Shown in pieces: positions 1 through 64,000 of a DNA stretch of 64,000 nt. The position numbers were made by a program, and so were the translations under genes. Each line of letters starts with the position of its first letter. Position 1 is the stretch's first letter. The stretch is from Pseudomonadota bacterium (lineage in GTDB: Bacteria > Pseudomonadota > Alphaproteobacteria > Rhodospirillales > Magnetospirillaceae): NCBI GenBank assembly GCA_021793155.1, contig JAJYTF010000017.1, forward strand, positions 1-64,000, in the 5' to 3' direction. The notes beneath the pieces are model-generated. The model saw nothing but the letters and a program-made list of their open reading frames with translations. It was not told the origin of the DNA and did not search any database.

Positions 1-446
1 AGTATTTCCACGGGCGGCCCTCGGCGACCACCGACACCGACCCCAGCGATCCGACCAAGACCGTGCCGGCGCCCTACAACGCCGCCAGCTCCAACGCCAG
101 CAATGCGGCGCCGACGGCGAAAAGCCTAGTCAGCGACGTGCAGTCGCGGGTCGATGCCCTGAAGGCGGAAAACCCCGACGCCCGTACCCCGATCCCGGTT
201 GACCTGGTCACCGCCTCGGGCAGCGGCTTGGACCCCGATATCTCGCCGGCCGCAGCGATTTACCAAGTGCCTCGGATCGCCAAGGCCCGGGGGATATCGC
301 AAAAGGGCCTTCTGGCCATGGTCGACGAGTTCACCCAAGGTCACCAAATCGGTGTTCTCGGCGAACCTCGGGTCAACGTGTTGCAGATCAACCTGGCCTT
401 GGACGAACGGCAGCCTCTGCCACCCGTGGGACGCGGTGAGCCGTAA
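1..446 (+). CDS. kdpC: KdpC, C subunit of the K+-transporting P-type ATPase (5'-truncated by window edge)
   Basis: The frame is open from base 3 and ends in TAA at 444-446, so only the C-terminal part of the protein is present. It carries the KdpC signatures YFHGRPS near the visible start, then YNAASSNASN, LVTASGSGLDPDISP and a C-terminal block ending GEPRVNVLQINLALD. KdpC is the periplasm-facing single-pass subunit that stabilises KdpB in the high-affinity KdpFABC potassium pump at the inner membrane. kdpA and kdpB would be expected just left of the window. No kdpD follows; the next gene is a response regulator only. Identification is firm. Confidence 0.95.
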   Translation, partial: YFHGRPSATTDTDPSDPTKTVPAPYNAASSNASNAAPTAKSLVSDVQSRVDALKAENPDARTPIPVDLVTASGSGLDPDISPAAAIYQVPRIAKARGISQKGLLAMVDEFTQGHQIGVLGEPRVNVLQINLALDERQPLPPVGRGEP

Positions 447-501
447 CCGCATCGGAAAGCGACCCCTCGCCCGTTGGTGGCGAGGGCCAGGGAGCAGATC
501 C

Positions 502-1179
502 ATGCCTCTGATCCTTGTGATTGCCGACGATCGGCCGGTGCGGCGGTTCGTCAGCATCGTTCTCGGCGCCAACGGCTGCGACGTTCTTGAGGCCGAAAAT
601 CTGGCGCAGGGTCTTGGTGCCAGCCGGCGCCGGCAGCCCCAACTGATCGTGGCCGAGGCCGATATGGTTCGGGGCGTTCTCTCGGCGCAGGCAGGCGGAA
701 GTTGGGGCGGCTTGGTGCCGGCCATCATGGTCTCCGCCCTTGGTCGACCGGCGGTGCAGCGGACCGACCTCGCGCAGGTGCCCATAGTGCCACCGTTCGT
801 CGCCAGTGAACTGTTGGCCCAAGTGGGAAACAGTCTCGGTTTGGCGGGGTTTTCCGGCCGGGCCGATGTCCTCCAGGCGGGCAACCTTCGGGTCGACCTT
901 ACCCGTCGTCTGGTGGCAAAGGCTGGGCAAACGGTGCGTCTTTCGGAGCGGGAGTTCGAAGTGCTGCTCTGCCTTGCTGCCAATCCCGATCGCGCCATTG
1001 CCGACGCGCGGATCCTGCGGGCGATTTGGGGCGCGGAGAGGGCGATGAACCGCCGCCTGTTGCGCGGCTATATCGAAAAACTCAGGAAAAAACTTGAGAA
1101 CTGCCCCTTCATGCCGCGCGTCTTGATGACCGAAGCGGGCGTCGGCTACCGCCTGAGGCTTCGGAGCGCCGGCCCATAG
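502..1179 (+). CDS. OmpR/KdpE-family response regulator with degenerate receiver
   Basis: The protein has 225 residues, with a receiver-like domain (about 1-115) and a C-terminal winged-helix DNA-binding domain (about 130-222; LSEREFEVLLCLAANPDRAI, then EAGVGYRLRL). ATG 502 was chosen because GGAGCAG lies about 5 bases upstream; the frame is open further left but runs inside kdpC. The acidic pair is kept (ADD at residues 8-10), but the usual phospho-acceptor Asp position reads VAEADM, apparently Glu52, and the conserved receiver Lys is Pro (IVPPF). It sits 55 bp after kdpC where kdpD-kdpE normally lie, so it probably controls kdp transcription, possibly without phosphorylation. The regulatory role is inferred. 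Confidence 0.8.
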   Translation: MPLILVIADDRPVRRFVSIVLGANGCDVLEAENLAQGLGASRRRQPQLIVAEADMVRGVLSAQAGGSWGGLVPAIMVSALGRPAVQRTDLAQVPIVPPFVASELLAQVGNSLGLAGFSGRADVLQAGNLRVDLTRRLVAKAGQTVRLSEREFEVLLCLAANPDRAIADARILRAIWGAERAMNRRLLRGYIEKLRKKLENCPFMPRVLMTEAGVGYRLRLRSAGP

Positions 1180-1202
1180 CACCCGGTCGCCAGCGCAGTC
1201 AT

Positions 1203-2066
1203 TCACCGCCGCCCGCCCTCCGTCTGCCAGGCGGACAAGGCGTCGCGCAGGCCCGATTGGAATGGCCGTGGCGAGATGCCGAGCGCGGCGTGGAGCGGTG
1301 CCACCGGGAAGGTCACATCCTCGCGGAAGCGGCGCAGGATATTGGGGTCGACCGGGGGGCGAAGGCCAAGTCGGGCCATGGTCTCGGTAAGGTACAGGAA
1401 GGGCGCGAGCGGCAGATCCATCAGCAGGACCCGGGCGTTCAGGGCTTGAGCGCACAATTCCACCATGGTCCGCCACATCAGCGGCTTGGCGCCCGGCACG
1501 GCGAGTACTTCGGCCGCAGTCCAACTGCGCATCGCCGCCGCCACCACGGCGGCCGCCACGTCGTCGATATGGACCGGCTGAACAAGGTGCCGTCCCCCGC
1601 CGGGGATGGGCAGCACCGGGAAGCGCCGCACCATCCGCAGGATTCGCTGCAGATTATTTTCCTGCGCGCCACCGTAGATCATGGTCGGATGCAGCATGGC
1701 GCCGCGGCAGCCCGAACCGAGGAACAAGGATTCCGCGTCGCGCACCTCCCGGGCGGCGGCCTCGGGGGCCTTCGACCATCGCCAGGCGGAGCCGACCAGC
1801 ACCACATGGTCGATCTGCTCCGGCAGGGCGGAGAGCAGGGCGGGGGTGAACCGGGCATGGGCGCAGTTGACCACGACCCGGGCGCCGGCAAGGGCTGGGC
1901 CGATGGATTCCGGCTGGGACAAGTCTGCATGGTGCATCTCGGCCAGCGGGGGCATGGGAGGGTGGCCTGGCCGGCGGGCAATCGCCCTGACACGGCAGCC
2001 TTGGTCGATCAGCAACCCGACCACACGCCGACCCAGGTCGGAACTGGCACCGAAAACCACATGCAT
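1203..2066 (-). CDS. NAD(P)-binding extended SDR-like protein (NAD-dependent epimerase family)
   Basis: The 287-residue protein starts MHVVFGASSDLGRRV, a Rossmann nucleotide-binding motif of the GAxxxxG type at residues 5-11. Further features are VVLVGS at the end of beta-4 and HPTMIYGG, where the active-site Tyr of atypical SDRs is found, with no clear Lys four residues later. A QPVHIDDVA motif is typical of NmrA/NDUFA9-like extended SDRs. The start at 2066 has GGAGC upstream on the minus strand. It lies 111 bp downstream of the multicopper oxidase on the same strand. The substrate cannot be told from sequence; it may be a non-catalytic NAD(P) binder. Confidence 0.75.
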   Translation of the reverse strand: MHVVFGASSDLGRRVVGLLIDQGCRVRAIARRPGHPPMPPLAEMHHADLSQPESIGPALAGARVVVNCAHARFTPALLSALPEQIDHVVLVGSAWRWSKAPEAAAREVRDAESLFLGSGCRGAMLHPTMIYGGAQENNLQRILRMVRRFPVLPIPGGGRHLVQPVHIDDVAAAVVAAAMRSWTAAEVLAVPGAKPLMWRTMVELCAQALNARVLLMDLPLAPFLYLTETMARLGLRPPVDPNILRRFREDVTFPVAPLHAALGISPRPFQSGLRDALSAWQTEGGRR

Positions 2067-2177
2067 AGGCAATAGCTCCGGTTGGCTGTTTCCTACATGC
2101 CACGACTTGACCGTCATCGCTACTGTGAAAATACGTAAAATTACTGACGTCACCGGCGGTGTCGCGGCGGCGGGCGA

Positions 2178-3629
2178 TCAGGCATAGCGGAACAGCGCCA
2201 TGAAGCCGAAGTCCATGTGTAACTGCTGATGGCAATGGAAGAGCGTCGGCCCCGGATTGTCAGCGACAAAATCGCATTCCAGCTCCTGGAAGCCTCCCAG
2301 CATCACCACGTCTTTCATCACGCCGCTTGTCGACCGGCCTCCGATCCGGGTCAACTCGAAGCTGTGGCGGTGCAGGTGAATGGGATGGATGTCGTCGCTG
2401 GCGTTGCGGAATTTCAGGCGGTAGCGCCGCCCCTGGTGCAGCGTGTAGGCCGGCGTCAGCGTCGCCCTTGAAAAGGCTTGGCCGTTGAGAGTCCATTGGT
2501 TGAAGCCACCGACGGCGCCGTTATGTTTTTCGATGGTCAGTTCGATCGTTTCGCCAGGTGGGCGCGAGCCGCCGGGCTTGCCGAAGCGGGAATAGTCCCA
2601 ACGAAACGGGGCCGGTCTTTCCCATCGCGGCTTGCCGGAGGCGCCGGCGTATTCGACGACGACGCCCATTCCTTTTCGGCGGTCATCGTCGGTGCAATCA
2701 CCCATCACCCATAAGCCCGGCCGGTTCATATCGACGATGGCTGACACCCGCTCGGCGGTTCCCAACCAGAGCACAGGAACCTCGGCAGGTGCGGGGACCG
2801 GATTGCCGTCCAGCGCCACCACCCGGAAGACATGTCCCGGCAGCGTCAGGCTGCGAATTTCGGTGGCGCTGGCGTTCAGTACGTGAAACAGCACCTGCTC
2901 GCCCGCCTTCACCCGGATCGGTTCGCCATGTCCGAGCATCCTGCCGTTGATGGCGAACATGTCGTAGTCCACTTCGAACCCCTTGGTCTTTCGCTTCGCC
3001 TTATTGTCGGCCGCCTTGCTCATGTGGCGCAGGGCGGCCAAAGGCGAGCCAACCAGCACATCCTTCGCCATGTCGCCGCCATGACTGAATCTGGGGGCGA
3101 ACTCCTTCAGCACCAGGAAGACCTCGCGATCGTAAGCCCCGGGTTCGTCTCGGGGGGCGATGTAGACTGGACCGACCTGGCCGGTATAGGTGCCGCGGTT
3201 CAGGTCGCTTCCCGCCGCCACATGGGTGTGGTAGACGCGAAACCCGGCTGGCTTTGGAACGAACGCGACGCGCAGCATGCCGCGCGCCGGCACGAAAGGC
3301 GAGCCTTCCTCGGCCGTGCCGTCTACCTCGCTGGGGATCATCTGCCCGTGCCAATGGACCAGTTCGGGCAGGTCGGTGTCGTTATGGATGTCGACGACGA
3401 CCGGCTGTCCTTCGCGAAACCGCAGCAGTGGTCCCGGGAACTGCCCGTCATACAGGGTCGTCGAGACAATGTGGTCGGGCGACAGTTCCACCTGCCCGGT
3501 CCCGATGTGCAGGCTGTAGTCCGCCTTGGTGGCGGGAGCTTCTTCGACTGCCCGGACCGGCGGGGGAAAGGCGCAAGCCAGCGGGATGATGCCGGCGTAT
3601 TTCAGCAAAGAGCGGCGATCGAGGTTCAT
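2178..3629 (-). CDS. Multicopper oxidase, Tat-exported
   Basis: The 483-residue protein begins MNLDRRSLLKYAG, a twin-arginine signal followed by a hydrophobic stretch and a likely cleavage near PVRAVEEA. All four copper-ligand blocks are present: HWHG (about 120), HTH (about 163), HPIHLHRH (about 425) and HCHQQLHMDFG near the C terminus, giving the T1 Cys-His pair and the trinuclear centre. The enzyme should oxidise a small reductant (cuprous ion, Mn or a phenol) and reduce O2 to water in the periplasm. It is of the three-domain laccase/CopA/CueO size. The Met-rich insert typical of CueO is not obvious. Substrate unknown. Confidence 0.9.
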   Translation of the reverse strand: MNLDRRSLLKYAGIIPLACAFPPPVRAVEEAPATKADYSLHIGTGQVELSPDHIVSTTLYDGQFPGPLLRFREGQPVVVDIHNDTDLPELVHWHGQMIPSEVDGTAEEGSPFVPARGMLRVAFVPKPAGFRVYHTHVAAGSDLNRGTYTGQVGPVYIAPRDEPGAYDREVFLVLKEFAPRFSHGGDMAKDVLVGSPLAALRHMSKAADNKAKRKTKGFEVDYDMFAINGRMLGHGEPIRVKAGEQVLFHVLNASATEIRSLTLPGHVFRVVALDGNPVPAPAEVPVLWLGTAERVSAIVDMNRPGLWVMGDCTDDDRRKGMGVVVEYAGASGKPRWERPAPFRWDYSRFGKPGGSRPPGETIELTIEKHNGAVGGFNQWTLNGQAFSRATLTPAYTLHQGRRYRLKFRNASDDIHPIHLHRHSFELTRIGGRSTSGVMKDVVMLGGFQELECDFVADNPGPTLFHCHQQLHMDFGFMALFRYA

Positions 3630-3845
3630 GGCTTTGGCCTCCGGCGGCAGTGGCGAGCCGTGCCCGGGCAGGTCCGCCGACGCGCCGGGTTGCTCTTTGA
3701 TAACGATGCCGGCCGCCCGCCGTTCTTCAGGGCGTCGACTTCTCTCCAAACGACTCGTTCGCGGCACGGTTGGAAGCAAGGCGACCTTCCGGACCCTGGG
3801 GGCCCGTGAATAGGCCTGTTGACCAATATCTATCCGATATCGCCC

Positions 3846-3878
3846 TATCTGTTGACTGTTACAGTTTTATGACAGATA
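3846..3878. promoter_or_regulatory. Nested palindromes between multicopper oxidase and HisE-like gene
   Basis: The 401-bp gap 3630-4030 separates the divergent oxidase and HisE-like genes and contains no convincing ORF. It holds an outer inverted repeat TATCTGT (3846-3852) / ACAGATA (3872-3878) around an inner 11-bp palindrome ACTGTTACAGT (3855-3865), in a locally AT-rich stretch. The nested dyad is what a dimeric repressor or activator site looks like; the cognate regulator is unknown. Confidence 0.4.
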
Positions 3879-4030
3879 TTGAGGCCGCGTGTGATCTGCT
3901 CACGCGCCCGAATGCAGGTGGACCGCGATGGAACGGCCGTGCATGGGCTTTGGTTGGCCCCTGGGGCGGTGATGCGCGAGCCGGCATCCACTCACCTCGG
4001 AAAGCCTCCATTGCCTGGAGGAGGTGGACT

Positions 4031-4477
4031 ATGAAACCGGCCAATGAAACCTCTGCCTCTCCCGACATTTCTGGGGGCGAGGGGGCAGCCATCCCGCACG
4101 ATATGTTGCCCGGAGCCGGCGAAATCGACCAGCTGTTTGTTGCGCTTGGGCGGACCGACCTGCCTCCTGCTACCCGCAAATTGCTGGTCGGAAAGGTGCC
4201 CAAGAAGGCGAAAAAGCTGATCGAGGAGGCCGCGGAAGTGGCCATCGATGCGCTTGCAGGGCGACGCAAGGGAGTCATCAACGAGAGCGTCGACGTTCTA
4301 TACCATCTGGTGGTCCTGTGGCGCGCCTGTGGCATCAAGCCGCAGCAGATCTGGGAGGAAATGAGCCGCCGCGCCCGTGATCAGGGAGTCGCGGGGAAGT
4401 TGCCGAAGTCGCCGAAAAGAACGGCGACGGGCATAGGCAAGGAAGCGACCACGCCCTCGGGCACTGACGCAGAATGA
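4031..4477 (+). CDS. HisE-like phosphoribosyl-ATP pyrophosphatase (MazG superfamily)
   Basis: The 148-residue protein has a PRA-PH domain at about 35-125: KKAKKLIEEAAEVAIDAL supplies the metal-binding Glu residues, followed by NESVDVLYHLVVLW. ATG 4031 has the strong ribosome-binding site GGAGGTGG just upstream; the open frame continues left without a better start. HisE hydrolyses phosphoribosyl-ATP to phosphoribosyl-AMP in histidine synthesis, but no other his gene is nearby and both ends (a 30-residue leader, a 25-residue Lys/Thr-rich tail) exceed a minimal HisE. It could be a housekeeping HisE or a second copy acting on another nucleotide. Confidence 0.7.
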   Translation: MKPANETSASPDISGGEGAAIPHDMLPGAGEIDQLFVALGRTDLPPATRKLLVGKVPKKAKKLIEEAAEVAIDALAGRRKGVINESVDVLYHLVVLWRACGIKPQQIWEEMSRRARDQGVAGKLPKSPKRTATGIGKEATTPSGTDAE

Positions 4478-4500
4478 AGATTCAGTTTGCGTCAGTGCCC
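4459..4500 (+). terminator. 13-bp perfect hairpin overlapping the end of the HisE-like gene
   Basis: GGGCACTGACGCA (4459-4471) pairs perfectly with TGCGTCAGTGCCC (4488-4500) across a 16-base loop. The left arm encodes the last residues of the protein. No T tract follows, so if it stops transcription it is not a classical intrinsic terminator; it may be an mRNA 3' end stabiliser. Confidence 0.45.
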
Positions 4501-4509
4501 GTAGACCTG

Positions 4510-4541
4510 GTGCAGTGAACCTTTTAAAGGAATCACTGCAC
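4510..4541 (+). promoter_or_regulatory. 9-bp inverted repeat upstream of the Na/Pi cotransporter
   Basis: GTGCAGTGA (4510-4518) and TCACTGCAC (4533-4541) form a perfect inverted repeat with a CCTTTTAAAGG core that can extend the stem. It begins 9 bases after the previous hairpin and lies about 55 bases before the cotransporter start, so it is either an operator or a 5'-leader structure. Confidence 0.4.
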
Positions 4542-4595
4542 TAATGTGGTCGCCGGCGCTGCGCCATCAAGCATTTCGTCCAGGGAGATTCTGCG

Positions 4596-6245
4596 GTGAA
4601 TGAAACGATCGTGGTGGTCAACATCCTGGGCGCCGCAGCCTTGCTTCTGTGGGGGCTGCGCATGGTCAGCACCGGCGTTACCCGCACCTTCGGAGCCGAT
4701 CTGCGGCGCTGGATCAATCTCGGAACGGGAAACCGGGTCGCGGCGCTGCTGACTGGAACGGCGGTCACCGTCGCCCTGCAAAGCAGCACGGCGACCTGCC
4801 TGATGTCGGCCTCGTTCGCCGGCCGCGGCCTGATGAGAACCGCAGCCGCCCAGTCGATCATGCTGGGTGCCAACATCGGCACCAGCCTGGTGGTCAAGCT
4901 GTTGACCTTCAATGTCGGGCCATTATCGGCGTTGCTCGTGTTGCTGGGCATGGGGCTGTTCCGCTCGGGCGAAGGAAAGCGGCGCCATCTGGCGCGAATT
5001 TTCATTGGCCTGGGGCTCATGCTGCTGTCGTTGCACCTGCTCGACACCGCGTCCGAGCCGCTAAGGGACTCGCCGCAACTGCGTCAGGTGCTGCACGACC
5101 TCGACGGCGCCTGGCTGGTCGGCGTGGCCCTGGCGGCGGTGATCGCCATGGCCGCCCATTCCAGCATCGCTTCGATCCTGCTGATCCTGCCTCTGGCGGC
5201 CAAGGGCGATTTCAGCCTGCCTTTCGGGCTGGCCCTGATCCTTGGCGCCAACCTCGGCAGCGCCGTGCCCCCGATCCTTGAGACCGCTGACGACAAGCCT
5301 GCAGTGCGGCGCGTTCCCCTGGGCAATGGGCTGGTCCGCCTGGCCGGATGCGCCCTGGTGTTCCCTTTCCTCGACCGCGTGGCGGTCGTTTTGCCGCAGA
5401 TCGAGACGGCGCGCGCCGCCCAACTGGTGGATTTCCACATCGGGTTCAATCTGGTGCTTGCGGCGCTTTTCCTTCCGCTGGTTGGACCGATGGGAAAGCT
5501 GGTCGAACGGCTGCGCCCCGACGACCCCAAGGCGGAGGATGCGCGCCAGCCGCGATATTTGGATGAATCGGCTCTCGGCTCGCCCAGCGTGGCGATCGGC
5601 GCGGCGACGCGCGAGACGCTTCGAATCGCCGATTTCGTCGAGGCCATGCTGCGGCAAACCCTGGAGGTGCTGCGGACCGACGACGCCCGCCTGGTCGCCG
5701 AGATCGCCAGAACCGACCATATCGTTGACGCCCTGCACCAGGCGGTGAAGCTTTACCTTTCGAAGCTGGCCAACGATGACCAGGACGACGAAGGCCGCCG
5801 GCGGGCCAATGAGATCATGACCTTTGCCATCAACCTCGAGCATATCGGCGACATCATCGATCACAACCTGAAGGAAGGTGCGGAAAAGAAGATCAAGCAC
5901 CGCCTGTCGTTTTCGCCCGAGGGATTCGCCGATCTGTCGGCAATGTTCCAGCAGACCCTGGAGAACCTGAAAATGGCCATGGCGGTTTTCGTATCGGGGG
6001 ACGTCAAGCTGGCGCGCCAACTGGTGGCGGAGAAAACCGAGATGCGCAACTTGGAGCGTAACGCCACGGAAGCGCATCTCGCCCGCTTGCGCGACGGCCG
6101 CCGCGAAAGCATTGAGAGCAGCACCCTGCATCTCGACATCCTGCGCGACCTCAAGCGGATCAACGCCCACATCACCTCGGTCGCCTATCCGATCCTTGAG
6201 CAGCGCGGCGAGCTCGAAGAAAGCCGACTGCGGACGGTCAAATAA
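4596..6245 (+). CDS. Na+/phosphate cotransporter with C-terminal PhoU-like domain
   Basis: The 549-residue protein has two inverted NptA/NaPi-II repeats in the membrane part (about 1-310), with the signature ALQSSTATCLMSA in the first and AAHSSIASILLILP in the second. A cytoplasmic PhoU-like helical bundle follows (about 340-540). The start is GTG at 4596 with AGGGAGA about 8 bases upstream. This family couples Na+ influx to phosphate uptake or efflux across the inner membrane. The gene is alone, facing rnhA at its 3' end. Family assignment is strong; direction of transport is not visible. Confidence 0.9.
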   Translation: MNETIVVVNILGAAALLLWGLRMVSTGVTRTFGADLRRWINLGTGNRVAALLTGTAVTVALQSSTATCLMSASFAGRGLMRTAAAQSIMLGANIGTSLVVKLLTFNVGPLSALLVLLGMGLFRSGEGKRRHLARIFIGLGLMLLSLHLLDTASEPLRDSPQLRQVLHDLDGAWLVGVALAAVIAMAAHSSIASILLILPLAAKGDFSLPFGLALILGANLGSAVPPILETADDKPAVRRVPLGNGLVRLAGCALVFPFLDRVAVVLPQIETARAAQLVDFHIGFNLVLAALFLPLVGPMGKLVERLRPDDPKAEDARQPRYLDESALGSPSVAIGAATRETLRIADFVEAMLRQTLEVLRTDDARLVAEIARTDHIVDALHQAVKLYLSKLANDDQDDEGRRRANEIMTFAINLEHIGDIIDHNLKEGAEKKIKHRLSFSPEGFADLSAMFQQTLENLKMAMAVFVSGDVKLARQLVAEKTEMRNLERNATEAHLARLRDGRRESIESSTLHLDILRDLKRINAHITSVAYPILEQRGELEESRLRTVK

Positions 6246-6281
6246 GAATGTCGCGGTGAAGACGGCCTGGCCCGGGATATT

Positions 6282-6737
6282 CTATGCTTGCTGTGACACG
6301 CCGTTGGCGGCGTCTTTCAGACCCTGCCGGGCCAGCGCGTCGGCACGTTCGTTTTCCGGGTGGCCGGCATGACCGCGCACCCAATGCCAGGACACCTGGT
6401 GGCGGGAGGCCACCTCATCCAGGGCTCGCCACAGATCCTCATTCTTCACCGGCTTGTTGTCGGCGGTTTTCCAGCCGCGCGCCTTCCACCCGCGCAGCCA
6501 CTCGCTGATGCCCTTCTGCACATATTGGCTGTCGGTGTAGACCTCAACCCGGCAGGGCCGCTTGAGGGCGGACAGGCCGCGAATGACCGCCGTCATTTCC
6601 ATGCGGTTGTTGGTGGTCCCCGGCTCGCCGCCCGAGAGTTCCTTTTCCGTACCGTTCCAGCGCAGGATGGCGCCCCAGCCACCCGGTCCGGGATTGCCCG
6701 AGCAGGCGCCGTCGGTGAACAGCGTGACCACGCCCAC
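6282..6737 (-). CDS. rnhA: Ribonuclease HI
   Basis: The 151-residue protein has the complete type-1 RNase H fold motifs: [15 protein letters not shown] (catalytic Asp), NNRMEMTAV (catalytic Glu), VYTDSQYV (Asp) and NERADALA (Asp). It removes RNA from RNA-DNA hybrids such as R-loops and primers. The GTG start at 6737 abuts the stop codon of thrB with no gap, so translation is likely coupled. ispH-thrB-rnhA is a recurrent alphaproteobacterial order. Confidence 0.96.
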
Positions 6738-7727
6738 CTAGCAGTCTCCGGCCGATACGGGCCCGATCTCCAGGCCATAGGCCCCGGGCCCGCCGATCTC
6801 GGCATGGAAGCGCAGCTTGCGCTCGTATTCCATTGGGTCCTTGCGTTTGACGAAGGCACCGGGTGGCGTGTTCAGCCAGTCGTAAAGGCGGGTCAGCAGG
6901 AAGCGCATGGCGGCGCCGCGGGCCAGGGTCGGCAAGGATCGGAACTCGTCGGCGGTCAGCGGGCGGACCTGCTGGTAGTTGCATAGCATCAGCCGCGCCT
7001 TGGTGACGTTGAAGGCGCCGTCCGGCTCGAAACACCAGGCGTTCAGGCAGATGGCGATGTCATAGGCGAGAAAATCGGTGCAGGCGAAATAGAAATCGAT
7101 CAGCCCGGACACGCGGTCGCCCATGAAGAAGACGTTGTCGGGAAACAGATCGGCGTGGATGATGCCGGTGGGCAGGTCGGCGGGCCAATGGGCCTCCAGC
7201 CAGTCCAGTTCGCCGCGCAACTGCTCGGCCAGCCCAGGTTTCACTTCATCGGCCCGCCGGGCTTCCAGTTCGAACAGCGGCCGCCAATTGCCGAGACCCA
7301 GGGAGTTGGGGCGCGAATGGGGAAAGCTCTGCCCCTTGAGGTGCAATTCGGCCATCGCCCGTCCCAAGGCGGCGCAGTGCCGGGCGGTGACCCGGCGCGG
7401 CCACAGGCCCTGCAGGAAGGTGATGATGGCGGCCGGCCGGCCGCAAAGTTCCCGGAGCGTTTTGCCGTCCCGGCCATGCAGGGGCGTCGGACAGGCCAGG
7501 CCCTGACTTGCCAGATGCTCCATCAGGCCGATGAAGAACGGGAGGTCGTCCGGGTCCACCCGCTTCTCGTAAAGGGTCAGGATGAAGCTGCCGTTCGACG
7601 TCTGCAGCAGGTAGTTGGAATTCTCGACACCTTCGGCGATGCCTTTGCAGCCGATCACCGTGCCGATGTCGTATTCGGCGACGAATGCCTCCAGCTCTTC
7701 ATCAGACACTTCGGTATAGACGGCCAT
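6738..7727 (-). CDS. thrB: Homoserine kinase, APH-fold type
   Basis: The 329-residue protein matches the ThrB2 homoserine kinases of the aminoglycoside phosphotransferase superfamily. Features are [13 protein letters not shown] near the N terminus, the catalytic loop [14 protein letters not shown] (about 195) and the metal-binding block [19 protein letters not shown]. It phosphorylates homoserine with ATP in threonine synthesis. The ATG lies one base beyond the ispH stop, and its own stop abuts rnhA, consistent with a single operon. Confidence 0.95.
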
Positions 7728-7728
7728 G

Positions 7729-8673
7729 CTATTCGCCTAGTCCTTGGGGAATCTTGAAGGTGACCTCCTCGCGGGTCACCGTCACTTCTTCGATGGTCAC
7801 GTCGAAGCGCTCGCGGCAGGCGGCGATCGCCTCGTCGACCAGCGCCTCGGGCGCCGAGGCGCCGGCCGAGATGCCGAGCCGGGTGACGGACCCGAGGGCA
7901 GCCCAATCGATTTCGGCGGCGCGCTGGATGAGGAAGCTGGCCCGGCAGCCGGCACGGGCGGCGACTTCGACCAGCCGCATGGAGTTGGAGGAGTTCGGCG
8001 CCCCCAGGACGATCAGCGCGTCGCAACGGCCGGCGATGGCCTTGATCGCCTGCTGGCGGTTGGTGGTGGCATAGCAGATATCGTCTTTTTGCGGGCCTTC
8101 GATGCCGGGGAAGCGCCGACGCAGCACCGCGACGATTTCCGCCGCATCGTCGACGGAAAGGGTGGTCTGGGTGACATAGGCAAGGCATTCGGGCGAAGCC
8201 GGCGCTACCGTTTCGGCCTGTTCGACCGACTCCACCAGCAGCATCCGGCCTTCCGGCACTTGGCCGACGGTCCCCACGACTTCGGGGTGGCTGCGATGGC
8301 CGATCATCAGGATTTGCCGGCCGTCGTCGACGCGGCGCGACGCCTCGCGATGTACCTTGGTGACCAAGGGGCAGGTGGCGTCTACCGTCAGCATGCGGCG
8401 CGCCTTCGCCGTGGCCACCACCCAGCGTGGGACACCGTGGGCCGAAAACACCACCGGCCGGTCGTCGGGCATCTCGTCCAATTCCTCGACGAAGATTGCC
8501 CCTTTGGCCTCCAGCGAGGATACGACGTACCGGTTGTGCACAATCTCATGGCGCACATAGACCGGGGTGCCGAATTTCCGCAGGGCCTCCTCGACCATCA
8601 GGATGGCGCGTTCGACACCGGCGCAGAAACCGCGTGGGCTGGCAAGCAGAATGGTGAGAGGTTGTCTGGTCAT
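7729..8673 (-). CDS. ispH: 4-hydroxy-3-methylbut-2-enyl diphosphate reductase
   Basis: The 314-residue protein has the [4Fe-4S] cysteines in [26 protein letters not shown] and [18 protein letters not shown] contexts, plus the substrate-binding [10 protein letters not shown] and ISAGASAPE motifs of IspH (LytB). It performs the last MEP-pathway step, giving IPP and DMAPP. ATG 8673 was chosen because [17 protein letters not shown] matches normal IspH N termini. First gene of the ispH-thrB-rnhA operon. A second MEP-pathway gene, ispE, lies at 35.3 kb. Confidence 0.97.
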
Positions 8674-8793
8674 GGCCCCGCTCGAGGAGGGCGGAAGCGT
8701 CCGCCAGGATGCAAGGGCAGCTTGTGCGCTGCCCGGCTGTTCTCTAAAGTCGCCAGCAATAGCAGACTTGAGCCTGAGGAAAAAGGTGCACTC

Positions 8794-9351
8794 ATGAGCA
8801 AGCCGGTGGTTGCCCGGAAAAGTTCGTTTATCGCCATTCTGGCCGCGGTCCTGGCGCTCTCCGGGTGCAGCATTTTCGAGCGGGACGACGATCAACCCCC
8901 TTGCCCGAGAGTCTCGATCCTCGCCGATACCGCCAAGCTGGTGCGGTTCCAGCCTGGCGAAGGGCGCGACGTCACCGATGTCGAAACGCAGGCCGAACTG
9001 ACCGGCTATCACGGCAGCTGCCATTACGACAAATCCAAGAAGGTGATGAACGTCTCGCTCGAGGTCGGCATCGATGTCGAGCGAGGCCCGGCGGCTCAGG
9101 GGCGCACGGCGAACCTGTCCTATTTCGTGGCGATTCCCGCCTTCTACCCCGATCCCAAGGCTCACGCGGTCATGCCAGTGGCGGTCTCCTTCCCCGTCAA
9201 CGCACAGGGTGTGCGTTACACCGACACCGACCTGCAGATCTTCATGCCTATTCCCGTGGTCAAGGACATGCCCAAATACGAAATCTTCCTGGGACTGCAG
9301 TTGACCCCGGAGGAACTGGAATACAATCGTAAGCACCACGGCGGCATCTGA
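8794..9351 (+). CDS. Putative lipoprotein of unknown function
   Basis: The 185-residue product starts with a signal sequence and lipobox AVLALSGCS (Cys about residue 25), so it should be lipid-anchored. The mature part has no motif I recognise; it is rich in beta-type segments ([30 protein letters not shown]). ATG 8794 follows GGAAAAAGG. It is divergent from ispH with a 120-bp gap, and 144 bp before the long hairpin upstream of gcvT. Confidence 0.75.
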
Positions 9352-9496
9352 CCGACCGGTCACGAGACGGCAACAGGCCGGGCAAAGTCGCGGAGGCATC
9401 CGGCTTCCAGACCCGCCCGTCACTATTTCGCATCCAGAATGAGTCCCGCCGACCGTTGACCCGGCGTTTCGGGCGGGTAAACTGGCGACTTGGCTT

Positions 9497-9548
9497 GTGG
9501 CGAGACTCTGGCGGGGGGTGTCCACACCACCCGCCAGAGTCTCGCCAC
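9497..9548. repeat. 19-bp perfect inverted repeat (long hairpin) upstream of gcvT
   Basis: GTGGCGAGACTCTGGCGGG (9497-9515) is the exact complement of 9530-9548. After one G/A mismatch four more pairs (9517-9520 with 9525-9528) close a 4-base loop, so the stem reaches about 24 positions. It lies 88 bp before the gcvT start, is not followed by a T run, and does not contain the conserved cores of a glycine riboswitch. It could be a transcript-level regulator of the gcv operon, an intergenic palindrome or an operator. Confidence 0.7.
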
Positions 9549-9635
9549 GATTCAATAAGTTGGTGGGGCGCCTCATCTGACACCTGGGAACCAGGCGTCC
9601 GGAGCAGACCACTAGGGGTAAGGGAAAGGCAACCC

Positions 9636-10748
9636 ATGAGCGAAGATCCGTCGACCCTGGCTCGAACTCCGCTCCACGCCTTGCATCTCGAGCTTGGGGC
9701 GAAAATGGTGCCGTTCGCCGGCTACCAGATGCCGGTGCAGTATCCGGCAGGCGTGCTCGCCGAACACAACCATACGCGATGCGCGGCGGGGTTGTTCGAC
9801 GTCTCCCACATGGGACAGGCGGTGATCACCGGGGCCGACCGTGTGGCTGCCGTCGAGGCTCTGGTCCCCGGCGATATCCAGGCGTTGCAGCCAGGGCGGA
9901 TCCGCTATACCCAGCTGACCGACCAGCAGGGCGGGATCCTGGACGACCTGATGGTGACTAATGCTGGCGATCACCTGTTTCTGGTGGTCAACGCCGCGTG
10001 CAAGGCGGCGGATATCGCCCATCTGAAGGCCGGCACCGCGGGTCGGGCCGAAGTTGCCGAGTTGACCGATCGCGCGCTGCTGGCCCTGCAAGGTCCGGCG
10101 GCCGAAGCGGTGATGTCGCGCCTGGCGCCCGAGGCCGCCGGGATGGGGTTCATGAGCTTTCGCCCCCTGGTCGTCGCCGGCATCCCCTGTCTGGTCAGCC
10201 GGTCGGGCTATACCGGCGAAGATGGCTACGAGATTTCCGTGCCCGGCGGCCAGGCCGAGGTGCTGGCTCGGCGCCTGCTGGAAGAGGCCGAGGTCCGGCC
10301 GGTGGGACTGGGCGCCCGCGACTCGCTGCGGCTTGAAGCCGGGCTATGCCTCTATGGCTCGGATATCGATAGGGGCACGACGCCGGTCGAGGCGGCGCTG
10401 ACCTGGTCGATTTCCAAACGACGGCGGGCCGAAGGCGGATTTCCGGGCGCCGCCGTCATTCAGCGCCAACTGGCCGAGGGACCGTCCCGCCTGAGAGTCG
10501 GCCTGAAGCCCGTGGACAAGGCACCCGCGCGCGCCCATACGCCGATCACCGATACGCAGGGCCGGCCGGTCGGCGAAGTCACCAGCGGCGGGTTCGGGCC
10601 CAGCGTGAACGGCCCGGTGGCCATGGGCTATGTGGATGCGGCGCTGGCCCGCACCGGCACCCCGGTGATGCTGGTGGTCCGCGGCACGGCGCGTCCGGCC
10701 CATGTGGCGGACCTGCCGTTCGTTCCGCACCGCTACCGCAAGGCTTGA
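9636..10748 (+). CDS. gcvT: Glycine cleavage system T protein (aminomethyltransferase)
   Basis: The 370-residue protein has the GcvT core: FDVSHMGQ near residue 55, [28 protein letters not shown] and [16 protein letters not shown]. The C-terminal barrel carries [12 protein letters not shown]. It moves the aminomethyl group from the lipoyl arm of GcvH to tetrahydrofolate, releasing ammonia. ATG 9636 is preceded by AGGGAAAGG. It heads a four-gene operon for glycine decarboxylation. Confidence 0.97.
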
Positions 10749-10774
10749 GAACTCCAGGCGAGCAGGGGACAACG

Positions 10775-11152
10775 ATGAGCAAGACCTATTTCACCAGCGA
10801 GCACGAATGGATCGATGTCGAGGGCGAGATCGGCACCGTCGGCATCACCGACTACGCCCAGCATGCCCTGGGCGATGTGGTTTTTGTCGAGCTTCCGGCG
10901 CTCGGCAAGACTGTGGCCAAGGGTACCGAGACGGCGGTGGTCGAATCGGTGAAGGCCGCGTCGGAGGTATTCTCGCCGGCCTCGGGCGAGATCGTGGCGA
11001 CCAATGACGCCATCGTCAGTCAGCCAGGCTTGGTCAACGAAGCCTGCGAATCGACCGCCTGGTTCTTCAAATTACGCCTATCCAACCCGGCCGAATTGAA
11101 CGGGTTGATGGACCGGCCGGCCTACGAGGACTTCGTCAAGGGTCTGGAGTAA
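10775..11152 (+). CDS. gcvH: Glycine cleavage system H protein
   Basis: The 125-residue protein has the full H-protein fold with the lipoylated lysine in VVESVKAASEVFSP (Lys about 61) and the usual start YFTSEHEWI. It shuttles the aminomethyl group between P and T proteins. It lies 26 bp after gcvT and 6 bp before gcvPA. Confidence 0.97.
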   Translation: MSKTYFTSEHEWIDVEGEIGTVGITDYAQHALGDVVFVELPALGKTVAKGTETAVVESVKAASEVFSPASGEIVATNDAIVSQPGLVNEACESTAWFFKLRLSNPAELNGLMDRPAYEDFVKGLE

Positions 11153-11158
11153 TCGCGG

Positions 11159-12502
11159 ATGCGTTATCTGCCGCTTACCGAGGCCGACCGGCAGGCCATG
11201 CTGGCGGCCATCGGCGTCGTCGGCGTCGATGATCTGTTCAAGGATGTGCCTGTGCCGGCGCGGCGCGACGCGCCGGTGGATCTGCCCTTTCATGCCGGCG
11301 AAATGGCGGTCGAGCACCGCCTGACGGCGCTGGCGCAGAAGAACCTTTCGGCGGGTTGCGCGCCCTTTTTCATCGGGGCGGGGGTCTATCGGCACCACAT
11401 TCCGGCGGCGGTGGATGCGCTGATCCAGCGGGGTGAGTTTCTGACCTCCTATACGCCCTATCAACCCGAGGTCAGCCAGGGCACCCTACAATACCTGTTC
11501 GAGTTCCAGAGCCAGGTGGCATTGCTGACCGGCATGGACGTGGCCAACGCCTCGATGTACGACGGCGCCACCGCCACGGCCGAGGCGGCGGCCATGGCCT
11601 GCCGCGTCACCAAGCGGGCCCATATCCTGCTGTCCGGCGACCTGCATCCCCATTACCGCAGCGTCACCGCCACGGCTCTGCAGTACAGCGGGCTGGATGT
11701 GGAGGCCCTGCCGCCAGACCCCCTGGGTAGCGAAGACCTGATCGGCCGCATCGGCCCGGACACCGCTTGTGTGGTCGTGCAAAATCCCGGCTTCTTCGGA
11801 CGGCTGCGGGACGCCACGGCGCTGGCGGCGGCCTGCCATGCGGCCGGGGCCCTGCTGGTGATGGCTGTGGCCGAGCCGGTGTCGCTGGGCCTGGTCAAGG
11901 CGCCCGGCGACATGGATGCCGATATCGTCGTCGCCGAAGGGCAAAGCATCGGTAACCCCATGGCGTTCGGCGGACCGGGGCTGGGGCTGTTCGCCACCCG
12001 CGACAAATATGTGCGCCAGATGCCCGGGCGCCTGGTGGGGCAGACCGTCGACGGCGACGGGCGGCGTGGCTGGGTGCTGACCCTGTCGACGCGCGAGCAG
12101 CATATCCGGCGCGAGAAGGCCACCAGCAACATCTGCACCAATTCCGGCCTCTGCGCCCTGGCCTTCACCATCCATCTGTCGCTGCTGGGTGAGGCGGGGT
12201 TCCGCCGGTTGGCCCGCCTCAACCACGCCCATGCGGTGATGCTGGCCGAGAAGCTGGCGCCGCTGAAAGGGGTGCGGCTGTTGTCACAGACATTCTTCAA
12301 CGAGTTCGCCGTCGCGCTGCCGAAGTCCGCAGCCGAGGTGGTCGAAGCGTTGGCCCGGCGCGGCGTCCTGGGCGGTGTTCCGGTGTCGCGTTTCTACCCG
12401 TCCTATCCCGAACTCGACGGGGTGCTGCTGCTCGCCGCCACGGAAACCACCGCCGAAGCCGATATGGACGCGCTGGCCGATGCTTTGAGGGAGGTGTTGT
12501 GA
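11159..12502 (+). CDS. gcvPA: Glycine dehydrogenase (decarboxylating) subunit 1
   Basis: The 447-residue protein matches the N-terminal half of the split P protein: [52 protein letters not shown] and the [16 protein letters not shown] region. It pairs with the PLP-bearing subunit 2 to decarboxylate glycine. Its TGA overlaps the ATG of gcvPB by one base. Confidence 0.96.
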
Positions 12503-13974
12503 TGGCCGAGACCAGCCGCGGCCTGATGCTTGAGGAACCGTTGATCTTCGAGCAGGACAGCCCCGGCCTGTGCGGCGTCGACTTGCCTGAGCCGCCGTTG
12601 GTGATCGATCGCCTCGGCGGGCTGGAACGCCAGGAAGCGATTGGCTTGCCGGGCCTGTCCGAGCCGGCGGTGGTGCGGCATTACACCCGGCTCAGCCAGA
12701 AGAACGTCGGTATCGACTCGGTGTTCTATCCCCTTGGCTCCTGCACCATGAAGCATAACCCGCGGATCAACGAGAAGCTGGCGCGGCTGCCGGGACTGGC
12801 GGACATCCATCCGTTTCAGCCGGCAAGCACGGTCCAGGGGGCGCTGGAACTGATCGACTTGACCGCCCATTGGTTGAAGACGCTGACCGGTATGCCGGCC
12901 ATCGCCATGAGCCCGGCGGCTGGCGCCCATGGAGAATTCTGCGGGCTGATGACCATCCGCGCCGCTCTCGAGGACCGCAGAGAGAAGCGCCTCCGGATAC
13001 TGGTCCCGGAATCGGCCCACGGCACCAACCCGGCCAGTGCCGCGGCCTGCGGCTTTACCGTCGACCCCATTCCGGCGACCGCCCGTGGCCGCGTCGACCT
13101 TGCCGCGATGAAGGCCAAGCTGGGTGGCGACGTGGCCGGCCTGATGCTCACCAATCCCAACACCTGCGGCCTGTTCGAGGACGAAATTCTTGAGATCGCC
13201 GAGGCGGTTCATCAGGCGGGCGGCTATTTCTACTGTGACGGTGCCAACTACAACGCCATCGTCGGACGCGTGCGGGTGGCCGACCTGGGCGTCGACGTCA
13301 TGCACATCAACCTGCACAAGACTTTTTCCACGCCCCATGGCGGCGGCGGCCCCGGGGCCGGACCGACGGTGCTGTCGGCGGCGCTGGCGCCCTTTGCGCC
13401 GTTGCCGGCGGTGGTGCATGACGACAGGGGATTCCGCTTGGTCGAGCATGCCGCCCAATCGGGGGCCAAGCCCTGCGGCCGCCTGAAGGGCTATCACGGC
13501 CAGTTCGGAGTATTCGTGCGGGCGCTGGCCTATATGATGTCGATGGGTGCCGACGGCCTTCGCCAGGCCTCGTCGGATGCCGTGCTCAGCGCCAACTACC
13601 TGCTGGCCGAACTGGCCTCGGAGTTGACGCCGTCCTTTGCCGGTCCGTGCATGCACGAGGCGCTGTTCGATGATCGCTTCCTCAAAGACACGGGGGTGAC
13701 AACCCTGGACTTCGCCAAGGCGATGATCGACGAGGGGTTCCACCCGATGACCATGTATTTCCCGCTGGTGGTGCATGGCGCCCTGCTGATGGAGCCGACC
13801 GAGACCGAAAGCAAAGACACCCTCGACCGCTTCATCGCCAGCCTGCGGGGCCTGGCCCGGCGGGCGAAAGGCGGCGCCGCAGCTTCGTTCAAGGCCGCCC
13901 CGGTCCATACGCCGCGCCGACGGCTGGACGAGACTGCAGCCGCCCGTACGCCCGTGTTGCGCTGGCGGCGATGA
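12502..13974 (+). CDS. gcvPB: Glycine dehydrogenase (decarboxylating) subunit 2
   Basis: The 490-residue protein carries the PLP-binding lysine in HINLHKTFSTPHGGGGPGAG and the conserved HYTRLSQKNVGIDS and YPLGSCTMKHNP blocks. ATG 12502 was preferred to GTG 12499 because it forms the TGATG overlap with gcvPA. Together with gcvPA it makes the alpha2-beta2-type P protein. Its stop overlaps the start of the downstream channel gene (ATGA). Confidence 0.96.
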   Translation: MAETSRGLMLEEPLIFEQDSPGLCGVDLPEPPLVIDRLGGLERQEAIGLPGLSEPAVVRHYTRLSQKNVGIDSVFYPLGSCTMKHNPRINEKLARLPGLADIHPFQPASTVQGALELIDLTAHWLKTLTGMPAIAMSPAAGAHGEFCGLMTIRAALEDRREKRLRILVPESAHGTNPASAAACGFTVDPIPATARGRVDLAAMKAKLGGDVAGLMLTNPNTCGLFEDEILEIAEAVHQAGGYFYCDGANYNAIVGRVRVADLGVDVMHINLHKTFSTPHGGGGPGAGPTVLSAALAPFAPLPAVVHDDRGFRLVEHAAQSGAKPCGRLKGYHGQFGVFVRALAYMMSMGADGLRQASSDAVLSANYLLAELASELTPSFAGPCMHEALFDDRFLKDTGVTTLDFAKAMIDEGFHPMTMYFPLVVHGALLMEPTETESKDTLDRFIASLRGLARRAKGGAAASFKAAPVHTPRRRLDETAAARTPVLRWRR

Positions 13975-14966
13975 CGACTGCCATCGGGACGTCCCGTCAT
14001 CGCGCCACGCGCTATGGCCGGTTGCGGCGGCGCGTCTATCACATGCTGGGAGGTGAAGGGCATCTCGATCCGGTGGTGAAGCTGGTCGACTATGCGCTGG
14101 TCAGCCTGATCACGATCAACTGCGTGTTCTCGGTTCTCGAATCTGTGGAGCATCTGGCCATCGTTCACGGCCATATCTTCCACGCCTTCGACAAGTTCTC
14201 GGTGATCATCTTCTCCATCGAGTACCTGCTGCGCGTATGGACGGCGGTCGAGATGCCGGACCGGCGCTACCACCATCAGATCTGGGGACGGCTCAGGTTC
14301 GTCTTCACACCGCTGGCGCTGGTCGATCTGGTGGCCATCCTGCCGTTCTATCTGGGGATCTTCTTCGAAGTCGACCTACGCGCCATGCGCGTGCTGCGCC
14401 TGCTCAGGGTGTTCAAGCTGACCCGCTATTCGCAGGCGATGAACATCATGATCGATGTGCTGCGCCAGGAGGCCAGGGCCATCGGCGCGGTGCTATTCGT
14501 CTTCGCGGTGATCCTGGTGTTCGTCTCCAGCCTGATGTACATGCTGGAGCATCCCTACCAACCGCAAGTGTTCTCGGATATCCCCTCGGCCATGTGGTGG
14601 GCGGTGGTGACCATGACCACCCTGGGCTACGGCGACATGGTGCCGTCGACGGCGCTGGGGCGCATCCTGGGGGCGTTCACTGCCATCATCGGCGTCGGCA
14701 TGATCGCCTTGCCGGCCGGCGTTCTCGCCTCGGGCTTCAGCGAACAGTTGCGGCTCCGCCGCGAGGAATACCTGGAAACAGTCGAGGAGGTGATCCACGA
14801 ACGGCACCGGATCAGCTCGCGGGAACGCCGGCGCCTGGAGGAAACCCGCATCTTGCTGGGCCTGTCGCACGAAGAAGCGGCCAATGTCCTGGTCCATGCG
14901 GTCGGCAAGGGAGCCGTCCACTGCCCGCATTGCGGCGAGCGGATCGACCTGCGGCCCGAGGTGTAG
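13971..14966 (+). CDS. Voltage-sensor-type K+ channel with C-terminal zinc-ribbon-like motif
   Basis: The 331-residue protein has six predicted membrane segments, an Arg-rich S4 (MRVLRLLRVFKLTRY), a pore helix and the selectivity filter TMTTLGYGDM. A cytoplasmic helical tail (about 250-305) follows, with an HCPHCGERID motif near the C terminus that could bind Zn together with a nearby His. It should conduct K+ across the inner membrane. ATG 13971 overlaps the gcvPB stop by four bases, so it is translationally coupled to glycine cleavage, an unusual pairing. No cyclic-nucleotide-binding domain is present. Confidence 0.85.
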   Translation: MTTAIGTSRHRATRYGRLRRRVYHMLGGEGHLDPVVKLVDYALVSLITINCVFSVLESVEHLAIVHGHIFHAFDKFSVIIFSIEYLLRVWTAVEMPDRRYHHQIWGRLRFVFTPLALVDLVAILPFYLGIFFEVDLRAMRVLRLLRVFKLTRYSQAMNIMIDVLRQEARAIGAVLFVFAVILVFVSSLMYMLEHPYQPQVFSDIPSAMWWAVVTMTTLGYGDMVPSTALGRILGAFTAIIGVGMIALPAGVLASGFSEQLRLRREEYLETVEEVIHERHRISSRERRRLEETRILLGLSHEEAANVLVHAVGKGAVHCPHCGERIDLRPEV

Positions 14967-14982
14967 GGCGCGTCCCTGTCTT

Positions 14983-15040
14983 CCTGAGCGCAGTGAGGGA
15001 TCTCGCCGTGCGGCCGAAATCCCTCGCCTGATAAGTCAGG
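14983..15040. repeat. Intergenic palindrome
   Basis: GAGGGAT (14995-15001) pairs with ATCCCTC (15019-15025) and CCTGA (14983-14987) with TCAGG (15036-15040). The pattern of a GGATCTC-like core in a larger dyad recurs at 21330 and 28174, suggesting a dispersed family of short intergenic palindromes. Confidence 0.5.
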
Positions 15041-15095
15041 AGTCGAGGGTGGCCTTTTCCCATCTTTCCGTCTTGCAGCCGTCATCACGTCTGCC

Positions 15096-15128
15096 AAAAG
15101 AAAACCCCCGGACCTTGCGGGCCGGGGG
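15096..15128 (-). terminator. Intrinsic terminator of the atp F0 operon
   Basis: Read on the minus strand, CCCCCGG and its complement (plus strand 15105-15111 and 15122-15128) form a GC-rich stem with a short loop, followed by TTTTCTTTT. It lies 26 bases beyond the atpF stop, exactly where the leftward operon should end. Confidence 0.85.
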
Positions 15129-15153
15129 CTTCGATTTCCATACCTCGCCGGGT

Positions 15154-15696
15154 TCAGTGCAGCCGGTTGGGCAGGTCCTTGATGGCCGCGTCAACCAGGG
15201 CCGCCGCCTTGTCGGCGGGGAGATTGCCGGCGATCAGCTTGCGGGTGGCGTTAATGGCGATATCCACCGCGGTATTGCGGACCTCGCGCATCGCTTCCGC
15301 CTCGGCCTGGGCGATGCGGTCCATGGCCTGCTGTTCGCGCCGCTTCAGCAGGTCGTCCAGATCCTTGGCCGCCTGGGCGGCAAGGCGGTCGGCCTCAGCC
15401 TTGGCATGGGCCACGATGTCCTTGGCTTCCTGCAGGGCGTCGCGCTGTTTGCGCTGATAGGTGGCCAGCATCTCCTGCGCCTCGGTGCGCAGGCGCTCGG
15501 CTTCCTCGATGCGTGCCTTGATCTTCTCGCGGCGCAGGTCGAGGGCGGCGGTGATGCCGCGGAATACCGGGCGGGCCAGCAGCCCGACGACGATCAGCCA
15601 AGTGATGGCAACCCAGATTTCAGGGTCGCTCAGCACCCCGCCGTGCTCGGCATGTTGGGCGGCCGTTTCGGCCGCCTGGGCGATGGAGATGAACAT
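15154..15696 (-). CDS. atpF: F0F1 ATP synthase subunit b
   Basis: The 180-residue protein has one N-terminal membrane segment ([19 protein letters not shown]) and a long charged coiled coil ([20 protein letters not shown] onward), the architecture of the peripheral stalk. It is the last gene of atpI-atpB-atpE-b'-b and touches the b' gene with a one-base overlap. Confidence 0.95.
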
Positions 15697-16187
15697 CAGC
15701 GGCGCTCCTGCATGGCAGAGGTCACGGCCAAGCCGACTTTGGCATCGTCGAGTGTGATGCCTGTGAGCTTTGCCGCCGCCATCTTGGCAACATCGGAGGC
15801 GACGTCACGCACTTGGGCCAAGGCCTGGTCCTTTGCCGCCACGATACGGGCTTCGCCGGCCTTGATCTGATCGGCCAGGCGCTCGCCCAGTTCCTTCTGG
15901 CGGGCTTCCGCTTGTTTGGCCAAGGCTTCGCCGCTGGAACGGAGTAATTGATGGGCTTCGGCGCGCGAGTCGGCCAGCGCCTTCTCGTAGACGGCGATCG
16001 CCGTTTCGGCCTCGGCCTTCAACTGGGCCGCCTTGTCCAGGTTGTCGTCGATCTTCCGTTGCCGCTCCTCCAGTACTCCGCCAATCTTCGGCATGGCGAA
16101 AATCGACAGCAGGACATAGAGCAGGATGAATGTGACATACAGCCAGAACAGCTGACTCGAGAAGAACGTTGGGTCGAACTGAGGCAT
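15696..16187 (-). CDS. atpG: F0F1 ATP synthase subunit b'
   Basis: The 163-residue protein has a membrane segment after [20 protein letters not shown] and a coiled coil starting [20 protein letters not shown]. It is the paralogous b' subunit of alphaproteobacteria and phototrophs, which forms a b-b' heterodimeric stalk. The symbol atpG is used for b' here; some call it atpF2 or atpX. Confidence 0.94.
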
Positions 16188-16287
16188 TGCTCTTGACTTT
16201 CTGTTCGCGAATAGGTCTCACGCGCGAACCCGCCGGCAACCCCATCAGGCGTTGCCGGCTAAGCCGCGAATGTCGGTACGGTAAGAC

Positions 16288-16512
16288 TTAGACGAACAGG
16301 AGGATCAGCGCGACAACCAGCGCGAACAGCGCGATGGCCTCGGTCACCGCAAAGCCGATCCAGCCGTAAAGCTCGACATTGGCCTTGGCGGCGGGGTTCC
16401 GGCCGACGGTGGCGATCAGGTTCGACCAGATGTTGCCCACGCCGATACCCGAACCGATCATGCCGATGGCGGCCAGACCAGCACCAATCATCTTCGCAGC
16501 TTGAGGATCCAT
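16288..16512 (-). CDS. atpE: F0F1 ATP synthase subunit c
   Basis: The 74-residue proteolipid has two membrane helices joined by VGRNPAAKA. The helix-1 Gly-rich face is IGAGLAAIGMIGSGIGVG and the ion-binding carboxylate is in TEAIALFALVVALILLF (Glu about 58). The surrounding residues suggest H+ rather than Na+ coupling, as no Na+-binding Gln/Ser set is evident. Confidence 0.97.
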   Translation of the reverse strand: MDPQAAKMIGAGLAAIGMIGSGIGVGNIWSNLIATVGRNPAAKANVELYGWIGFAVTEAIALFALVVALILLFV

Positions 16513-16570
16513 TTAACTTCCCTTTCTAGAAACGAAAAACCACTAAACCTCTTCCCGACCCCGCAAGCTC

Positions 16571-17305
16571 TCAGTGCATGTGAATGGCGTCATGCAGATA
16601 GATGCAGGAGAGAATCGTGAACACATAGGCCTGCAACAGCGCAATGCCGAATTCCAGGACGGTGATGCCGCCCAGGAATGCCATCGGCACGATGCCGGGC
16701 AGCACATAGAACGCGCCCAGCGAAATCACGAAGCCGGCCATGACCTGCAGGATGATATGCCCGACGGTCATGTTGGCGAACAGACGGATGGCCAAGCTGA
16801 ACGGACGCGAGCAGTAGGAGATCAGCTCGATCGGTACCAGGATCAGCGCGGTGGCCAGCGGAGCCCCATGGGGGAAGAACATCCGCAGGTAGCCCAGCCC
16901 GTGGTGCATGAAGCCGATGATGGTCACGCCGACGAAGACGACGATGGCCAGGCCGAAGGTGACGATGATGTGGCTGGTATAGGTGAAGCTGAAGGGGATC
17001 ATCCCCAGCAGGTTGCCGAACAGCACGAACATGAATAGCGTGAAGATGAAGGGGAAATATTTCCGTCCCTGCGATCCCACGTTGTCGCGGATCATGTTGG
17101 CGGTGAACTCGTACAGAACCTCGGCCATCGATTGCCAGCGGCCCGGGATCAGGGCGCGGCCACGGACCGACAGCGTGAGGAAGGTGGTGACCAGGCAAAC
17201 GGACACAACCATCAGCAGCGCGGAATTGGTGAAGGAGATGTTCACTCCCCCGATATCGAGGGGAACCAAGGGTTCGATCTTGAATTGCTCGACCGGACTA
17301 GCCAC
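16571..17305 (-). CDS. atpB: F0F1 ATP synthase subunit a
   Basis: The 244-residue protein is the polytopic a subunit. The essential arginine lies in FSLAIRLFANMTVGHIIL (about 175) and ends with QAYVFTILSCIYLHDAIH. It forms the proton half-channels against the c ring. The start MASPVEQFKIEPLVPLDIGG is typical for alphaproteobacteria. Confidence 0.96.
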   Translation of the reverse strand: MASPVEQFKIEPLVPLDIGGVNISFTNSALLMVVSVCLVTTFLTLSVRGRALIPGRWQSMAEVLYEFTANMIRDNVGSQGRKYFPFIFTLFMFVLFGNLLGMIPFSFTYTSHIIVTFGLAIVVFVGVTIIGFMHHGLGYLRMFFPHGAPLATALILVPIELISYCSRPFSLAIRLFANMTVGHIILQVMAGFVISLGAFYVLPGIVPMAFLGGITVLEFGIALLQAYVFTILSCIYLHDAIHMH

Positions 17306-17317
17306 CGTGCGCCCCTC

Positions 17318-17701
17318 TCATGAACCGTTCTGTCCATCCCGTTCCTGCCGCCCTTGCTTCTGTCGTTCTTGCGCCAGGCCCAGCCCGACGGACTCGTCCA
17401 TCCCCTTGGCCGCCCGATAGACGTTCATTACGCCCGCGGCAGCGCCCAGGAAGAAGAACAGCACCATCAGCCACGGCCGGGTGCCGAGCCATACGTCGAG
17501 GCCATACCCCATGAGGGTACCTACGGCGACGCCCGCCACCAGCTCAACGGCAATGCGAAACCCCAGGCCCATGCCGGCGCCGGCGTTCACCTTGCCGTCC
17601 CGCGGCACTCGTCCGACCTCGATATCCTCACGGGCGCGGGCGGCGCGCAACCGTGCATCGAGTTCCTCGATCGATCGGGGTTCCTTTGGTTCGTCCGTCA
17701 T
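17318..17701 (-). CDS. atpI: AtpI, F0 assembly factor
   Basis: The 127-residue protein has a charged N-terminal part (ELDARLRAARARED) and two membrane helices (about 45-100) with GLGFRIAVELVAGVAVGTLMG, matching AtpI of alphaproteobacteria. AtpI helps c-ring assembly. First gene of the operon, 12 bp before atpB. Confidence 0.88.
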   Translation of the reverse strand: MTDEPKEPRSIEELDARLRAARAREDIEVGRVPRDGKVNAGAGMGLGFRIAVELVAGVAVGTLMGYGLDVWLGTRPWLMVLFFFLGAAAGVMNVYRAAKGMDESVGLGLAQERQKQGRQERDGQNGS

Positions 17702-17847
17702 CGTCGTACGCTTCAGGCCCCCCTTTTGGCCGCGGAAAAGCCAAAAGCGCGGGCACCATAAGGTTTGCTCTCCACCCTGTCAAGGACGCAAACCCCGGCC
17801 CAGAAGGGGCTGGAACCCCTGACGAAAGGCAAGCCCGTAGCTATCGT

Positions 17848-20800
17848 TCAGGCGGGTTCGCGCAGACCTTCCGCAGTCCGCAGATCCACCGACACCAGCG
17901 TCGAAACGCCACGTTCCGCCATGGTGACGCCGAACAGGCGGTCCATGCGCGCCATGGTCATGCGGTGGTGGGTGACCACCAGGAAACGGGTGCGCGTGCG
18001 ATGGGCCAGTTCCGCCACCAAGGTGCAGAAGCGGTCCACATTGGCATCGTCCAGCGGCGCGTCGACCTCGTCGAGAATACATATGGGGGCGGGATTGGTC
18101 ATGAACACGGCGAACAGCAGGGACAACGCTGTCAGCGCCTGTTCTCCGCCCGACAACAGCGAAAGGACCTGAAGGCGTTTGCCGGGCGGGCTGGCCATGA
18201 TCTCCAGTCCGGCCTGCAGCGGATCGTTCGACTCAGTCAGCGTCAGATGGGCCCGGCCGCCGCCGAACAGACGGACGAACAACTGGCGAAAATGGTGATC
18301 CACTGCCTCGAACGAAGCGAGCAGGCGCTGGCGCCCCTCCCGGTTGATTTCGGCGATGGCATGCCGCAGCTTGGCGATGGCGGCGGTCAGGTCATCGCGT
18401 TCGGCGTTAAGGCCGCCGATTCGCTGTTCCAGTTCTTCCGCCTCGGTCTCGGCCCGCAGATTGACCGGGCCCATGGCATCGCGCTCGCGGCACAATCGAT
18501 CGAGGCGTGCCTCCATGTCTTCGATCTGCCCGCTCTCGACCTCGCCTTCCTGTTCCATCAACTGGTCCGGCGTCAGTTCGAGCTTCTCGGCAATGCGTTC
18601 CGCCAGGGCGCGGGCGGCCTGGGCGGCGGCGGCGACGGCTCCCTGGCGACGTACCCGTTCTTCCCGCGCGGCGGCCAGGGCCTGTTCGGTCTCCTTGACC
18701 GCGCGGTCGCCGGCGGCCAGCAATTGCTCGCCATCGGCAAGGCGCGCCGCCGCCTGACGGCGGGCTTCCTCGGCGGCGGCCAGTTGGTCGAGCAGGGCCT
18801 GCCGTTTGTCCTCGATCTCCAACGGCAGGCTGGCCAAGCGTTCCAATTCATCGAAGGCGATCTCCCGACGTTCCTCCAGTTCCTGCCGGTGTCTGGCTGC
18901 GGCGGCCGCGCGCGCCTGCCACGAGGAGTCCTCGGCGGCGATAGCCTCCAGCCGGCGCCGCCGGTCACCGGCTTCGCGGCGCAGGCGGTCGAAGAAACTG
19001 CGCGCCTCGACCAGTCGGGTCCGCTGTTCAGCCAGGTCCGCCCGCAAGCTTGCCACTTTGTCGCGCCCTTCGGTGCCACCGCTGAAAGCGGCAACAGCGG
19101 CACGCGCCGTGTCCTCGGCCGCCATGGCGTCGCCGAGATCGGCCCGAACGGCGCTTTCCTGCTCGGCCAAGGCCGTCAGGCGGGATTGGGCGGCAGCCGC
19201 CTTCTGGGCCAGCTTGCCGTGTTGTTCGCGCTGTTTGGCGGCCTCGTGTTCGGCCCTTTTTACATCCTCACGGGCCTGCCGTTCCGCCACCATCTCCCGC
19301 TCGACGGATGCCGTCGCCTGTTCGGCGCGGGCCTCGGCCTCCTCGACGCCCAGATCGGCGTCTTCGATCTGGGCCATCAATTCGCGCAGACGGTTGCGCT
19401 GGCGCAGGCGCGCCGCGGCCGCGCTGGGAGCGCCGGCCCGGGCGGTGAAGCCGTCCCAGCGCCACAGGTCGCCCTCGGGGCTGACCAGACGCTGCCCGGC
19501 TTTCAGCCGATGGCTCAGTTCGGCGCCGGCGGCCACATCGGCGACCACGCCGATCTGGATCAGCCGGCGGGTCAGGGCTGGCGGCGCGGTGACGAAGCGG
19601 GCCATCGGTTCGGCGCCCGAGGGCAGGGCTGGGGCGTCGGCCAGCGGCGGCAGGGTCCGCCAGGCGAAGGGTGTGTCGTCGGTGTCCAGCGGCGCCGACA
19701 GGTCGTCGCCCAAAGCCACGCCCAAGGCCAGCTCATAGCCGGTTACGGCGGTGATCTCGTCGAGTACGGGCGCATGGGCGCCCCCGGCCGCCTGCGACAG
19801 CAGCTCCTTCAGCGCTTCAGCCTCGGCGGACAGCTTGGCGCGGCTGGCGGCAATGGTCTGCAGCGCGTCGCGCGCCCGCTCGCGCGCGGCTTCCGCTTCG
19901 TGCCGGCGCCGCTCGCCGCTCTCGGCTTTGTCGCGACAGGCTTCCAGATATTCCAGCGCTTCTTCAAGGTCCATTTCGGCCGAGGTCAGCTCTGCCTGGT
20001 CCACGGTCTCGGCTTCGGCCCGGCCGCGCTGGTCGGCAACTTCTTCGGTCCGCCTGGCCAGCCGCTCGCGGCGCGTTTCCGCGTCGGCCAGGGCACGCAA
20101 GGCGGCGGCCCGCTCGGCATCGGCAGCCGCCACCTCCTCCATCAGGCGATTGAGCGCCGCCTCGGCCTCGGCCACCTCGGCCGCAATGGTCTTGACCGAC
20201 TCCAATGCCGCGGCCTGCATGCCTTCTTCGTCGACGCAGGCGGACAAAAGGGCGTCCCGCTCCTCGGCCAACCGGCCAACAGCCTGCTCGGCATCCGCCG
20301 CACGCGCGCCCTCCCGCTGAAGGTCCGCCAAGGTCTGCTGCAACCGCAGTTCCATGTCGCGTTTGGCAGCGGCCAGCCGGCCTTCTTCGGCGTCCAGCTG
20401 TTCTCGCGCCGAATTCACGCGCTGCAGCAGGGAGGCTGCGTCGGCTTCGGCCTGCCGCAGGATGGGCAAGCCGGCCGCGGCCTCCGCCTGGCGGGCCGAA
20501 GCTTCGGCGACCAGACCGGTCAGGGTTTCCACCTGGCCGGCGATTTTTTCGGCGCTGGCCCGCGCCGCATCGACCTCGCCGAGGGCGATCTGCCAGCGGG
20601 CGGCCAGCAACTTGGCCTCGATCGAGCGGATGTTCTGCGACAGGCTGCGATAGCGTGCCGCCTGGCGGGCCTGGCGCTTCAATCCCTGCAACTGGGTGTC
20701 CAGCGTGCTCAGAACGTCGTCCAGTCGGGCCAAATTGGCCTCGGCCGCCTTCAGCCGCAGCTCGGCTTCGTGGCGGCGCGAATGCAGGCCGCCGATCCCG

Positions 20801-21321
20801 GCCGCCTCTTCCAGCAAGCTGCGGCGGTCGGACGGCTTGGCGCTGATGATGGTGCCGATGCGGCCTTGGCTGACGATGGCGGTCGAGCGTGCCCCGCTGG
20901 CCGCGTCGGCGAACAGGATCTGCACGTCACGGGCCCGGGTATCCCGGCCGTTCACCTTGTAGGCCGAGCCGAGGCCGCGCTCGATGCGGCGGATGACTTC
21001 CAGCTCTTCCGCGTCGTTGAACTGGGCCGGCGCATTGCGCTCGCCATTGTCGATGACCAGCGAGACCTCGGCCAGGTTGCGCGGCGGTCGATTGGCGCTC
21101 CCGCCGAAGATGACGTCGTCCATTTCCCCGCCGCGCATCTGCTTGGCCGAGGTTTCCCCCATAACCCAGCGCAACGCTTCGACCAGGTTGGACTTGCCGC
21201 AGCCGTTGGGGCCGACGATCCCGGTCATGCCCGGATCGATCGACAGCTCGACCGGATCGACGAACGACTTGAACCCCGACAGGCGAAGGCGGCGGAAATG
21301 GATCACGGCACTTTGCGGCAC
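17848..21321 (-). CDS. smc: Chromosome segregation protein SMC
   Basis: The 1157-residue protein has the N-terminal Walker A GIVGPNGCGKSNLVEAL (about 34-50), the Q-loop region, two long coiled coils, a central hinge (about 480-640; APSAAAARLRQRN follows), the ABC signature LSLLSGGEQALTALSLLF and Walker B PICILDEVDAPLDDAN. It loops and compacts DNA with ScpAB. The start is GTG at 21321 after a GGGGG stretch. Length is normal for the family. It lies 120 bp downstream of a dsbA-like gene on the same strand. Confidence 0.97.
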   Translation of the reverse strand: MPQSAVIHFRRLRLSGFKSFVDPVELSIDPGMTGIVGPNGCGKSNLVEALRWVMGETSAKQMRGGEMDDVIFGGSANRPPRNLAEVSLVIDNGERNAPAQFNDAEELEVIRRIERGLGSAYKVNGRDTRARDVQILFADAASGARSTAIVSQGRIGTIISAKPSDRRSLLEEAAGIGGLHSRRHEAELRLKAAEANLARLDDVLSTLDTQLQGLKRQARQAARYRSLSQNIRSIEAKLLAARWQIALGEVDAARASAEKIAGQVETLTGLVAEASARQAEAAAGLPILRQAEADAASLLQRVNSAREQLDAEEGRLAAAKRDMELRLQQTLADLQREGARAADAEQAVGRLAEERDALLSACVDEEGMQAAALESVKTIAAEVAEAEAALNRLMEEVAAADAERAAALRALADAETRRERLARRTEEVADQRGRAEAETVDQAELTSAEMDLEEALEYLEACRDKAESGERRRHEAEAARERARDALQTIAASRAKLSAEAEALKELLSQAAGGAHAPVLDEITAVTGYELALGVALGDDLSAPLDTDDTPFAWRTLPPLADAPALPSGAEPMARFVTAPPALTRRLIQIGVVADVAAGAELSHRLKAGQRLVSPEGDLWRWDGFTARAGAPSAAAARLRQRNRLRELMAQIEDADLGVEEAEARAEQATASVEREMVAERQAREDVKRAEHEAAKQREQHGKLAQKAAAAQSRLTALAEQESAVRADLGDAMAAEDTARAAVAAFSGGTEGRDKVASLRADLAEQRTRLVEARSFFDRLRREAGDRRRRLEAIAAEDSSWQARAAAAARHRQELEERREIAFDELERLASLPLEIEDKRQALLDQLAAAEEARRQAAARLADGEQLLAAGDRAVKETEQALAAAREERVRRQGAVAAAAQAARALAERIAEKLELTPDQLMEQEGEVESGQIEDMEARLDRLCRERDAMGPVNLRAETEAEELEQRIGGLNAERDDLTAAIAKLRHAIAEINREGRQRLLASFEAVDHHFRQLFVRLFGGGRAHLTLTESNDPLQAGLEIMASPPGKRLQVLSLLSGGEQALTALSLLFAVFMTNPAPICILDEVDAPLDDANVDRFCTLVAELAHRTRTRFLVVTHHRMTMARMDRLFGVTMAERGVSTLVSVDLRTAEGLREPA

Positions 21322-21329
21322 TCGCCCCC

Positions 21330-21398
21330 GTCATCCAGAGCAAGGCGAAGGATCTCATGGGAGCGACGAGATCCCCCGGCCGTTGGCCTCAGGATGAC
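21330..21398. repeat. Intergenic palindrome between dsbA-like gene and smc
   Basis: GTCATCC (21330-21336) pairs with GGATGAC (21392-21398), and an inner GGATCTC/GAGATCC pair lies within. It belongs to the same loose family as the palindromes at 14983 and 28174. Confidence 0.5.
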
Positions 21399-21440
21399 AA
21401 AGGCGCTGAAACCAAGGTTGCTTTCGAGGTGCATCGTTCT

Positions 21441-22037
21441 CTACTTGGCCTGCTCGACGAGCAGCTTGTCGAATTGTTCGTAGGACATGTCACCTGAGTA
21501 GAGCTTCCCGCCAATGATGAAGCTGGGCGTGGAATCGATGTTGTAGCGCGCCTGACCATCATCCTTGCGGGCATTGATCTCGTTCAGCAGGGTGCGATCA
21601 TCCAGGCACTTGTCGACCTGGTCCTCGCTCATGCCGCCCAGCTTGGCGATGGTCTTCATTGCGGCCAGCGGCGACGGTGCGCGCGCCCACTGTTCCTGGC
21701 TTTCGAAGAAGGCGTTGATGAAGGCGAAATAGCGGTCGCCGGAGCAATGGGCAATCATCGCCGCGGCCTGTGCCAGCGGGTCGAGGGGGAAGTCCCGGAG
21801 GATCAGCTTGGCCTTGCCGGTGTCGATCCAGTTGGTCCTGATCTCGGGCAGGGTCTTCTTGTGGAACACCGCGCAATGCGGGCAGGTGAGCGAGGAATAT
21901 TCGATGATGGTAATAGGCGCGTCCTGTTTCCCCATCACCTCATCGATCGCCCATGGCTTGTCGGCGGCGCGCGCCGGCGCGGCTCCTGCGCCCACCACGG
22001 CGACGATCATCACCACTGCCTGCAACAATCTTCTCAC
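21441..22037 (-). CDS. DsbA-family thiol:disulfide oxidoreductase, secreted
   Basis: The 198-residue protein has a signal peptide ending near APARAADKP, a thioredoxin-fold active site TCPHCAVFHKK (CXXC, about residues 52-55) and the cis-Pro loop STPSFIIGG. GTG 22037 was chosen because GGAGG lies five bases upstream; a TTG 12 bases earlier would place the start inside that site. It should introduce or isomerise disulfides in the periplasm, relevant to the many cytochromes c in the window. It lies in the conserved dciA-dsbA-smc order. Confidence 0.9.
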   Translation of the reverse strand: MRRLLQAVVMIVAVVGAGAAPARAADKPWAIDEVMGKQDAPITIIEYSSLTCPHCAVFHKKTLPEIRTNWIDTGKAKLILRDFPLDPLAQAAAMIAHCSGDRYFAFINAFFESQEQWARAPSPLAAMKTIAKLGGMSEDQVDKCLDDRTLLNEINARKDDGQARYNIDSTPSFIIGGKLYSGDMSYEQFDKLLVEQAK

Positions 22038-22076
22038 GATGACCTCCAAGACAATTTCGGAGGATATTAGGGCGCA

Positions 22077-22619
22077 TTACCGCTTTATCGCAAGGTGCCG
22101 TCCGAGCGACGCCAGGGCCTCCCGCAGTTCGACGTCCTCGACTTTCTCCAGCCGCTTTTCCAGTTCGGCTTCCGCTGCTGCATCGAGTTGCGGCGGCGGC
22201 GGGCCGCGCCGCGGCGGACGTTTGGGCACGACTCCTTGACTGATGGCCAGGCGTATCACCGCGCCGTAGCCGAAAAACCCGTTGATCCGCTGCACGATGA
22301 GCGGTTCCAGGTGTTGCAGCTGGGCGGCGACGGCGCCTGAGGCGACGCGGATGTGGAGCACCCCGCCGGCTCTTTGTCCCGGGGGAAAGACGATTTTGAG
22401 GGGAAGGGTGGAGCTTCCCAGCAGGCTGCCGACAATGGCGGGCCATTCGGTGATCACCGCCGCCTCGGTGAATCCTCGCTTGCCCAGCGGTCGCCGGGTC
22501 AGGCGCGCCGACAGCTCGGCAATAGCCCGCGGCCCGGCGGAGCCGCGGCGCTCTTTGCTCGGAAGGGGTTTCTTCGCCGCGGACGGCAGCGTGTCGTCTT
22601 CGTCTTCCATCTCCGCCAT
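22077..22619 (-). CDS. DciA-like protein (DUF721)
   Basis: The 180-residue protein has the DUF721 core: RPLGKRGFTEAAVITEWPAIVG, then VLHIRVASGAVAAQLQHLEPLIVQRINGFFG (split here by description, not by gap), and a low-complexity PRRGPPPPQ linker. DciA proteins help load the DnaB helicase in bacteria lacking DnaC. The start is ATG 22619; the frame continues upstream without a better start. It is divergent from mutY and upstream of the dsbA-like gene and smc. Confidence 0.8.
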   Translation of the reverse strand: MAEMEDEDDTLPSAAKKPLPSKERRGSAGPRAIAELSARLTRRPLGKRGFTEAAVITEWPAIVGSLLGSSTLPLKIVFPPGQRAGGVLHIRVASGAVAAQLQHLEPLIVQRINGFFGYGAVIRLAISQGVVPKRPPRRGPPPPQLDAAAEAELEKRLEKVEDVELREALASLGRHLAIKR

Positions 22620-22769
22620 TCTACATGCAATGACATGCCGGCCAAGGGTGCCGGTCTTCGTCCCGGGGGCCTCTTCCCGTCCTTGTGTCGCGCCGGGAAA
22701 AACCGCTATGCAGGAGCAGAAGGAGCGTGGCCGAGTCGGAACCACGCCCTCATGCGGAACCTCGATAGA

Positions 22770-23831
22770 ATGTCCTGCGCATTGCCTACCGATCTCGCCG
22801 ACCGCCTGCTCGCCTGGTACGACCGCCATGGGCGTACCTTACCGTGGCGTGCGCCGCCCGGCCGGCAGGCCAATCCTTATCACGTATGGCTGTCCGAGGT
22901 GATGCTGCAGCAGACCACGGTGGCGGCGGTAGGGCCGTATTTCCGCGCCTTCCTCGACCGCTGGCCGACCGTTGCGGCGCTGGCCGCCGCCCCGTTGGAC
23001 GAGGTGCTGGCCTCCTGGGCCGGGCTCGGCTACTACGCCCGCGCCCGCAATCTTCACCGCTGTGCGCAGGTGGTCACCGAGCATCACGGCGGGCGGTTTC
23101 CCGAGGACGAGGAGGCTCTCCGGGATTTGCCCGGCGTCGGAGACTATACGGCGGCGGCGATCAGCGCCATCGCCTTCGGCCGGCGGGCGGTGGTGATGGA
23201 CGGCAACATCGAGCGGGTGATGGCGCGCCTGTTCGCCGTGAGCGACCCCTTGCCGGGCGCCAAGCCCCGCCTCAAGGCCCTGGCCGGCAGCCTTACGCCG
23301 GATTTGCGCCCGGGCGATTATGCTCAGGCCGCCATGGACCTGGGCGCAACCGTCTGCACGCCGAAGAAGCCGGCCTGTGTCCTTTGTCCCTGGCGCGACG
23401 CTTGCGCCGGCTGCAGGGCCGGCGTCGCCGAAGGTTTGCCGGCCAAGCAGCCCAAGGCCGAGCGGCCGATCCGGCAGGGCATCGCCTTCTGGACGGTGCG
23501 CAACGATGGTGCGGTTCTGCTGCGCCGCCGACCCGACGAAGGACTGCTCGGCGGCATGATGGAAATCCCGTCCACCGCCTGGCGCGGCCAGCCCTGGACG
23601 CTACCCGAGGCGGTCGCCGCCGCGCCGGCGCAGGCGGCGTGGCGCGATCTGCCGGGCTTGGTGGAGCACGGTTTCACCCATTTCCGTCTGCGGCTGACCG
23701 TCGTCGCCGGCCAGGCGCGCTCGCCCGAGCTGGCGCGCGGCCTGTGGTGCCCGCTTGACCGGCTGGGCGAGCAGGCGCTGCCCACCCTCATGCGGAAAGT
23801 GGTTCGCCACGCCCTGGCCAAGGCGTATTAA
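22770..23831 (+). CDS. mutY: A/G-specific adenine glycosylase
   Basis: The 353-residue protein has the HhH-GPD domain (LPGVGDYTAAAISAIAFGRR with the catalytic Asp in VVMDGNIERV) and the [4Fe-4S] cluster spacing C-X6-C-X2-C-X5-C (CTPKKPACVLCPWRDAC). A C-terminal NUDIX-like 8-oxoG recognition domain starts near IAFWTVRNDGAVLLRRRP. It removes adenine opposite 8-oxoguanine. ATG 22770 has GGAAC about 10 bases upstream; an ATG at 22752 would add six residues. Confidence 0.95.
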   Translation: MSCALPTDLADRLLAWYDRHGRTLPWRAPPGRQANPYHVWLSEVMLQQTTVAAVGPYFRAFLDRWPTVAALAAAPLDEVLASWAGLGYYARARNLHRCAQVVTEHHGGRFPEDEEALRDLPGVGDYTAAAISAIAFGRRAVVMDGNIERVMARLFAVSDPLPGAKPRLKALAGSLTPDLRPGDYAQAAMDLGATVCTPKKPACVLCPWRDACAGCRAGVAEGLPAKQPKAERPIRQGIAFWTVRNDGAVLLRRRPDEGLLGGMMEIPSTAWRGQPWTLPEAVAAAPAQAAWRDLPGLVEHGFTHFRLRLTVVAGQARSPELARGLWCPLDRLGEQALPTLMRKVVRHALAKAY

Positions 23832-23992
23832 AGCGGTTTATCCGTCGGTTTGGCGGAGAAGCGGCGAGCAGCCCGCGCGCGTAGCGCGCAGCAGGTGATG
23901 TTTGCCGACGAACCCGGCAGGGCGGGCCTGAGCGTCGCGGGCGGGATGACGGCGAAATTGGTATAGTCACCGCGATATCGTGGGAGAGTTTG

Positions 23993-24805
23993 ATGCGTTT
24001 CCTAGGCCGTATTTCTCGCATCCGCGTCGTCGGCATCGCGTTGCGGCGAGGCGATCCGACAGGCCGCGGCTTGCTGCCAAGGCTGGCCGCCTTGGCAAGA
24101 TCCGCGGCGGCGGTGATCCGACGCGATGCGAGCCCCCGCGTGCTTCGCGCGCGATTGTTGACGTTCGGTGGCGAAGCCGACGGAGCGGGCTGGTGGCGTG
24201 GGTGTGAGAAATACGGACTAGCCGCTGTCACCTGTTGCGCAATGCTCGCCTCATCGGCCCAGGCGCAGACTGCCGGCGGTGAACAGCTCTACCTGGCGGC
24301 CCCGCAGGGTTGGAAGGTCGGCTTCCATGACCTCAAGGGCAATGTGGAAGTCACCGAATTGCTGCCGCCTGGTCAGACGCTGAAGGACTGGAGCGCCATG
24401 CTGACCGTCCAACTGATTTCCGGCGGCCAGATCAACGACACGCAGGAGATCCTCAAAGAGCAGATCGATCGGATCCAGAACGCCTGCGAGGATATCGGCG
24501 CCGGCCCGCTCAGCGTGGCCAACGAGAACGGCTACGAAACGGCGATGCGAGCCATCGCCTGTGCCAAGTCCAAGCAATGGGGCGACGGCGAACTCAGCCT
24601 ATATAAAGTGCTGCGCGGCAACCAGAGGGTTTATATCGTTTCGCGCTCGTGGCGCGGCCCCGCCTTTGACAAGCAGAAGCTGCCGGTGCCGACCGAAACC
24701 ACCAACGAGTGGCTGGCCTTCATGAAGCAGGTGGTGCTGTGCGACAGCCGTGACCCGCACCACCCCTGCCCAAGCGACAAGTCGTCCGGGGCCGCCGGAC
24801 GATAG
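23993..24805 (+). CDS. Secreted protein of unknown function, signal peptide interrupted by an in-frame insertion
   Basis: The 270-residue frame starts MRFLGRISR after GGGAGAG. Residues 4-75 are an Arg/Gly-rich stretch encoded by the mobile-element-like insert at 24006-24217. After it comes LAAVTCCAMLASSAQA, a normal signal-peptide core and cleavage site, then a mature domain (about 95-270) containing DWSAMLTVQLISGGQIN and paired Cys residues near 165, 193 and 255. Removing 216 bp (insert plus one CTAG) gives MRFLAAVTCCAMLASSAQA, a complete signal peptide. As it stands the hydrophobic core is about 75 residues in, so export is doubtful. I do not recognise the mature family. Confidence 0.7.
   Translation: MRFLGRISRIRVVGIALRRGDPTGRGLLPRLAALARSAAAVIRRDASPRVLRARLLTFGGEADGAGWWRGCEKYGLAAVTCCAMLASSAQAQTAGGEQLYLAAPQGWKVGFHDLKGNVEVTELLPPGQTLKDWSAMLTVQLISGGQINDTQEILKEQIDRIQNACEDIGAGPLSVANENGYETAMRAIACAKSKQWGDGELSLYKVLRGNQRVYIVSRSWRGPAFDKQKLPVPTETTNEWLAFMKQVVLCDSRDPHHPCPSDKSSGAAGR
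24006..24217. mobile_element. MITE-like element, 212 bp, inserted in frame
   Basis: The ends are inverted: CCGTATTTCTC (24007-24017) and GAGAAATACGG (24206-24216), extending to about 17 of 20 matching positions. The element is flanked by a direct CTAG (24002-24005 and 24218-24221), which looks like a 4-bp target duplication. Internally it has the hairpin TGCCAAGG/CCTTGGCA. It encodes no transposase. Duplication plus insert is 216 bp, 72 codons, so the host frame stays open. A CTAG (YTAR) target is what IS5-family transposases use; that link is inferred. Confidence 0.8.
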
Positions 24806-24816
24806 TCCGCCGTCAG

Positions 24817-25963
<1,147 letters not shown>

Positions 25964-25973
<10 letters not shown>

Positions 25974-26626
25974 TGGAACAGGTCTGCGATGGGGGCGAAG
26001 CTCTTGCGATGATGCGGCGACGGCCCCAGCCGGCGAATGGCCTGCTGGTGTTCGGCCGTGCCATAGCCGGCATTGCGTTCCCAGCCATAGCCGGGGAAGG
26101 TGGCCGCCAGGTCTTTCATCAGCCGGTCCCGCGTGACCTTGGCGATCACTGAGGCCGCGGCGATGGACAGGCTGCGCCCGTCGCCCTTGACGATGCATTG
26201 CACCGGGCAAGGCAGGGGGGGGCGCTGGTTACCGTCTACCAGGGCACCGTCGACCTCGCCCAGGCCGTCGCCGTGAAGGTCGTCCAGGGCGCGGCGCATG
26301 GCCAGGAACGTCGCCTGCAGGATGTTGACGCGGTCAATTTCCTCGACTTCCGCCCGTCCGATACCGACGCGTGCGGTTTGCCGCAGGATGTCAAAGAGCC
26401 GCGCCCGTTTACCGGCCGACAGCTGCTTCGAATCGTTCAACTCGGCAAGCAGCACGGCGGGCATCTTCTCGGGCAGCACCACGGCCGCGGCCACCACGGG
26501 GCCGGCCAGCGGACCGCGTCCGGCCTCGTCGATGCCGCAGATGGTCCCCGGCCAGGCGTTCTCGAAGGACAGGTCGGGGGGGATGGCGCTTCTCCGGACA
26601 GGGTGAGAGGGGAGCCACTGTAGCAC
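25964..26626 (-). CDS. rnhB: Ribonuclease HII
   Basis: The 220-residue protein has GIDEAGRGPLAGPVVAAAV (catalytic Asp-Glu), the Asp in GALVDGNQRP, and IAAASVIAKVTRDRLM, with the C-terminal YGWERNAGYGTAEH block. It cuts 5' of ribonucleotides in DNA. The start used is GTG 26626; the ribosome-binding site is weak, and a later start before PPDLSFENAWPG is possible. Confidence 0.94.
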
Positions 26627-26699
26627 CGATGTTTTCGGCTTTCATTGGCTGTCCCGCGGTTCGCCTTCGCCCTGGCCGCGGCGTTGAGATCACCCGGCT

Positions 26700-27770
26700 C
26701 TAACGGAACAGGTCCAGTTGGTCTCCCTGCTGCGGCGGCAGGCGGAACAGGTCGGTGCGCAGGGGCTCGGGCCTGATCTGCTGCAGGCCCAGGCGGTGCG
26801 ACGCAAGACGGAAGCGTTGGCCGACCATGTCGACGATGGGCCCGCTGCCGGTAAGACGCCTGCCGAAGGACGCGCGATAGATATCGCCGCCGTGGCTTTG
26901 CCGCAGCAGGTCGAGGACACGGCCGCGGCGATGCGGGCTGTGTTGCTGCAACCAGCCGTCGAATAGTTCCTTCACCTCGTAGGGAAGGCGCAGCAGGGTC
27001 CAGGCCGCCGCGGTGGCCCCTTGGGCCGCCGCGGCCGCCAGAATCGCTTCCATCTCGTGGTCGGTAAGCGCCGGGATGACCGGCGCGACCATCACCATCG
27101 TCGGGATACCGGCTTTCGCCAGCAGGCCGATGGCCGCCAGCCGCCGCTCCGGCACGGCGGCTCGTGGCTCCAGTCGGCGTGCCAGATCCCGGTCGAGCGT
27201 GGTCAGCGAGATGGCTACCCTGGCCAAGCCACGGCCGGCCAGGGAGGCCAGCAGATCGATATCGCGCACGACCAGAGCCGACTTGGTAGTGATGCACACC
27301 GGGTGATGGAACGCCGACAGTACCTCGAGGATAGCCCGCATGATCCGTCTTTGCCGCTCGATCGGCTGATAGGGGTCGGTGTTGGTGCCGATGGCAATGG
27401 TCCGGCAGCGGTAGCCCGGCCGGCTGAGTTCCCGCTCCAACAGCTCGGGGGCTTGCGGCTTGGCAAACAGCCTGGTTTCGAAGTCCAGGCCGGAGGACAG
27501 GCCGAAATAGGCGTGGCTTGGCCGGGCGAAGCAGTAGATGCAGCCATGCTCGCAGCCGCGGTAAGGGTTGATCGATTGCTCGAAGCCGATATCGGGCGAG
27601 CTGTTGCGGGTGATGACGCTGCGGCTGGCGTCTTCCGCTACCGTCGTCTCGGAGGGCGGCAACTCGTCCCGTTCCCACCACGCATCGTCGAGTTCCTCAC
27701 GTCCTCGGGTCTCGAACCGACCGGCGGGATTGGCGAGGGTTCCCCGATGTGGCATCTGCGACTTGACCAT
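26700..27770 (-). CDS. Radical SAM protein, PA0069/SPL-like family
   Basis: The 356-residue protein has the radical-SAM cluster motif in NPYRGCEHGCIYCFARPSH (CX3CX2C), followed by IAIGTNTDPYQPIE and ITTKSALVVRDIDLL. This group is related to spore photoproduct lyase-like enzymes; the substrate is not established. A perfect alphaproteobacterial LexA box (27794-27808) lies 24 bp upstream of the ATG, which suggests DNA-damage induction and a repair-linked role. An ATG five codons later is an alternative start. Confidence 0.85.
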   Translation of the reverse strand: MVKSQMPHRGTLANPAGRFETRGREELDDAWWERDELPPSETTVAEDASRSVITRNSSPDIGFEQSINPYRGCEHGCIYCFARPSHAYFGLSSGLDFETRLFAKPQAPELLERELSRPGYRCRTIAIGTNTDPYQPIERQRRIMRAILEVLSAFHHPVCITTKSALVVRDIDLLASLAGRGLARVAISLTTLDRDLARRLEPRAAVPERRLAAIGLLAKAGIPTMVMVAPVIPALTDHEMEAILAAAAAQGATAAAWTLLRLPYEVKELFDGWLQQHSPHRRGRVLDLLRQSHGGDIYRASFGRRLTGSGPIVDMVGQRFRLASHRLGLQQIRPEPLRTDLFRLPPQQGDQLDLFR

Positions 27771-27793
27771 ACGGCATGATAGTGTGGGGACAA

Positions 27794-27808
27794 GAACAAA
27801 GCAAGAAC
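27794..27808 (-). promoter_or_regulatory. LexA (SOS) box
   Basis: The minus strand reads GTTCTTGCTTTGTTC, an exact match to the alphaproteobacterial LexA consensus GTTC-N7-GTTC. It is placed at the expected promoter position for the leftward radical-SAM gene. Confidence 0.7.
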
Positions 27809-27937
27809 ACCATTCGCGGCGTACTACGGAAGGTGGATGTCTATGCTATCCAAAAGGGTGGCTAGTAATGAGCGCCCGGCACCGATACTCTAGGTGAATC
27901 GGATAGGCCAAGAAATAAGAGCCACCGGGAGGCAACC

Positions 27938-28093
27938 ATGGCAGCCGAAAACGAGAGCAAGACCGAACAGTCGACGAAGCGTGAGGATGCCCCGATCGTC
28001 ATGCAGGCGGATGCGGATCGTTTCGACGAAAAGTCCGACCGGCTTGACCGGCAGCCCCAATACGACGCATTCATGCGGATCATCCGCCGCTGA
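27938..28093 (+). CDS. Small acidic/charged protein of unknown function (51 aa)
   Basis: ATG 27938 is preceded by GGGAGG with five to six bases between. The product begins MAAENESKTEQSTKREDAP and ends QYDAFMRIIRR, strongly charged and with no membrane segment. The good ribosome-binding site and clean codon choice in a divergent intergenic region support a real gene; no family recognised. Confidence 0.6.
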   Translation: MAAENESKTEQSTKREDAPIVMQADADRFDEKSDRLDRQPQYDAFMRIIRR

Positions 28094-28173
28094 GTTGCGG
28101 CTTCCTTCCCAGGGGAAGGAACTGAGCCGCGGCAAGTCCCGGGGTGCGCTGGCTTTGATGTCCCGTGCAAGGC

Positions 28174-28203
28174 AAGGAATCTCCGTGGAGCGCCGAGATC
28201 CTT
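28174..28203. repeat. Intergenic palindrome
   Basis: AAGGAATCTC (28174-28183) opposes GAGATCCTT (28195-28203), a nearly perfect dyad with the same GGATCTC core as those at 14983 and 21330. It lies in the 261-bp gap 28094-28354, which also holds the 97-bp structured repeat and no gene. Confidence 0.45.
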
Positions 28204-28241
28204 GTTTCCTTCTTCGCCAAAATCGCGGAACACAGTCCTAG

Positions 28242-28338
28242 GCCTGCGTTAAATCTGACGCAGACAGCGGCCAGCGGCCGTTGAGGCCGCGGCCAAGCGC
28301 GCGGAGGCGCGCGCCCGGCGAGGGCAGAACCAAAATCC
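28242..28338 (+). repeat. Structured dispersed repeat, copy A (97 bp)
   Basis: The copy is bounded by direct CTAG (28238-28241 and 28339-28342; wider CCTAGGCC). It opens with the hairpin CTGCGT-TAAATCTG-ACGCAG (28244-28263), then a 42-base core (28271-28312) that is identical, in inverse orientation, to 42064-42105. It ends with a CCCGGCGAGGG block (28314-28324). It sits 12 bp beyond the moaB stop. Confidence 0.75.
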
Positions 28339-28354
28339 CTAGGCCAATTTCGCT

Positions 28355-28906
28355 TTAATCCCCGGCCAGTGGCTGAAGATGTTCCATCAGCCGCGGCATG
28401 AGCTCGACCAGATTGCAGGGGCGATGGCGGCTGTCCAGTTGCCAGCGCAGAATGTCGTCCCAGCCATCGCGGCATGCCCCCGGCGAACCGGGCAACGCGA
28501 ACAGGTACGTTCCATGGGCCACTCCGCCGGTGGCCCTGCTCTGCATGGTCGAAGTCCCGATCTTCGAATAGGAAATCTGGCGGAACAACTCGCCAAAGCC
28601 GACGATTTCCTTGTCGTAGACGGCGTGGAACGCCTCGGCCGTCACATCGCGGCCAGTCAGCCCCGTGCCGCCTGTGGAAATGATCACATCCACCTTGGGG
28701 TCGGCGATCCAACGATTCAACTGTTCGACGATCAGGTCCCTGCTGTCGACCACGATCACCTTTTCGACCAGTTTGTGTCCGGCCGCGGCGATGCGTTCGA
28801 CCAAGGTCTTGCCCGAGGTGTCGTTTTCCTCGGTCCGGCTGTCCGAAACGGTCAGTACGGCGATATTGACGGGGAGGAAGGGGCGGTTTTCGTCAATTCT
28901 TGACAT
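28355..28906 (-). CDS. moaB: Molybdenum cofactor biosynthesis protein B
   Basis: The 183-residue protein has the MoaB/MogA fold signatures VLTVSDSRTEENDTSG, DVIISTGGTGLTGRDVT (molybdopterin-binding loop) and FALPGSPGACRDGWD. MogA/MoaB adenylylate molybdopterin before metal insertion. The ATG at 28906 lies inside the 3' end of slt (14-base overlap), suggesting a bicistronic message. Confidence 0.93.
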   Translation of the reverse strand: MSRIDENRPFLPVNIAVLTVSDSRTEENDTSGKTLVERIAAAGHKLVEKVIVVDSRDLIVEQLNRWIADPKVDVIISTGGTGLTGRDVTAEAFHAVYDKEIVGFGELFRQISYSKIGTSTMQSRATGGVAHGTYLFALPGSPGACRDGWDDILRWQLDSRHRPCNLVELMPRLMEHLQPLAGD

Positions 28907-30719
28907 GGCGCACCATCTGCAGCTTGGCTTCGGCCCCATCATACATCGGCCAGTCGCCTTCGGCGATGGCATCGAGAGAGGGAGAAGTCAGGCCAAGACG
29001 GTTGCGGTAGGCCCAGAAATTGGTCATCACCCGTTCGACGAAAACCCGCGTCTCGCGCACCGGGATGCTTTCCATGAACAGCAGGGCATCGCCGTTATGG
29101 TGGATGTTCTGCAGCCAGCGGGCGACATTGCCCGGGCCGCTGTTGTACGACGCCGCCAGGAACAGCAGATTGCCCTTGACCGTGTCGTCGTCGAGCAGGT
29201 GCCGAACGTAACGCTGCCCCAGCTCGAGATTGACCTGCGGGTCGGTCAGCTTGCCATGGCCGCCCATCGACTTGGCCGTCCTCGGCATCAGTTGCATCAA
29301 GCCGACGGCGCCGCAGGGGCTCTTGGCCTTGGGGTTGAACGACGATTCCTGGCGGGCGATCGCCAGCACCAGCGCCCGGTCGACCGACCAGCCGCCGATC
29401 GGTCGCCATTCCGGCAGGGGATATTCCGAGCTGTCGTGGAACCGGCCGTCACGGGCCGAGACCGCGTCGCTCAGTCGCACCGCCAGCGCCGGCAGGTCGC
29501 CGGCATGGGCCAGGGCGAGCATCGACTGGGTCAGGGCCGGTCCGGCCGACGGCGCCAAGCGCCGCAGTTCATCCTCGGCGCGGCCGCGGTCTCCGAGTTG
29601 TAGAAGCGCCAGGGCCCGGCGGGTACCGGGAACGTGCTGCAACATGTCGCCGTCAAGGTCGGTGAACGGCCGCGAGTCCCAGCTGTACTGAATGTCCTGG
29701 CCAAGGGCGCGGCGGGCCAGCAAGCCGTAGAAGGTGCGCGGATAGGCGGCCGCCTGTTGCAGCCAGTGGTTGACTACTTCCGGATGGTGGCCGGCCAAGT
29801 TGGCGCGCGCGGCCCAATAGGCGCCGGCCGAGACCAGCCAGGACGACACGTCGGCGGCGTTGGCGACGGCCTCGAAATGGTGGGCGGCGGCAGCATGCTG
29901 GCCTTCCCGCCACAAGCTCAGTCCGGCCACCCAATGGGCCTCGGGCAGCACGTCGCCCGAACGGTCGGCGGCCTCTTCGGCCCAATGCTGCGCTTCGGCG
30001 TCCCGGCCAGCGGCGAAATACCCCATGGCCAGCACAGTCTTCAGCTCGTCGTAATCGGCTTTTTCGAAGATGCGCTGCATCTGGGCGGAATCCAGCGAAC
30101 TGGCGGCGGCATCGAGATTGCCTCGGCGCACCTGCGCCCGGAAGCGATCCTTCAACTCGTGCAGAGTGCGGCGATCGGAAGCGCTGAGCTCCCGATTGCT
30201 TTCCATGGCGAAATCTTCCCAGGACGGATCGTCGTCGCGGCCCGCCGACGAGGTCGCCGTACCCGACCAACGGCTTGGCGGCTTGACCGCGGCAATCCGC
30301 TTGCCCAGGCGCTGCTTCGCCAGCTCGTAGATGTCATCAGCCTCGGGAAGGTCGGCATAGCGAGCCATCCACTCGGTCAGGTCCTCGGTCTGCGCGCGAT
30401 AGGTGGCGGACAGATAGCGCTGGGCAAGCAGATGGCCGACCAGCAGCCGGTCCTGGAGGCGGGCGATCTCACGGTCGGCAGCGGGCCACTGGCCGCGATC
30501 CTGCAGGTCGAAGGCTGCGCGATAACGAGCGGCGTCGGTTGCGGACAGCACCTCAGGCACGGAAGTCTGCCGTCCGAGTTTGCCGGCCGCGCCGCTGATG
30601 GCGGCGACAACCTGCTCGTCTGCGGCCTTTTCGGCCAAATTCTCCGCAGCCACCGAATTGTGGGCTGCCGCGGTCAGGATCAAGGCCGCGAAGGCCTGGA
30701 GAAGCCTGCTTTTCAGCAT
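28893..30719 (-). CDS. slt: Soluble lytic murein transglycosylase
   Basis: The 608-residue protein starts with a signal peptide (LLQAFAALILTAAAHNSVAA), has a long helical superhelix (about 40-450) and a C-terminal SLT domain. In that domain IARQESSFNPKAKSPCGAVG carries the catalytic Glu, followed by GLMQLMPRTAKSM and AASYNSGPGNVARW. It cleaves peptidoglycan glycan strands with anhydro-muramic acid formation in the periplasm. Length is normal for Slt70-like proteins. Confidence 0.93.
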   Translation of the reverse strand: MLKSRLLQAFAALILTAAAHNSVAAENLAEKAADEQVVAAISGAAGKLGRQTSVPEVLSATDAARYRAAFDLQDRGQWPAADREIARLQDRLLVGHLLAQRYLSATYRAQTEDLTEWMARYADLPEADDIYELAKQRLGKRIAAVKPPSRWSGTATSSAGRDDDPSWEDFAMESNRELSASDRRTLHELKDRFRAQVRRGNLDAAASSLDSAQMQRIFEKADYDELKTVLAMGYFAAGRDAEAQHWAEEAADRSGDVLPEAHWVAGLSLWREGQHAAAAHHFEAVANAADVSSWLVSAGAYWAARANLAGHHPEVVNHWLQQAAAYPRTFYGLLARRALGQDIQYSWDSRPFTDLDGDMLQHVPGTRRALALLQLGDRGRAEDELRRLAPSAGPALTQSMLALAHAGDLPALAVRLSDAVSARDGRFHDSSEYPLPEWRPIGGWSVDRALVLAIARQESSFNPKAKSPCGAVGLMQLMPRTAKSMGGHGKLTDPQVNLELGQRYVRHLLDDDTVKGNLLFLAASYNSGPGNVARWLQNIHHNGDALLFMESIPVRETRVFVERVMTNFWAYRNRLGLTSPSLDAIAEGDWPMYDGAEAKLQMVRHVKN

Positions 30720-30850
30720 CGTCTCTCCTCTGCCGTAATCGGTTTCGCCGATAATTGTCTTCAGCTTTATAAATTGATTCGGGCAGTAGGGGCAAGCCCA
30801 GAAGGGGCATTCGGGCCAACTTTTGTCAAATTCGACGGAAAACCAGGGGG

Positions 30851-31669
30851 TTACCGGAGCGACTCAAGGCGCTTGCGGACCGCGAGGAAATCGCGCCAGG
30901 CATCGCGCTTGTGCAGAGGCGTGCGCAACAGATAGGCCGGATGGTAAGTGGGCATGGCGGGCACGGGGCGGGGCAGCCGCGACGAGGAATAGTCCATCCA
31001 GCGGCCACGCAGCCGGCTGATCGCTTCTTGCCGGGCCAACAGGGCGGAAGCCGGGGCGCCGCCCAGGAACACCAGGATGGCTGGTGCGACCAGTTCGATG
31101 TGGCGCTCGATGAACGGCAGACACAGCTCGACTTCGGTGGGTTCGGGTTTACGGTTGCCCGGTGGCCTCCAAGGAACGACATTCGTTATATAGGCACTGC
31201 TCCGATCCAATCCGATGGTGGCCAGCATGCGATCCAAAAGCTTGCCGCTGGCACCCACAAAGGGCAGGCCGAGGCGGTCTTCGTCGGCTCCCGGCGCTTC
31301 GCCGATCAGCATCACCGATGCCGCGGGATTGCCGTCGGCGAACACCGTGCGCTGGCAGGTTCGTTTGAGACCGCAGCCCTCGTAAGCCTCCATCGCCACC
31401 CGCAACTCGGGCAGGCTGTGGCATTCCATCGCCAGATGGGCCGAGGTCGTCGCCTCGGCGGCAATCGTCGGCTGCCGGCCGGAGCCGGTCGTTGCCGACG
31501 TGGCCAGTTGCTGGGGCGAGGCAGGGCGAGGCTTCGCCGCTCCGGCCACCTGGGCCGAGGCGTAGCGGTTCACCGGGATTTCGCCGACGGTCTCGTCCAC
31601 CCCGGCCTGGACATACCAGCGAAGCAGCTGTTCGGATGTAAGGCGGGCGGATGGAGCGGCCGAAAACAT
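30851..31669 (-). CDS. Uracil-DNA glycosylase, family 4-like
   Basis: The 272-residue protein has a variable N-terminal region (1-90) and a UDG domain with VMLIGEAPGADEDRLGLPFV, ASGKLLDRMLATIGLDR, NVVPWRPPGNRKP and the motif-B-like MPTYHPAYLLRTP. A Cys pair (CGLKRTC) and a further Cys fit a [4Fe-4S] site. It removes uracil from DNA. It is divergent from the ETF-QO gene. Confidence 0.9.
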   Translation of the reverse strand: MFSAAPSARLTSEQLLRWYVQAGVDETVGEIPVNRYASAQVAGAAKPRPASPQQLATSATTGSGRQPTIAAEATTSAHLAMECHSLPELRVAMEAYEGCGLKRTCQRTVFADGNPAASVMLIGEAPGADEDRLGLPFVGASGKLLDRMLATIGLDRSSAYITNVVPWRPPGNRKPEPTEVELCLPFIERHIELVAPAILVFLGGAPASALLARQEAISRLRGRWMDYSSSRLPRPVPAMPTYHPAYLLRTPLHKRDAWRDFLAVRKRLESLR

Positions 31670-31813
31670 GCACGGACATTAACATATGCGGCGGCAGGGG
31701 GATACGGCGCGCCAATGCGCCGTGCCGATACGGGGTCGGCAGGGCAAAACGCCTGTGCTATAGAATCTGGCTAAGGCGCCTTCAGAGTCGCAAACAGCAG
31801 GGTTGGGATAATA

Positions 31814-33448
31814 ATGGAACGGGAATCCATGGAATTCGACGTGGTGATCGTCGGCGGCGGACCATCGGGTCTTGCCGCGGCGATCCGGCTGCGTCAGTTG
31901 GCGGCGGAAAGCGGCCGCGAGTTGTCGGTCTGTCTGATCGAGAAGGGGTCGGAACTGGGGGCGCACATCCTGTCGGGTGCGGTATTGGAGCCGCGCGCGC
32001 TCAGCGAACTGATCCCGGAGTGGCGGGAAAAGCAGGCGCCGCTCAACACTCCGGTCACCGCCGACCGTTTCTGCTTCCTGACCGAATCCAAGGCCATCCG
32101 CCTGATGACGCCGCCGCAGATGCACAACCACGGCAATTACGTGGTTAGCCTGGGCAACGTGGTGCGCTGGCTGGGGAGCCAAGCCGAAGCGCTGGGCGTC
32201 GAGATCTTCCCGGGATTCGCCGCCGCTGAAGTTCTCTACGATGAATCCGGCGCGGTGCGCGGCGTGGCCACCGGCGACATGGGCATCGGCAGGGACGGGC
32301 AGCCGATGGCCAACTACACGCCGGGGGTCGAGTTGTTGGCCCGCCAGACCATTTTCGCCGAGGGTTGCCGCGGTTCGCTGACCAAAACCCTGATGGCCCG
32401 CTACGACCTCAGGAAGGACGCGGACCCGCAGACCTACGGAATCGGGATCAAGGAACTGTGGGAGATCGATCCCGCCAAGCACCAGCCGGGTCTGGTCTTC
32501 CACAGCGTCGGCTGGCCGCTGGATAGCGAGACCTATGGCGGCTCGTTCCTTTATCACCTGGAAAACAATCAGGTTGCGGTGGGGCTGGTGGTCGGCCTCG
32601 ACTATAAGAACCCCTTTCTCTCGCCGTTCGAGGAATTTCAGCGGCTGAAGACTCATCCGGCGATCCGCGAGACCCTGGAAGGCGGACGACGTCTGGCTTA
32701 TGGCGCCCGTGCCCTATCCGAGGGCGGCTGGCAGTCCATCCCGAAGCTGACATTCCCGGGCGGTCTGCTGATCGGCGATGCCGCCGGCTTCCTCAATATG
32801 CCGAAGATCAAGGGCTCTCACACTGCCATGAAGTCGGGCATGCTGGCGGCCGAGGCGGTATTCGAGGCACTGTCGGGAGAGGCCCCCGGGCCCGTCGAGG
32901 CGACGGCCTATGCGGCCAAGTTCAAGGCCTCCTGGCTGGCCGCGGAGCTGTACCAGGCGCGCAACGTTCGTCCGTCCTTCCACTGGGGCTTCTGGGGGGG
33001 GCTCGCCTATTCGGCGATCGATACCTATATATTGCATGGCCGCGCGCCGTGGACCTTGCGCAACCACTCGGATCACGACCAGTTGCGCAAAGCGTCCCAG
33101 GCGCGGCGGATCGAATATCCGAAGCCGGACGGCAAGCTGACTTTCGACCGTCTTTCCTCGGTATTCATCTCCAACACCAATCATGAGGAAAACCAGCCTG
33201 TCCACCTTCAACTCAAGGACCCGGCCGTCCCGATTTCGGTCAACCTTCCGCTGTACGATGCGCCCGAGCAGCGCTATTGTCCGGCCGGGGTTTACGAGAT
33301 CGTAACCGACGAGCGGGGACAATCCCAGCTTCAGATCAACGCCCAGAACTGTGTCCACTGCAAGACATGCGACATCAAAGATCCCACCCAGAACATCAAT
33401 TGGGTGGTGCCGGAAGGGGGCGGTGGGCCGAATTACCCCAACATGTAA
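31814..33448 (+). CDS. Electron transfer flavoprotein-ubiquinone oxidoreductase
   Basis: The 544-residue protein has the FAD-binding [17 protein letters not shown], the ETF-QO membrane/quinone region ([19 protein letters not shown]-like, about 370-400) and a C-terminal ferredoxin-type [4Fe-4S] site (YCPAGVYE, then [17 protein letters not shown]). It passes electrons from ETF (fatty-acid and amino-acid oxidation) to ubiquinone. ATG 31814 is used; ATG 31829 ([11 protein letters not shown]) is equally possible. Confidence 0.95.
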
Positions 33449-33497
33449 AGATGCGTTCCCCCGGCGATGGGGGGGACTTGAGGTTTTGGAGATGGTG

Positions 33498-35261
33498 ATG
33501 CTTGGCAAAACCGGGCTGAGGCGGCTGTTGGCGGGCGCCCTGGTGGGTGTGCTGTCGGCCTGTTCCAGCGGGTTGTCGTCGGACGGGGGGACATTGGTTC
33601 CCCCCGACCAGTCTACCGTGAGTTCCGCCATGCGCCTGGGCGCCTCGGATGCCGGAAATTATCTGGCTGGCCGGTTCGCGCAGGAACAGCACGATCTGGA
33701 CAAGGCACCGGATTACCTCCTGAGGGCGTTGGCCGGGGATCCGGAAAACGCGGAACTTCTGCAGCGCACCTATCTCTCGCTGGCGGTTGCGGGGCGCCTG
33801 GATCAGGCAGCCGAAATCGCCAAGCGCCTTCTCCAATTCGACGATGAAGCGGCCATTGCCGCCATACTGGTGGCAGAGCAGGCGGCCAAGGCGGGCAAGT
33901 GGTCCGAAGCCGAGAAGCTCATGGCCGGCCTGCCCAAGCGCGGGCTGAACAGTTTCATGACTCCGCTGATCGTCGCCTGGGCGCGCATGGGCGAAGGCAA
34001 GCCCGACGCGGCCCTGGAGGCGCTGGCGCCGCTGTCGCAAAATAGCAGCTTCGCCGCCCTCCATGATTTCCATGCGGCACTGATCAACGACCTGGCCGAC
34101 CGTCGCAAGGCGGCCGAGCAGTTCTATTTGGCGACCTTGGCGGGCAATGGGGGCCTGACCTTGCGCACCGCCGAAACGGCGATATCGTTCTACAACCGCG
34201 TCGGTCAACCCGACAAGGCCCGCGAGGTCCTCGCCCGCTATCAGGAGAACCATCCTGAAACCGGCGGCATCAATCCTGGCCTCACCCGGCGCCCGGTGGC
34301 TTCGGCCAGGGACGGGATGGCCGAGGTGATGTTCGGCGCCGCCGGGTCGCTGCGGCAGAGCAACGCCACCGAACTGGCCCTGGTGTTCGGCCGGATGGCC
34401 CTCGACCTGCAGCCGGATTTCTCCCTGGCCCAGGTGACCGTGGCCGACCTGTTGCAAAGCCTCGGCCAACTGCCGGCCGCCAATGAGATGTTCAAGGCGG
34501 TTTCTTCGGACTCGCCGGTGTACTGGTCGTCGCGGCTGCGGCTGGCTGCCAATCTTGACGATTTGGGCGAGGTGGACGCGGCGGTGAAAACCCTTGAGGG
34601 CCTGGCCGCCGAGTTTCCCGAACGCCAGGACACGCTGGTCACGTTGGGTGATGTGCTGCGGCGCCACAAGCGCTGGCCGGAAGCGATCGCCGCCTACGAC
34701 CGCGCCATCGCTTCGTTCCAACAGCCAGAGCGCGACCAGTGGGTAGTGTATTACGCCCGCGGTATCGCCCTTGAGCGCGACAAGCAATGGGTTCGCGCCG
34801 AAAGCGATTTCCTCAAGGCCCTTGAGCTGGAGCCGGACGAGCCGCATGTCCTCAACTATCTGGGATACAGCTGGATCGAGCAGGGGACCAACCTCGACGA
34901 GGCCAAGCGGATGATCGAGAAGGCCGTCGAACAACGGCCAACCGACGGCTATATCGTAGACAGCCTTGGCTGGGCCTTGTTCCGTGCCGGCGACTACAAT
35001 AATGCCGTCGAAGCGCTGGAACGTGCGGTCGAACTGCATCCGGACGACGCCACCATCAACGACCATCTGGGCGACGCCCTGTGGAGCGTCGGCCGTCAGG
35101 ACGAGGCCCGCTTTCAGTGGCAGCGCGCCCTGGTGTTCGATCCAGAGCCGGAACTGAAGACCGAGATCGAGAACAAGCTGAAGGCTGGCTTGCAGCTTCC
35201 CCTTCCGGCCGCCGCACCGGCCGCCCCGACGGCGAAGAACAAGAACGCGGCGGTCCGGTGA
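33498..35261 (+). CDS. TPR-repeat lipoprotein
   Basis: The 587-residue protein begins MLGKTGLRRLLAGALVGVL followed by the lipobox SACS, so it should be a lipid-anchored periplasmic protein. It is built of tetratricopeptide repeats throughout; the last four (YLGYSWIEQGTNLDEAKRMI, DSLGWALFRAGDYNNAVEAL, DHLGDALWSVGRQDEARFQW) are clear. ATG 33498 was chosen because GGAG lies six bases upstream; ATG 33492 directly abuts it. Its TGA overlaps the GTG of ispE, a pairing seen in other alphaproteobacteria. The role is probably scaffolding. Confidence 0.85.
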   Translation: MLGKTGLRRLLAGALVGVLSACSSGLSSDGGTLVPPDQSTVSSAMRLGASDAGNYLAGRFAQEQHDLDKAPDYLLRALAGDPENAELLQRTYLSLAVAGRLDQAAEIAKRLLQFDDEAAIAAILVAEQAAKAGKWSEAEKLMAGLPKRGLNSFMTPLIVAWARMGEGKPDAALEALAPLSQNSSFAALHDFHAALINDLADRRKAAEQFYLATLAGNGGLTLRTAETAISFYNRVGQPDKAREVLARYQENHPETGGINPGLTRRPVASARDGMAEVMFGAAGSLRQSNATELALVFGRMALDLQPDFSLAQVTVADLLQSLGQLPAANEMFKAVSSDSPVYWSSRLRLAANLDDLGEVDAAVKTLEGLAAEFPERQDTLVTLGDVLRRHKRWPEAIAAYDRAIASFQQPERDQWVVYYARGIALERDKQWVRAESDFLKALELEPDEPHVLNYLGYSWIEQGTNLDEAKRMIEKAVEQRPTDGYIVDSLGWALFRAGDYNNAVEALERAVELHPDDATINDHLGDALWSVGRQDEARFQWQRALVFDPEPELKTEIENKLKAGLQLPLPAAAPAAPTAKNKNAAVR

Positions 35262-36148
35262 GGGTGAGCAGGAGCCCCGCCGGTGATGGGGTCGAGGTAT
35301 TCGCGCCGGCCAAGGTGAACCTTTACCTCCACGTGGTCGGGCGTCGCTCCGACGGCTATCACCTGCTGGACAGCCTGGTGGTATTCGTCGGCGTGGGCGA
35401 CGGCCTGATGATCGAAGCTGCCGACGACCTGACCTTGCGCATCGACGGCCCGACGGCGGGCGGGCTGACCGCCGAGCCGGACAACATCGTGCTGAAGGCG
35501 GCGCGTGCCCTGGCGGATCGGGCCGGTGTGGCGCCGCGGGCAGCCATCCGTTTAACCAAGCGCCTTCCGGTGGCGGCCGGCATCGGCGGCGGTTCGGCCG
35601 ACGGCGCAGCGGCCTTGCGCGGCCTTTGCGCGTTGTGGGGCATCGATCCCGGAGATGCCGAACTGGAACGCCTGGGCCTGGCCTTGGGTGCCGATGTGCC
35701 GGTCTGCCTGCGTGGCCGCCCGACGCAAATGTCCGGGATCGGCGAGATATTGGCCGAGGCCCCGCCCTTGCCGCCGGTTTGGATGGTGCTGGTCAATCCC
35801 CGGGTCGCCGTGCCAACGCCCTCGGTGTTCAAGGCGCGGCATGGGGACTTCTCGGCGCCGGCACCGCTGGCCGAAACCCCGGCCGATACGGCATCGCTGG
35901 TGCGGGCCCTGGCCGGCCGCGGCAACGACTTGGCCGCCCCGGCCATCGCCGTCGCGCCGGTGGTGGGGGACGTGCTGACCGCCTTGGCCGACCAGTCTGA
36001 ATGCCTGCTGTCGCGCATGTCGGGCAGCGGCGCCACCTGCTTCGGCCTGTTTGCCACCGCCGCCGCCGCCGCCGCCGCCGAGGCTTCGCTGACCGCCCAG
36101 CACCCCGGCTGGTGGATCGCTGCCGCCCCGCTGGTCAGCCGCCCCTGA
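35258..36148 (+). CDS. ispE: 4-diphosphocytidyl-2-C-methyl-D-erythritol kinase
   Basis: The 296-residue GHMP kinase has APAKVNLYLHVVGRRSDGYH, the ATP loop PVAAGIGGGSADGAA and the C-terminal MSGSGATCFGLF. It phosphorylates CDP-ME in the MEP pathway. GTG 35258 overlaps the stop of the preceding gene (GTGA); GTG 35264 is an alternative. An Ala-rich run near residue 270 is encoded by a GCC repeat. Confidence 0.94.
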   Translation: MRVSRSPAGDGVEVFAPAKVNLYLHVVGRRSDGYHLLDSLVVFVGVGDGLMIEAADDLTLRIDGPTAGGLTAEPDNIVLKAARALADRAGVAPRAAIRLTKRLPVAAGIGGGSADGAAALRGLCALWGIDPGDAELERLGLALGADVPVCLRGRPTQMSGIGEILAEAPPLPPVWMVLVNPRVAVPTPSVFKARHGDFSAPAPLAETPADTASLVRALAGRGNDLAAPAIAVAPVVGDVLTALADQSECLLSRMSGSGATCFGLFATAAAAAAAEASLTAQHPGWWIAAAPLVSRP

Positions 36149-36219
36149 CGGCAGAATCCTTCTCGATACCGAGGTTGCATCGCGGCCCAGCTTGCCCTAT
36201 GTTGCCGGTCCCTCCCTGT

Positions 36220-36294
36220 TGGGGCGTAGCCAAGCGGTAAGGCAGCGGGTTTTGGTCCCGCCATCCCCAGGTTCGAATCCTGGCGCCCCAGCCA
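36220..36294 (+). tRNA. tRNA-Gln(UUG)
   Basis: TGGGGCG (36220-36226) pairs with CGCCCCA (36284-36290), then G and an encoded CCA. The anticodon arm is GCGGG-TTTTGGT-CCCGC with anticodon TTG, and the T arm reads CCAGG-TTCGAAT-CCTGG. The cloverleaf is complete. Confidence 0.97.
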
Positions 36295-36426
36295 TCCTCA
36301 GGCAAAGCCGAAACCGACAACTCTCGACGGCGTTCCCTGGCGGCCGTTGCTCCCCGGTGGTGCCTGCGCCCAAAGGAGTAATGGCTCGCATCACGGCTTC
36401 TCCCCATCTGTAGGGAGACCTTAAGA

Positions 36427-37836
36427 ATGCGGATGATCTCGCTTCCCTTTTCTCTTCTCCTCAGGCTGCGTGCGGCTGCGCTGGTTGCCCTGGTCTGGCA
36501 GCTGGGAGGTTGCGCGACCGTTCCCGAGATCGAGGTGCCTTCGGACCAGCCGGGTGCGTTGCCCCGGGTGATCGGCGCTCATGGGCCGCTCAACGCCCGG
36601 CAGGTGAAGGCGTTGCTAGACCGCTTGGCCGCCCAGGGGCGGCAGGCCGATCTCCTGGCGCGCCACCTGGCGGTCGAGCAGTCGGTTGCCGAGAGGCCGC
36701 TGGTGGCTGGCAACAAGGTGCGGCTGCTGCGGGACGGCGGGGAAACGTTCGCCGCGCTGTTCGCGGCGATCCGCAAGGCGCGCCAGGAGGTCGATCTCGA
36801 ATACTACATCCTGGAAGATGTGGAGAGCGGCGGTCAGCGTCTGGGCGATCTATTACTGCGGAAGCGTCAGCAGGGCGTGCGGGTCAACATCATCTACGAC
36901 AGCTATGGTTCGATGGATACTCCGGCCGAATTCTTCGACCGGTTGCAGGCGGCCGGGGTCAACATGCTGGACTTCAACCCAGTCAATCCGCTGGATGTCC
37001 GGAACGGCAGCTATTCCCCCAATGACCGCGATCACCGCAAGCTTCTGGTGGTGGACGGCGCCACGGCCATCCTGGGCGGGGTCAATCTGAGCACCAACTA
37101 TCAAAGCCGTCCGTCGCATCCGTCGGGCTTGGGTGCCGAGGCGGCGGGCGAACACTGGCGCGACACCGACGTGCAGATCGAAGGGCCGGCGGTGGCGCAA
37201 TTGCGCAGCCTGTTCATGGCCCACTGGATACAACAGGACGGGCGCGCCCCGCCCGATGCCGCCGCCCTTCCGCCGGTGGCCCCACAGGGTGGGGAACTGG
37301 TGCGGATAATCGGCAGTCGGCCCGACGAGGGGCCTCCCCGCTATTACGCCACCCTGCTCTCGGCCATCCGCACCGCCCAGCGCCGCATCTGGCTGACGGC
37401 GGCTTATTTCGTGCCGACACATCAGGAGAGGGAAGACCTGATAGATGCCGCCCGGCGTGGTGTGGATGTCAGGCTGTTGCTTCCAAGCAAGAGCGATTCC
37501 AGCCTCGCCATGGCCGTTCAGCATTCGCATTACGAAGATCTGTTGGAAGCGCATGTGCAGATCTACGAGACCCGCAACGAATATTTGCACTCGAAGACGG
37601 CGGTGATCGACGGCGTCTGGTCGGTGGTCGGCTCGTCGAACTTCGACCATCGCAGCGTGATCTTCAACGACGAGGTGGATGCGGTTCTTTTGGGAACCGC
37701 CACCGCCAACCAGCTGGAAAGCATGTTCGAACAGGACTGTCGTGCCGCCGACAGAATCGATCGGAACCATTGGCACCAGCCCGTCGACGAACGGATCGAA
37801 GGCCTGCTGGCCCGCCTGTGGCAGAGCATGCTTTGA
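36427..37836 (+). CDS. Phospholipase D/cardiolipin synthase-like lipoprotein
   Basis: The 469-residue protein has a lipoprotein signal (VALVWQLGGCATV) and two HKD motifs: DHRKLLVVDGATAILGGVN (about 200) and HSKTAVIDGVWSVVGSSNFD (about 385). Such proteins transfer phosphatidyl groups, as in cardiolipin synthesis, or hydrolyse phospholipids. Two long-range features differ from ClsA: no N-terminal membrane helices and a lipobox, so an extracytoplasmic, anchored enzyme is likely. ATG 36427 starts MRMISLPFS. Confidence 0.85.
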   Translation: MRMISLPFSLLLRLRAAALVALVWQLGGCATVPEIEVPSDQPGALPRVIGAHGPLNARQVKALLDRLAAQGRQADLLARHLAVEQSVAERPLVAGNKVRLLRDGGETFAALFAAIRKARQEVDLEYYILEDVESGGQRLGDLLLRKRQQGVRVNIIYDSYGSMDTPAEFFDRLQAAGVNMLDFNPVNPLDVRNGSYSPNDRDHRKLLVVDGATAILGGVNLSTNYQSRPSHPSGLGAEAAGEHWRDTDVQIEGPAVAQLRSLFMAHWIQQDGRAPPDAAALPPVAPQGGELVRIIGSRPDEGPPRYYATLLSAIRTAQRRIWLTAAYFVPTHQEREDLIDAARRGVDVRLLLPSKSDSSLAMAVQHSHYEDLLEAHVQIYETRNEYLHSKTAVIDGVWSVVGSSNFDHRSVIFNDEVDAVLLGTATANQLESMFEQDCRAADRIDRNHWHQPVDERIEGLLARLWQSML

Positions 37837-37859
37837 GTCGTACCCATCGAGACCTGGTA

Positions 37860-40106
37860 TCAGGCGGCACTCAGCAATTCGGCCATGAGGTCGTGCAGGC
37901 GGTCGGCGGCGAGCGGCTTGTGGATCACTCTGAAGCCGCTGGCTTCGATCTCCGCCAGGCGTTCAGCCGAGGTGTCCCCCGTGATGATGAGCGCCGGGAT
38001 GCTCCTGCCGCAGGCCGAGAGCACGTCTTTGACCGCCTCGGTTCCTGTGCGCCCGTCGCGCAGGCGGTAATCGGCGAGGATGACGTCGGGCAGGTGTTCT
38101 GCTTTGGCGGCCCAGGCGCAGGCCTCCTCGGCGTCGGTGGCGCTGGCGACCGTCCATCCCCAGCTCTCCAGCAGTAGGGCGAGCCCACCCCGGATCATTG
38201 CCTCGTCATCGATGACCAGTACTCGGCGCGCCTCGGTTCGCCCTGCGATCTGCGTCGGCGGGTCCGAGGGCGCCGTTGCCGCCGGTTTCTCGGGGCATTC
38301 GGCGAGGGCAAGATGAAGCGAGAAGCATGTGCCGCGTCCGACTATGGACGCAAGGCTCAGACGATGACCGAGAAGGCGGCAGAGCCGCCGGATGATCGAC
38401 AGCCCCAAGCCCAGGCCCTTGGCCCGGTCTCGTTCGGGATTGCCGACCTGGTAGAATTCCTGGAAAATCGCTTCGCGATGCTCCGGCGCGATGCCGATTC
38501 CGGTGTCGATCACCTGGAGCACCAGCTCGCCGCCGCGCCTGCGGCATCCGAGCAGAACGCGGCCGCGCCGGGTGTACCGAACGGCGTTGTCCAACAGGTT
38601 GCGCAGGATGCGCTCCAAAAGGAACGGATCGCTGAAGACCCGGCCGCTGGACGGAACGCAGCGCAATTCGAGGCCTTTTTCCTCGGCTCGGGTCAGGTAT
38701 TCGTCGTGGAGCCGTCGCATCAGCTCGCCCAAGGCGATGGGGCGGGCGTCCGGAACGATCACCCCGGCATCGAGCCTCGAGATATCCAACAGCCCATCGA
38801 GCAGCATCTGCAGGGCGGCCAGTGCGGAGCGCATGCGATCGACCACCTGGAGGGCCGAGTGGCCATGCAGGCGTTCGGACAGAATTGAGGTGAACAGCAT
38901 GAGGGCCTGCACCGGCTGGCGCAGATCGTGACTGGCGGCGGCAAGGAAGCGCGATTTGTCGGCATTGGCGCGCTCGGCCTCGCCCTTTAGCCGTTCCGCT
39001 TCCTCTTTGGCCTGCAGCAGCGCTGCGGCCTGGTCGCGCTGCTCCGTAATGTCGGTGTTGGTGCCGAACCACTGAACGACACGCCCTTTCGCATCGAGGA
39101 TTGGTTGGGCGCGGGAAAGGAACCAGCGGTAGCTGCCCTCTTGCCCGCGCAAAGGAAAGGTATCCTCCCACGGCTCGCCGCTGTCCCAGGCCTGGCGGAT
39201 GTGTTGAACGACCCGCTCCACATGGTCCGGGTGGTGGATGGACCGCCATCCCCAGCCCTGCATTTGTTCGAGCGTGGTTCCGGTAAATTCATACCAGCGT
39301 TTGTTGTACCAGAAGACCCAGCCGTCGGCGCGGGCCATCCAGGCCAATTGGGGGATGTTGTCGGCCAGTGCGCGCAGCCGTCGCTCTCCTTCTGCCAGCT
39401 GGGCCCGGCCCACCAGCACCACTACCGCCGCCAGGGCCGCACCGGCGACGGCCAGCAGGATGGCGCCAAGGGCGAAGAACAGCACAGTGATTTGCCGATA
39501 GCGCGCCACGGCGGCGTCCAGGGCCGCATGGTGCACTTCCAGAAGGTGCCGCTCCTCCTGTTGCATCGTGGCGATGATGGTGCGGACCTCGTCCATTGCC
39601 GATTTGCTTTGCCCGCTGAGCACCATGGCCAGCGCCTTGTCGGCGCGGCCGGCGCGGGCGGCGTCCACCGTTGCGTCGATAACGGAAAACACCTTTTCCT
39701 TCAGTTGGCGCAGCCTGAGCACCCGTCCACGCTGGGCCGGGTCGTCCATGGTCAGCGCCGCCAGGCGGCCAAGGACGGTTGCGGTTTGTTGCCGGGCCCG
39801 ATCGTAGGGGACCAGATAGTCGGGCCGGCCCGTCAGCAGGAAGCCGTGCTCGCCGGTCTCGGCGTCTTGAAGGGTGGAAAGCGTCGCCTGGGTTACGGTC
39901 AGGACTTCCTGAGCGTGGAAGTACCAGTGCTCGGCGACCTCGCGCTGCGCCGAAGTCCGGATCTCACCGATGATCAATGCGGCAGCCAGCCCGGCGATGC
40001 CGAGCAAAGAGGCTGCCGCGGTGGCTGCCATGGCAGCAAAACGCCGGCCGCCGAGCGTCTCGGCGAAGCGGGGAGGAATTGCCCAGGCGGCAAGACGGTT
40101 CTTCAT
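37860..40106 (-). CDS. Hybrid sensor histidine kinase with CHASE3, PAS and receiver domains
   Basis: The 748-residue protein has two membrane segments (about 25-45 and 205-230) around a CHASE3-type sensor (DAETGEHGFLLTGRPDYL), a PAS domain (about 245-365), HisKA with ASHDLRQPVQALMLF (phospho-His), HATPase_c (NLLDNAVRYTRRG; GLGLGLSIIRRL), and a C-terminal receiver (VLVIDDEAM; phospho-Asp in VILADYRLRDG; Lys in VIHKPL). ATG 40106 gives the expected short N-terminal tail. A receiver-only protein is encoded divergently 290 bp away. Signal unknown. Confidence 0.9.
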   Translation of the reverse strand: MKNRLAAWAIPPRFAETLGGRRFAAMAATAAASLLGIAGLAAALIIGEIRTSAQREVAEHWYFHAQEVLTVTQATLSTLQDAETGEHGFLLTGRPDYLVPYDRARQQTATVLGRLAALTMDDPAQRGRVLRLRQLKEKVFSVIDATVDAARAGRADKALAMVLSGQSKSAMDEVRTIIATMQQEERHLLEVHHAALDAAVARYRQITVLFFALGAILLAVAGAALAAVVVLVGRAQLAEGERRLRALADNIPQLAWMARADGWVFWYNKRWYEFTGTTLEQMQGWGWRSIHHPDHVERVVQHIRQAWDSGEPWEDTFPLRGQEGSYRWFLSRAQPILDAKGRVVQWFGTNTDITEQRDQAAALLQAKEEAERLKGEAERANADKSRFLAAASHDLRQPVQALMLFTSILSERLHGHSALQVVDRMRSALAALQMLLDGLLDISRLDAGVIVPDARPIALGELMRRLHDEYLTRAEEKGLELRCVPSSGRVFSDPFLLERILRNLLDNAVRYTRRGRVLLGCRRRGGELVLQVIDTGIGIAPEHREAIFQEFYQVGNPERDRAKGLGLGLSIIRRLCRLLGHRLSLASIVGRGTCFSLHLALAECPEKPAATAPSDPPTQIAGRTEARRVLVIDDEAMIRGGLALLLESWGWTVASATDAEEACAWAAKAEHLPDVILADYRLRDGRTGTEAVKDVLSACGRSIPALIITGDTSAERLAEIEASGFRVIHKPLAADRLHDLMAELLSAA

Positions 40107-40395
40107 GGCAGCGTGCGGTGTAGGCGAAAGCCGAAAGGCGTGCAGGCCACGCTTGCCGGTTCGGCTCGATGCGATCGGAATCGCTTGCTGCCGGTTTCCC
40201 AGGGCGGAACGCTGCCTGTGATGCGACCGTCGGTGATATTGCTCATCCAGTTCTATGCTTCGAGGTTGGGTATGGGGTCGACGTGCCGACAAGTCAACGG
40301 AAAGTCGGTCGGCGACCGCCGCTGATGCCGTGGACGTAGGAACCGGCCTGTGGCCATTCCGCAATCGAATGTCCCTGCAACTGAGGTAGCGCCTT

Positions 40396-40902
40396 ATGGG
40401 CATGGTCGCCGCTGGCCCGGCGTTCCCAAATCATGGCCGTTGTGCGTGGACCTCTTCTCCCTCATCCGACATTGGCGGGACCAGCATCTTGACAGCGGCA
40501 GCCGACAAAGCGGGATACCGGATTCTTGCGGTCGATGACGATCCGCTGGTTCTTCGCGCGCTGGAGGCGGTCTTGCGCGTATGGGGCTATGAGGTGCTGG
40601 CCGCCAACGGCATTGACGAGGCGCAGCGGCTGCTCCAGGCCTGCGGCAAGCCCGACGCGGTGGTCACCGATTATCTCCTGCAGGACGAGGACACCGGAGT
40701 CATGGTGCTGGACGAAATCCGGCGGATCTATGGCCCGGGGACGCCGGCGCTGGTCATCACCGGAAATGCGCAGCCGGGAACCCTGCGCAGGATGGTTGGC
40801 AGCGAGGTGCCGATCCTGGAAAAGCCGGTGAATCCCAAATTGCTGAAGGCGGTGGTCGAGCAGATCTGCAACGGCGATCCGCGCGCCGCCCACATGCGAT
40901 AG
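40396..40902 (+). CDS. Stand-alone receiver-domain response regulator
   Basis: The 168-residue frame has one receiver domain from about residue 40: YRILAVDDDPLVLRALEAVL, phospho-Asp in AVVTDYLLQDEDTG, Thr in LVITGNAQPG and Lys in ILEKPVNPKL, with no output domain. The first 38 residues are unlike the family and the true start may be later (a TTG near 40489). It is a likely partner of the divergent hybrid kinase, relaying or sinking phosphate. Confidence 0.75.
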   Translation: MGMVAAGPAFPNHGRCAWTSSPSSDIGGTSILTAAADKAGYRILAVDDDPLVLRALEAVLRVWGYEVLAANGIDEAQRLLQACGKPDAVVTDYLLQDEDTGVMVLDEIRRIYGPGTPALVITGNAQPGTLRRMVGSEVPILEKPVNPKLLKAVVEQICNGDPRAAHMR

Positions 40903-41045
40903 GCCAACTTCGCGCCGGCCGGGAAGCCGCTTCGACTTGCCGGGCATCCGGCGCTTCCGGAGGGGTGATCGGCCAAAAAACCGGCGCAGCCCGCAGAAGG
41001 CGGGACTACGCCTGAAGGAACGTTCAGCCGATCAGGAGGCCGTTC

Positions 41046-41423
41046 ATGGCAGTGGCAGACGAAACATCATCGGAGCGGCTGCGCCGCCGCCGCCATTTTG
41101 GCGGACAATATTCCTTTTCCGCCTTCGTCGATGCGCAGCAGGCTCAGGCGGAAAGCCTGCTCGAGGCTTGCCGGATCATGGGCGAGGGCTTGTTGCAAGC
41201 GACCGCGGATCTGGGAGAGGCTGTGGCCGTCGTGGCGCGCTGCAAGGCAGGCTGGCCACCCGCTGGTGACGGGTCGTTCGCTCGCTTCACCGCCTGGCCG
41301 CTCAGCGCCGATGAGCTGAGACTGTTCGACGAGGCGGTCGGCCGTGCTTTGGAGGTGCTTGCGCGGTCGGCGCAGCGGGCGATCGCCATTCTCGTGGCTT
41401 CGCCACAAGGCGTATTTCTTTGA
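41046..41423 (+). CDS. Phasin-like protein
   Basis: The 125-residue protein has an amphipathic helical stretch FSAFVDAQQAQAESLLEACR resembling phasins that coat polyhydroxyalkanoate granules, then a low-complexity middle and a second helix (RLFDEAVGRALEVLARSAQR). AGGAGG lies seven bases before ATG 41046. The match is by pattern only; it could be another small helical protein. Confidence 0.5.
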   Translation: MAVADETSSERLRRRRHFGGQYSFSAFVDAQQAQAESLLEACRIMGEGLLQATADLGEAVAVVARCKAGWPPAGDGSFARFTAWPLSADELRLFDEAVGRALEVLARSAQRAIAILVASPQGVFL

Positions 41424-41605
41424 TCCGTTGACCAGCCCGGCGCTTCGGGTGACTGCCCCGGGCGGTCTGCCATGCGTATTTCGAATGGATAGGGGGCTTG
41501 CCGGATTGGGGGCCGATCCCTTACTAAGGGGCAGTTCGAAAATAGCTTCGTCATTTCCGAACAAGCACTAGCTGCAACGCAGCGTACCAGTTCTGAGGTG
41601 CTTCC

Positions 41606-41740
41606 ATGCTCCGGGAGTGGATCCGCAATCTACCGACCAGCCTGCTGCGGGAGATTGTCGCCAACAGCCGTGTCCGCGGTAATTTTATCTGGCAACTGGC
41701 CTGTTCCGAACTCGATCGACGCTGCGGCATCGCGGCTTGA
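41606..41740 (+). CDS. Small protein of unknown function (44 aa)
   Basis: ATG 41606 follows GAGGTG at six bases. The product begins MLREWIRNLPTSLLREIV and ends LDRRCGIAA; it looks helical and basic, without a membrane segment. Support is the ribosome-binding site and composition only. The 182 bp before it and the 298 bp after it (to 42038) show no convincing gene. Confidence 0.4.
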   Translation: MLREWIRNLPTSLLREIVANSRVRGNFIWQLACSELDRRCGIAA

Positions 41741-42038
41741 TCGCAGCCCTCTGGCATTGATCAGAATCTGTAGCCATTGCCATTTTGTGGTTTTTCCTAC
41801 TGAATTCTGCATCGTCATCGCGTTGGCGGGGACGAGGGCCGGGCCCTCCGCTTTCCCAAAGCGGCCGCAAGGCGATCGGCCAACACAATCCGCGTAGTAG
41901 ACTGTCGTTCGCAGTTGGGGAGGATTGTTGATGCCCTTCGATGTCGATGCTTGCATCGATCTGGGGCGGCGAGACCAGAGGGGCAAATGATCCGAAGGCC
42001 TTTAGATCGTCATGCAGAAAATCTGCACGACGACCTAA

Positions 42039-42136
42039 GCTCTTCAATTTGCCCTCGCCCGGTGCGCGCCTCCGCGCGCTTGGCCGCGGCCTCAACGGCC
42101 GCTGGTCACAACCTGCGCCAGATGTAGCGCAGGTTG
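42039..42136 (-). repeat. Structured dispersed repeat, copy B (98 bp)
   Basis: The copy is flanked by direct CTAA (42035-42038 and 42137-42140); the right copy includes the stop codon of the CBS gene. On the minus strand it opens with the hairpin AACCTGCGC-TACATCTG-GCGCAGGTT (42110-42135) and contains the 42-base core (42064-42105) identical to copy A at 28271-28312. The hairpin loop matches copy A at 7 of 8 bases. Confidence 0.75.
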
Positions 42137-42568
42137 CTAACGGATCACCGCGAAATCGCGCAGCACGCCGACTTCTTCCTGCGTCTGCTGCAGGCGGAAG
42201 CCCACCGCGTCACCGATCGAGACGATGCCCACCAGATCGCCGTCCTCGATGACCGGAAGGTGGCGCATGCGCCGGTGGGTCATCACTTCCAGGATCTCCT
42301 TGACGGAGTCGCTCAACGTGCAGGTCACCGGCGGGCTCGACATGATATTGCGTGCCGGCATGTCGAGCGCGCCCCTGCCGTAGTCGGCAAGCGCCTTGAC
42401 GATGTCTCGTTCCGAGACCACGCCAACGACATGCCCCTTGCTGTCGCAGACCACCGCGACGCCGACCTTCTTGACGGCCAGCAGGGTTGCGGTTTCGGCC
42501 AGAGAATGCTCCGGGCGCACGGTATAGACGTTGCTGCCCTTCTTTTTCAGGATCAGTTCGACGGACAT
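42137..42568 (-). CDS. CBS-domain-pair protein
   Basis: The 143-residue protein is two CBS domains: VYTVRPEHSLAETATLLAVK with GVVSERDIVKAL, and PPVTCTLSDSVKEILEVMTH with RHLPVIEDGDLVGIVSIGD. CBS pairs bind adenosyl ligands and act as energy or redox sensors; no attached output domain is present. A structured repeat abuts its stop codon. Confidence 0.9.
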   Translation of the reverse strand: MSVELILKKKGSNVYTVRPEHSLAETATLLAVKKVGVAVVCDSKGHVVGVVSERDIVKALADYGRGALDMPARNIMSSPPVTCTLSDSVKEILEVMTHRRMRHLPVIEDGDLVGIVSIGDAVGFRLQQTQEEVGVLRDFAVIR

Positions 42569-42649
42569 GCTTCGGCCTCGATTCTCAGATCGGCTGTTCC
42601 GGCCCCGGCAGGAAGCGGAGCCGGCCGGCGAGGGGCTTTGATCAATTTA

Positions 42650-42681
42650 GTGCCGTGATCCATCTGAATGGGTCACGGCAC
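42650..42681 (-). terminator. 9-bp perfect hairpin between hemerythrin and CBS genes
   Basis: GTGCCGTGA (42650-42658) pairs with TCACGGCAC (42673-42681) over a 14-base loop. It lies 50 bp past the hemerythrin stop on the minus strand. The following minus-strand bases (TAAATTGATC) are AT-rich but not a T tract, so termination is uncertain. Confidence 0.4.
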
Positions 42682-42730
42682 CAGAAACATGTGGGAATTG
42701 ATTCTGTGAGTGCAAGCGGTTGAACGCCGG

Positions 42731-43162
42731 TTACCGAGGTCCGACGGAAGTGCCGGCGGTTGTGTATTGCTGGTCTTCATACAGAATGTGGTCTTTCCAC
42801 CATGATGCGAGAAACGTCGACACTTCGGCGCCAATCACGCGCTTTCCCGACCTGCGGAAGTCATTGAGAAATTGCTGGGCCTTTTCCATGAACTCGTCGT
42901 GCAGCGCCTTGTGCTCGGCCAGACGTTCGAAACCGATCCTTCGCATGTATGACTCTTCATTATGGAAGTGCTTTACCGAAAATGCGATCATGGATGACAA
43001 TAAATCTTCTATGTTGTCACTGTTCATGGCCGTGCTGTTGGCGTAGATCGTGTTTATGAAATGGAGTAACTGTTTGTGGTCTTTGTCGAGTTGAGGGACG
43101 CCTACGCTGAAGTCCTGCGACCAAGAAATGATAAGGGGCCTCTTCATTATTTCGCTTTCCAT
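42731..43162 (-). CDS. Bacteriohemerythrin
   Basis: The 143-residue protein has the diiron ligand set of hemerythrins: H in LDKDHKQLL, HFHNEES (HxxxE), EHKALHDEF (HxxxH) and WKDHILYED (HxxxxD). It binds O2 in the cytoplasm for storage, delivery or sensing. Start choice is open between ATG 43162 and ATG 43147 (MKRPLIISWSQDF). The upstream region is AT-rich. Confidence 0.93.
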   Translation of the reverse strand: MESEIMKRPLIISWSQDFSVGVPQLDKDHKQLLHFINTIYANSTAMNSDNIEDLLSSMIAFSVKHFHNEESYMRRIGFERLAEHKALHDEFMEKAQQFLNDFRRSGKRVIGAEVSTFLASWWKDHILYEDQQYTTAGTSVGPR

Positions 43163-43333
43163 CCCTTGAGCGCATTGCCGTGGCGAAGGTTTTGAACATT
43201 GTAACAAATCGCGCCGCGGCGACCATCCTCAAATGAGGATGGAGCGTCTGCCGCGGTGGGTGGGAGACATGCAGGCCAGGCCTCCCGCAGGGGTGCCGCG
43301 GGAGGCCTGGATCAGGTGGGGATCATGTGCCGG

Positions 43334-43720
43334 TCAGTTGTTCCGGGCGCCCTCGTGGATCCAACTACGGATCAGGTCGCGATCACAAGTCGTCAGCCGC
43401 TTCTTGCCGTGAGGCATCTGCAGGCTTTTGTCGGCTCGACCGTCGAGAAGCACCAGCAGATTGCTGGTTTGCGTGTCCCCCGGAACGACGATGGGGCCGA
43501 ATTTCGTGCCTTTCATCAGGCCTTCATAGCTGCGCAGGTCGAGGCCGCTTTTCTCATAGCCGTCGCCACCGGGGGCGTGGCAGCCAGCGCAGTGTGCTTG
43601 CAGGATGGGGAAAACGTCTTCTTGAAAGCTGACGTTCGTAGGCTTTTGTGGAGATTTCGCCGCCGCTGTGGCGGTCAAGGCGGCCCCCAGCAGCAATGCT
43701 GGTAGAATCATTTTAAGCAT
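43334..43720 (-). CDS. Secreted monohaem cytochrome c
   Basis: The 128-residue protein has a signal peptide (LPALLLGAALTATAAA), one haem site AHCAGCHAPG, and a probable axial Met in LQMPHGKKRL. The C-terminal TTCDRDLIRSWIHEGA pattern is found in planctomycete-type/cytochrome-c-like domains. It should carry electrons in the periplasm. Two direct copies of ATTAGCAA (43774-43781, 43803-43810) lie in its upstream region. Confidence 0.85.
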   Translation of the reverse strand: MLKMILPALLLGAALTATAAAKSPQKPTNVSFQEDVFPILQAHCAGCHAPGGDGYEKSGLDLRSYEGLMKGTKFGPIVVPGDTQTSNLLVLLDGRADKSLQMPHGKKRLTTCDRDLIRSWIHEGARNN

Positions 43721-43829
43721 TCGTCTCCCTCCCTTACCGCGAAGTTGGCGTCGTGGCGGAGCCGTATAGTTAGATTAGCAAATCATATACCGAGTAGTTC
43801 AAATTAGCAACGCGCTAATATTTCGCGAG

Positions 43830-45179
43830 TTAACGGCGAGGAATGCGGATGGTGGCGGCCAAGCCGCCTAGATCGGACCGGGAAAAGGCCAACTCGCCAC
43901 CGTTGACCTCGACCAGATCATCGACGATGGACAAGCCGAGCCCCCAGCCGGGGGCCATTTCGTCGAGGCGCTTGCCCCTGCGTGACGCCTGGGCGGCCTG
44001 CTCGGGCGACAGGCCGGGGCCGTCGTCCTCGACAAGGATGACCAGTTCCTCGCGGTCCTCCCGCGCTGCCACACGCACCCGGGAAGCCGCCCATTTACAG
44101 GCGTTTTCCATCAGATTGCCGAGAATTTCCTCGAGATCCTCGCGGTGGCCGCGAAAGGCGGCGTCCTCGCGGATGTCGAGGGTGAACGACAGATGGCGCT
44201 CGGCGAAGACCCGAGAGAGGACGGCGACCATGTTCTCGGCCACCTGGCTCACGCCCACCTTGACGCCCAGCACCCGGCCCGCCCCGGCGACGGCCGAGGC
44301 GCGGCCCAGATGGTGCTCGACCAGGCGCCGCATCACCTGCAGTTGCTCGCGGATCACCTTGCGGTCGCCGCCTTCGTCCATTTCCGCGCCGATTACCGCC
44401 AGCGGCGTCTTCAGGCCGTGAGCCAGGTTGCCCACATGGGTGCGCGCTCGCTCGATCAGTTCGGCATCCTTGTCGAGAACCCCGTTCATTGCCTCGGCCA
44501 GCGGCGCTACCTCTCGCGGGTAGCGGCCGGCGAGGCGCGGCCGGGCGCCCTCGCGGACGGCCTTCAGGTCGGCGGCCATCGCCCGCAAGGGGCGCAGGCC
44601 GAAGCGGACCTGGATGATGATCGCCACCGCCAGCCCGGCGCCGAGAAGGCCCAGCGCCGCGGCCAGCAGCAGGTCGAATTGCCGCACGCCGTTGCTGACT
44701 TCGCGCATGTCGGCGGCGATGGTCACGTGGACCGGGCCGTCGATCCCGGGAAATTGAAGGTCACGCTCGGCCACCAGCAGCGGTTCGCCCTTCGGCCCTT
44801 CCGCCCGGCCGGTGTGGAGCTCGGCGCTGCCGGGCATCGGCGTGATCACCGCGTCCCACAGCGAGCGCGAGCGGAGCTGGCGGCCCGAGGGTTCGGTCAC
44901 CTGCCAGTACCAGCCCGAATAGATCTGGTCGAAGCGGGGGTCGCCCAGCGGGCGCAGCAGGGCGATCCTGCCGTCGGGGCCGATTTCGGTGGCGGCAATC
45001 ATGGCGCGCAGCATGGCGTCCAGGCGGTGGCTGAACTCGTGCTCGACGTTGGCCCGGAAGGCCATGGCAAGGACGCCGCCGCCAGCGGCCAGCATCAGCA
45101 CCACCCAGACCAGGGCCCCTGCCACCAGCCGGACGGAAAGGGACACCGCCGGCCGTTCGGGATCATCCGCCGGGGCCAT
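43830..45179 (-). CDS. Sensor histidine kinase (PhoQ-like)
   Basis: The 449-residue protein has two membrane helices (about 15-40 and 165-190) flanking a periplasmic sensor of about 125 residues, a HAMP-like segment (RFGLRPLRAMAADLKAVREG), HisKA with GNLAHGLKTPLAVIGAEMDE (phospho-His) and HATPase_c (NLMENACKWA; EDDGPGL; GWGLGLSIVDDL). ATG 45179 overlaps the regulator's stop by one base (TGATG). Partner of the OmpR-type regulator next to it. Confidence 0.92.
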   Translation of the reverse strand: MAPADDPERPAVSLSVRLVAGALVWVVLMLAAGGGVLAMAFRANVEHEFSHRLDAMLRAMIAATEIGPDGRIALLRPLGDPRFDQIYSGWYWQVTEPSGRQLRSRSLWDAVITPMPGSAELHTGRAEGPKGEPLLVAERDLQFPGIDGPVHVTIAADMREVSNGVRQFDLLLAAALGLLGAGLAVAIIIQVRFGLRPLRAMAADLKAVREGARPRLAGRYPREVAPLAEAMNGVLDKDAELIERARTHVGNLAHGLKTPLAVIGAEMDEGGDRKVIREQLQVMRRLVEHHLGRASAVAGAGRVLGVKVGVSQVAENMVAVLSRVFAERHLSFTLDIREDAAFRGHREDLEEILGNLMENACKWAASRVRVAAREDREELVILVEDDGPGLSPEQAAQASRRGKRLDEMAPGWGLGLSIVDDLVEVNGGELAFSRSDLGGLAATIRIPRR

Positions 45180-45844
45180 CAGTCCTCCGGTTTGACCAGG
45201 ATGTAGCCTTGCCCGCGGACGGTCTGGATCAGGCCTGCCCCGACCTTCTTGCGGACCCGCCCAAGCAGAACCTCGAGCGAGTTGGAGTCCGAATCGAAAT
45301 ATCGATCGTAGACATGCTCCATCAATTCGGTACGGCTGACGATTCGGCCCGGATGGTGGATCAGATAGGACAGAATGCGGAATTCCTGGGCGGTAAGTTG
45401 GACCGGCATGCCGTCCAGCCTGACCCGTCCGGTGTTGGTGTCGAGGGTCAAGGGACCGCAAACCAGTTCCGGCTGGGCATGGCCGGAAGCACGGCGGATC
45501 AGTGCCCGCAGGCGGTAGACGACTTCTTCCATCTCGAATGGCTTGGTCACGTAATCGTCGGCGCCGGCATTGAAGCCGGCCATCTTTTCCGACCATCGGC
45601 TACGCGCCGTCAGGATCAGTACCGGCATGGTGCGGCCGGCCTCGCGCCAGCGCTGCAGCACGGTCACGCCGTCGATCTTCGGCAGGCCAAGGTCGAGCAC
45701 GACCGCGTCATAGGGTTCGGTGTCGCCCAGATGCCAGCCGTCCTCGCCGTCATAGGCGACGTCGACGGCGAAACCGGCAGCCTCCAGCACCTGCTGGAGG
45801 CGGAAGGCCAAGGCCGGCTCGTCCTCGACCACCAGGGCCCTCAC
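45179..45844 (-). CDS. OmpR/PhoP-family response regulator
   Basis: The 221-residue protein has an intact receiver (VVEDEPALAF; phospho-Asp in AVVLDLGLPKIDG; Lys in YVTKPFEMEE) and a winged-helix output domain ending TVRGQGYILVKPED. It sits between the PepSY gene (4-base overlap) and the kinase gene. A TCAGGT-N5-TCAGGT direct repeat in the divergent promoter (46185-46201) has the 11-bp period such regulators bind. Confidence 0.93.
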   Translation of the reverse strand: MRALVVEDEPALAFRLQQVLEAAGFAVDVAYDGEDGWHLGDTEPYDAVVLDLGLPKIDGVTVLQRWREAGRTMPVLILTARSRWSEKMAGFNAGADDYVTKPFEMEEVVYRLRALIRRASGHAQPELVCGPLTLDTNTGRVRLDGMPVQLTAQEFRILSYLIHHPGRIVSRTELMEHVYDRYFDSDSNSLEVLLGRVRKKVGAGLIQTVRGQGYILVKPED

Positions 45845-46137
45845 CGGTGAATCTCCCGGCTTTTCAACAGTTCCCCCGAGCGCGCGTCATACAGCAGCTT
45901 CATCACGCGACCATCCCCGGTCAGCAACCGGATCTCGTACACCAGGGTGCCGGCGTCGCCTTCCAGCTCTGCTTCGATGAGCTGTCCCGGACAGGCGGCC
46001 TCGGCCCGGTTGAGGATTTCTCTAAGGGGCAGAATGCGCCCTTCGGCGACGGCGCGCAACGCACGGTCTTGATCCTCGTCGGCGAAGGCCGGAGCACAAA
46101 CCGACAGGAGGGCGGCGGCGCACAGGGCATATTTCAT
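45841..46137 (-). CDS. PepSY-domain periplasmic protein
   Basis: The 98-residue protein has a signal peptide (LCAAALLSVCAPAFA) and one PepSY domain (LREILNRAEAACPGQLIEAE through YEIRLLTGDGRVMKLLYDAR). PepSY proteins near two-component systems are thought to modulate the sensor or a protease. Its stop overlaps the regulator's ATG, so the three genes form one operon. Confidence 0.88.
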   Translation of the reverse strand: MKYALCAAALLSVCAPAFADEDQDRALRAVAEGRILPLREILNRAEAACPGQLIEAELEGDAGTLVYEIRLLTGDGRVMKLLYDARSGELLKSREIHR

Positions 46138-46184
46138 GCTGGCAGTCTAATCGGCCCAGCCTGAATGCAGCATGAACCCGTCGG

Positions 46185-46201
46185 TCAGGTCGCGTTCAGG
46201 T
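46185..46201. promoter_or_regulatory. Direct-repeat operator candidate in a divergent promoter
   Basis: TCAGGT (46185-46190) and TCAGGT (46196-46201) are separated by five bases, an 11-bp period typical of OmpR/PhoB winged-helix dimers. TGAA at 46162 and 46173 repeats the same period just upstream. It lies between the PepSY-regulator-kinase operon (starts 46137) and the 46247 gene. Confidence 0.5.
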
Positions 46202-46246
46202 TGGGGCCGATAAGGTCTGCGCCAACGCAATTCCACGGAGGGCAAG

Positions 46247-46519
46247 ATGCTTGGCAGAACATTGGTCTACGGCCTGATGGCGGCAGTGCTGATCGGCTCG
46301 GCGGCAGCCGTCTACGCAGACGTGAAGGATAACGGAAATCGTCCGGCGGAAATGCCGCCGTCAACCGCTGCCGGCCAGCCGGCGGCCACCGGCGGCGACG
46401 GATATATCCGGCCCACGGCCGACCGCCCGGCCCCGGCCGTCGACGAAACGAAGCGCTCCGAGCGCCAGGGTGAAAGCGCCGAGCGCCACCGGCGCGGCCA
46501 CGACGACGACGACGACTAG
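46247..46519 (+). CDS. Small secreted protein with acidic His/Asp tail
   Basis: The 90-residue protein has an N-terminal signal (TLVYGLMAAVLIGSAAAVYA), a Pro/Ala-rich low-complexity body and the C-terminal tail RHRRGHDDDDD, which could bind metal. GGAGG precedes ATG 46247. It is driven from the divergent promoter with the OmpR-type direct repeat, so it is a likely target of that regulator. No family recognised. Confidence 0.7.
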   Translation: MLGRTLVYGLMAAVLIGSAAAVYADVKDNGNRPAEMPPSTAAGQPAATGGDGYIRPTADRPAPAVDETKRSERQGESAERHRRGHDDDDD

Positions 46520-46556
46520 AGCCAAAAGCATTCAGGTGAAGCCACTTTGTTCTGGA

Positions 46557-46606
46557 GGCCGTTGAGGCCGAGGCTAGGCGAACCGCAGGTTTGCACCCGG
46601 CGAGGG
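46557..46606 (+). repeat. Diverged relative (copy C) of the structured repeat
   Basis: GGCCGTTGAGGCCG (46557-46570) and CCCGGCGAGGG (46596-46606) are identical to the two ends of the core of copy A, at nearly the same spacing, while the middle differs. The 183-bp gap 46520-46702 holds this element and an outer TTCAGG/CCTGAA dyad, but no gene. Confidence 0.55.
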
Positions 46607-46702
46607 ACATAGGGAAGCTCTTTCAGCCTGAAAAACCTCGAGACGGGTGCGCCGGAGCGCGTGCGGCTCGACAACAACCATTGATCGGAGCAAGGGGGTC
46701 AA

Positions 46703-47206
46703 ATGTCCGCCAGGGGTCACCACGCGTTGCTTAAGATTTGGCATGCCTGGATCGCCGGGGCGTTTCTCGTCGCCTATGTGACGGCGGACGAGGACACCTA
46801 TGCGATGCACCTGTTCGCCGGCTATGCGGTGCTCGCCGCCGTTGCCGCGCGCCTGCTGGCCGGTGCCCTTGCCCCGGCCTCAAATCCGCTGCGCCTGCCG
46901 CGGCCAAGTCTGCGGGCGGCCCTGTCCTGGTTGGCCGAGCGCCGGGGGCGCCACCCGCTGTTCGCGTGGTTCGCCGCCGTGCTGCCTACGATCGTCGGCA
47001 TTTCCGCTGTCTCCGGCGCGTTGGCCGACGGCACCCCCTGGCTGGAAAGTCCGCACGAGGCGGTATCCGAAGCGGCCCTGTGGGTGATTTTCGGCCATAT
47101 CGCCTTCGTTTCCGCCATCTATGGCGGCAGACGCCTGTGGCGGCGGCTGAGCGCTGCATTGTCCGGCAGCCGTTCGACCTTTCGTTCCAAGGAGCAATCC
47201 CCATGA
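46703..47206 (+). CDS. Cytochrome b561-type membrane protein of the SHP cluster
   Basis: The 167-residue protein has four likely membrane helices and paired His residues (KIWHAWIAG; AMHLFAGY; SPHEAVSEAALWVIFGHIAF) typical of the bacterial dihaem b561/Ni-Fe hydrogenase b family. It should accept electrons from the quinone pool and reduce the periplasmic cytochromes encoded next. Its TGA overlaps the next ATG (ATGA). Confidence 0.87.
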   Translation: MSARGHHALLKIWHAWIAGAFLVAYVTADEDTYAMHLFAGYAVLAAVAARLLAGALAPASNPLRLPRPSLRAALSWLAERRGRHPLFAWFAAVLPTIVGISAVSGALADGTPWLESPHEAVSEAALWVIFGHIAFVSAIYGGRRLWRRLSAALSGSRSTFRSKEQSP

Positions 47207-47622
47207 TCCGTTCTGTCCTGATCGCCGCGACGCTGGCGGCTGTGCCGTTTGCGGCGATGGCCGGCGCCCCTCGGCGCGACGCCATCCTGTCCGACTACGC
47301 CACTCAGGCCAGTCAGGCGAACCCCGGTTTCTCCGGGTTTTCCGCCCAGCGCGGCGAGCTTCTGTTTCGGACTCGCTGGGCCGGCGGCGACGAACGGACG
47401 CCGTCCTGCACCGCCTGCCATACCGACCGCCCGCAGGGGCCGGGCCGCAACGCCAAGACCGGACGCCCCATCGAGCCGGTGGCGGTGTCGGTCAATCCTA
47501 AGCGCTTCACCGACATGGCCGAGGTGGAGAAGCATTTCTCCCGCGACTGCAAGAGCGTGCTGGGACGGCCCTGCACGCCGCTCGAAAAGGGCGACTACGT
47601 CACCTTCATGGCGGGGCAGTGA
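47203..47622 (+). CDS. Sphaeroides haem protein-type cytochrome c (SHP, DUF1924)
   Basis: The 139-residue protein has a signal peptide ending AAMAGAP, one haem site PSCTACHTDRP, and the DUF1924 features DYATQASQANPGFSGFSAQR, PVAVSVNPKRFTD and a second Cys pair (RDCKSVLGRPC) that can form a disulfide. SHP is a high-spin cytochrome whose Asn haem ligand is displaced on reduction, letting it bind O2 or NO. The b561-SHP-dihaem cytochrome order supports the call. Confidence 0.88.
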   Translation: MIRSVLIAATLAAVPFAAMAGAPRRDAILSDYATQASQANPGFSGFSAQRGELLFRTRWAGGDERTPSCTACHTDRPQGPGRNAKTGRPIEPVAVSVNPKRFTDMAEVEKHFSRDCKSVLGRPCTPLEKGDYVTFMAGQ

Positions 47623-47623
47623 G

Positions 47624-48091
47624 ATGCGCTCGAAGTTGCCGCTGGCCGCAGCCATTCTGCTGTTCGCCGCTCCGCTGCGTGCCGAGGAGAAATCGGTGCC
47701 GGCAATCGCCGATCCGCTGGTCAGGCAGGAATGCGGATCCTGTCACATGGCCTTCCAGCCGGTGTTTCTGCCGGCCCGTTCGTGGAATCGCATCATGGAC
47801 GAACTGGCCAATCATTTCGGCGAGGACGCCAGCCTGCCGCCGGACAAGGCACAACGCATCCGCGCCTACCTGACCGCCAATGCCGGGGACGCGGCCGGCG
47901 GCGGGTGGGCGCGGCGCTATATGCGCTGGGTGGCCGAGAGCGGAACCCCCCTGCGGATCACTGCGAACCCCGCCTTCGAGCGCAAGCACCGCTTACCCGA
48001 CGCCGTGTGGAAGGATCCCAAGGTGGTGACCAAGTCCAATTGTCCGGCCTGCCATACCCAGGCCGAGAAGGGATGGTTCGACGATGACTGA
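47624..48091 (+). CDS. Dihaem cytochrome c (DHC type)
   Basis: The 155-residue protein has a signal peptide, two haem sites (RQECGSCHMAF about 37 and SNCPACHTQAEKGWF near the C terminus) and RYMRWVAESGTPLRITANP between. In other proteobacteria DHC reduces SHP. ATG 47624 lies two bases after the SHP stop. Confidence 0.88.
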   Translation: MRSKLPLAAAILLFAAPLRAEEKSVPAIADPLVRQECGSCHMAFQPVFLPARSWNRIMDELANHFGEDASLPPDKAQRIRAYLTANAGDAAGGGWARRYMRWVAESGTPLRITANPAFERKHRLPDAVWKDPKVVTKSNCPACHTQAEKGWFDDD

Positions 48092-48234
48092 AACCGAGGG
48101 CGGGGGGGTTCCGTAATCTGGGGGCGTGTGTATGGGCGACCTCATTCATCTGCGGTTTAAGCGCGGGGGGCTAACATACGATCCTCCGTCGGCGAGGTGG
48201 TTCTCGCCACACTGCAACACCGAGGAGTGCAGAG

Positions 48235-49263
48235 ATGCGTCCAATCATCCTTGCGGCCGCCGCCCTGGTCGCCGCCAGTAGCGCCGTGCATGCGGCAGAC
48301 GATCTGATGAAGCGGTCGACCGAACTGTTCGCCCCGATCGCCGGCCCCGGCCCGGAAGCCAAGGCGGCCAGCCGGACCATGATCGAACTGGGCAAGAGCC
48401 TTTATTTCGATCCGCGCGTCTCGGCCAGCGGGCTGATCAGCTGCAACAGCTGCCACAATGTGGGAGGGGGCGGCGTCGACGGCATGGAGACCTCGGTCGG
48501 CCATGCCTGGGCCAAAGGGCCGCGCAACGCCCCCACCGTCCTCAACGCCACCTTCAATGCCAGCCAGTTCTGGGACGGCCGTGCGCCGAACCTGAAGGAG
48601 CAGGCCAAGGGTCCGGTCCAGGCCGGGGTCGAGATGAACAACACTCCCGACCGTGTCGAGGCGACGCTGAAGAGCATGCCGGCCTATGTGGCCCAATTCG
48701 CCAAGGCCTTCCCCAAAGAAAAGCAGCCGGTGACCTTCGACAACATGGCCACCGCCATCGCTGCCTTCGAAGCCACTCTGGTCACCCCCGATGCTCCCTT
48801 CGACCGCTACCTGAAGGGCGACGCCAAAGCGTTGACCGCCCAGCAGAAGAAGGGCCTGGCGACATTCATCGACAGCGGCTGCGCCAGCTGCCATTCGGGC
48901 GTCAACCTGGGCGGCGGCAGCTTCCAGAAGTTCGGTGTGGCGGGCGACCCGCCCGAGGCCGCGCGCCCCGGCGCCGACAAAGGCCGCGAGAAGGTGACCT
49001 CGAATCCCGACGATGCTTTCGTCTTCCGCGTGCCGACGCTGCGCAACGTCGCCCTCACCGCGCCCTATTTCCATTCGGGCAAGATTCGCTCGCTGGACCA
49101 GGCGGTGCGCATCATGGCCGAGTCCCAACTGGGCAAGACGCTGTCGGATGCCGAAGCCGCCGACGTGGTCGCGTTCCTCGACAGCCTGACCGGCCGCCAG
49201 CCGCAGGTCACCCTGCCGGTGCTGCCGCCCAGCACGGCGACGACACCGGCGCCCAGCCTGTGA
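48235..49263 (+). CDS. Dihaem cytochrome c peroxidase (CCP/MauG family)
   Basis: The 342-residue protein has a signal peptide (AAAALVAASSAVHA), haem sites ISCNSCHNVG and SGCASCHSGV, the EMNNTPDRV calcium/peroxidase loop region and FRVPTLRNVALTAPYFHSG. It reduces H2O2 in the periplasm with electrons from cytochromes c. Downstream is a long palindrome. A 143-bp gap separates it from the dihaem cytochrome, so it may be a separate transcript. Confidence 0.93.
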   Translation: MRPIILAAAALVAASSAVHAADDLMKRSTELFAPIAGPGPEAKAASRTMIELGKSLYFDPRVSASGLISCNSCHNVGGGGVDGMETSVGHAWAKGPRNAPTVLNATFNASQFWDGRAPNLKEQAKGPVQAGVEMNNTPDRVEATLKSMPAYVAQFAKAFPKEKQPVTFDNMATAIAAFEATLVTPDAPFDRYLKGDAKALTAQQKKGLATFIDSGCASCHSGVNLGGGSFQKFGVAGDPPEAARPGADKGREKVTSNPDDAFVFRVPTLRNVALTAPYFHSGKIRSLDQAVRIMAESQLGKTLSDAEAADVVAFLDSLTGRQPQVTLPVLPPSTATTPAPSL

Positions 49264-49272
49264 AGCGGACCG

Positions 49273-49347
49273 TCATGGCGAGCCGAAGCGGAGCGATCCC
49301 AAGCCAGACCGACAGGGTTGGATCGCTCCGCCATCGGCTCGCCATGA
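49273..49347. repeat. Large intergenic palindrome after the peroxidase gene
   Basis: TCATGGCGAGCCGA (49273-49286) pairs perfectly with 49334-49347, and GGAGCGATCC (49290-49299) with GGATCGCTCC (49320-49329), giving a stem of 24 pairs with one internal bulge. It lies between the convergent peroxidase and sdhD genes and may end both transcripts. Confidence 0.65.
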
Positions 49348-49494
49348 TGGGCTCTACCTAAAGCGTGACGCGACCGCATTGAATCGCGCTCTTGCGCCCC
49401 AAGCAGTGTCAGCCCCTCCGGTCGCGGCAGGCTCAAACGCCGCTCGGGCTTGTCGCGGCGTTCAACTTCGAAGAGAGGCGAAAATGCTCTATCG

Positions 49495-49851
49495 CTACGC
49501 GCGCGTCGCCACCCGCAGCACGGCCAGCAGCCCGGCCGCCCCAAGGGCCCAGCAGGCGAGCCGCAGCAGGATCAGAGACGCGACCTTCGCGCCCCTGTGG
49601 TGAACATAATCCTCGATGACGGATTGCACTCCGAGGACCAGATGTGCGAAGCCGGCGACGAGGAAGAGCACCATGGCGGCGGCGGGAAACAGCGATCCCA
49701 ACCAGGCGGAGGCCTGGTCGTATCCCAGTCCCAGATGGCCAATCAGCCCGGCCACGAACCACAGGCCCAGGGGAACCAGACCGAATGCGCTCAGCCGCTG
49801 CACCAGCCAGGCGCCGGTCCCGTGCTTTGCCGAGCCCAATCGATAAGCCAT
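49495..49851 (-). CDS. sdhD: Succinate dehydrogenase membrane anchor subunit D
   Basis: The 118-residue protein has three membrane helices; the segment GFAHLVLGVQSVIEDYVHH matches the haem/quinone region of SdhD (HxxxGxxxVxxDYxH). It follows sdhC by 18 bp. No sdhA or sdhB follows within the window; the next gene is the convergent peroxidase. Confidence 0.9.
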   Translation of the reverse strand: MAYRLGSAKHGTGAWLVQRLSAFGLVPLGLWFVAGLIGHLGLGYDQASAWLGSLFPAAAMVLFLVAGFAHLVLGVQSVIEDYVHHRGAKVASLILLRLACWALGAAGLLAVLRVATRA

Positions 49852-49869
49852 CTGTCCGCTCCCTTCCGC

Positions 49870-50268
49870 TTACGGCCCCAGGACGGTGTAGGCCGCGGCC
49901 CAGCTCACGAGGCTCAGCAGGAGGCTGGCCGCCAGCACGGCCCATCCGCTGGCATAAGCGGTATCCAGCCGGTAGCCCAGCCCGAGGTCCCAGAACAGAT
50001 GCCGCAGACCGTTGGTCAGGTGGAACCAGAAGGCGAAGCTCCAGCCGACCAGCAGGACACGACCGATCCAGGAGGCGAAGAATCCGTCGGCCACGGCAAA
50101 GGGTTGGGGGCCGGCGGCCAGGGCGATCAGCCACCAGACCAGGAAGACGCTGCCGATTCCAAGCCAGATGCCGGTCAGGCGATGCCAGATGGACAACAGC
50201 GAAGTCATTTGGGGTCGATAGACCTGGATGTGGGGGGACATCGGTCGTGGCCGCATCGCTCTCGCCAT
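49870..50268 (-). CDS. sdhC: Succinate dehydrogenase cytochrome b556 subunit C
   Basis: The 132-residue protein has the signature SPHIQVYRPQMTSLLSIWHR and the haem-ligand region FHLTNGLRHLFWDLG, with three membrane helices. The start may be ATG 50268 or ATG 50241 (MSPHIQVYRPQ). With SdhD it anchors SdhAB in complex II. Confidence 0.93.
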   Translation of the reverse strand: MARAMRPRPMSPHIQVYRPQMTSLLSIWHRLTGIWLGIGSVFLVWWLIALAAGPQPFAVADGFFASWIGRVLLVGWSFAFWFHLTNGLRHLFWDLGLGYRLDTAYASGWAVLAASLLLSLVSWAAAYTVLGP

Positions 50269-50276
50269 CCCGTGGG

Positions 50277-50423
50277 TTAAAGAATCGCCGCGACGACCAG
50301 GCAGGCCAGGATGACCACCGCCGTGGTCGTCATCACCGATTGCTGGAGGCTGGGGCCCGAAGCCCTGGCCAGCAGTTGGTCGCTGCGGGCACAGGCGTCG
50401 AAAACGGTCTTGGGGGTTGTCAT
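50277..50423 (-). CDS. Possible small membrane protein upstream of sdhC (48 aa)
   Basis: The frame from ATG 50423 to TAA 50277 encodes a short soluble part (MTTPKTVFDACARSDQLL) and one membrane helix (TTTAVVILACLVVAAIL) ending at the C terminus. It ends 8 bp before the longer sdhC start. No clear ribosome-binding site is seen. The tail-anchored layout is protein-like, but evidence is modest. Confidence 0.4.
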   Translation of the reverse strand: MTTPKTVFDACARSDQLLARASGPSLQQSVMTTTAVVILACLVVAAIL

Positions 50424-50534
50424 GGCGGCGATGTTGGTTTGCCGCCGGGTGTTGTCAATTGACCGGAGGGGCAGACTGTTTGATCTGCCGGCCGCCAGAA
50501 TTGCGGCGTCGTTGTGGACGGCGGCACGTCCGGT

Positions 50535-52055
50535 TCAAGGATCGCTTCGGCGCGGTCTCGTACGGTCGGCAGCGTTGCGCAAGGGCAGTTCGGGAATCCA
50601 TAACGCCGCCAGGAAGGCCAGGGCGGCGATGGCTCCACCGGCCACCAGGCTTGTGCCGATGGCGTCGCGGTAGGTGCCGATGACGGCGGCTCGCTCGCCG
50701 GCCGCCAGGGCGGCGATGCGCTCGACGCTCTGGTCGGCTACGCCGCCCAGGCCTGTGGCCTTCAGCCGCCCGGTGACGATGGCACCGGAAAGGGCCACAC
50801 CCACCGCGCTGCCGAGGGAGCGGAAGAAAATGGCCGCCGAAGTGGCCGCGCCCAGGTCGCGGTGGTCCACCGCATTCTGGATGGCGACGGTCAGGTTGGG
50901 CATGGCCAGGCCGAGCCCCAGGCCGAGAACCACCAGGCAGGCTTCGATGCCTAGGACGCCCTCGCTTTTCGTCGCCAGCCAGGCCATGACGAAGAAGGCG
51001 CCCGCCGAGGCGCTCAGCCCGATCAGCGGCAGAACCTTGTAGCGGCCGGTGCGCGATACCAGCTGGCCGCCCAGGATCGAGGCGACCAGCACGCCGGCCA
51101 TCAGGGGCGAGATAAACAGTCCGGCCCGTGTCGCCGATTCGCCCATCACCAGCTGGAAGAACAGCGGCATGAAGATCAATGTGCCGAACATGGCGACGGC
51201 GTTGAGCGCCATCACCAGTGTCGCCAGGCGGAAGACGGTGTTGCGGAACAGATGCAAGGGCAGGATCGGCAGTTCGACGGTGCGTTCCCAGCCGATCAGC
51301 ACGACCACCAGGACCGCCACACCCGCCGCCAGGCCGCCGGCCGGCGCCGAAAACCAGGGAAAGGCCGTGCCGCTCCAACTGAGCAGCAGCAGCAGGGCGG
51401 TGGTCCCCAGGGTGAGCAGCGTGGCGCCGGCATAGTCGATGCGATGCGACAGCCGGCGCGATGGATGGCGCAGGCCGGCGGTGATCAGGCCGACGGCCAC
51501 CCCGCCGACCGGCAGGTTGACATAGAAGATCCAGCGCCAGGAGAGCAGGTCGGTGATCACCCCGCCGAGCAGGGGGCCGACGACGCTGCAGACGCTGAAC
51601 ACGGCGACGAACAGACCCTGGTAGCGACCGCGCTGGCGAGGTTCCACCAGATCGCCGACGGTGGTCTGTACCAGCGGCAACAGGCCGCCGGCACCCAATC
51701 CCTGGATCGCGCGGAAAGCGATCAGCCCGCCCAGCGACTGCGCCAGGCCGCACAGTGCCGACCCGGCGAGGAACAGGGCGACGGCCAGGTAGAACAAGGC
51801 CTTGCGCCCGTACATGTCGGACAGCTTGCCGTAAAGCGGCGTGGTCGCCGTCGAGGTCAGGATGAAGGCGGTGACCACCCAGGACAGGTGCGACAACCCG
51901 CCCAGATCGCCGACGATACGGGGCAGGGCGGTGCTGACGATGTTCTGGTCGAGGGCCGCCAGCGCCAATATCAGCATCAGCCCGGGCAGGACCGTCAGGA
52001 ATTCCCGACGGGCAGCGGACCCGGGAGGTTCCGTCATGAGTTTCTGCTCGGGCAT
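50535..52055 (-). CDS. MFS multidrug efflux transporter, DHA2 (EmrB/QacA) family
   Basis: The 506-residue protein has about 14 membrane helices, ALDQNIVSTALPRIVGDLGG (helix-1 motif D1), LYGKLSDMYGRKALF (motif A) and GPLLGGVITDLLSWRWIFYV (motif C). It should export drugs or lipophilic compounds using the proton gradient. No partner EmrA is adjacent. An ATG six codons later is an alternative start. Confidence 0.92.
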   Translation of the reverse strand: MPEQKLMTEPPGSAARREFLTVLPGLMLILALAALDQNIVSTALPRIVGDLGGLSHLSWVVTAFILTSTATTPLYGKLSDMYGRKALFYLAVALFLAGSALCGLAQSLGGLIAFRAIQGLGAGGLLPLVQTTVGDLVEPRQRGRYQGLFVAVFSVCSVVGPLLGGVITDLLSWRWIFYVNLPVGGVAVGLITAGLRHPSRRLSHRIDYAGATLLTLGTTALLLLLSWSGTAFPWFSAPAGGLAAGVAVLVVVLIGWERTVELPILPLHLFRNTVFRLATLVMALNAVAMFGTLIFMPLFFQLVMGESATRAGLFISPLMAGVLVASILGGQLVSRTGRYKVLPLIGLSASAGAFFVMAWLATKSEGVLGIEACLVVLGLGLGLAMPNLTVAIQNAVDHRDLGAATSAAIFFRSLGSAVGVALSGAIVTGRLKATGLGGVADQSVERIAALAAGERAAVIGTYRDAIGTSLVAGGAIAALAFLAALWIPELPLRNAADRTRPRRSDP

Positions 52056-52297
52056 CTGGGCGCACTCACCGGCTTAGCGGATGGACGGCCATCCTTTTAC
52101 CCGGCTTGCGGAAAATGGGCCAGAAGGGATGGGCCGATTTTCGCGGGCTCGACAGGCCGCAGCGGGGCATGGCCGATGATCGGAGCGGCGCGGGAGGAGA
52201 GGGCCCGCGCATCTTTGCGCCGTCTGGAAAGCTGCCGCGGTCGTTCCGACATTAGACGGCAGGGCAGGTATCGGCTGCCCTTCCCAGAGGCTACCCA

Positions 52298-52531
52298 ATG
52301 GCGACACGTTCCGTAGGGGCCCTTGTCGAGGACGTCTTGGCGGCAGTTCCTGGCCAGCAGGCGGACAAACTGCGCGATGAGGCCATAGGTCTCGCGCTCA
52401 ACCTGTTGCTCGAGCCCGCGGAAATTGCTGCTCTGCTCGCTGAACTCGAAGCCCGGACCGGGACGAAGCTGGAACGGCGAACCCAACGCCGCGCCGGCCA
52501 TCCCGCTTCGGGGCGCTTTGGATGCTTCTGA
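52298..52531 (+). CDS. Small hypothetical protein (77 aa)
   Basis: ATG 52298 follows AGAGG. The product (VEDVLAAVPGQQADKLRDEA onward) looks helical, with a basic C-terminal third. It is not recognisable. Flanking gaps 52056-52297 and 52532-52793 hold nothing else convincing; the second is AT-rich just before the kinase gene and probably carries its promoter. Confidence 0.45.
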   Translation: MATRSVGALVEDVLAAVPGQQADKLRDEAIGLALNLLLEPAEIAALLAELEARTGTKLERRTQRRAGHPASGRFGCF

Positions 52532-52793
52532 CAGCGGTCCGGCGGCCGGAAGATTTTGAGAGGGACTTTCCAATCGAGATATCGGATTGGCGAGTCTGTC
52601 ACCGATGCAAGATCCGATCACGTTTGAGCGGCTGCCGCCGTAAAGTTCCGCTACCCAAAAGCATAGAGGTGCTCATCGCTCAATATGACTACCTATTCTG
52701 GCGAATTATAATGACTGATGTAGTCGCCAAATTCGTCATAAATATGAATAGCTGTGCAACCGCAGTTGCCGATACAGTCCGGCGCAGACGCAA

Positions 52794-54311
52794 ATGGCCC
52801 ATGATCAAAGTCGAGACAAGTTGGCGCGGCTTGTTGGTGATGCAAAGATCATCCTGTGGGAATGTTCCGTTCCGAGCCTTGCCTTTACCTATGTCTCGCC
52901 TCAAGCAGAGACTATTTTGGGCTACCCGCTGGAACGGTGGCAGGAGCCTGGTTTTTGGATTGGTGTCATTCATCCTGACGATCGGGATGCGACGATAGCG
53001 TACTGCGCCGAACGAACCAGGCGGGGGCAGGACCACGAGTTCGAATACCGATTGGTTGCCGCGGATGGCCATGCGGTGTGGGTCCGGGACATCGTCACCG
53101 TGATCCGAGGCGGCGACGGGAAGCCTGAATCCCTGCGCGGAGCAATGATGGATATCTCGTCGCTGGTGGAGGCGCGGGCTCGTGCCGAGGCTGCCAGTCA
53201 GGCCAAGACCAGGTTCCTGGCAGCGGCCAGTCACGACCTTCGCCAGCCGGTCCAAGCCATGAGGCTGATCCTACACCTCTTGATCAAGCGCCCGGTTGAC
53301 TGCAAAACAGCGCAACTCCTCGACCGGATGCAGGAAGCATTGGCTTCCACCGAGGGGATGTTGACAAAGCTGATGGAGTTCGCGGCACTCCAGTCAGGGA
53401 AAGTTGCGGTGACGCGGCAACAGTTCCGGATTGACGAAGTCGTCGGCAAAGTCGGTCGGGAATTGTCCGGGGAAGCGGCGGCCAAAGGTCTTCGCCTCAG
53501 GATATCGAGCGCTCCGTACATCACCGATTCGGATCCTGTCCTGGTGGAGGGGGTGATCCGCAATCTGGCCTCCAATGCCATTCGTTACACCGACAAGGGT
53601 GGCATCCTGATCGGTATTCGCCGGCGCAACGGCGGCCTAGCTGCCGTCGTCTATGATACGGGGCCGGGGATTCCTGTGAACATGCAGTCGGCGGTGTTCG
53701 AGGAATTCCAGCAAATTGGAAACCCTGAACGGGACCGCAGCAAGGGGATGGGGCTGGGGTTGGCGATTGTGGCGCGGATCGCGGAGCTTCTCGGGCACAC
53801 CATCGGATTGCGCTCGGTCGAGGGGAAGGGCTCGGCGTTCCGGGTCGAGCTCCCGTATGTCCGAAAAGTCGTGGATTTGTCCGAGGCGCATAAACACAAT
53901 ACTCCGCTGCGACGGATCATGCTCGTTGAGGATGATGATCTGCAGGCCATGGCATTGACGCGGCTCCTGGAAGATTCCGGGTTCTCAGTGAATCGGGCTG
54001 CCAATGCGGAAGAGGCTTTACATTTACTGGATAGATCGAGTCCTGATTTGCTGTTGACCGACTATCGCCTGCCGGGTGGCTTATCCGGCATCCAAGCCAT
54101 CACCCTGGTCAGGGAGAGGACCCACCGGTTCATTCCGGCCATTCTGGTAACCGGAGACACGCAGTCTGTCATCGCGGAAGAAGCTGCAATGGCAGCCATC
54201 GCCGTCCTCCACAAGCCCTATCCTCCCGAGACGCTGATCGACGTGGTCAATCAGCGGTTTTCGGAGAAAACGCGGGCAGGGGGAAATCCGCGACAGACTG
54301 AGACAGGCTGA
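52794..54311 (+). CDS. Soluble PAS hybrid histidine kinase
   Basis: The 505-residue protein has an N-terminal PAS domain (about 15-125; YVSPQAETILGYPLERW, HPDDRDATIAYC), HisKA with AAASHDLRQPVQAMRL, HATPase_c (NLASNAIRYTDKG; GMGLGLAIVARIAEL) and a C-terminal receiver (IMLVEDDDLQ; phospho-Asp in LLLTDYRLPGG; Lys in VLHKPYPPE). No membrane segment is seen. It closely resembles the C-terminal half of the 37.9-kb hybrid kinase (shared ASHDLRQPVQA and GNPERDR), so they are paralogues. It ends four bases before the first tRNA fragment. Confidence 0.9.
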   Translation: MAHDQSRDKLARLVGDAKIILWECSVPSLAFTYVSPQAETILGYPLERWQEPGFWIGVIHPDDRDATIAYCAERTRRGQDHEFEYRLVAADGHAVWVRDIVTVIRGGDGKPESLRGAMMDISSLVEARARAEAASQAKTRFLAAASHDLRQPVQAMRLILHLLIKRPVDCKTAQLLDRMQEALASTEGMLTKLMEFAALQSGKVAVTRQQFRIDEVVGKVGRELSGEAAAKGLRLRISSAPYITDSDPVLVEGVIRNLASNAIRYTDKGGILIGIRRRNGGLAAVVYDTGPGIPVNMQSAVFEEFQQIGNPERDRSKGMGLGLAIVARIAELLGHTIGLRSVEGKGSAFRVELPYVRKVVDLSEAHKHNTPLRRIMLVEDDDLQAMALTRLLEDSGFSVNRAANAEEALHLLDRSSPDLLLTDYRLPGGLSGIQAITLVRERTHRFIPAILVTGDTQSVIAEEAAMAAIAVLHKPYPPETLIDVVNQRFSEKTRAGGNPRQTETG

Positions 54312-54314
54312 AAC

Positions 54315-54360
54315 TGGTGCGCCCGGCGGGATTCGAACCCACGTCCCCAGGATTAGGAAT
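54315..54360 (-). repeat. tRNA-Arg(CCU) 3'-end fragment, probable attachment-site copy 1
   Basis: On the minus strand this reads from the anticodon loop (TTCCTAA) through the T arm (GTGGGTTCGAATCCC) to the acceptor end with CCA. The 5' half of a tRNA is absent. It matches 55694-55739 with one mismatch in 46 bases in the same orientation, the hallmark of integration into a tRNA 3' end. Confidence 0.8.
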
Positions 54361-54379
54361 TTTGGTATCGGGTATCAAC

Positions 54380-54682
54380 CTACGCGATCGCCCCGATTCC
54401 CTTGCGCTCTATGATATCGAGCAACTTCGCGGATGGCCCGCGCGGACGCTTCGCGCCTTGCTCCCATTGCCGAACGGTGCTCGGTGCCACGCCAAGATGT
54501 GCCGCGAAGACGGTTTGACTCATTCGCGTGCTGGCCCGGATCCGGCGGACGTCTTCCGGGCTATAGATCTTCGACGGTGGCAGGCACAGAACATCGAACT
54601 CGCGCATGGTGATGTCGTCAATCACTCCCGACTTGAAAAGGCCGCGTGCGTTTTCGTGGATGTTCTCAAGAACCTTCGACAT
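54380..54682 (-). CDS. XRE-family antitoxin (NadS/HigA-like)
   Basis: The 100-residue protein has a C-terminal helix-turn-helix (RMSQTVFAAHLGVAPSTVRQ, WEQGAKRP) after an N-terminal region with DDITMREFDVLCLPP. Its start overlaps the toxin gene end by 17 bases, toxin first, as in HigBA-type loci. It should neutralise the toxin and repress the promoter. Confidence 0.88.
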   Translation of the reverse strand: MSKVLENIHENARGLFKSGVIDDITMREFDVLCLPPSKIYSPEDVRRIRASTRMSQTVFAAHLGVAPSTVRQWEQGAKRPRGPSAKLLDIIERKGIGAIA

Positions 54683-55049
54683 GCTCCAACAACTCCGCCA
54701 ATTCGCCGTCTGCGACAAGTTTCTCGATGGCCTTTTCGTCAAGGGCCATCAGCGCATCTGCAAACCGTCTGAAAGCCTTTAATTCGCGGCCTGTAATGCT
54801 TGTCTTCTCGTTTTTGGCAAAGCCCTCGAGGAAGACCAACCTCTCACCTGCCTGGAAGGCGATAATGGTCCGAATGCCGCCGCGTTTACCTCGGCCCTCC
54901 GCTCCCAGGCGCTTCTTGATCAGCCAGCCGCCCAGCCGGGCATCGATCAACCCGCACTCGATTTCTCGAACCGCCGCAAGAAGGTCTTCGTCAAGGACAC
55001 CTTCTTTTGCCGCCCAGCGCGTAAACGTCTTGACCTTGAAGCTCCGCAT
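54666..55049 (-). CDS. RelE/ParE-superfamily toxin (PF06296-like)
   Basis: The 127-residue protein has FTRWAAKEGVLDEDLLAAVR, LGGWLIKKRLGAEGRGKRGG and RTIIAFQAGERLVFLEGFAK, the pattern of RelE-type mRNA interferases paired with XRE antitoxins. ATG 55049 (MRSFKVKTFTRWA) is the natural start. It lies between the two tRNA fragments. Confidence 0.88.
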   Translation of the reverse strand: MRSFKVKTFTRWAAKEGVLDEDLLAAVREIECGLIDARLGGWLIKKRLGAEGRGKRGGIRTIIAFQAGERLVFLEGFAKNEKTSITGRELKAFRRFADALMALDEKAIEKLVADGELAELLEHVEGS

Positions 55050-55163
55050 CGAAGCGCAGGGTATCACGAAGTGATATGGTGTGCGAGGGCTCCTCGACAA
55101 ACGTGGCGCTCGCCGCGCATTCGGTTCGCCGCCGAAGAAAGGCAATTGCAGTCAATCAATGGA

Positions 55164-55577
55164 TCAGTCGATCGCCTCGATGCCTTGCGCCTTCAACCGT
55201 TCGAGATGATCCTTCATTTCCTTCAACCGTTCGGGTGAGTGGCGTGGGCACTCCGCGACCTCGCCGGTAATCCTGAGAGGCTCGCGGGAGCGGTAGGACC
55301 GTGTTGGATTTCCGGGGAATTTCTTGTCCGTCAAGTTGGGGTCATCGAAAATTGGGCCGGTCGGCTCCACCGTGTAAATTCTTTCCCGTCCTTCACCGGT
55401 GGCCAGCTCGGCACCCCAGACGGCGGCATCCAGCGTGCCGGTGAGATAGACCCAGGACAACGGCTTTCCTGTGCCATAATTGGAGTTGTAGCCGGCGGTG
55501 ATCAGGTCTCCCGGTTTTAGATCGGCCCGGGTTCCGTGGTAGAACTGCTGTGGGGACATTTGGTCGGCGGATGGCAT
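55164..55577 (-). CDS. arr: Rifampin ADP-ribosyltransferase
   Basis: The 137-residue protein has the Arr landmarks FYHGTRADLKPGDLI, SWVYLTGTLDAAVWGAELA, IYTVEPTGPIFDDPNLTDKK and FPGNPTRSYRSREPLRITGE. Arr transfers ADP-ribose from NAD+ to rifamycins. Length equals that of known Arr proteins. It is cargo of the small segment between the tRNA fragments, with the toxin-antitoxin pair. Confidence 0.95.
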   Translation of the reverse strand: MPSADQMSPQQFYHGTRADLKPGDLITAGYNSNYGTGKPLSWVYLTGTLDAAVWGAELATGEGRERIYTVEPTGPIFDDPNLTDKKFPGNPTRSYRSREPLRITGEVAECPRHSPERLKEMKDHLERLKAQGIEAID

Positions 55578-55693
55578 TGGGTATTGGTGCCCTTTGACTG
55601 GAGGATGATCGCGCGCCGAGGCATCTGCAGGGTTATGCCCTGCACCTCGGACCTTGCAAATCACCTTGTAAATTTTCTCGACCATCGAAAATT

Positions 55694-55739
55694 TGGTGCG
55701 CCCGGCGGGATTCGAACCCACGGCCCCAGGATTAGGAAT
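55694..55739 (-). repeat. tRNA-Arg(CCU) 3'-end fragment, probable attachment-site copy 2
   Basis: The same 46 bases as 54315-54360 with one change; here the complete anticodon stem (CCAGGA/TCCTGG) is also present, to about 55748, but no D arm or 5' acceptor strand follows. It lies 174 bp before the integrase start, the expected att-int spacing. The rest of the gap 55578-55912 has no gene. Confidence 0.82.
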
Positions 55740-55870
55740 CCTGGGAATCGCCGTTTTTGCGTGTCCCGTATCGCCTTTCGTTTTCACGTAATGCATTGAA
55801 ATATCATCGTATTGTATCCTTGGCTGTCCCGCCCTATCTACTGATCATCTCGTTCTGCCGTGATCCCACT

Positions 55871-55891
55871 GTGACCCCGGTGTGACCCCGG
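55871..55891. repeat. Tandem 10-bp repeat upstream of the integrase
   Basis: GTGACCCCGG occurs at 55871-55880 and 55882-55891, an 11-bp helical-turn spacing. It may be an arm-type site for the integrase or a site for the excisionase-like protein. Confidence 0.4.
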
Positions 55892-55912
55892 CAGACCCCA
55901 GGATTGGGAGAA

Positions 55913-57118
55913 ATGGGTTTGGAAGCACGGATCGGAAAGAAACTCGTGGATGGGCTGAACCCGGCATCCTTGACCACCCGTTTGGTGGTCACCGACACCG
56001 AAGTGCGGGGATTCCAGCTCCGGGTCTATCCACCGTCGAAAACCTCGTCTCGCGGGCAAAAGAGCTACTACATCTATTATCGCGACAAATCGGGAGCCCA
56101 GCACCGCAAGAAAATCGGCGACCACGGCCAGATCACGGCCGAGCAGGCCCGCGCGACGGCGGCGCGATGGCTCGGTTTCCTGGTCGTGGGGCAACAGCCG
56201 CCGGAATGGGAGACGCCGGAGCCCGAGGAGAAGTCGATCACCATCGGTGAACTGATCGATCTGTTCATCGAGAAATACCAGAAACCCAAGAATGACACTT
56301 GGCGTGAAGTGGAGGCACGGCTGAACCGCTACGTTCGGCCGCAATGGGGTGGTCGCGAGGCGAAGACCATCACGCCGGCGGATGTGACTGAATTGATCCA
56401 GGGCATTGTCGACAAAGGCTATCGCAATGCCGGAACGAAGACCCTGCTCCACCTGAATCGCATGTTCGTCTGGCGCCTGCCTTTGGGCGACGTGCCGGCG
56501 CCGCCGCCGACGGCCGGGCTGGAAAAGCCGATGTCGGCGAACCGCCGCACGCGGATCCTGTCCGATGGCGAACTGAAGGCGATCTGGGAGGCCTGCGACA
56601 AGGTGGGATATCCCGGGGGATCCTTCGTCAAGCTTCTCCTGCTCCTCGGACAGCGGCGGGAGGAAGTGGCCGGCCTCCGGTGGGCCGATCTCGACGCCGA
56701 AGTCACGGTCTGGTCGAAGCCGGCCGAACTGGTCAAGGCCGAGCGCCCGCATCTCGTGCCCATTCCCAGCCAGGCCAGGGAGGTCATCCTGGGTCTGCCG
56801 CGGAACGGCGCCTATCTGTTCAGCACCGACGGAGTGACGCACGTCAAGGGCTACAGCAAGATCAAAAAGGCGGTGGACGACAGCTCCAAGGTCAAGGACT
56901 GGTGGCTGCACGACTGCCGCCGGACCGTCGCGACCAATATGGGGCGGGCTGGGGTGAGCCGGTTCATCATCGAGCGGGTGCTGAACCATGCCGACAGGAG
57001 CGTTACCGGCGTCTATGACCTATGGGGCTATTTCGATGAGAAACGGGACGCCCTGCAGCGCTGGGGCGATCTGCTGACCAGAATCTGCGAAAGGGAAAAG
57101 GCGGAGGCGACCGCGTAG
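55913..57118 (+). CDS. int: Tyrosine recombinase/integrase
   Basis: The 401-residue protein has an N-terminal arm-binding domain (LVVTDTEVRGFQLRVYP, KSYYIYYRDKSG, DUF4102 type), a core-binding domain (about 110-200) and a catalytic domain with Arg in LLLGQRREEVAGLRW, HxxR in WLHDCRRTVAT, His in VLNHADRS and the nucleophile Tyr in TGVYDLW. All catalytic residues are present, so it looks functional. TTG 55904 is an alternative start. It presumably uses the tRNA-Arg 3' end as attB. Confidence 0.93.
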   Translation: MGLEARIGKKLVDGLNPASLTTRLVVTDTEVRGFQLRVYPPSKTSSRGQKSYYIYYRDKSGAQHRKKIGDHGQITAEQARATAARWLGFLVVGQQPPEWETPEPEEKSITIGELIDLFIEKYQKPKNDTWREVEARLNRYVRPQWGGREAKTITPADVTELIQGIVDKGYRNAGTKTLLHLNRMFVWRLPLGDVPAPPPTAGLEKPMSANRRTRILSDGELKAIWEACDKVGYPGGSFVKLLLLLGQRREEVAGLRWADLDAEVTVWSKPAELVKAERPHLVPIPSQAREVILGLPRNGAYLFSTDGVTHVKGYSKIKKAVDDSSKVKDWWLHDCRRTVATNMGRAGVSRFIIERVLNHADRSVTGVYDLWGYFDEKRDALQRWGDLLTRICEREKAEATA

Positions 57119-57148
57119 CATGGAATAAATGTCGGATCGGCGCTGCAA

Positions 57149-57198
57149 ATTTCTGACAGATCTTGGCCCATTGATGTTTGTCAGAAATATGCTACATT
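57149..57198 (+). promoter_or_regulatory. abiE promoter with operator-like inverted repeat
   Basis: ATTTCTGACA (57149-57158) and TGTCAGAAAT (57179-57188) are a perfect inverted repeat. A plausible -35 TTGATG (57171-57176) and -10 TACATT (57193-57198) with 16-bp spacing place the right arm between the promoter elements. AbiEi antitoxins are known to repress their own promoter through inverted repeats. Confidence 0.6.
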
Positions 57199-57218
57199 TT
57201 CCCGACAAAGAGGATGCC

Positions 57219-57890
57219 ATGCGTGGACCAGGCCTTGATCTCCGGAAGTCCGTGCTCGGCCGGATGGCTGGGCAGCCGCCGACCAGCGTCTGGACGCCTA
57301 TCGACTTCCTCGATCTGGGATCGCGGGACGCGGTCGACCAAGCGCTCCATCGGCTCGCCGCCTCCAACGAGATAAGGCGAATTGCCCGCGGCCTCTACGA
57401 CAAGCCGACCGTCAACCGCCTTACCGGGAAGCCGACGGCGCCGGATCCCCGCCGCGTCATTGACGCCCTGACCCGGCGCGACCAGGCGCGCATGCTCGTC
57501 GACGGCATGACCGCCGCCAACGATCTCGGTTTGACCGACGCCGTGCCGGCGCGTGTCACCGTGTTGACGGACGCAAGGCTGCGGCCCATCAAACTGGGCA
57601 ACCTTGTCATCGCCTTCCAGCCCGCCGCACCCAGCCGATTGTACTGGGCCGGACGCCCGGCCATGCGCGTCGTCCAGGCGCTCTATTGGCTGCGCGACAT
57701 GCTCCCGGCCGATGACGGCCGCATCCTCCGTCAGTTGGCGTCGGTGCTGGCGGACCCGCAGCATGGCAGGGCGATCCGCGACGACCTGCGGGCTGGCCTG
57801 CCGGTCCTGCCCGAATGGATGCAGGGAGTCGTCCGCGACCTCTTGCGCCGCACTGACGCGGCGGTAAGCAACGCCATGGTACAAGGATGA
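57219..57890 (+). CDS. abiEi: AbiEi-family antitoxin/transcriptional regulator
   Basis: The 223-residue protein (DUF6088/AbiEi-like) has an N-terminal winged-helix (WTPIDFLDLGSRDAVDQALH, GLYDKPTVNRLTGKP) and a C-terminal antitoxin domain with VTVLTDARLRPIKLGNLVIA. ATG 57219 has AGAGG upstream and puts the operator before the gene; a frame extension to 57129 would cover it. It ends four bases before the toxin gene. Confidence 0.85.
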   Translation: MRGPGLDLRKSVLGRMAGQPPTSVWTPIDFLDLGSRDAVDQALHRLAASNEIRRIARGLYDKPTVNRLTGKPTAPDPRRVIDALTRRDQARMLVDGMTAANDLGLTDAVPARVTVLTDARLRPIKLGNLVIAFQPAAPSRLYWAGRPAMRVVQALYWLRDMLPADDGRILRQLASVLADPQHGRAIRDDLRAGLPVLPEWMQGVVRDLLRRTDAAVSNAMVQG

Positions 57891-57894
57891 GACG

Positions 57895-58965
57895 ATGACG
57901 CCGGCCTTTGCCACCATCATTGCCGCTTCCGCAGCGGAGCGGCGCGACCTTTTCGTCGCCACCGCGGGACGCCTGGGCACGTCGGAACAGAACATCGAAA
58001 AGGATTTCTGGGTGTGCTGGGTTCTCGACGCGCTGTTCAACGGTCTCGAGCCGGGCGGTCCCCGCCTGCTGTTCAAGGGCGGCACCTCCCTGTCCAAGGG
58101 CTTCGGCCTGATTTCGCGCTTCTCCGAAGACATTGACATCACAGTCTTCCGTGAAGACATCGGCCAGCCCGCCACGGTCGCCGAGCTTGAAGCGCTGAGC
58201 GGCAAGAAGCGAGCGGCCCGCCTCGACGCCATCAGGGAAGCATGTCAGGCCTACATCCTCGGGCCGCTGCGCGACAGGCTCGCGGCCCTCATCGCCGAAA
58301 CGCTCACTGCGGCCGGCATTGCCGCCGACCAGGCCAAGATCGAGGCCGATCCCCAGGATCCCGACGGACAGAGCCTGCTCTTCCGCTATCCGAGCGCCAC
58401 GGACGAGGGCGCCGCCTATATCCGGCGAGCGGTCAAGATCGAGTCGGGCGCGAAATCGGCGCTCGACCCCCATGCCCCGATCGCCGTCAAACCCTATGTG
58501 GCCGACGATCTTCCGGATCTCGATCTCACCGTCTCAGGGGTGACCACCGTCGATCCCGCCCGCACCTTCTGGGACAAGGTGGTCATCCTTCACGGGTTGA
58601 GGGCCTGGTGGGAGCGCCGTAGAGAGTTGCGTGGCGGCGGCCAGCGGGTTTCGCGGCACTACTACGACATCCATTGCCTTCTGCATTCGGAAATCGGGAA
58701 ACGCGCCTTGGCGGACCGCGCCATGGCGGTGGATTGCGCTCGCCATGCCCGAATGTTCTTCAACCGCCCGGACCTGGACTTGGCGCATGCGGCGCCAGGA
58801 ACCTTCGTTCTTACGCCGGCCGGCGACATGGGTGGCGACCTGGCCCGTGATTACGCCGCCATGGCGGGTATGATCTTCGGGAAAGTGCCCTCCTTCGACG
58901 CGGTGATCTCATCCGTTGCCGAGGTCGAAGAGAGGGCGAATGCCGGAATGGCCGGCCCCACCTAA
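57895..58965 (+). CDS. abiEii: AbiEii-family nucleotidyltransferase toxin
   Basis: The 356-residue protein has the DNA polymerase beta-like core LLFKGGTSLSKGFGLISRFS, EDIDITVF, and KVVILHGLRAWWERR with RHYYDIHCLL, as in AbiEii/MenT toxins. Family members transfer nucleotides to RNA such as tRNA; AbiE systems give phage abortive infection. Motifs are intact. Its end overlaps the HTH gene on the other strand by four bases. Confidence 0.88.
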   Translation: MTPAFATIIAASAAERRDLFVATAGRLGTSEQNIEKDFWVCWVLDALFNGLEPGGPRLLFKGGTSLSKGFGLISRFSEDIDITVFREDIGQPATVAELEALSGKKRAARLDAIREACQAYILGPLRDRLAALIAETLTAAGIAADQAKIEADPQDPDGQSLLFRYPSATDEGAAYIRRAVKIESGAKSALDPHAPIAVKPYVADDLPDLDLTVSGVTTVDPARTFWDKVVILHGLRAWWERRRELRGGGQRVSRHYYDIHCLLHSEIGKRALADRAMAVDCARHARMFFNRPDLDLAHAAPGTFVLTPAGDMGGDLARDYAAMAGMIFGKVPSFDAVISSVAEVEERANAGMAGPT

Positions 58966-59228
58966 CCACGGGCGGTCAGGTTCTGAATTTCGGTAGTCGA
59001 ATGGACTACCGGGTGACCCATCTGCCATCTCAGCACCTCGACGATCGGATATTGAACCCGTGTCACCGATGGCTTGCGGAACGCAGGGCCTCGTCCCGCG
59101 ACGCGCCAATTGCGCAATGTCTTTTCACTGAAGCCTAGCCGCTGGGCGGCTTCATGGGGCGTGAGCCAATCGCGCCCCAGGGCGCGGGCCAAGTCGGCGG
59201 CGTTCAGAAGAATATCGTTCAGGTTCAT
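58962..59228 (-). CDS. Excisionase-like HTH DNA-binding protein
   Basis: The 88-residue protein has a MerR/excisionase-type helix-turn-helix (LTPHEAAQRLGFSEKTLRNW, then AGRGPAFRK and VQYPIVEVLRWQ). ATG 59228 (MNLNDILLNAADL) was chosen over an upstream extension. Such proteins act as recombination directionality factors or small regulators; here it lies in the integrase-bearing element. Confidence 0.75.
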   Translation of the reverse strand: MNLNDILLNAADLARALGRDWLTPHEAAQRLGFSEKTLRNWRVAGRGPAFRKPSVTRVQYPIVEVLRWQMGHPVVHSTTEIQNLTARG

Positions 59229-59530
59229 CGATATACCCGATCGGCTGGATGGCTGCACTCAGGGGTAAATCCCGAAACCGAGAAGGGGATTCCGGTCGAC
59301 CGTCGCTCCAACTCGCGTTCCTAAAAGAGTGTGGATGTGGATTCAGTCGACTGCAAGCAGACCAATGGCGCTCTCCGGATTGACAGAACTCTTATGCGCC
59401 CATGGCCACGTGCTACATATCTGGCCGCTATACTTTTAAAGCATTAGCGCGCACCCCCAGAAGGGAATTTGGTGCAAGCCCGTATTGAATCCATACTGGT
59501 CCGATACTGAACTGGAGCGGGGTCAGGCCA
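59229..59530. other. 302-bp intergenic region before parA
   Basis: No ORF is convincing. The stretch is more AT-rich than its neighbours and holds a TTGACA (59380-59385) without a clear partner -10. Just before parA it contains CCATACTGG-TCCGATACTG (59492-59510), a half-site like the CTGATAC arms of the palindromes at 60542 and 63768. It probably holds the parA promoter. Confidence 0.4.
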
Positions 59531-60181
59531 ATGTTTGCGGTTGTCGGGGGAATCAAGGGCGGCGCCGGCAAGACGATCGTTGCGACCAACCTGGCCGTGA
59601 TACGGGCCGCCGCCGGCCGGGACGTGCTGCTGGTCGACGGTGACGATCAGGAAAGCGCCACCCTGTGGAGCGCCACGCGGAACGAAGTGCTCGGCGGCGC
59701 CAACCGGCTGACCTCGATCCAGCTTACCGGCCGCGGCACCCGCGATGAATTGCAGCGGCTGGCGGCAAAATACGACGACATCATCATCGACGTCGGCGGG
59801 CGCGACACCACCACCCAGCGCGCCGCCCTGACGGTGGCGGATATGCTCCTTCTCCCCTTTCCGCCCCGCGGACCGGATATCTGGACCATCGAAAAGGTCA
59901 CCGATCTGGTGAAGGAGGTGCGTAGCGTCAACGCCAGCCTTCGTGCGCTGGCGTTTCTCAATCGGGCCGACCGGGTCGGCCCCGACAATGCGGTGGCGTC
60001 GGAGCTGCTGAACGAGGCCGAGGGCATCGAGCTCCTGGATGCGCGGGTGGGCGATCGCAAGGCGTTCCCCAATGCCTTCAGCAACGGGCTCGGGGTGGGC
60101 GAGCTGAAGCGGCCAAACCCGAAAGCGGTCGCCGAGATGGAGGGCCTGTATCAGGCCCTGTTCGAGACCGTTCTTGTATAA
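59531..60181 (+). CDS. parA: ParA-family partition ATPase
   Basis: The 216-residue protein has the deviant Walker A GGIKGGAGKTIVATN, switch I/II DGDDQESATLW and IIIDVGGRDT. It is of the short type lacking an N-terminal HTH, as in plasmid type Ib systems. ParA moves ParB-bound DNA on the nucleoid. It is followed after 24 bp by a small gene that should encode the partner. Confidence 0.92.
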   Translation: MFAVVGGIKGGAGKTIVATNLAVIRAAAGRDVLLVDGDDQESATLWSATRNEVLGGANRLTSIQLTGRGTRDELQRLAAKYDDIIIDVGGRDTTTQRAALTVADMLLLPFPPRGPDIWTIEKVTDLVKEVRSVNASLRALAFLNRADRVGPDNAVASELLNEAEGIELLDARVGDRKAFPNAFSNGLGVGELKRPNPKAVAEMEGLYQALFETVLV

Positions 60182-60205
60182 GGCCTGGATCAAGGGAGGA
60201 CGAAG

Positions 60206-60484
60206 ATGGCACTGCGACCCCCGGCCAAGCCGACCACCGCCGCCGAGGCCGAGGCGATCGAGCGGGTCATTGCCGGCGGCAGCCAGACCCTGGCCGACCG
60301 GCGACAGCGGAACGATCCGCCGAGCAGTCCGGCCCCGCCGGCGAAAGAGGTGTCCTTCACCATGACCATCCCACCCGGGCTGGCCCAAGTCATCGACCGC
60401 CACCGGGCGCCGACGAAGACCAGCCGGCGCTCCTGGCTGCTACAGGCGGCTGAGGAGAAGCTGAAGCGGGAAGGGCTGATATAG
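60206..60484 (+). CDS. Small ParB-like partner (putative DNA-binding)
   Basis: The 92-residue protein has a disordered N-terminal half and a C-terminal part, SFTMTIPPGLAQVIDRHRAP then SRRSWLLQAAEEKLKREGL. This resembles a ribbon-helix-helix: one strand followed by two helices. Position behind a short ParA is the usual place for such centromere-binding proteins. Function inferred from context. Confidence 0.6.
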   Translation: MALRPPAKPTTAAEAEAIERVIAGGSQTLADRRQRNDPPSSPAPPAKEVSFTMTIPPGLAQVIDRHRAPTKTSRRSWLLQAAEEKLKREGLI

Positions 60485-60541
60485 GAAAGGATCAGGCTGG
60501 GACAGAGCCTGTATCGGTTCTGCCCGAGATCAGCATCATTC

Positions 60542-60560
60542 TGGTATCAGGCTGATACCA
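60542..60560. repeat. 19-bp palindrome, partition-site candidate 1
   Basis: TGGTATCAGGCTGATACCA is a perfect 9+1+9 palindrome located between the small ParB-like gene and kfrA. The related sequence at 63768-63786 keeps TGGTAT and CTGATACCA. Half sites CTGATAC or GATACTG occur at 61397 and 59504. Confidence 0.6.
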
Positions 60561-60573
60561 CGCCAGGGGCGGC

Positions 60574-61212
60574 TCATCCGTTATCCTTGGTCCTCAGACG
60601 GCCCTCGGCCTTCGCCGCCCGTTCCACAGCCTGCCGTTCGCGCGCCTGCAGGTCCGTCACCAGGGCGCCCAAACGGGTGATCTCTTCGGCCTGCGCCGTC
60701 CCCTTGCCGCGGAGTTCCGCCGCCTCTTCCCGCGCCTGCCGCTCCCGCTGCTCGACCTCGGCGACCAGCCTGGCCAGTCGGTCGCGGTCCTGCTGCAGGG
60801 CCTCTTGCGCTACATCGCTTTCGGCAAGGACAGCGCGGGCGTCGGCCAGTTCGACCTCGGCCGCCTCGGCGGCGGCGCGGGCCGCCTTCACCGCCTCGGC
60901 GACGCGGCTTTCGGCGATTTCCGTGGCACGCCGGTGGATGCGGCCGATGACGCCGGACAGGCTGGCCGACAGGTCGGCCATCCGCTGCTCCACCTCCTCG
61001 CGCAGTTCGGCGGGAAGATCGATGGTCTGAGGTTCTTCATCTGCGGGCTTGTGGTTGTCCTGCCAATCGGCCAGGACGGCGGCAATGCGGGTCATATTGC
61101 CGCCGCCGAGGACACGGCGAATGGCGAAGGCGGACAGCCGATTGCCGGCTTTCGCCAGTTCGCCGATGGCGCTACGGATTTGTTCGTCGGTGAATTCGGC
61201 GGGGCGGGGCAT
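60574..61212 (-). CDS. kfrA: KfrA-like plasmid DNA-binding coiled-coil protein
   Basis: The 212-residue protein has an N-terminal KfrA DNA-binding domain (EFTDEQIRSAIGELAKAGNR, FAIRRVLGGGNMTRIAAVLA, DWQ) and a long coiled coil from about residue 85 to the end. KfrA proteins of IncP and other plasmids bind their own promoter and support stable maintenance. ATG 61212 has GAGG at a good distance and leaves the operator upstream; ATG 61227 is alternative. Convergent with the parA pair. Confidence 0.87.
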   Translation of the reverse strand: MPRPAEFTDEQIRSAIGELAKAGNRLSAFAIRRVLGGGNMTRIAAVLADWQDNHKPADEEPQTIDLPAELREEVEQRMADLSASLSGVIGRIHRRATEIAESRVAEAVKAARAAAEAAEVELADARAVLAESDVAQEALQQDRDRLARLVAEVEQRERQAREEAAELRGKGTAQAEEITRLGALVTDLQARERQAVERAAKAEGRLRTKDNG

Positions 61213-61221
61213 CTTGGCCTC

Positions 61222-61258
61222 GTTCATTTGTTAAGAACAAACAAACTAACAAATGAAC
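61222..61258 (-). promoter_or_regulatory. 12-bp perfect inverted repeat, kfrA operator candidate
   Basis: GTTCATTTGTTA (61222-61233) and TAACAAATGAAC (61247-61258) are perfect inverted copies around 13 bases. They lie directly before the kfrA start in an AT-rich island within GC-rich DNA. KfrA is known to bind inverted repeats in its promoter. Confidence 0.65.
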
Positions 61259-61428
61259 CGCGATGGTTGGCCTCCCCGGATGGCGAGAGGAGCGGTGCAT
61301 CGGGTCTACCCGAATGGGACGGGTATGTGAAAGGCGCGGAGCAGGGCCAAAGTCGGGGCCAGGTTTGTACCGGTCTTGGGTTATCCTTGCCCTAGGCTGA
61401 TACTTCAGGAACCGCACGAGATCGGACG

Positions 61429-61617
61429 ATGTCGACAGGAACGAACCTCGACGAAGAAGCGGTGCTGGCGGCGGCGAGGGGATTAATCGTCCGGCGCGGC
61501 CCGGCGGCCAGGGACGAGGCGGCCGCCCGTGCCGCCGAGCTTGAGCGGCAGGCCCGCTGGCCCGAACATGCGCTGGCCGTGCGCGTTCTCAACGCCGTGG
61601 AGAAACTGCTCGGCTGA
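61429..61617 (+). CDS. Small hypothetical protein (62 aa)
   Basis: The product begins MSTGTNLDEEAVLAAARGL and is Ala/Arg/Glu-rich and helical, ending VRVLNAVEKLLG. A CTGATAC half site lies 26 bases upstream. No family is recognised; composition and position suggest a small element-borne gene. Confidence 0.45.
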   Translation: MSTGTNLDEEAVLAAARGLIVRRGPAARDEAAARAAELERQARWPEHALAVRVLNAVEKLLG

Positions 61618-62124
61618 ACGGTTGGCTGCTGCTTCGGCAAGCCTCCGGCCATCCGCCAGAGCCCTGTTCCGGCACCGCTGTCTCCGGTCTCCCCGCGTCG
61701 ACGATCCGATCAGCCCTCGGGCAGGACCACGTCCACCTTGGCCAAGGCGACACCCTGAGGCAGGCGGGATCGGCGCGCAGCCGGCGCCGCCGTCGGCCGC
61801 CGGCAAGCTGCCAAAGCCGTTTCCGCGGAGCGGAGCCTCGGCTTTTCGCTGTGCCCGCGGCCTCGTCCGGCGGCTCGGTCGGTGCGCATCCCGCCCGCTT
61901 CAGGGTGTCGCACCTAGGCCGGTCGGACGACAGCGCTCCCCAAGCGCGCCGATCGGGCGAATTTCACGGAGGGGAGCCCCGGCGTGAGGCCGGGGCGCCG
62001 GAACGGGGCCTTGGCGGGCGGGATCGAAGTGCGGACCGGGCGGAATCCGCCCGATGCGAGTTCCCGCCGGTCTCAGCCTAGGTCAGGGATTTGACCTGGC
62101 CATCACATCACGATAGGATGTGAT
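61618..62124. other. 507-bp region without a supported gene
   Basis: Open frames here are short and mutually overlapping with no good start. The only structure seen is a hairpin GCCCCGGC (61976-61983) / GCCGGGGC (61989-61996) without a T tract. It may be remnant DNA between modules of the element. Confidence 0.4.
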
Positions 62125-62469
62125 ATGCCCGAGCTGGACTACGAGTTGGAAGCGCTGCTGGATCTCGACGGCTTCGAGTTCCGGTTTGCGCAGGGGTACA
62201 GGGTGAAGCTCCAGGCTCAACGGATTGAAGCGACGGCAGGGCGGCCGCATGGGATCAAGTACAGCCTGACCTTGCACGATCCCCAAGGCGAGCGGATCTA
62301 CGGGCTCGACAACGCTCATGGGATTGGGCGGCATGCGGTGCGGTATGACCACCGGCACGTTTACGGCCGGCGAAAGGTTGTTCCCTACGTCTACAGCGGG
62401 CCAGCGAAGTTATTGGAAGATTTTTACCGTGAGGTCGAGCGGATACTCCTAGAACGAGGTGTGCGATGA
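62125..62469 (+). CDS. tumE: TumE-family toxin (DUF6516)
   Basis: The 114-residue protein has EFRFAQGYRVKLQAQRI, PHGIKYSLTLHDPQGERIYG, LDNAHG and AKLLEDFYREVERIL, the pattern of the TumE/DUF6516 toxins. Its stop overlaps the next start by four bases (ATGA). The toxin's target is not visible from sequence. Confidence 0.82.
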   Translation: MPELDYELEALLDLDGFEFRFAQGYRVKLQAQRIEATAGRPHGIKYSLTLHDPQGERIYGLDNAHGIGRHAVRYDHRHVYGRRKVVPYVYSGPAKLLEDFYREVERILLERGVR

Positions 62470-62870
62470 GCCACAAGACGGACAGTTTCGAGGACTTCAA
62501 GGCGATGACGTTGGCCGTCGCTCGCAGGGAGCGGACGGTCGGCCCGGATGAACCGCGAATCTGGTGTGAACCGGTCGAAGAGGACGGTGTCGGCCGTGGG
62601 GAAGTGCGGTTTCGTTCCCTTGAGGCTGGGGCCAAACTGCTTTCGGCGAAGAACCGCGAGTTGCTGCGCACCATCGCGACGCGCCATCCGCAATCGGTCA
62701 GTGAATTGGCGGCGATGACGGGGCGAGCCGAACAGAATGTGCTGCGGACGTTGCGCAAGCTGTCCACCGCCGGCATCGTCCGACTCGATCGGGGCGAGGG
62801 CCGTGCGTGTCGACCGGTCGTTACCGCGCGCAAGGTTCATTTCGAGATCGATCTCCTGCCGGAGGGGTGA
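62466..62870 (+). CDS. tumA: TumA-family antitoxin (HTH regulator)
   Basis: The 134-residue protein has a winged-helix/MarR-like HTH: AKNRELLRTIATRHPQSVSE, LAAMTGRAEQNVLRTLRKLS, GIVRLDRGEG. It starts FEDFKAMTLAVARRE, a motif that recurs in the fragment at 63668. Toxin-antitoxin order with a 4-base overlap supports the pair. Confidence 0.82.
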   Translation: MSHKTDSFEDFKAMTLAVARRERTVGPDEPRIWCEPVEEDGVGRGEVRFRSLEAGAKLLSAKNRELLRTIATRHPQSVSELAAMTGRAEQNVLRTLRKLSTAGIVRLDRGEGRACRPVVTARKVHFEIDLLPEG

Positions 62871-62977
62871 CGAGCCACGGGGGGCTGATTCAGGCCAAAC
62901 CTTGTATTTGCCCTGTTTCAAGCTTGTACAAGGTCGGTGCGGCTCATTGTCGTTGGTAATTGCCCGCCGCCGTCGGC

Positions 62978-63604
62978 ATGATGGCGGCCATGAGCTTCGA
63001 CAGACCCTTCGTCATCCAGGCCAGGATCACCATCCAGGATATCGCGCCGCCGATCTGGCGGCGCTTCATCCTACCGCTCGACCTCAATCTGGCGCAGCTC
63101 CACGAAGTGATTCAGGCCGCCTTTGACTGGACCGACTCCCATCTGCACCAGTTCATCATCGGCGGCCTGGTGTACGGTGCGCCGGAGTTCGATGAGGACT
63201 ATCCGGACGAGCGCAAGACCTTCAAGGCGACCGAGGTCCGTCTCGGGGATTTCGAATTCGTGCACATCAGCAATCCGGTGTTTCTCTACGAGTACGATTT
63301 CGGCGACAGCTGGTGCCATCTCATCGAGGTGGAGGATCTCGTCCGCCGCGGCGACAGCCTCAAAGTTCCCTTGTGCATCGGCGGCGAGCGCCATCGGCCG
63401 CCCGAAGACGTCGGCGGCACGCACGGCTACGCCGAATTCCTGGAGGCGTGGAGCGACGAGAGCCATGAGGACCATCGGCGCTACCGCGTCTGGGCGGGAC
63501 GGTCCTTCCATCCGGAAAAGTTCGATATCGACGCCACCAACAAACGGATCCGCTCGGCGCTGCGCAAGGCGAAGGGCGGGTACCGGTTCCGGCTGGAAAG
63601 CTGA
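62978..63604 (+). CDS. Plasmid pRiA4b ORF-3 family protein
   Basis: The protein of about 208 residues has FVIQARITIQDIAPPIWRRF, LAQLHEVIQAAFDWTDSHLH, VFLYEYDFGDSWCHLIEVED and CIGGERHRPPEDVGGTHGY, the hallmark set of the pRiA4b ORF-3 family common on mobile elements. Its function is not established. Starts at 62978, 62981 and 62990 are all possible; none has a strong ribosome-binding site. Confidence 0.85.
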   Translation: MMAAMSFDRPFVIQARITIQDIAPPIWRRFILPLDLNLAQLHEVIQAAFDWTDSHLHQFIIGGLVYGAPEFDEDYPDERKTFKATEVRLGDFEFVHISNPVFLYEYDFGDSWCHLIEVEDLVRRGDSLKVPLCIGGERHRPPEDVGGTHGYAEFLEAWSDESHEDHRRYRVWAGRSFHPEKFDIDATNKRIRSALRKAKGGYRFRLES

Positions 63605-63667
63605 GTCTTCGGTCGGGACGGCCGCGGCGGTCGAGGCTGTTTGGGCCGCACACCTTCGAGGAGTGCA

Positions 63668-63775
63668 ATGAGCCCCGAGACAGGCTGTTCCGAGGACTTC
63701 AAGGCCATGACGTTGGCCGTCTGCTGCTGGACCGATAAGTCGGCGCCGTGTCGACGTGGGGCAGAGTTGGTATAG
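63668..63775 (+). pseudogene. Truncated second copy of tumA
   Basis: The frame reads MSPETGCSEDFKAMTLAV then diverges and stops at 63775. The N-terminal 18 residues correspond to MSHKTDSFEDFKAMTLAV of the intact tumA at 62466, and the DNA matches closely (GAGGACTTCAAGG and ATGACGTTGGCCGT shared). No HTH follows. It is the remnant of a duplicated antitoxin gene. Confidence 0.65.
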
Positions 63776-63786
63776 GTCTGATACCA
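63768..63786. repeat. 19-bp palindrome, partition-site candidate 2
   Basis: TGGTATAGGTCTGATACCA keeps the outer TGGTAT/ATACCA dyad and the CTGATACCA arm of the palindrome at 60542. It is followed closely by GTATCATTGTGATGC, another partial match. Confidence 0.5.
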
Positions 63787-63879
63787 GCCTGATCCAAGAC
63801 CCGTATCATTGTGATGCATCATTCTGTAGCTGACTGACCGTTGACCAGGCGGCATCTTTGCCGTGTGGCCGCTCGGGAG

Positions 63880-63984
63880 ATGGTGTCGAGGCTGGAAGGC
63901 CGGCGGACCGGGATGACCAAATCGGGCCGTGAACGGAAGGGCCGATTTCGGATCACATGGAACCAGACCGGACGATCGGCATGA
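63880..63984 (+). CDS. Possible short ORF coupled to a gene leaving the window
   Basis: A 34-residue basic frame (MVSRLEGRRTGMTKSGRERK onward) ends in TGA at 63982-63984, overlapping ATG 63981, which opens a frame (MSATHT) that runs off the window. The ATGA overlap is the only support; it could be chance. Confidence 0.25.
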   Translation: MVSRLEGRRTGMTKSGRERKGRFRITWNQTGRSA

Positions 63985-64000
63985 GCGCCACTCACACCGC
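63981..64000 (+). CDS. Start of a gene cut by the window edge (tentative)
   Basis: ATG 63981 begins MSATHT and stays open to base 64000. It overlaps the stop of the short frame before it. Too little is present to say more. Confidence 0.25.

Follow-up and report, generated by a model that had tools for sequence, protein, structure and literature searches.

The closest described relatives of the locus analysed here are the SK1-type SHP operons of Meyer, Kyndt and Cusanovich (2010; PMC2909971), whose description is our source for the R. rubrum and R. centenum operons. As described there, these operons have Orf1-RR-SK1 genes diverging from CytB-SHP-DHC genes, with six-gene single operons elsewhere, and they share with our locus the kinase motifs and an Asp distal ligand in the SHP; the operon description in that paper gives no operator. 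A small PepSY gene upstream of response regulator and kinase genes is also found in DbfQRS of Vibrio cholerae and in BqsRS neighbourhoods; DbfQ, a PepSY protein, binds the DbfS sensor domain and favours its phosphatase activity, the system is positively autoregulated, and the outputs reported in the sections on DbfQRS are biofilm, metabolism and motility, with no cytochrome module among them (PMC12714742). UzcRS of Caulobacter is likewise a two-component system of an alphaproteobacterium and is described as metal-responsive, but its motif, CATTAC-N6-TTAA, differs from the TTCAG-N6-TTCAG found here (PMC8963506). In A. vinosum growing on pyrite, SHP, DHC, b561 and the regulator are co-induced; under this condition, the effects of iron, sulfur and other metals are confounded. 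The layout itself, already published for Rhodospirillum species (PMC2909971), is thus not new; the regulatory model is sharper than before, and what is new is a mirrored operator with two -10 elements, the coupling of a small protein (SP) to b561, an SHP with a His/Asp distal pair and a recurrent peroxidase neighbour. Our search of the open-access literature found no paper on the 37-bp operator or on SP.

In the window (the whole 64,000-nucleotide stretch of DNA analysed), an operon for PepSY, response regulator (RR) and histidine kinase (HK) on the minus strand (43830-46137) diverges from SP-b561-SHP-DHC on the plus strand (46247-48091). The leftward operon encodes a small PepSY protein (45841..46137; PF03413, 46.2 bits against a cut-off of 24), an OmpR/PmrA-type RR (45179..45844; Response_reg 93.2 bits, Trans_reg_C 80.6 bits), whose receiver Asp51 is present by eye, and a sensor histidine kinase (43830..45179, ATG at 45179; HATPase_c 55.2 bits); an ATGA overlap joins HK to RR and a GTGA overlap joins RR to PepSY. 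The rightward operon continues after SP with a cytochrome b561-type membrane protein (46703..47206; PF01292, 24.1 bits, under the cut-off of 30.1), the SHP (DUF1924) c-type cytochrome (47203..47622; PF09086, 125.7 bits against 22.5) and a soluble dihaem cytochrome c, DHC (47624..48091; PF09626, 126 bits), so that b561, SHP and DHC are all present, as in SK1-type SHP operons; b561 orthologues beside SHP are 38-70% identical. Open reading frame coordinates and Pfam profiles thereby confirmed the gene positions of the initial annotation, its SHP, DHC and b561 identities (b561 below its cut-off) and its view that the module has its own PepSY two-component system (TCS) in the adjacent divergent operon.

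The kinase carries in its periplasmic domain the sequences SGWYWQ and RSRSLWD, which are the SK1 motifs of Meyer et al. (PMC2909971), and is accompanied by their Orf1, the PepSY protein, which has a secretion signal by eye; we counted as SK1 type those kinases with SGVYWQ-like and RSRSLWD-like motifs plus Orf1. RSRSLWD was invariant among 30 aligned kinases, and a search of the source genome at 1e-30 found one such kinase. The PepSY gene stands in a DbfQ-like position and lies no more than four genes from HK or RR, as in DbfQRS-like systems (PMC12714742). For the sensor domain, whose model had a pLDDT of 81, a PDB sequence search gave nothing credible and fold comparison gave weak matches, led by WalK and including the sensor domains of PhoQ and KinD.

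The initial annotation took TCAGGT-N5-TCAGGT in the shared promoter for a likely regulator site. The repeat is exact at 46185-46201, with no second exact copy in the window, and its role as a predicted site gained support, but the pair is only the right half of a larger mirrored element that it overlaps. This 37-bp operator (46162-46198, no strand assigned) has the form TGAAC-N6-TGAAC-N6-GTCAS-N6-GTTCA, listed for the window as TGAAT-N6-TGAAC-N6-GTCA-N6-GTTCA, and is built of two opposed direct repeats with an 11-bp period, giving four half-sites. It matched at 46162 with 0 mismatches, and in 12 Markov-shuffled versions of the window every match had at least 4; in the whole genome there was one match at ≤2 mismatches and 0 for a reversed control pattern. 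A search for a wider regulon in the source genome, using the half-box plus -10, returned one exact match, the SHP promoter itself, and three with one mismatch, while the reversed control also gave three. Of the three one-mismatch matches to the real pattern, two fell within called reading frames and one was flanked by outward-pointing frames.

Promoters of the PhoB/PmrA type have direct repeats with an 11-bp period and a box near the -10 element in place of a -35. The operator resembles them in its period and in its closeness to the -10, and differs in its half-site sequence and in being mirrored for two promoters. In the window, -10-like elements lie at 46144..46149 (TAGACT, minus strand, leftward) and 46211..46216 (TAAGGT, plus strand, rightward), and a direct repeat at a fixed 12-bp distance from the -10 on both sides, the PhoB-type geometry, recurred in 55 distinct contexts (identical operator contexts removed; a few are second operators not before SHP). 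The right element had A in 54 and T in 55 of the 55, the left one, read on the plus strand, T in 48 and A in 44, and the flanking sequence mostly held <0.5 bit. Of these contexts, 46 were linked to PepSY, 4 were unlinked and 5 were other. Among the linked ones, left nAnnnT was present in 41 and absent in five, and the PepSY ATG lay 23-26 nt from the operator in 43; in the window the left -10 lies 6 nt before this ATG, so the PepSY mRNA is probably leaderless. Where the TCS was located elsewhere, the left element was lost at three of the four loci (L059 retains nAnnnT), and all four genomes retained the kinase at another place. A sigma-70 consensus scan of 46100-49600 found no promoter, as would be the case with the operator standing in for the -35; by itself this lends no support.

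Across genomes and classes, the operator tracks the SHP locus. It occurred in all 33 of the b561-SHP promoters that were inspected in the GTDB family, the same places matching at ≤1 mismatch; L033, L044, L053, L056 and L061 were missed by the first strict pattern and recovered by scoring, and L062, L063 and L065 stand outside the 33 (b561 not found, or contig ends). Pooling the family with a named set and removing identical SHP stretches left 67 loci, 4 of them at contig edges and set aside; the operator (≤1 mismatch) was present in 51 of the remaining 63, counts that are not independent, since related sequences share ancestry, and that include a named set derived from one peptide pattern and biased to the SHP type of the window. 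The TCS was adjacent in 47 of these 51 and in 4 of the 12 loci that lacked the operator (L177, L184, L186 and L192). In other classes, these genes lie in a single operon, with a one-sided half-box in 15 of 30 loci (0-1 in 20 shuffled sets), these 30 being the best-scoring from 86 genomes with SHP in the phylum; among the 20 fetched at larger size, the half-box was found in 12 of the 15 with PepSY and RR, three having none by the pattern used, and in 0/4 without PepSY. The operator also stands at other genes in relatives. Genome G017, without SHP, has it between a PepSY TCS and an SP-like frame that is accompanied by a different b561; the system is therefore not tied to SHP everywhere. In G011 (89% complete), SP and operator-like sites were found, and neither SHP nor an SK1-type kinase.

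In the model that we consider likely, a DbfQRS-like sensor dedicated to this module activates, through one predicted operator, both its own operon and a shunt that passes electrons from quinol to the periplasm; judged from sequence, a single putative control stretch very probably switches on the haem-protein set together with its controlling sensor. The PepSY protein would sit on the periplasmic domain of HK as a brake, as DbfQ does on DbfS. A periplasmic or envelope signal would free the kinase from PepSY and lead to phosphorylation of RR, which would then bind as dimers to the operator's two opposed direct repeats. Each dimer would lie 12 bp from a -10, as in pho-box-type activation, and RR would therefore activate its own operon and SP-b561-SHP-DHC together. 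The b561 protein, the presumed quinol oxidase entry point, would take electrons from quinol and DHC would carry them onward, with the His/Asp SHP as a possible periplasmic end enzyme or carrier.

That the repeat is instead a chance or generic OmpR-type site, the TCS controlling something else, appears highly improbable. Loose matches to the TCAGGT repeat in the window (6 sites at ≤2 mismatches; shuffles gave a mean of 2.60, sd 1.65, and ≥6 in 7/100) are not clearly above chance, as such a view would have it, but the full operator occurs only once in the genome and follows the SHP locus between genomes and classes. The nature of the SHP itself bears on a second alternative, namely that it acts as an O2/NO-binding oxygenase like the SHP of Rhodobacter sphaeroides, with which it shares family and operon partners. 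The protein has the CxxCH motif and, by alignment to 1dw0, a Cys pair after the sixth ligand, but its distal pair is His/Asp (EKHFSRDC), replacing the Trp84/Asn88 of oxygen-binding members; the R. sphaeroides SHP has the Trp/Asn pair. Such replacements may preclude O2 binding according to the discussion of the family by Meyer et al. (PMC2909971). The distal residue was Asp in 65/67 distinct SHP loci, a set biased to that type, and the genomes of the two Trp/Asn loci, both in one genus (G013 and G014), had neither the operator nor an SK1-type kinase, and no b561 was recognised next to their SHP genes. O2 binding therefore cannot be assumed for the SHP of the window, the O2/NO-binding role given to it in the initial annotation is not transferable, and we regard an oxygenase function as rather doubtful.

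The first gene on the SHP side (46247..46519, plus strand) encodes SP, a 90-aa protein conserved across relatives, with no Pfam match and no NCBIfam match near a cut-off. In the description of Meyer et al. (PMC2909971) this position is held by an orf1 homologue, whereas SP of the window and its relatives has no PepSY homology, and SP as a degenerate second Orf1/PepSY was rejected at an hhalign probability of 1.3%. It had been annotated as a metal-tail secreted protein and possible component of the module. The second part held, as both SP (recognised near SHP in 50 of the 112 genomes of the order that have SHP) and the two-component genes co-occur with SHP in other genomes; the first is not a common denominator, because the conserved part is a single N-terminal helix (residues 2-30) and the His/Asp tail, disordered and ending RGHDDDDD in the window, is variable or absent in relatives. 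With tails of a few residues to about 100 aa, metal binding by a secreted SP is unsupported as a shared function. Coupled spacing of SP to b561 was seen in 52/53 cases, or 51/52 genes once L160, whose SP is that of L038 called from an internal start, is no longer counted separately, the b561 start nearest the SP stop being used, which favours small distances; a 26-aa frame at the second operator of L064, the remaining one of 54 candidates, was not SP-like. The single exception is the window, where the two genes are 183 bp apart; as a candidate repeated element, this spacer was rejected, with one full copy and a 27-base partial match elsewhere. Since the SP stop sits at the b561 start at any tail length, down to an SP of 28 aa, SP might be a mere leader frame that sets b561 translation and is conserved through start-region constraints. 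We find this somewhat unlikely, as SP also precedes other redox genes in relatives and the differences at its three codon positions (0.40/0.29/0.55) suggest that the residues are under selection. A different role is suggested by MgrB, a regulator-induced single-helix protein that damps the sensor PhoQ: SP is the first gene of the regulator's putative target operon, has one N-terminal helix and a dispensable tail, and is found away from SHP behind an operator with 2 mismatches (G023) or a half-box seen by eye (G022), and, in G266, as a second copy that diverges from a PepSY TCS and is not followed by b561. However, SP stays with b561, to which it is so regularly coupled, when the TCS is elsewhere, and at 13 half-box loci outside the class the first frame reads as b561, not SP, which makes feedback damping of the kinase unlikely. 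The most likely role of SP is that of a small partner of b561 with a membrane helix, predicted to be made with it by coupled translation.

A broader reading, which we offer tentatively, is that SP founds a new single-helix partner family for b561-type quinol dehydrogenases, that the Asp-ligated SHP is a distinct periplasmic redox enzyme and not an oxygen carrier, and that the set might belong to an envelope- or metal-stress response through an operator that predates the operon split and was mirrored at the division. The operator, being single in the genome, offers a way to find the signal with a reporter on the 37-bp site; it could also be used to list the genes under shared control in relatives (other b561 proteins, peroxidase, cupredoxin) and to ask whether Asp-ligated SHPs differ in their job from oxygen-binding ones. 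SP is a small, conserved candidate component without a name in Pfam or NCBIfam.

A dihaem cytochrome c peroxidase gene (48235..49263, plus strand; PF03150, 200.1 bits), absent from the initial annotation, follows DHC after a 143-bp gap with no operator copy of its own. The name MauG was rejected for it, its best PDB relative, 3hq6 (E 2.3e-128), being closer than MauG (best 1.1e-26). The enzyme may draw on the same electrons and is a possible further member of the module; its close relatives recur beside the SHP system in a few genomes.

The initial annotation placed a PepSY protein, an OmpR-type response regulator and a kinase divergent from a small protein (SP), b561, SHP (DUF1924) and DHC at 43830-48091, and a gene and sequence check of the window bore out these genes and their coordinates. 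The left operon (minus strand) is closely packed, with the PepSY stop and regulator start sharing GTGA and the regulator stop and kinase start sharing ATGA; the right operon runs in the order SP, b561, SHP, DHC, with SHP overlapping b561 by ATGA, and a dihaem peroxidase gene (48235-49263) follows DHC after a gap of 143 bp. This layout is already published. Operons that combine SHP with CytB and DHC, and three kinase types, are described by Meyer, Kyndt and Cusanovich (2010; PMC2909971), including, in Rhodospirillum rubrum and R. centenum, an Orf1-RR-SK1 operon divergent from and facing Orf1-CytB-SHP-DHC; type SK1 is recognized there by variants of SGVYWQ and RSRSLWD. The window kinase carries SGWYWQ and RSRSLWD, the latter without variation across 30 aligned kinases, and by these motifs the window locus is one more member of the SK1 set. 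The gene set itself is ordinary; the regulatory anatomy is better than ordinary, and there is one unnamed conserved small protein. The locus is patchy across the window's genus: neither SHP nor an operator match was found in its four other genomes (G004-G007). The kinase gene is followed immediately, and in its own orientation, by a bacteriohaemerythrin (42731-43207; 111.8 bits, NCBIfam) and a small PSCyt1-domain cytochrome (43334-43720); near other SHP loci, homologues of this pair amounted to one weak haemerythrin match (L045). A small protein at 42137-42568, CBS-like by eye, resembles a sequence at 4970-5410 of locus L145, near the second operator-b561 pair of genome G016.

The repeat TCAGGT-N5-TCAGGT, earlier proposed as a regulator site, is real but is only the right half of a 37-bp mirrored operator (46162-46198), for which a gap alignment of 33 family loci gave TGAAC-N6-TGAAC-N6-GTCAS-N6-GTTCA. 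By best score the centre spacing is 6 in 28 of these loci and 5 in five, and if one mismatch is allowed, those five fit the spacing-6 pattern as well. At up to 2 mismatches the operator occurs in 38 of 55 family genomes, where a reversed control pattern gave zero matches; at up to 1 mismatch it occurs in 75 of 297 order genomes, at some positions not before SHP. The full operator at up to 1 mismatch is absent from 12 of 63 distinct non-edge loci. Among the 11 of these 12 that are of the Asp type, L177, L184, L186 and L192 have a left-facing one-sided half-box by a loosened pattern run without a control, and the full form with three mismatches is seen in L192 and L196. The operator-less loci, together with genomes G017 and G011, count against a universal rule. 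In relatives, operator matches with 0-1 mismatch adjoin other gene types (L133, L134, L135, L136, L145, L211): other b561 proteins, an NrfD/4Fe-4S set with an acidic tail, a cupredoxin by an RND pump, and an FGE-sulfatase-like gene.

In a set of 55 distinct contexts, each operator end is flanked, 12 bp further out, by a -10-like element; in the window the two read TAAGGT and TAGACT, the latter on the minus strand. The left element fits nAnnnT in 41 of 46 PepSY-linked contexts, and the operator stands 23-26 nt from the PepSY ATG in 43 of the 46. The leftward PepSY mRNA is probably leaderless, because the ATG lies about 6 nt beyond the left element. Four genomes (loci L036, L046, L051, L059) keep the operator and SP at SHP and have the two-component system elsewhere; the left element is gone in three of them, and L059 retains GATGCT.

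SHP was found in 86 of 398 genomes of the phylum draw, and the 30 best-scoring loci from those 86 were analyzed, 20 of them at larger size. In 15 of the 30, a half-box on one side only (TTCAG-N6-TTCAG plus a -10-like element) lies upstream of SHP and is directed at it (0 or 1 in each of 20 Markov-shuffled sets). PepSY and regulator genes follow DHC in the same direction in 15 of the 20 larger loci, 12 with the half-box and three without; L282 has the half-box and PepSY, at which point the stretch covered stops; and PepSY and the half-box are absent from the same four. The operator thus accompanies the PepSY two-component system and takes its mirrored form in operons divided in two. The exact RSRSLWD-type motif is present in 9 of the 20, and in all 13 half-box loci among them the first reading frame past the half-box is b561-type by eye, not SP. 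Three loci outside the class (L269, L272, L286) have a second half-box after the kinase, near 9180-9340, and in L272 and L286 a secreted-looking protein with ...ASDPYVG... starts just past it.

The window SP (46247-46519) was described initially as a metal-tail secreted protein. Of 297 order genomes, 54 match the SP profile, at 57 places in all, and 50 of these places are no more than 1.5 kb from an SHP match. As the order has 112 genomes with SHP and SP stands near it in 50 of them, SP is usual in the window's family and not universal, or else too short for detection elsewhere. The conserved part is the N-terminal helix and not the tail; seven SPs are 28 aa long in total, and the structure model is a single helix (residues 2-30) followed by disorder, with mean pLDDT 63. 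The SP stop lies at most 15 nt from the b561 start in 52 of 53 pairs, the exception being the window, where 183 bp (46520-46702) separate the two; this spacer is single-copy in the genome save for a 27-base partial match. Seven places lie away from SHP: second copies in G022, G023 and G266, and copies in G011, G207, G234 and G221 (weak). In G207 and G234, SP adjoins b561-DHC with no SHP there; in G023 an operator (2 mismatches) precedes SP and a peroxidase; in G022 SP comes after a half-box (by eye) and is itself followed by an NAD/FAD/2Fe-2S reductase and a cytochrome c3-like gene; and the second copy in G266 lies opposite a PepSY two-component system. The favored role for SP is that of a small membrane protein acting together with b561; it may instead feed back on the kinase or serve purely as a leader reading frame.

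The downstream peroxidase has orthologues in G023 (82%), behind the operator and SP, in G016 (63%), immediately after the kinase, and in G028 (81%), where neither operator nor SP was seen inside 1.5 kb. These placements suggest that the peroxidase can belong to the system, and a regulatory operon of A. vinosum contains a BCCP, according to Meyer et al. (PMC2909971). The peroxidase adjoins SHP in 2 of 36 loci with hits in the stretches examined, the window counted.

The O2/NO binding attributed to SHP need not hold for the window protein. Compared with R. sphaeroides SHP (1dw0), the distal Trp and Asn are replaced by His and Asp, and distal changes of this sort may preclude oxygen binding, as Meyer et al. 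(PMC2909971) reason; the O2/NO label is therefore a property of relatives. Asp-type SHPs make up 65 of 67 distinct loci. The Trp/Asn type occurs at two loci only (G013 and G014, one genus), where no b561 was recognized next to SHP (one locus being at a contig edge); in these genomes the operator was not found at up to 2 mismatches, nor an SK1-type kinase at 1e-30.

As to the signal, a V. cholerae study (PMC12714742) reports that the PepSY protein, DbfQ, favors phosphatase activity of the kinase DbfS, to which it binds, that DbfQRS is activated by membrane damage, and that positive autoregulation is indicated. When A. vinosum on pyrite is compared with A. vinosum on sulfide (PMC11267869), the DUF1924 gene Alvin_0022 is up by log2 7.1, and the neighboring DHCs, b561 and regulator Alvin_0025 are also up, as are RND efflux genes. 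A metal, redox or envelope signal would fit; fold matches to the modeled kinase sensor domain are weak and include the PhoQ and KinD sensor domains.
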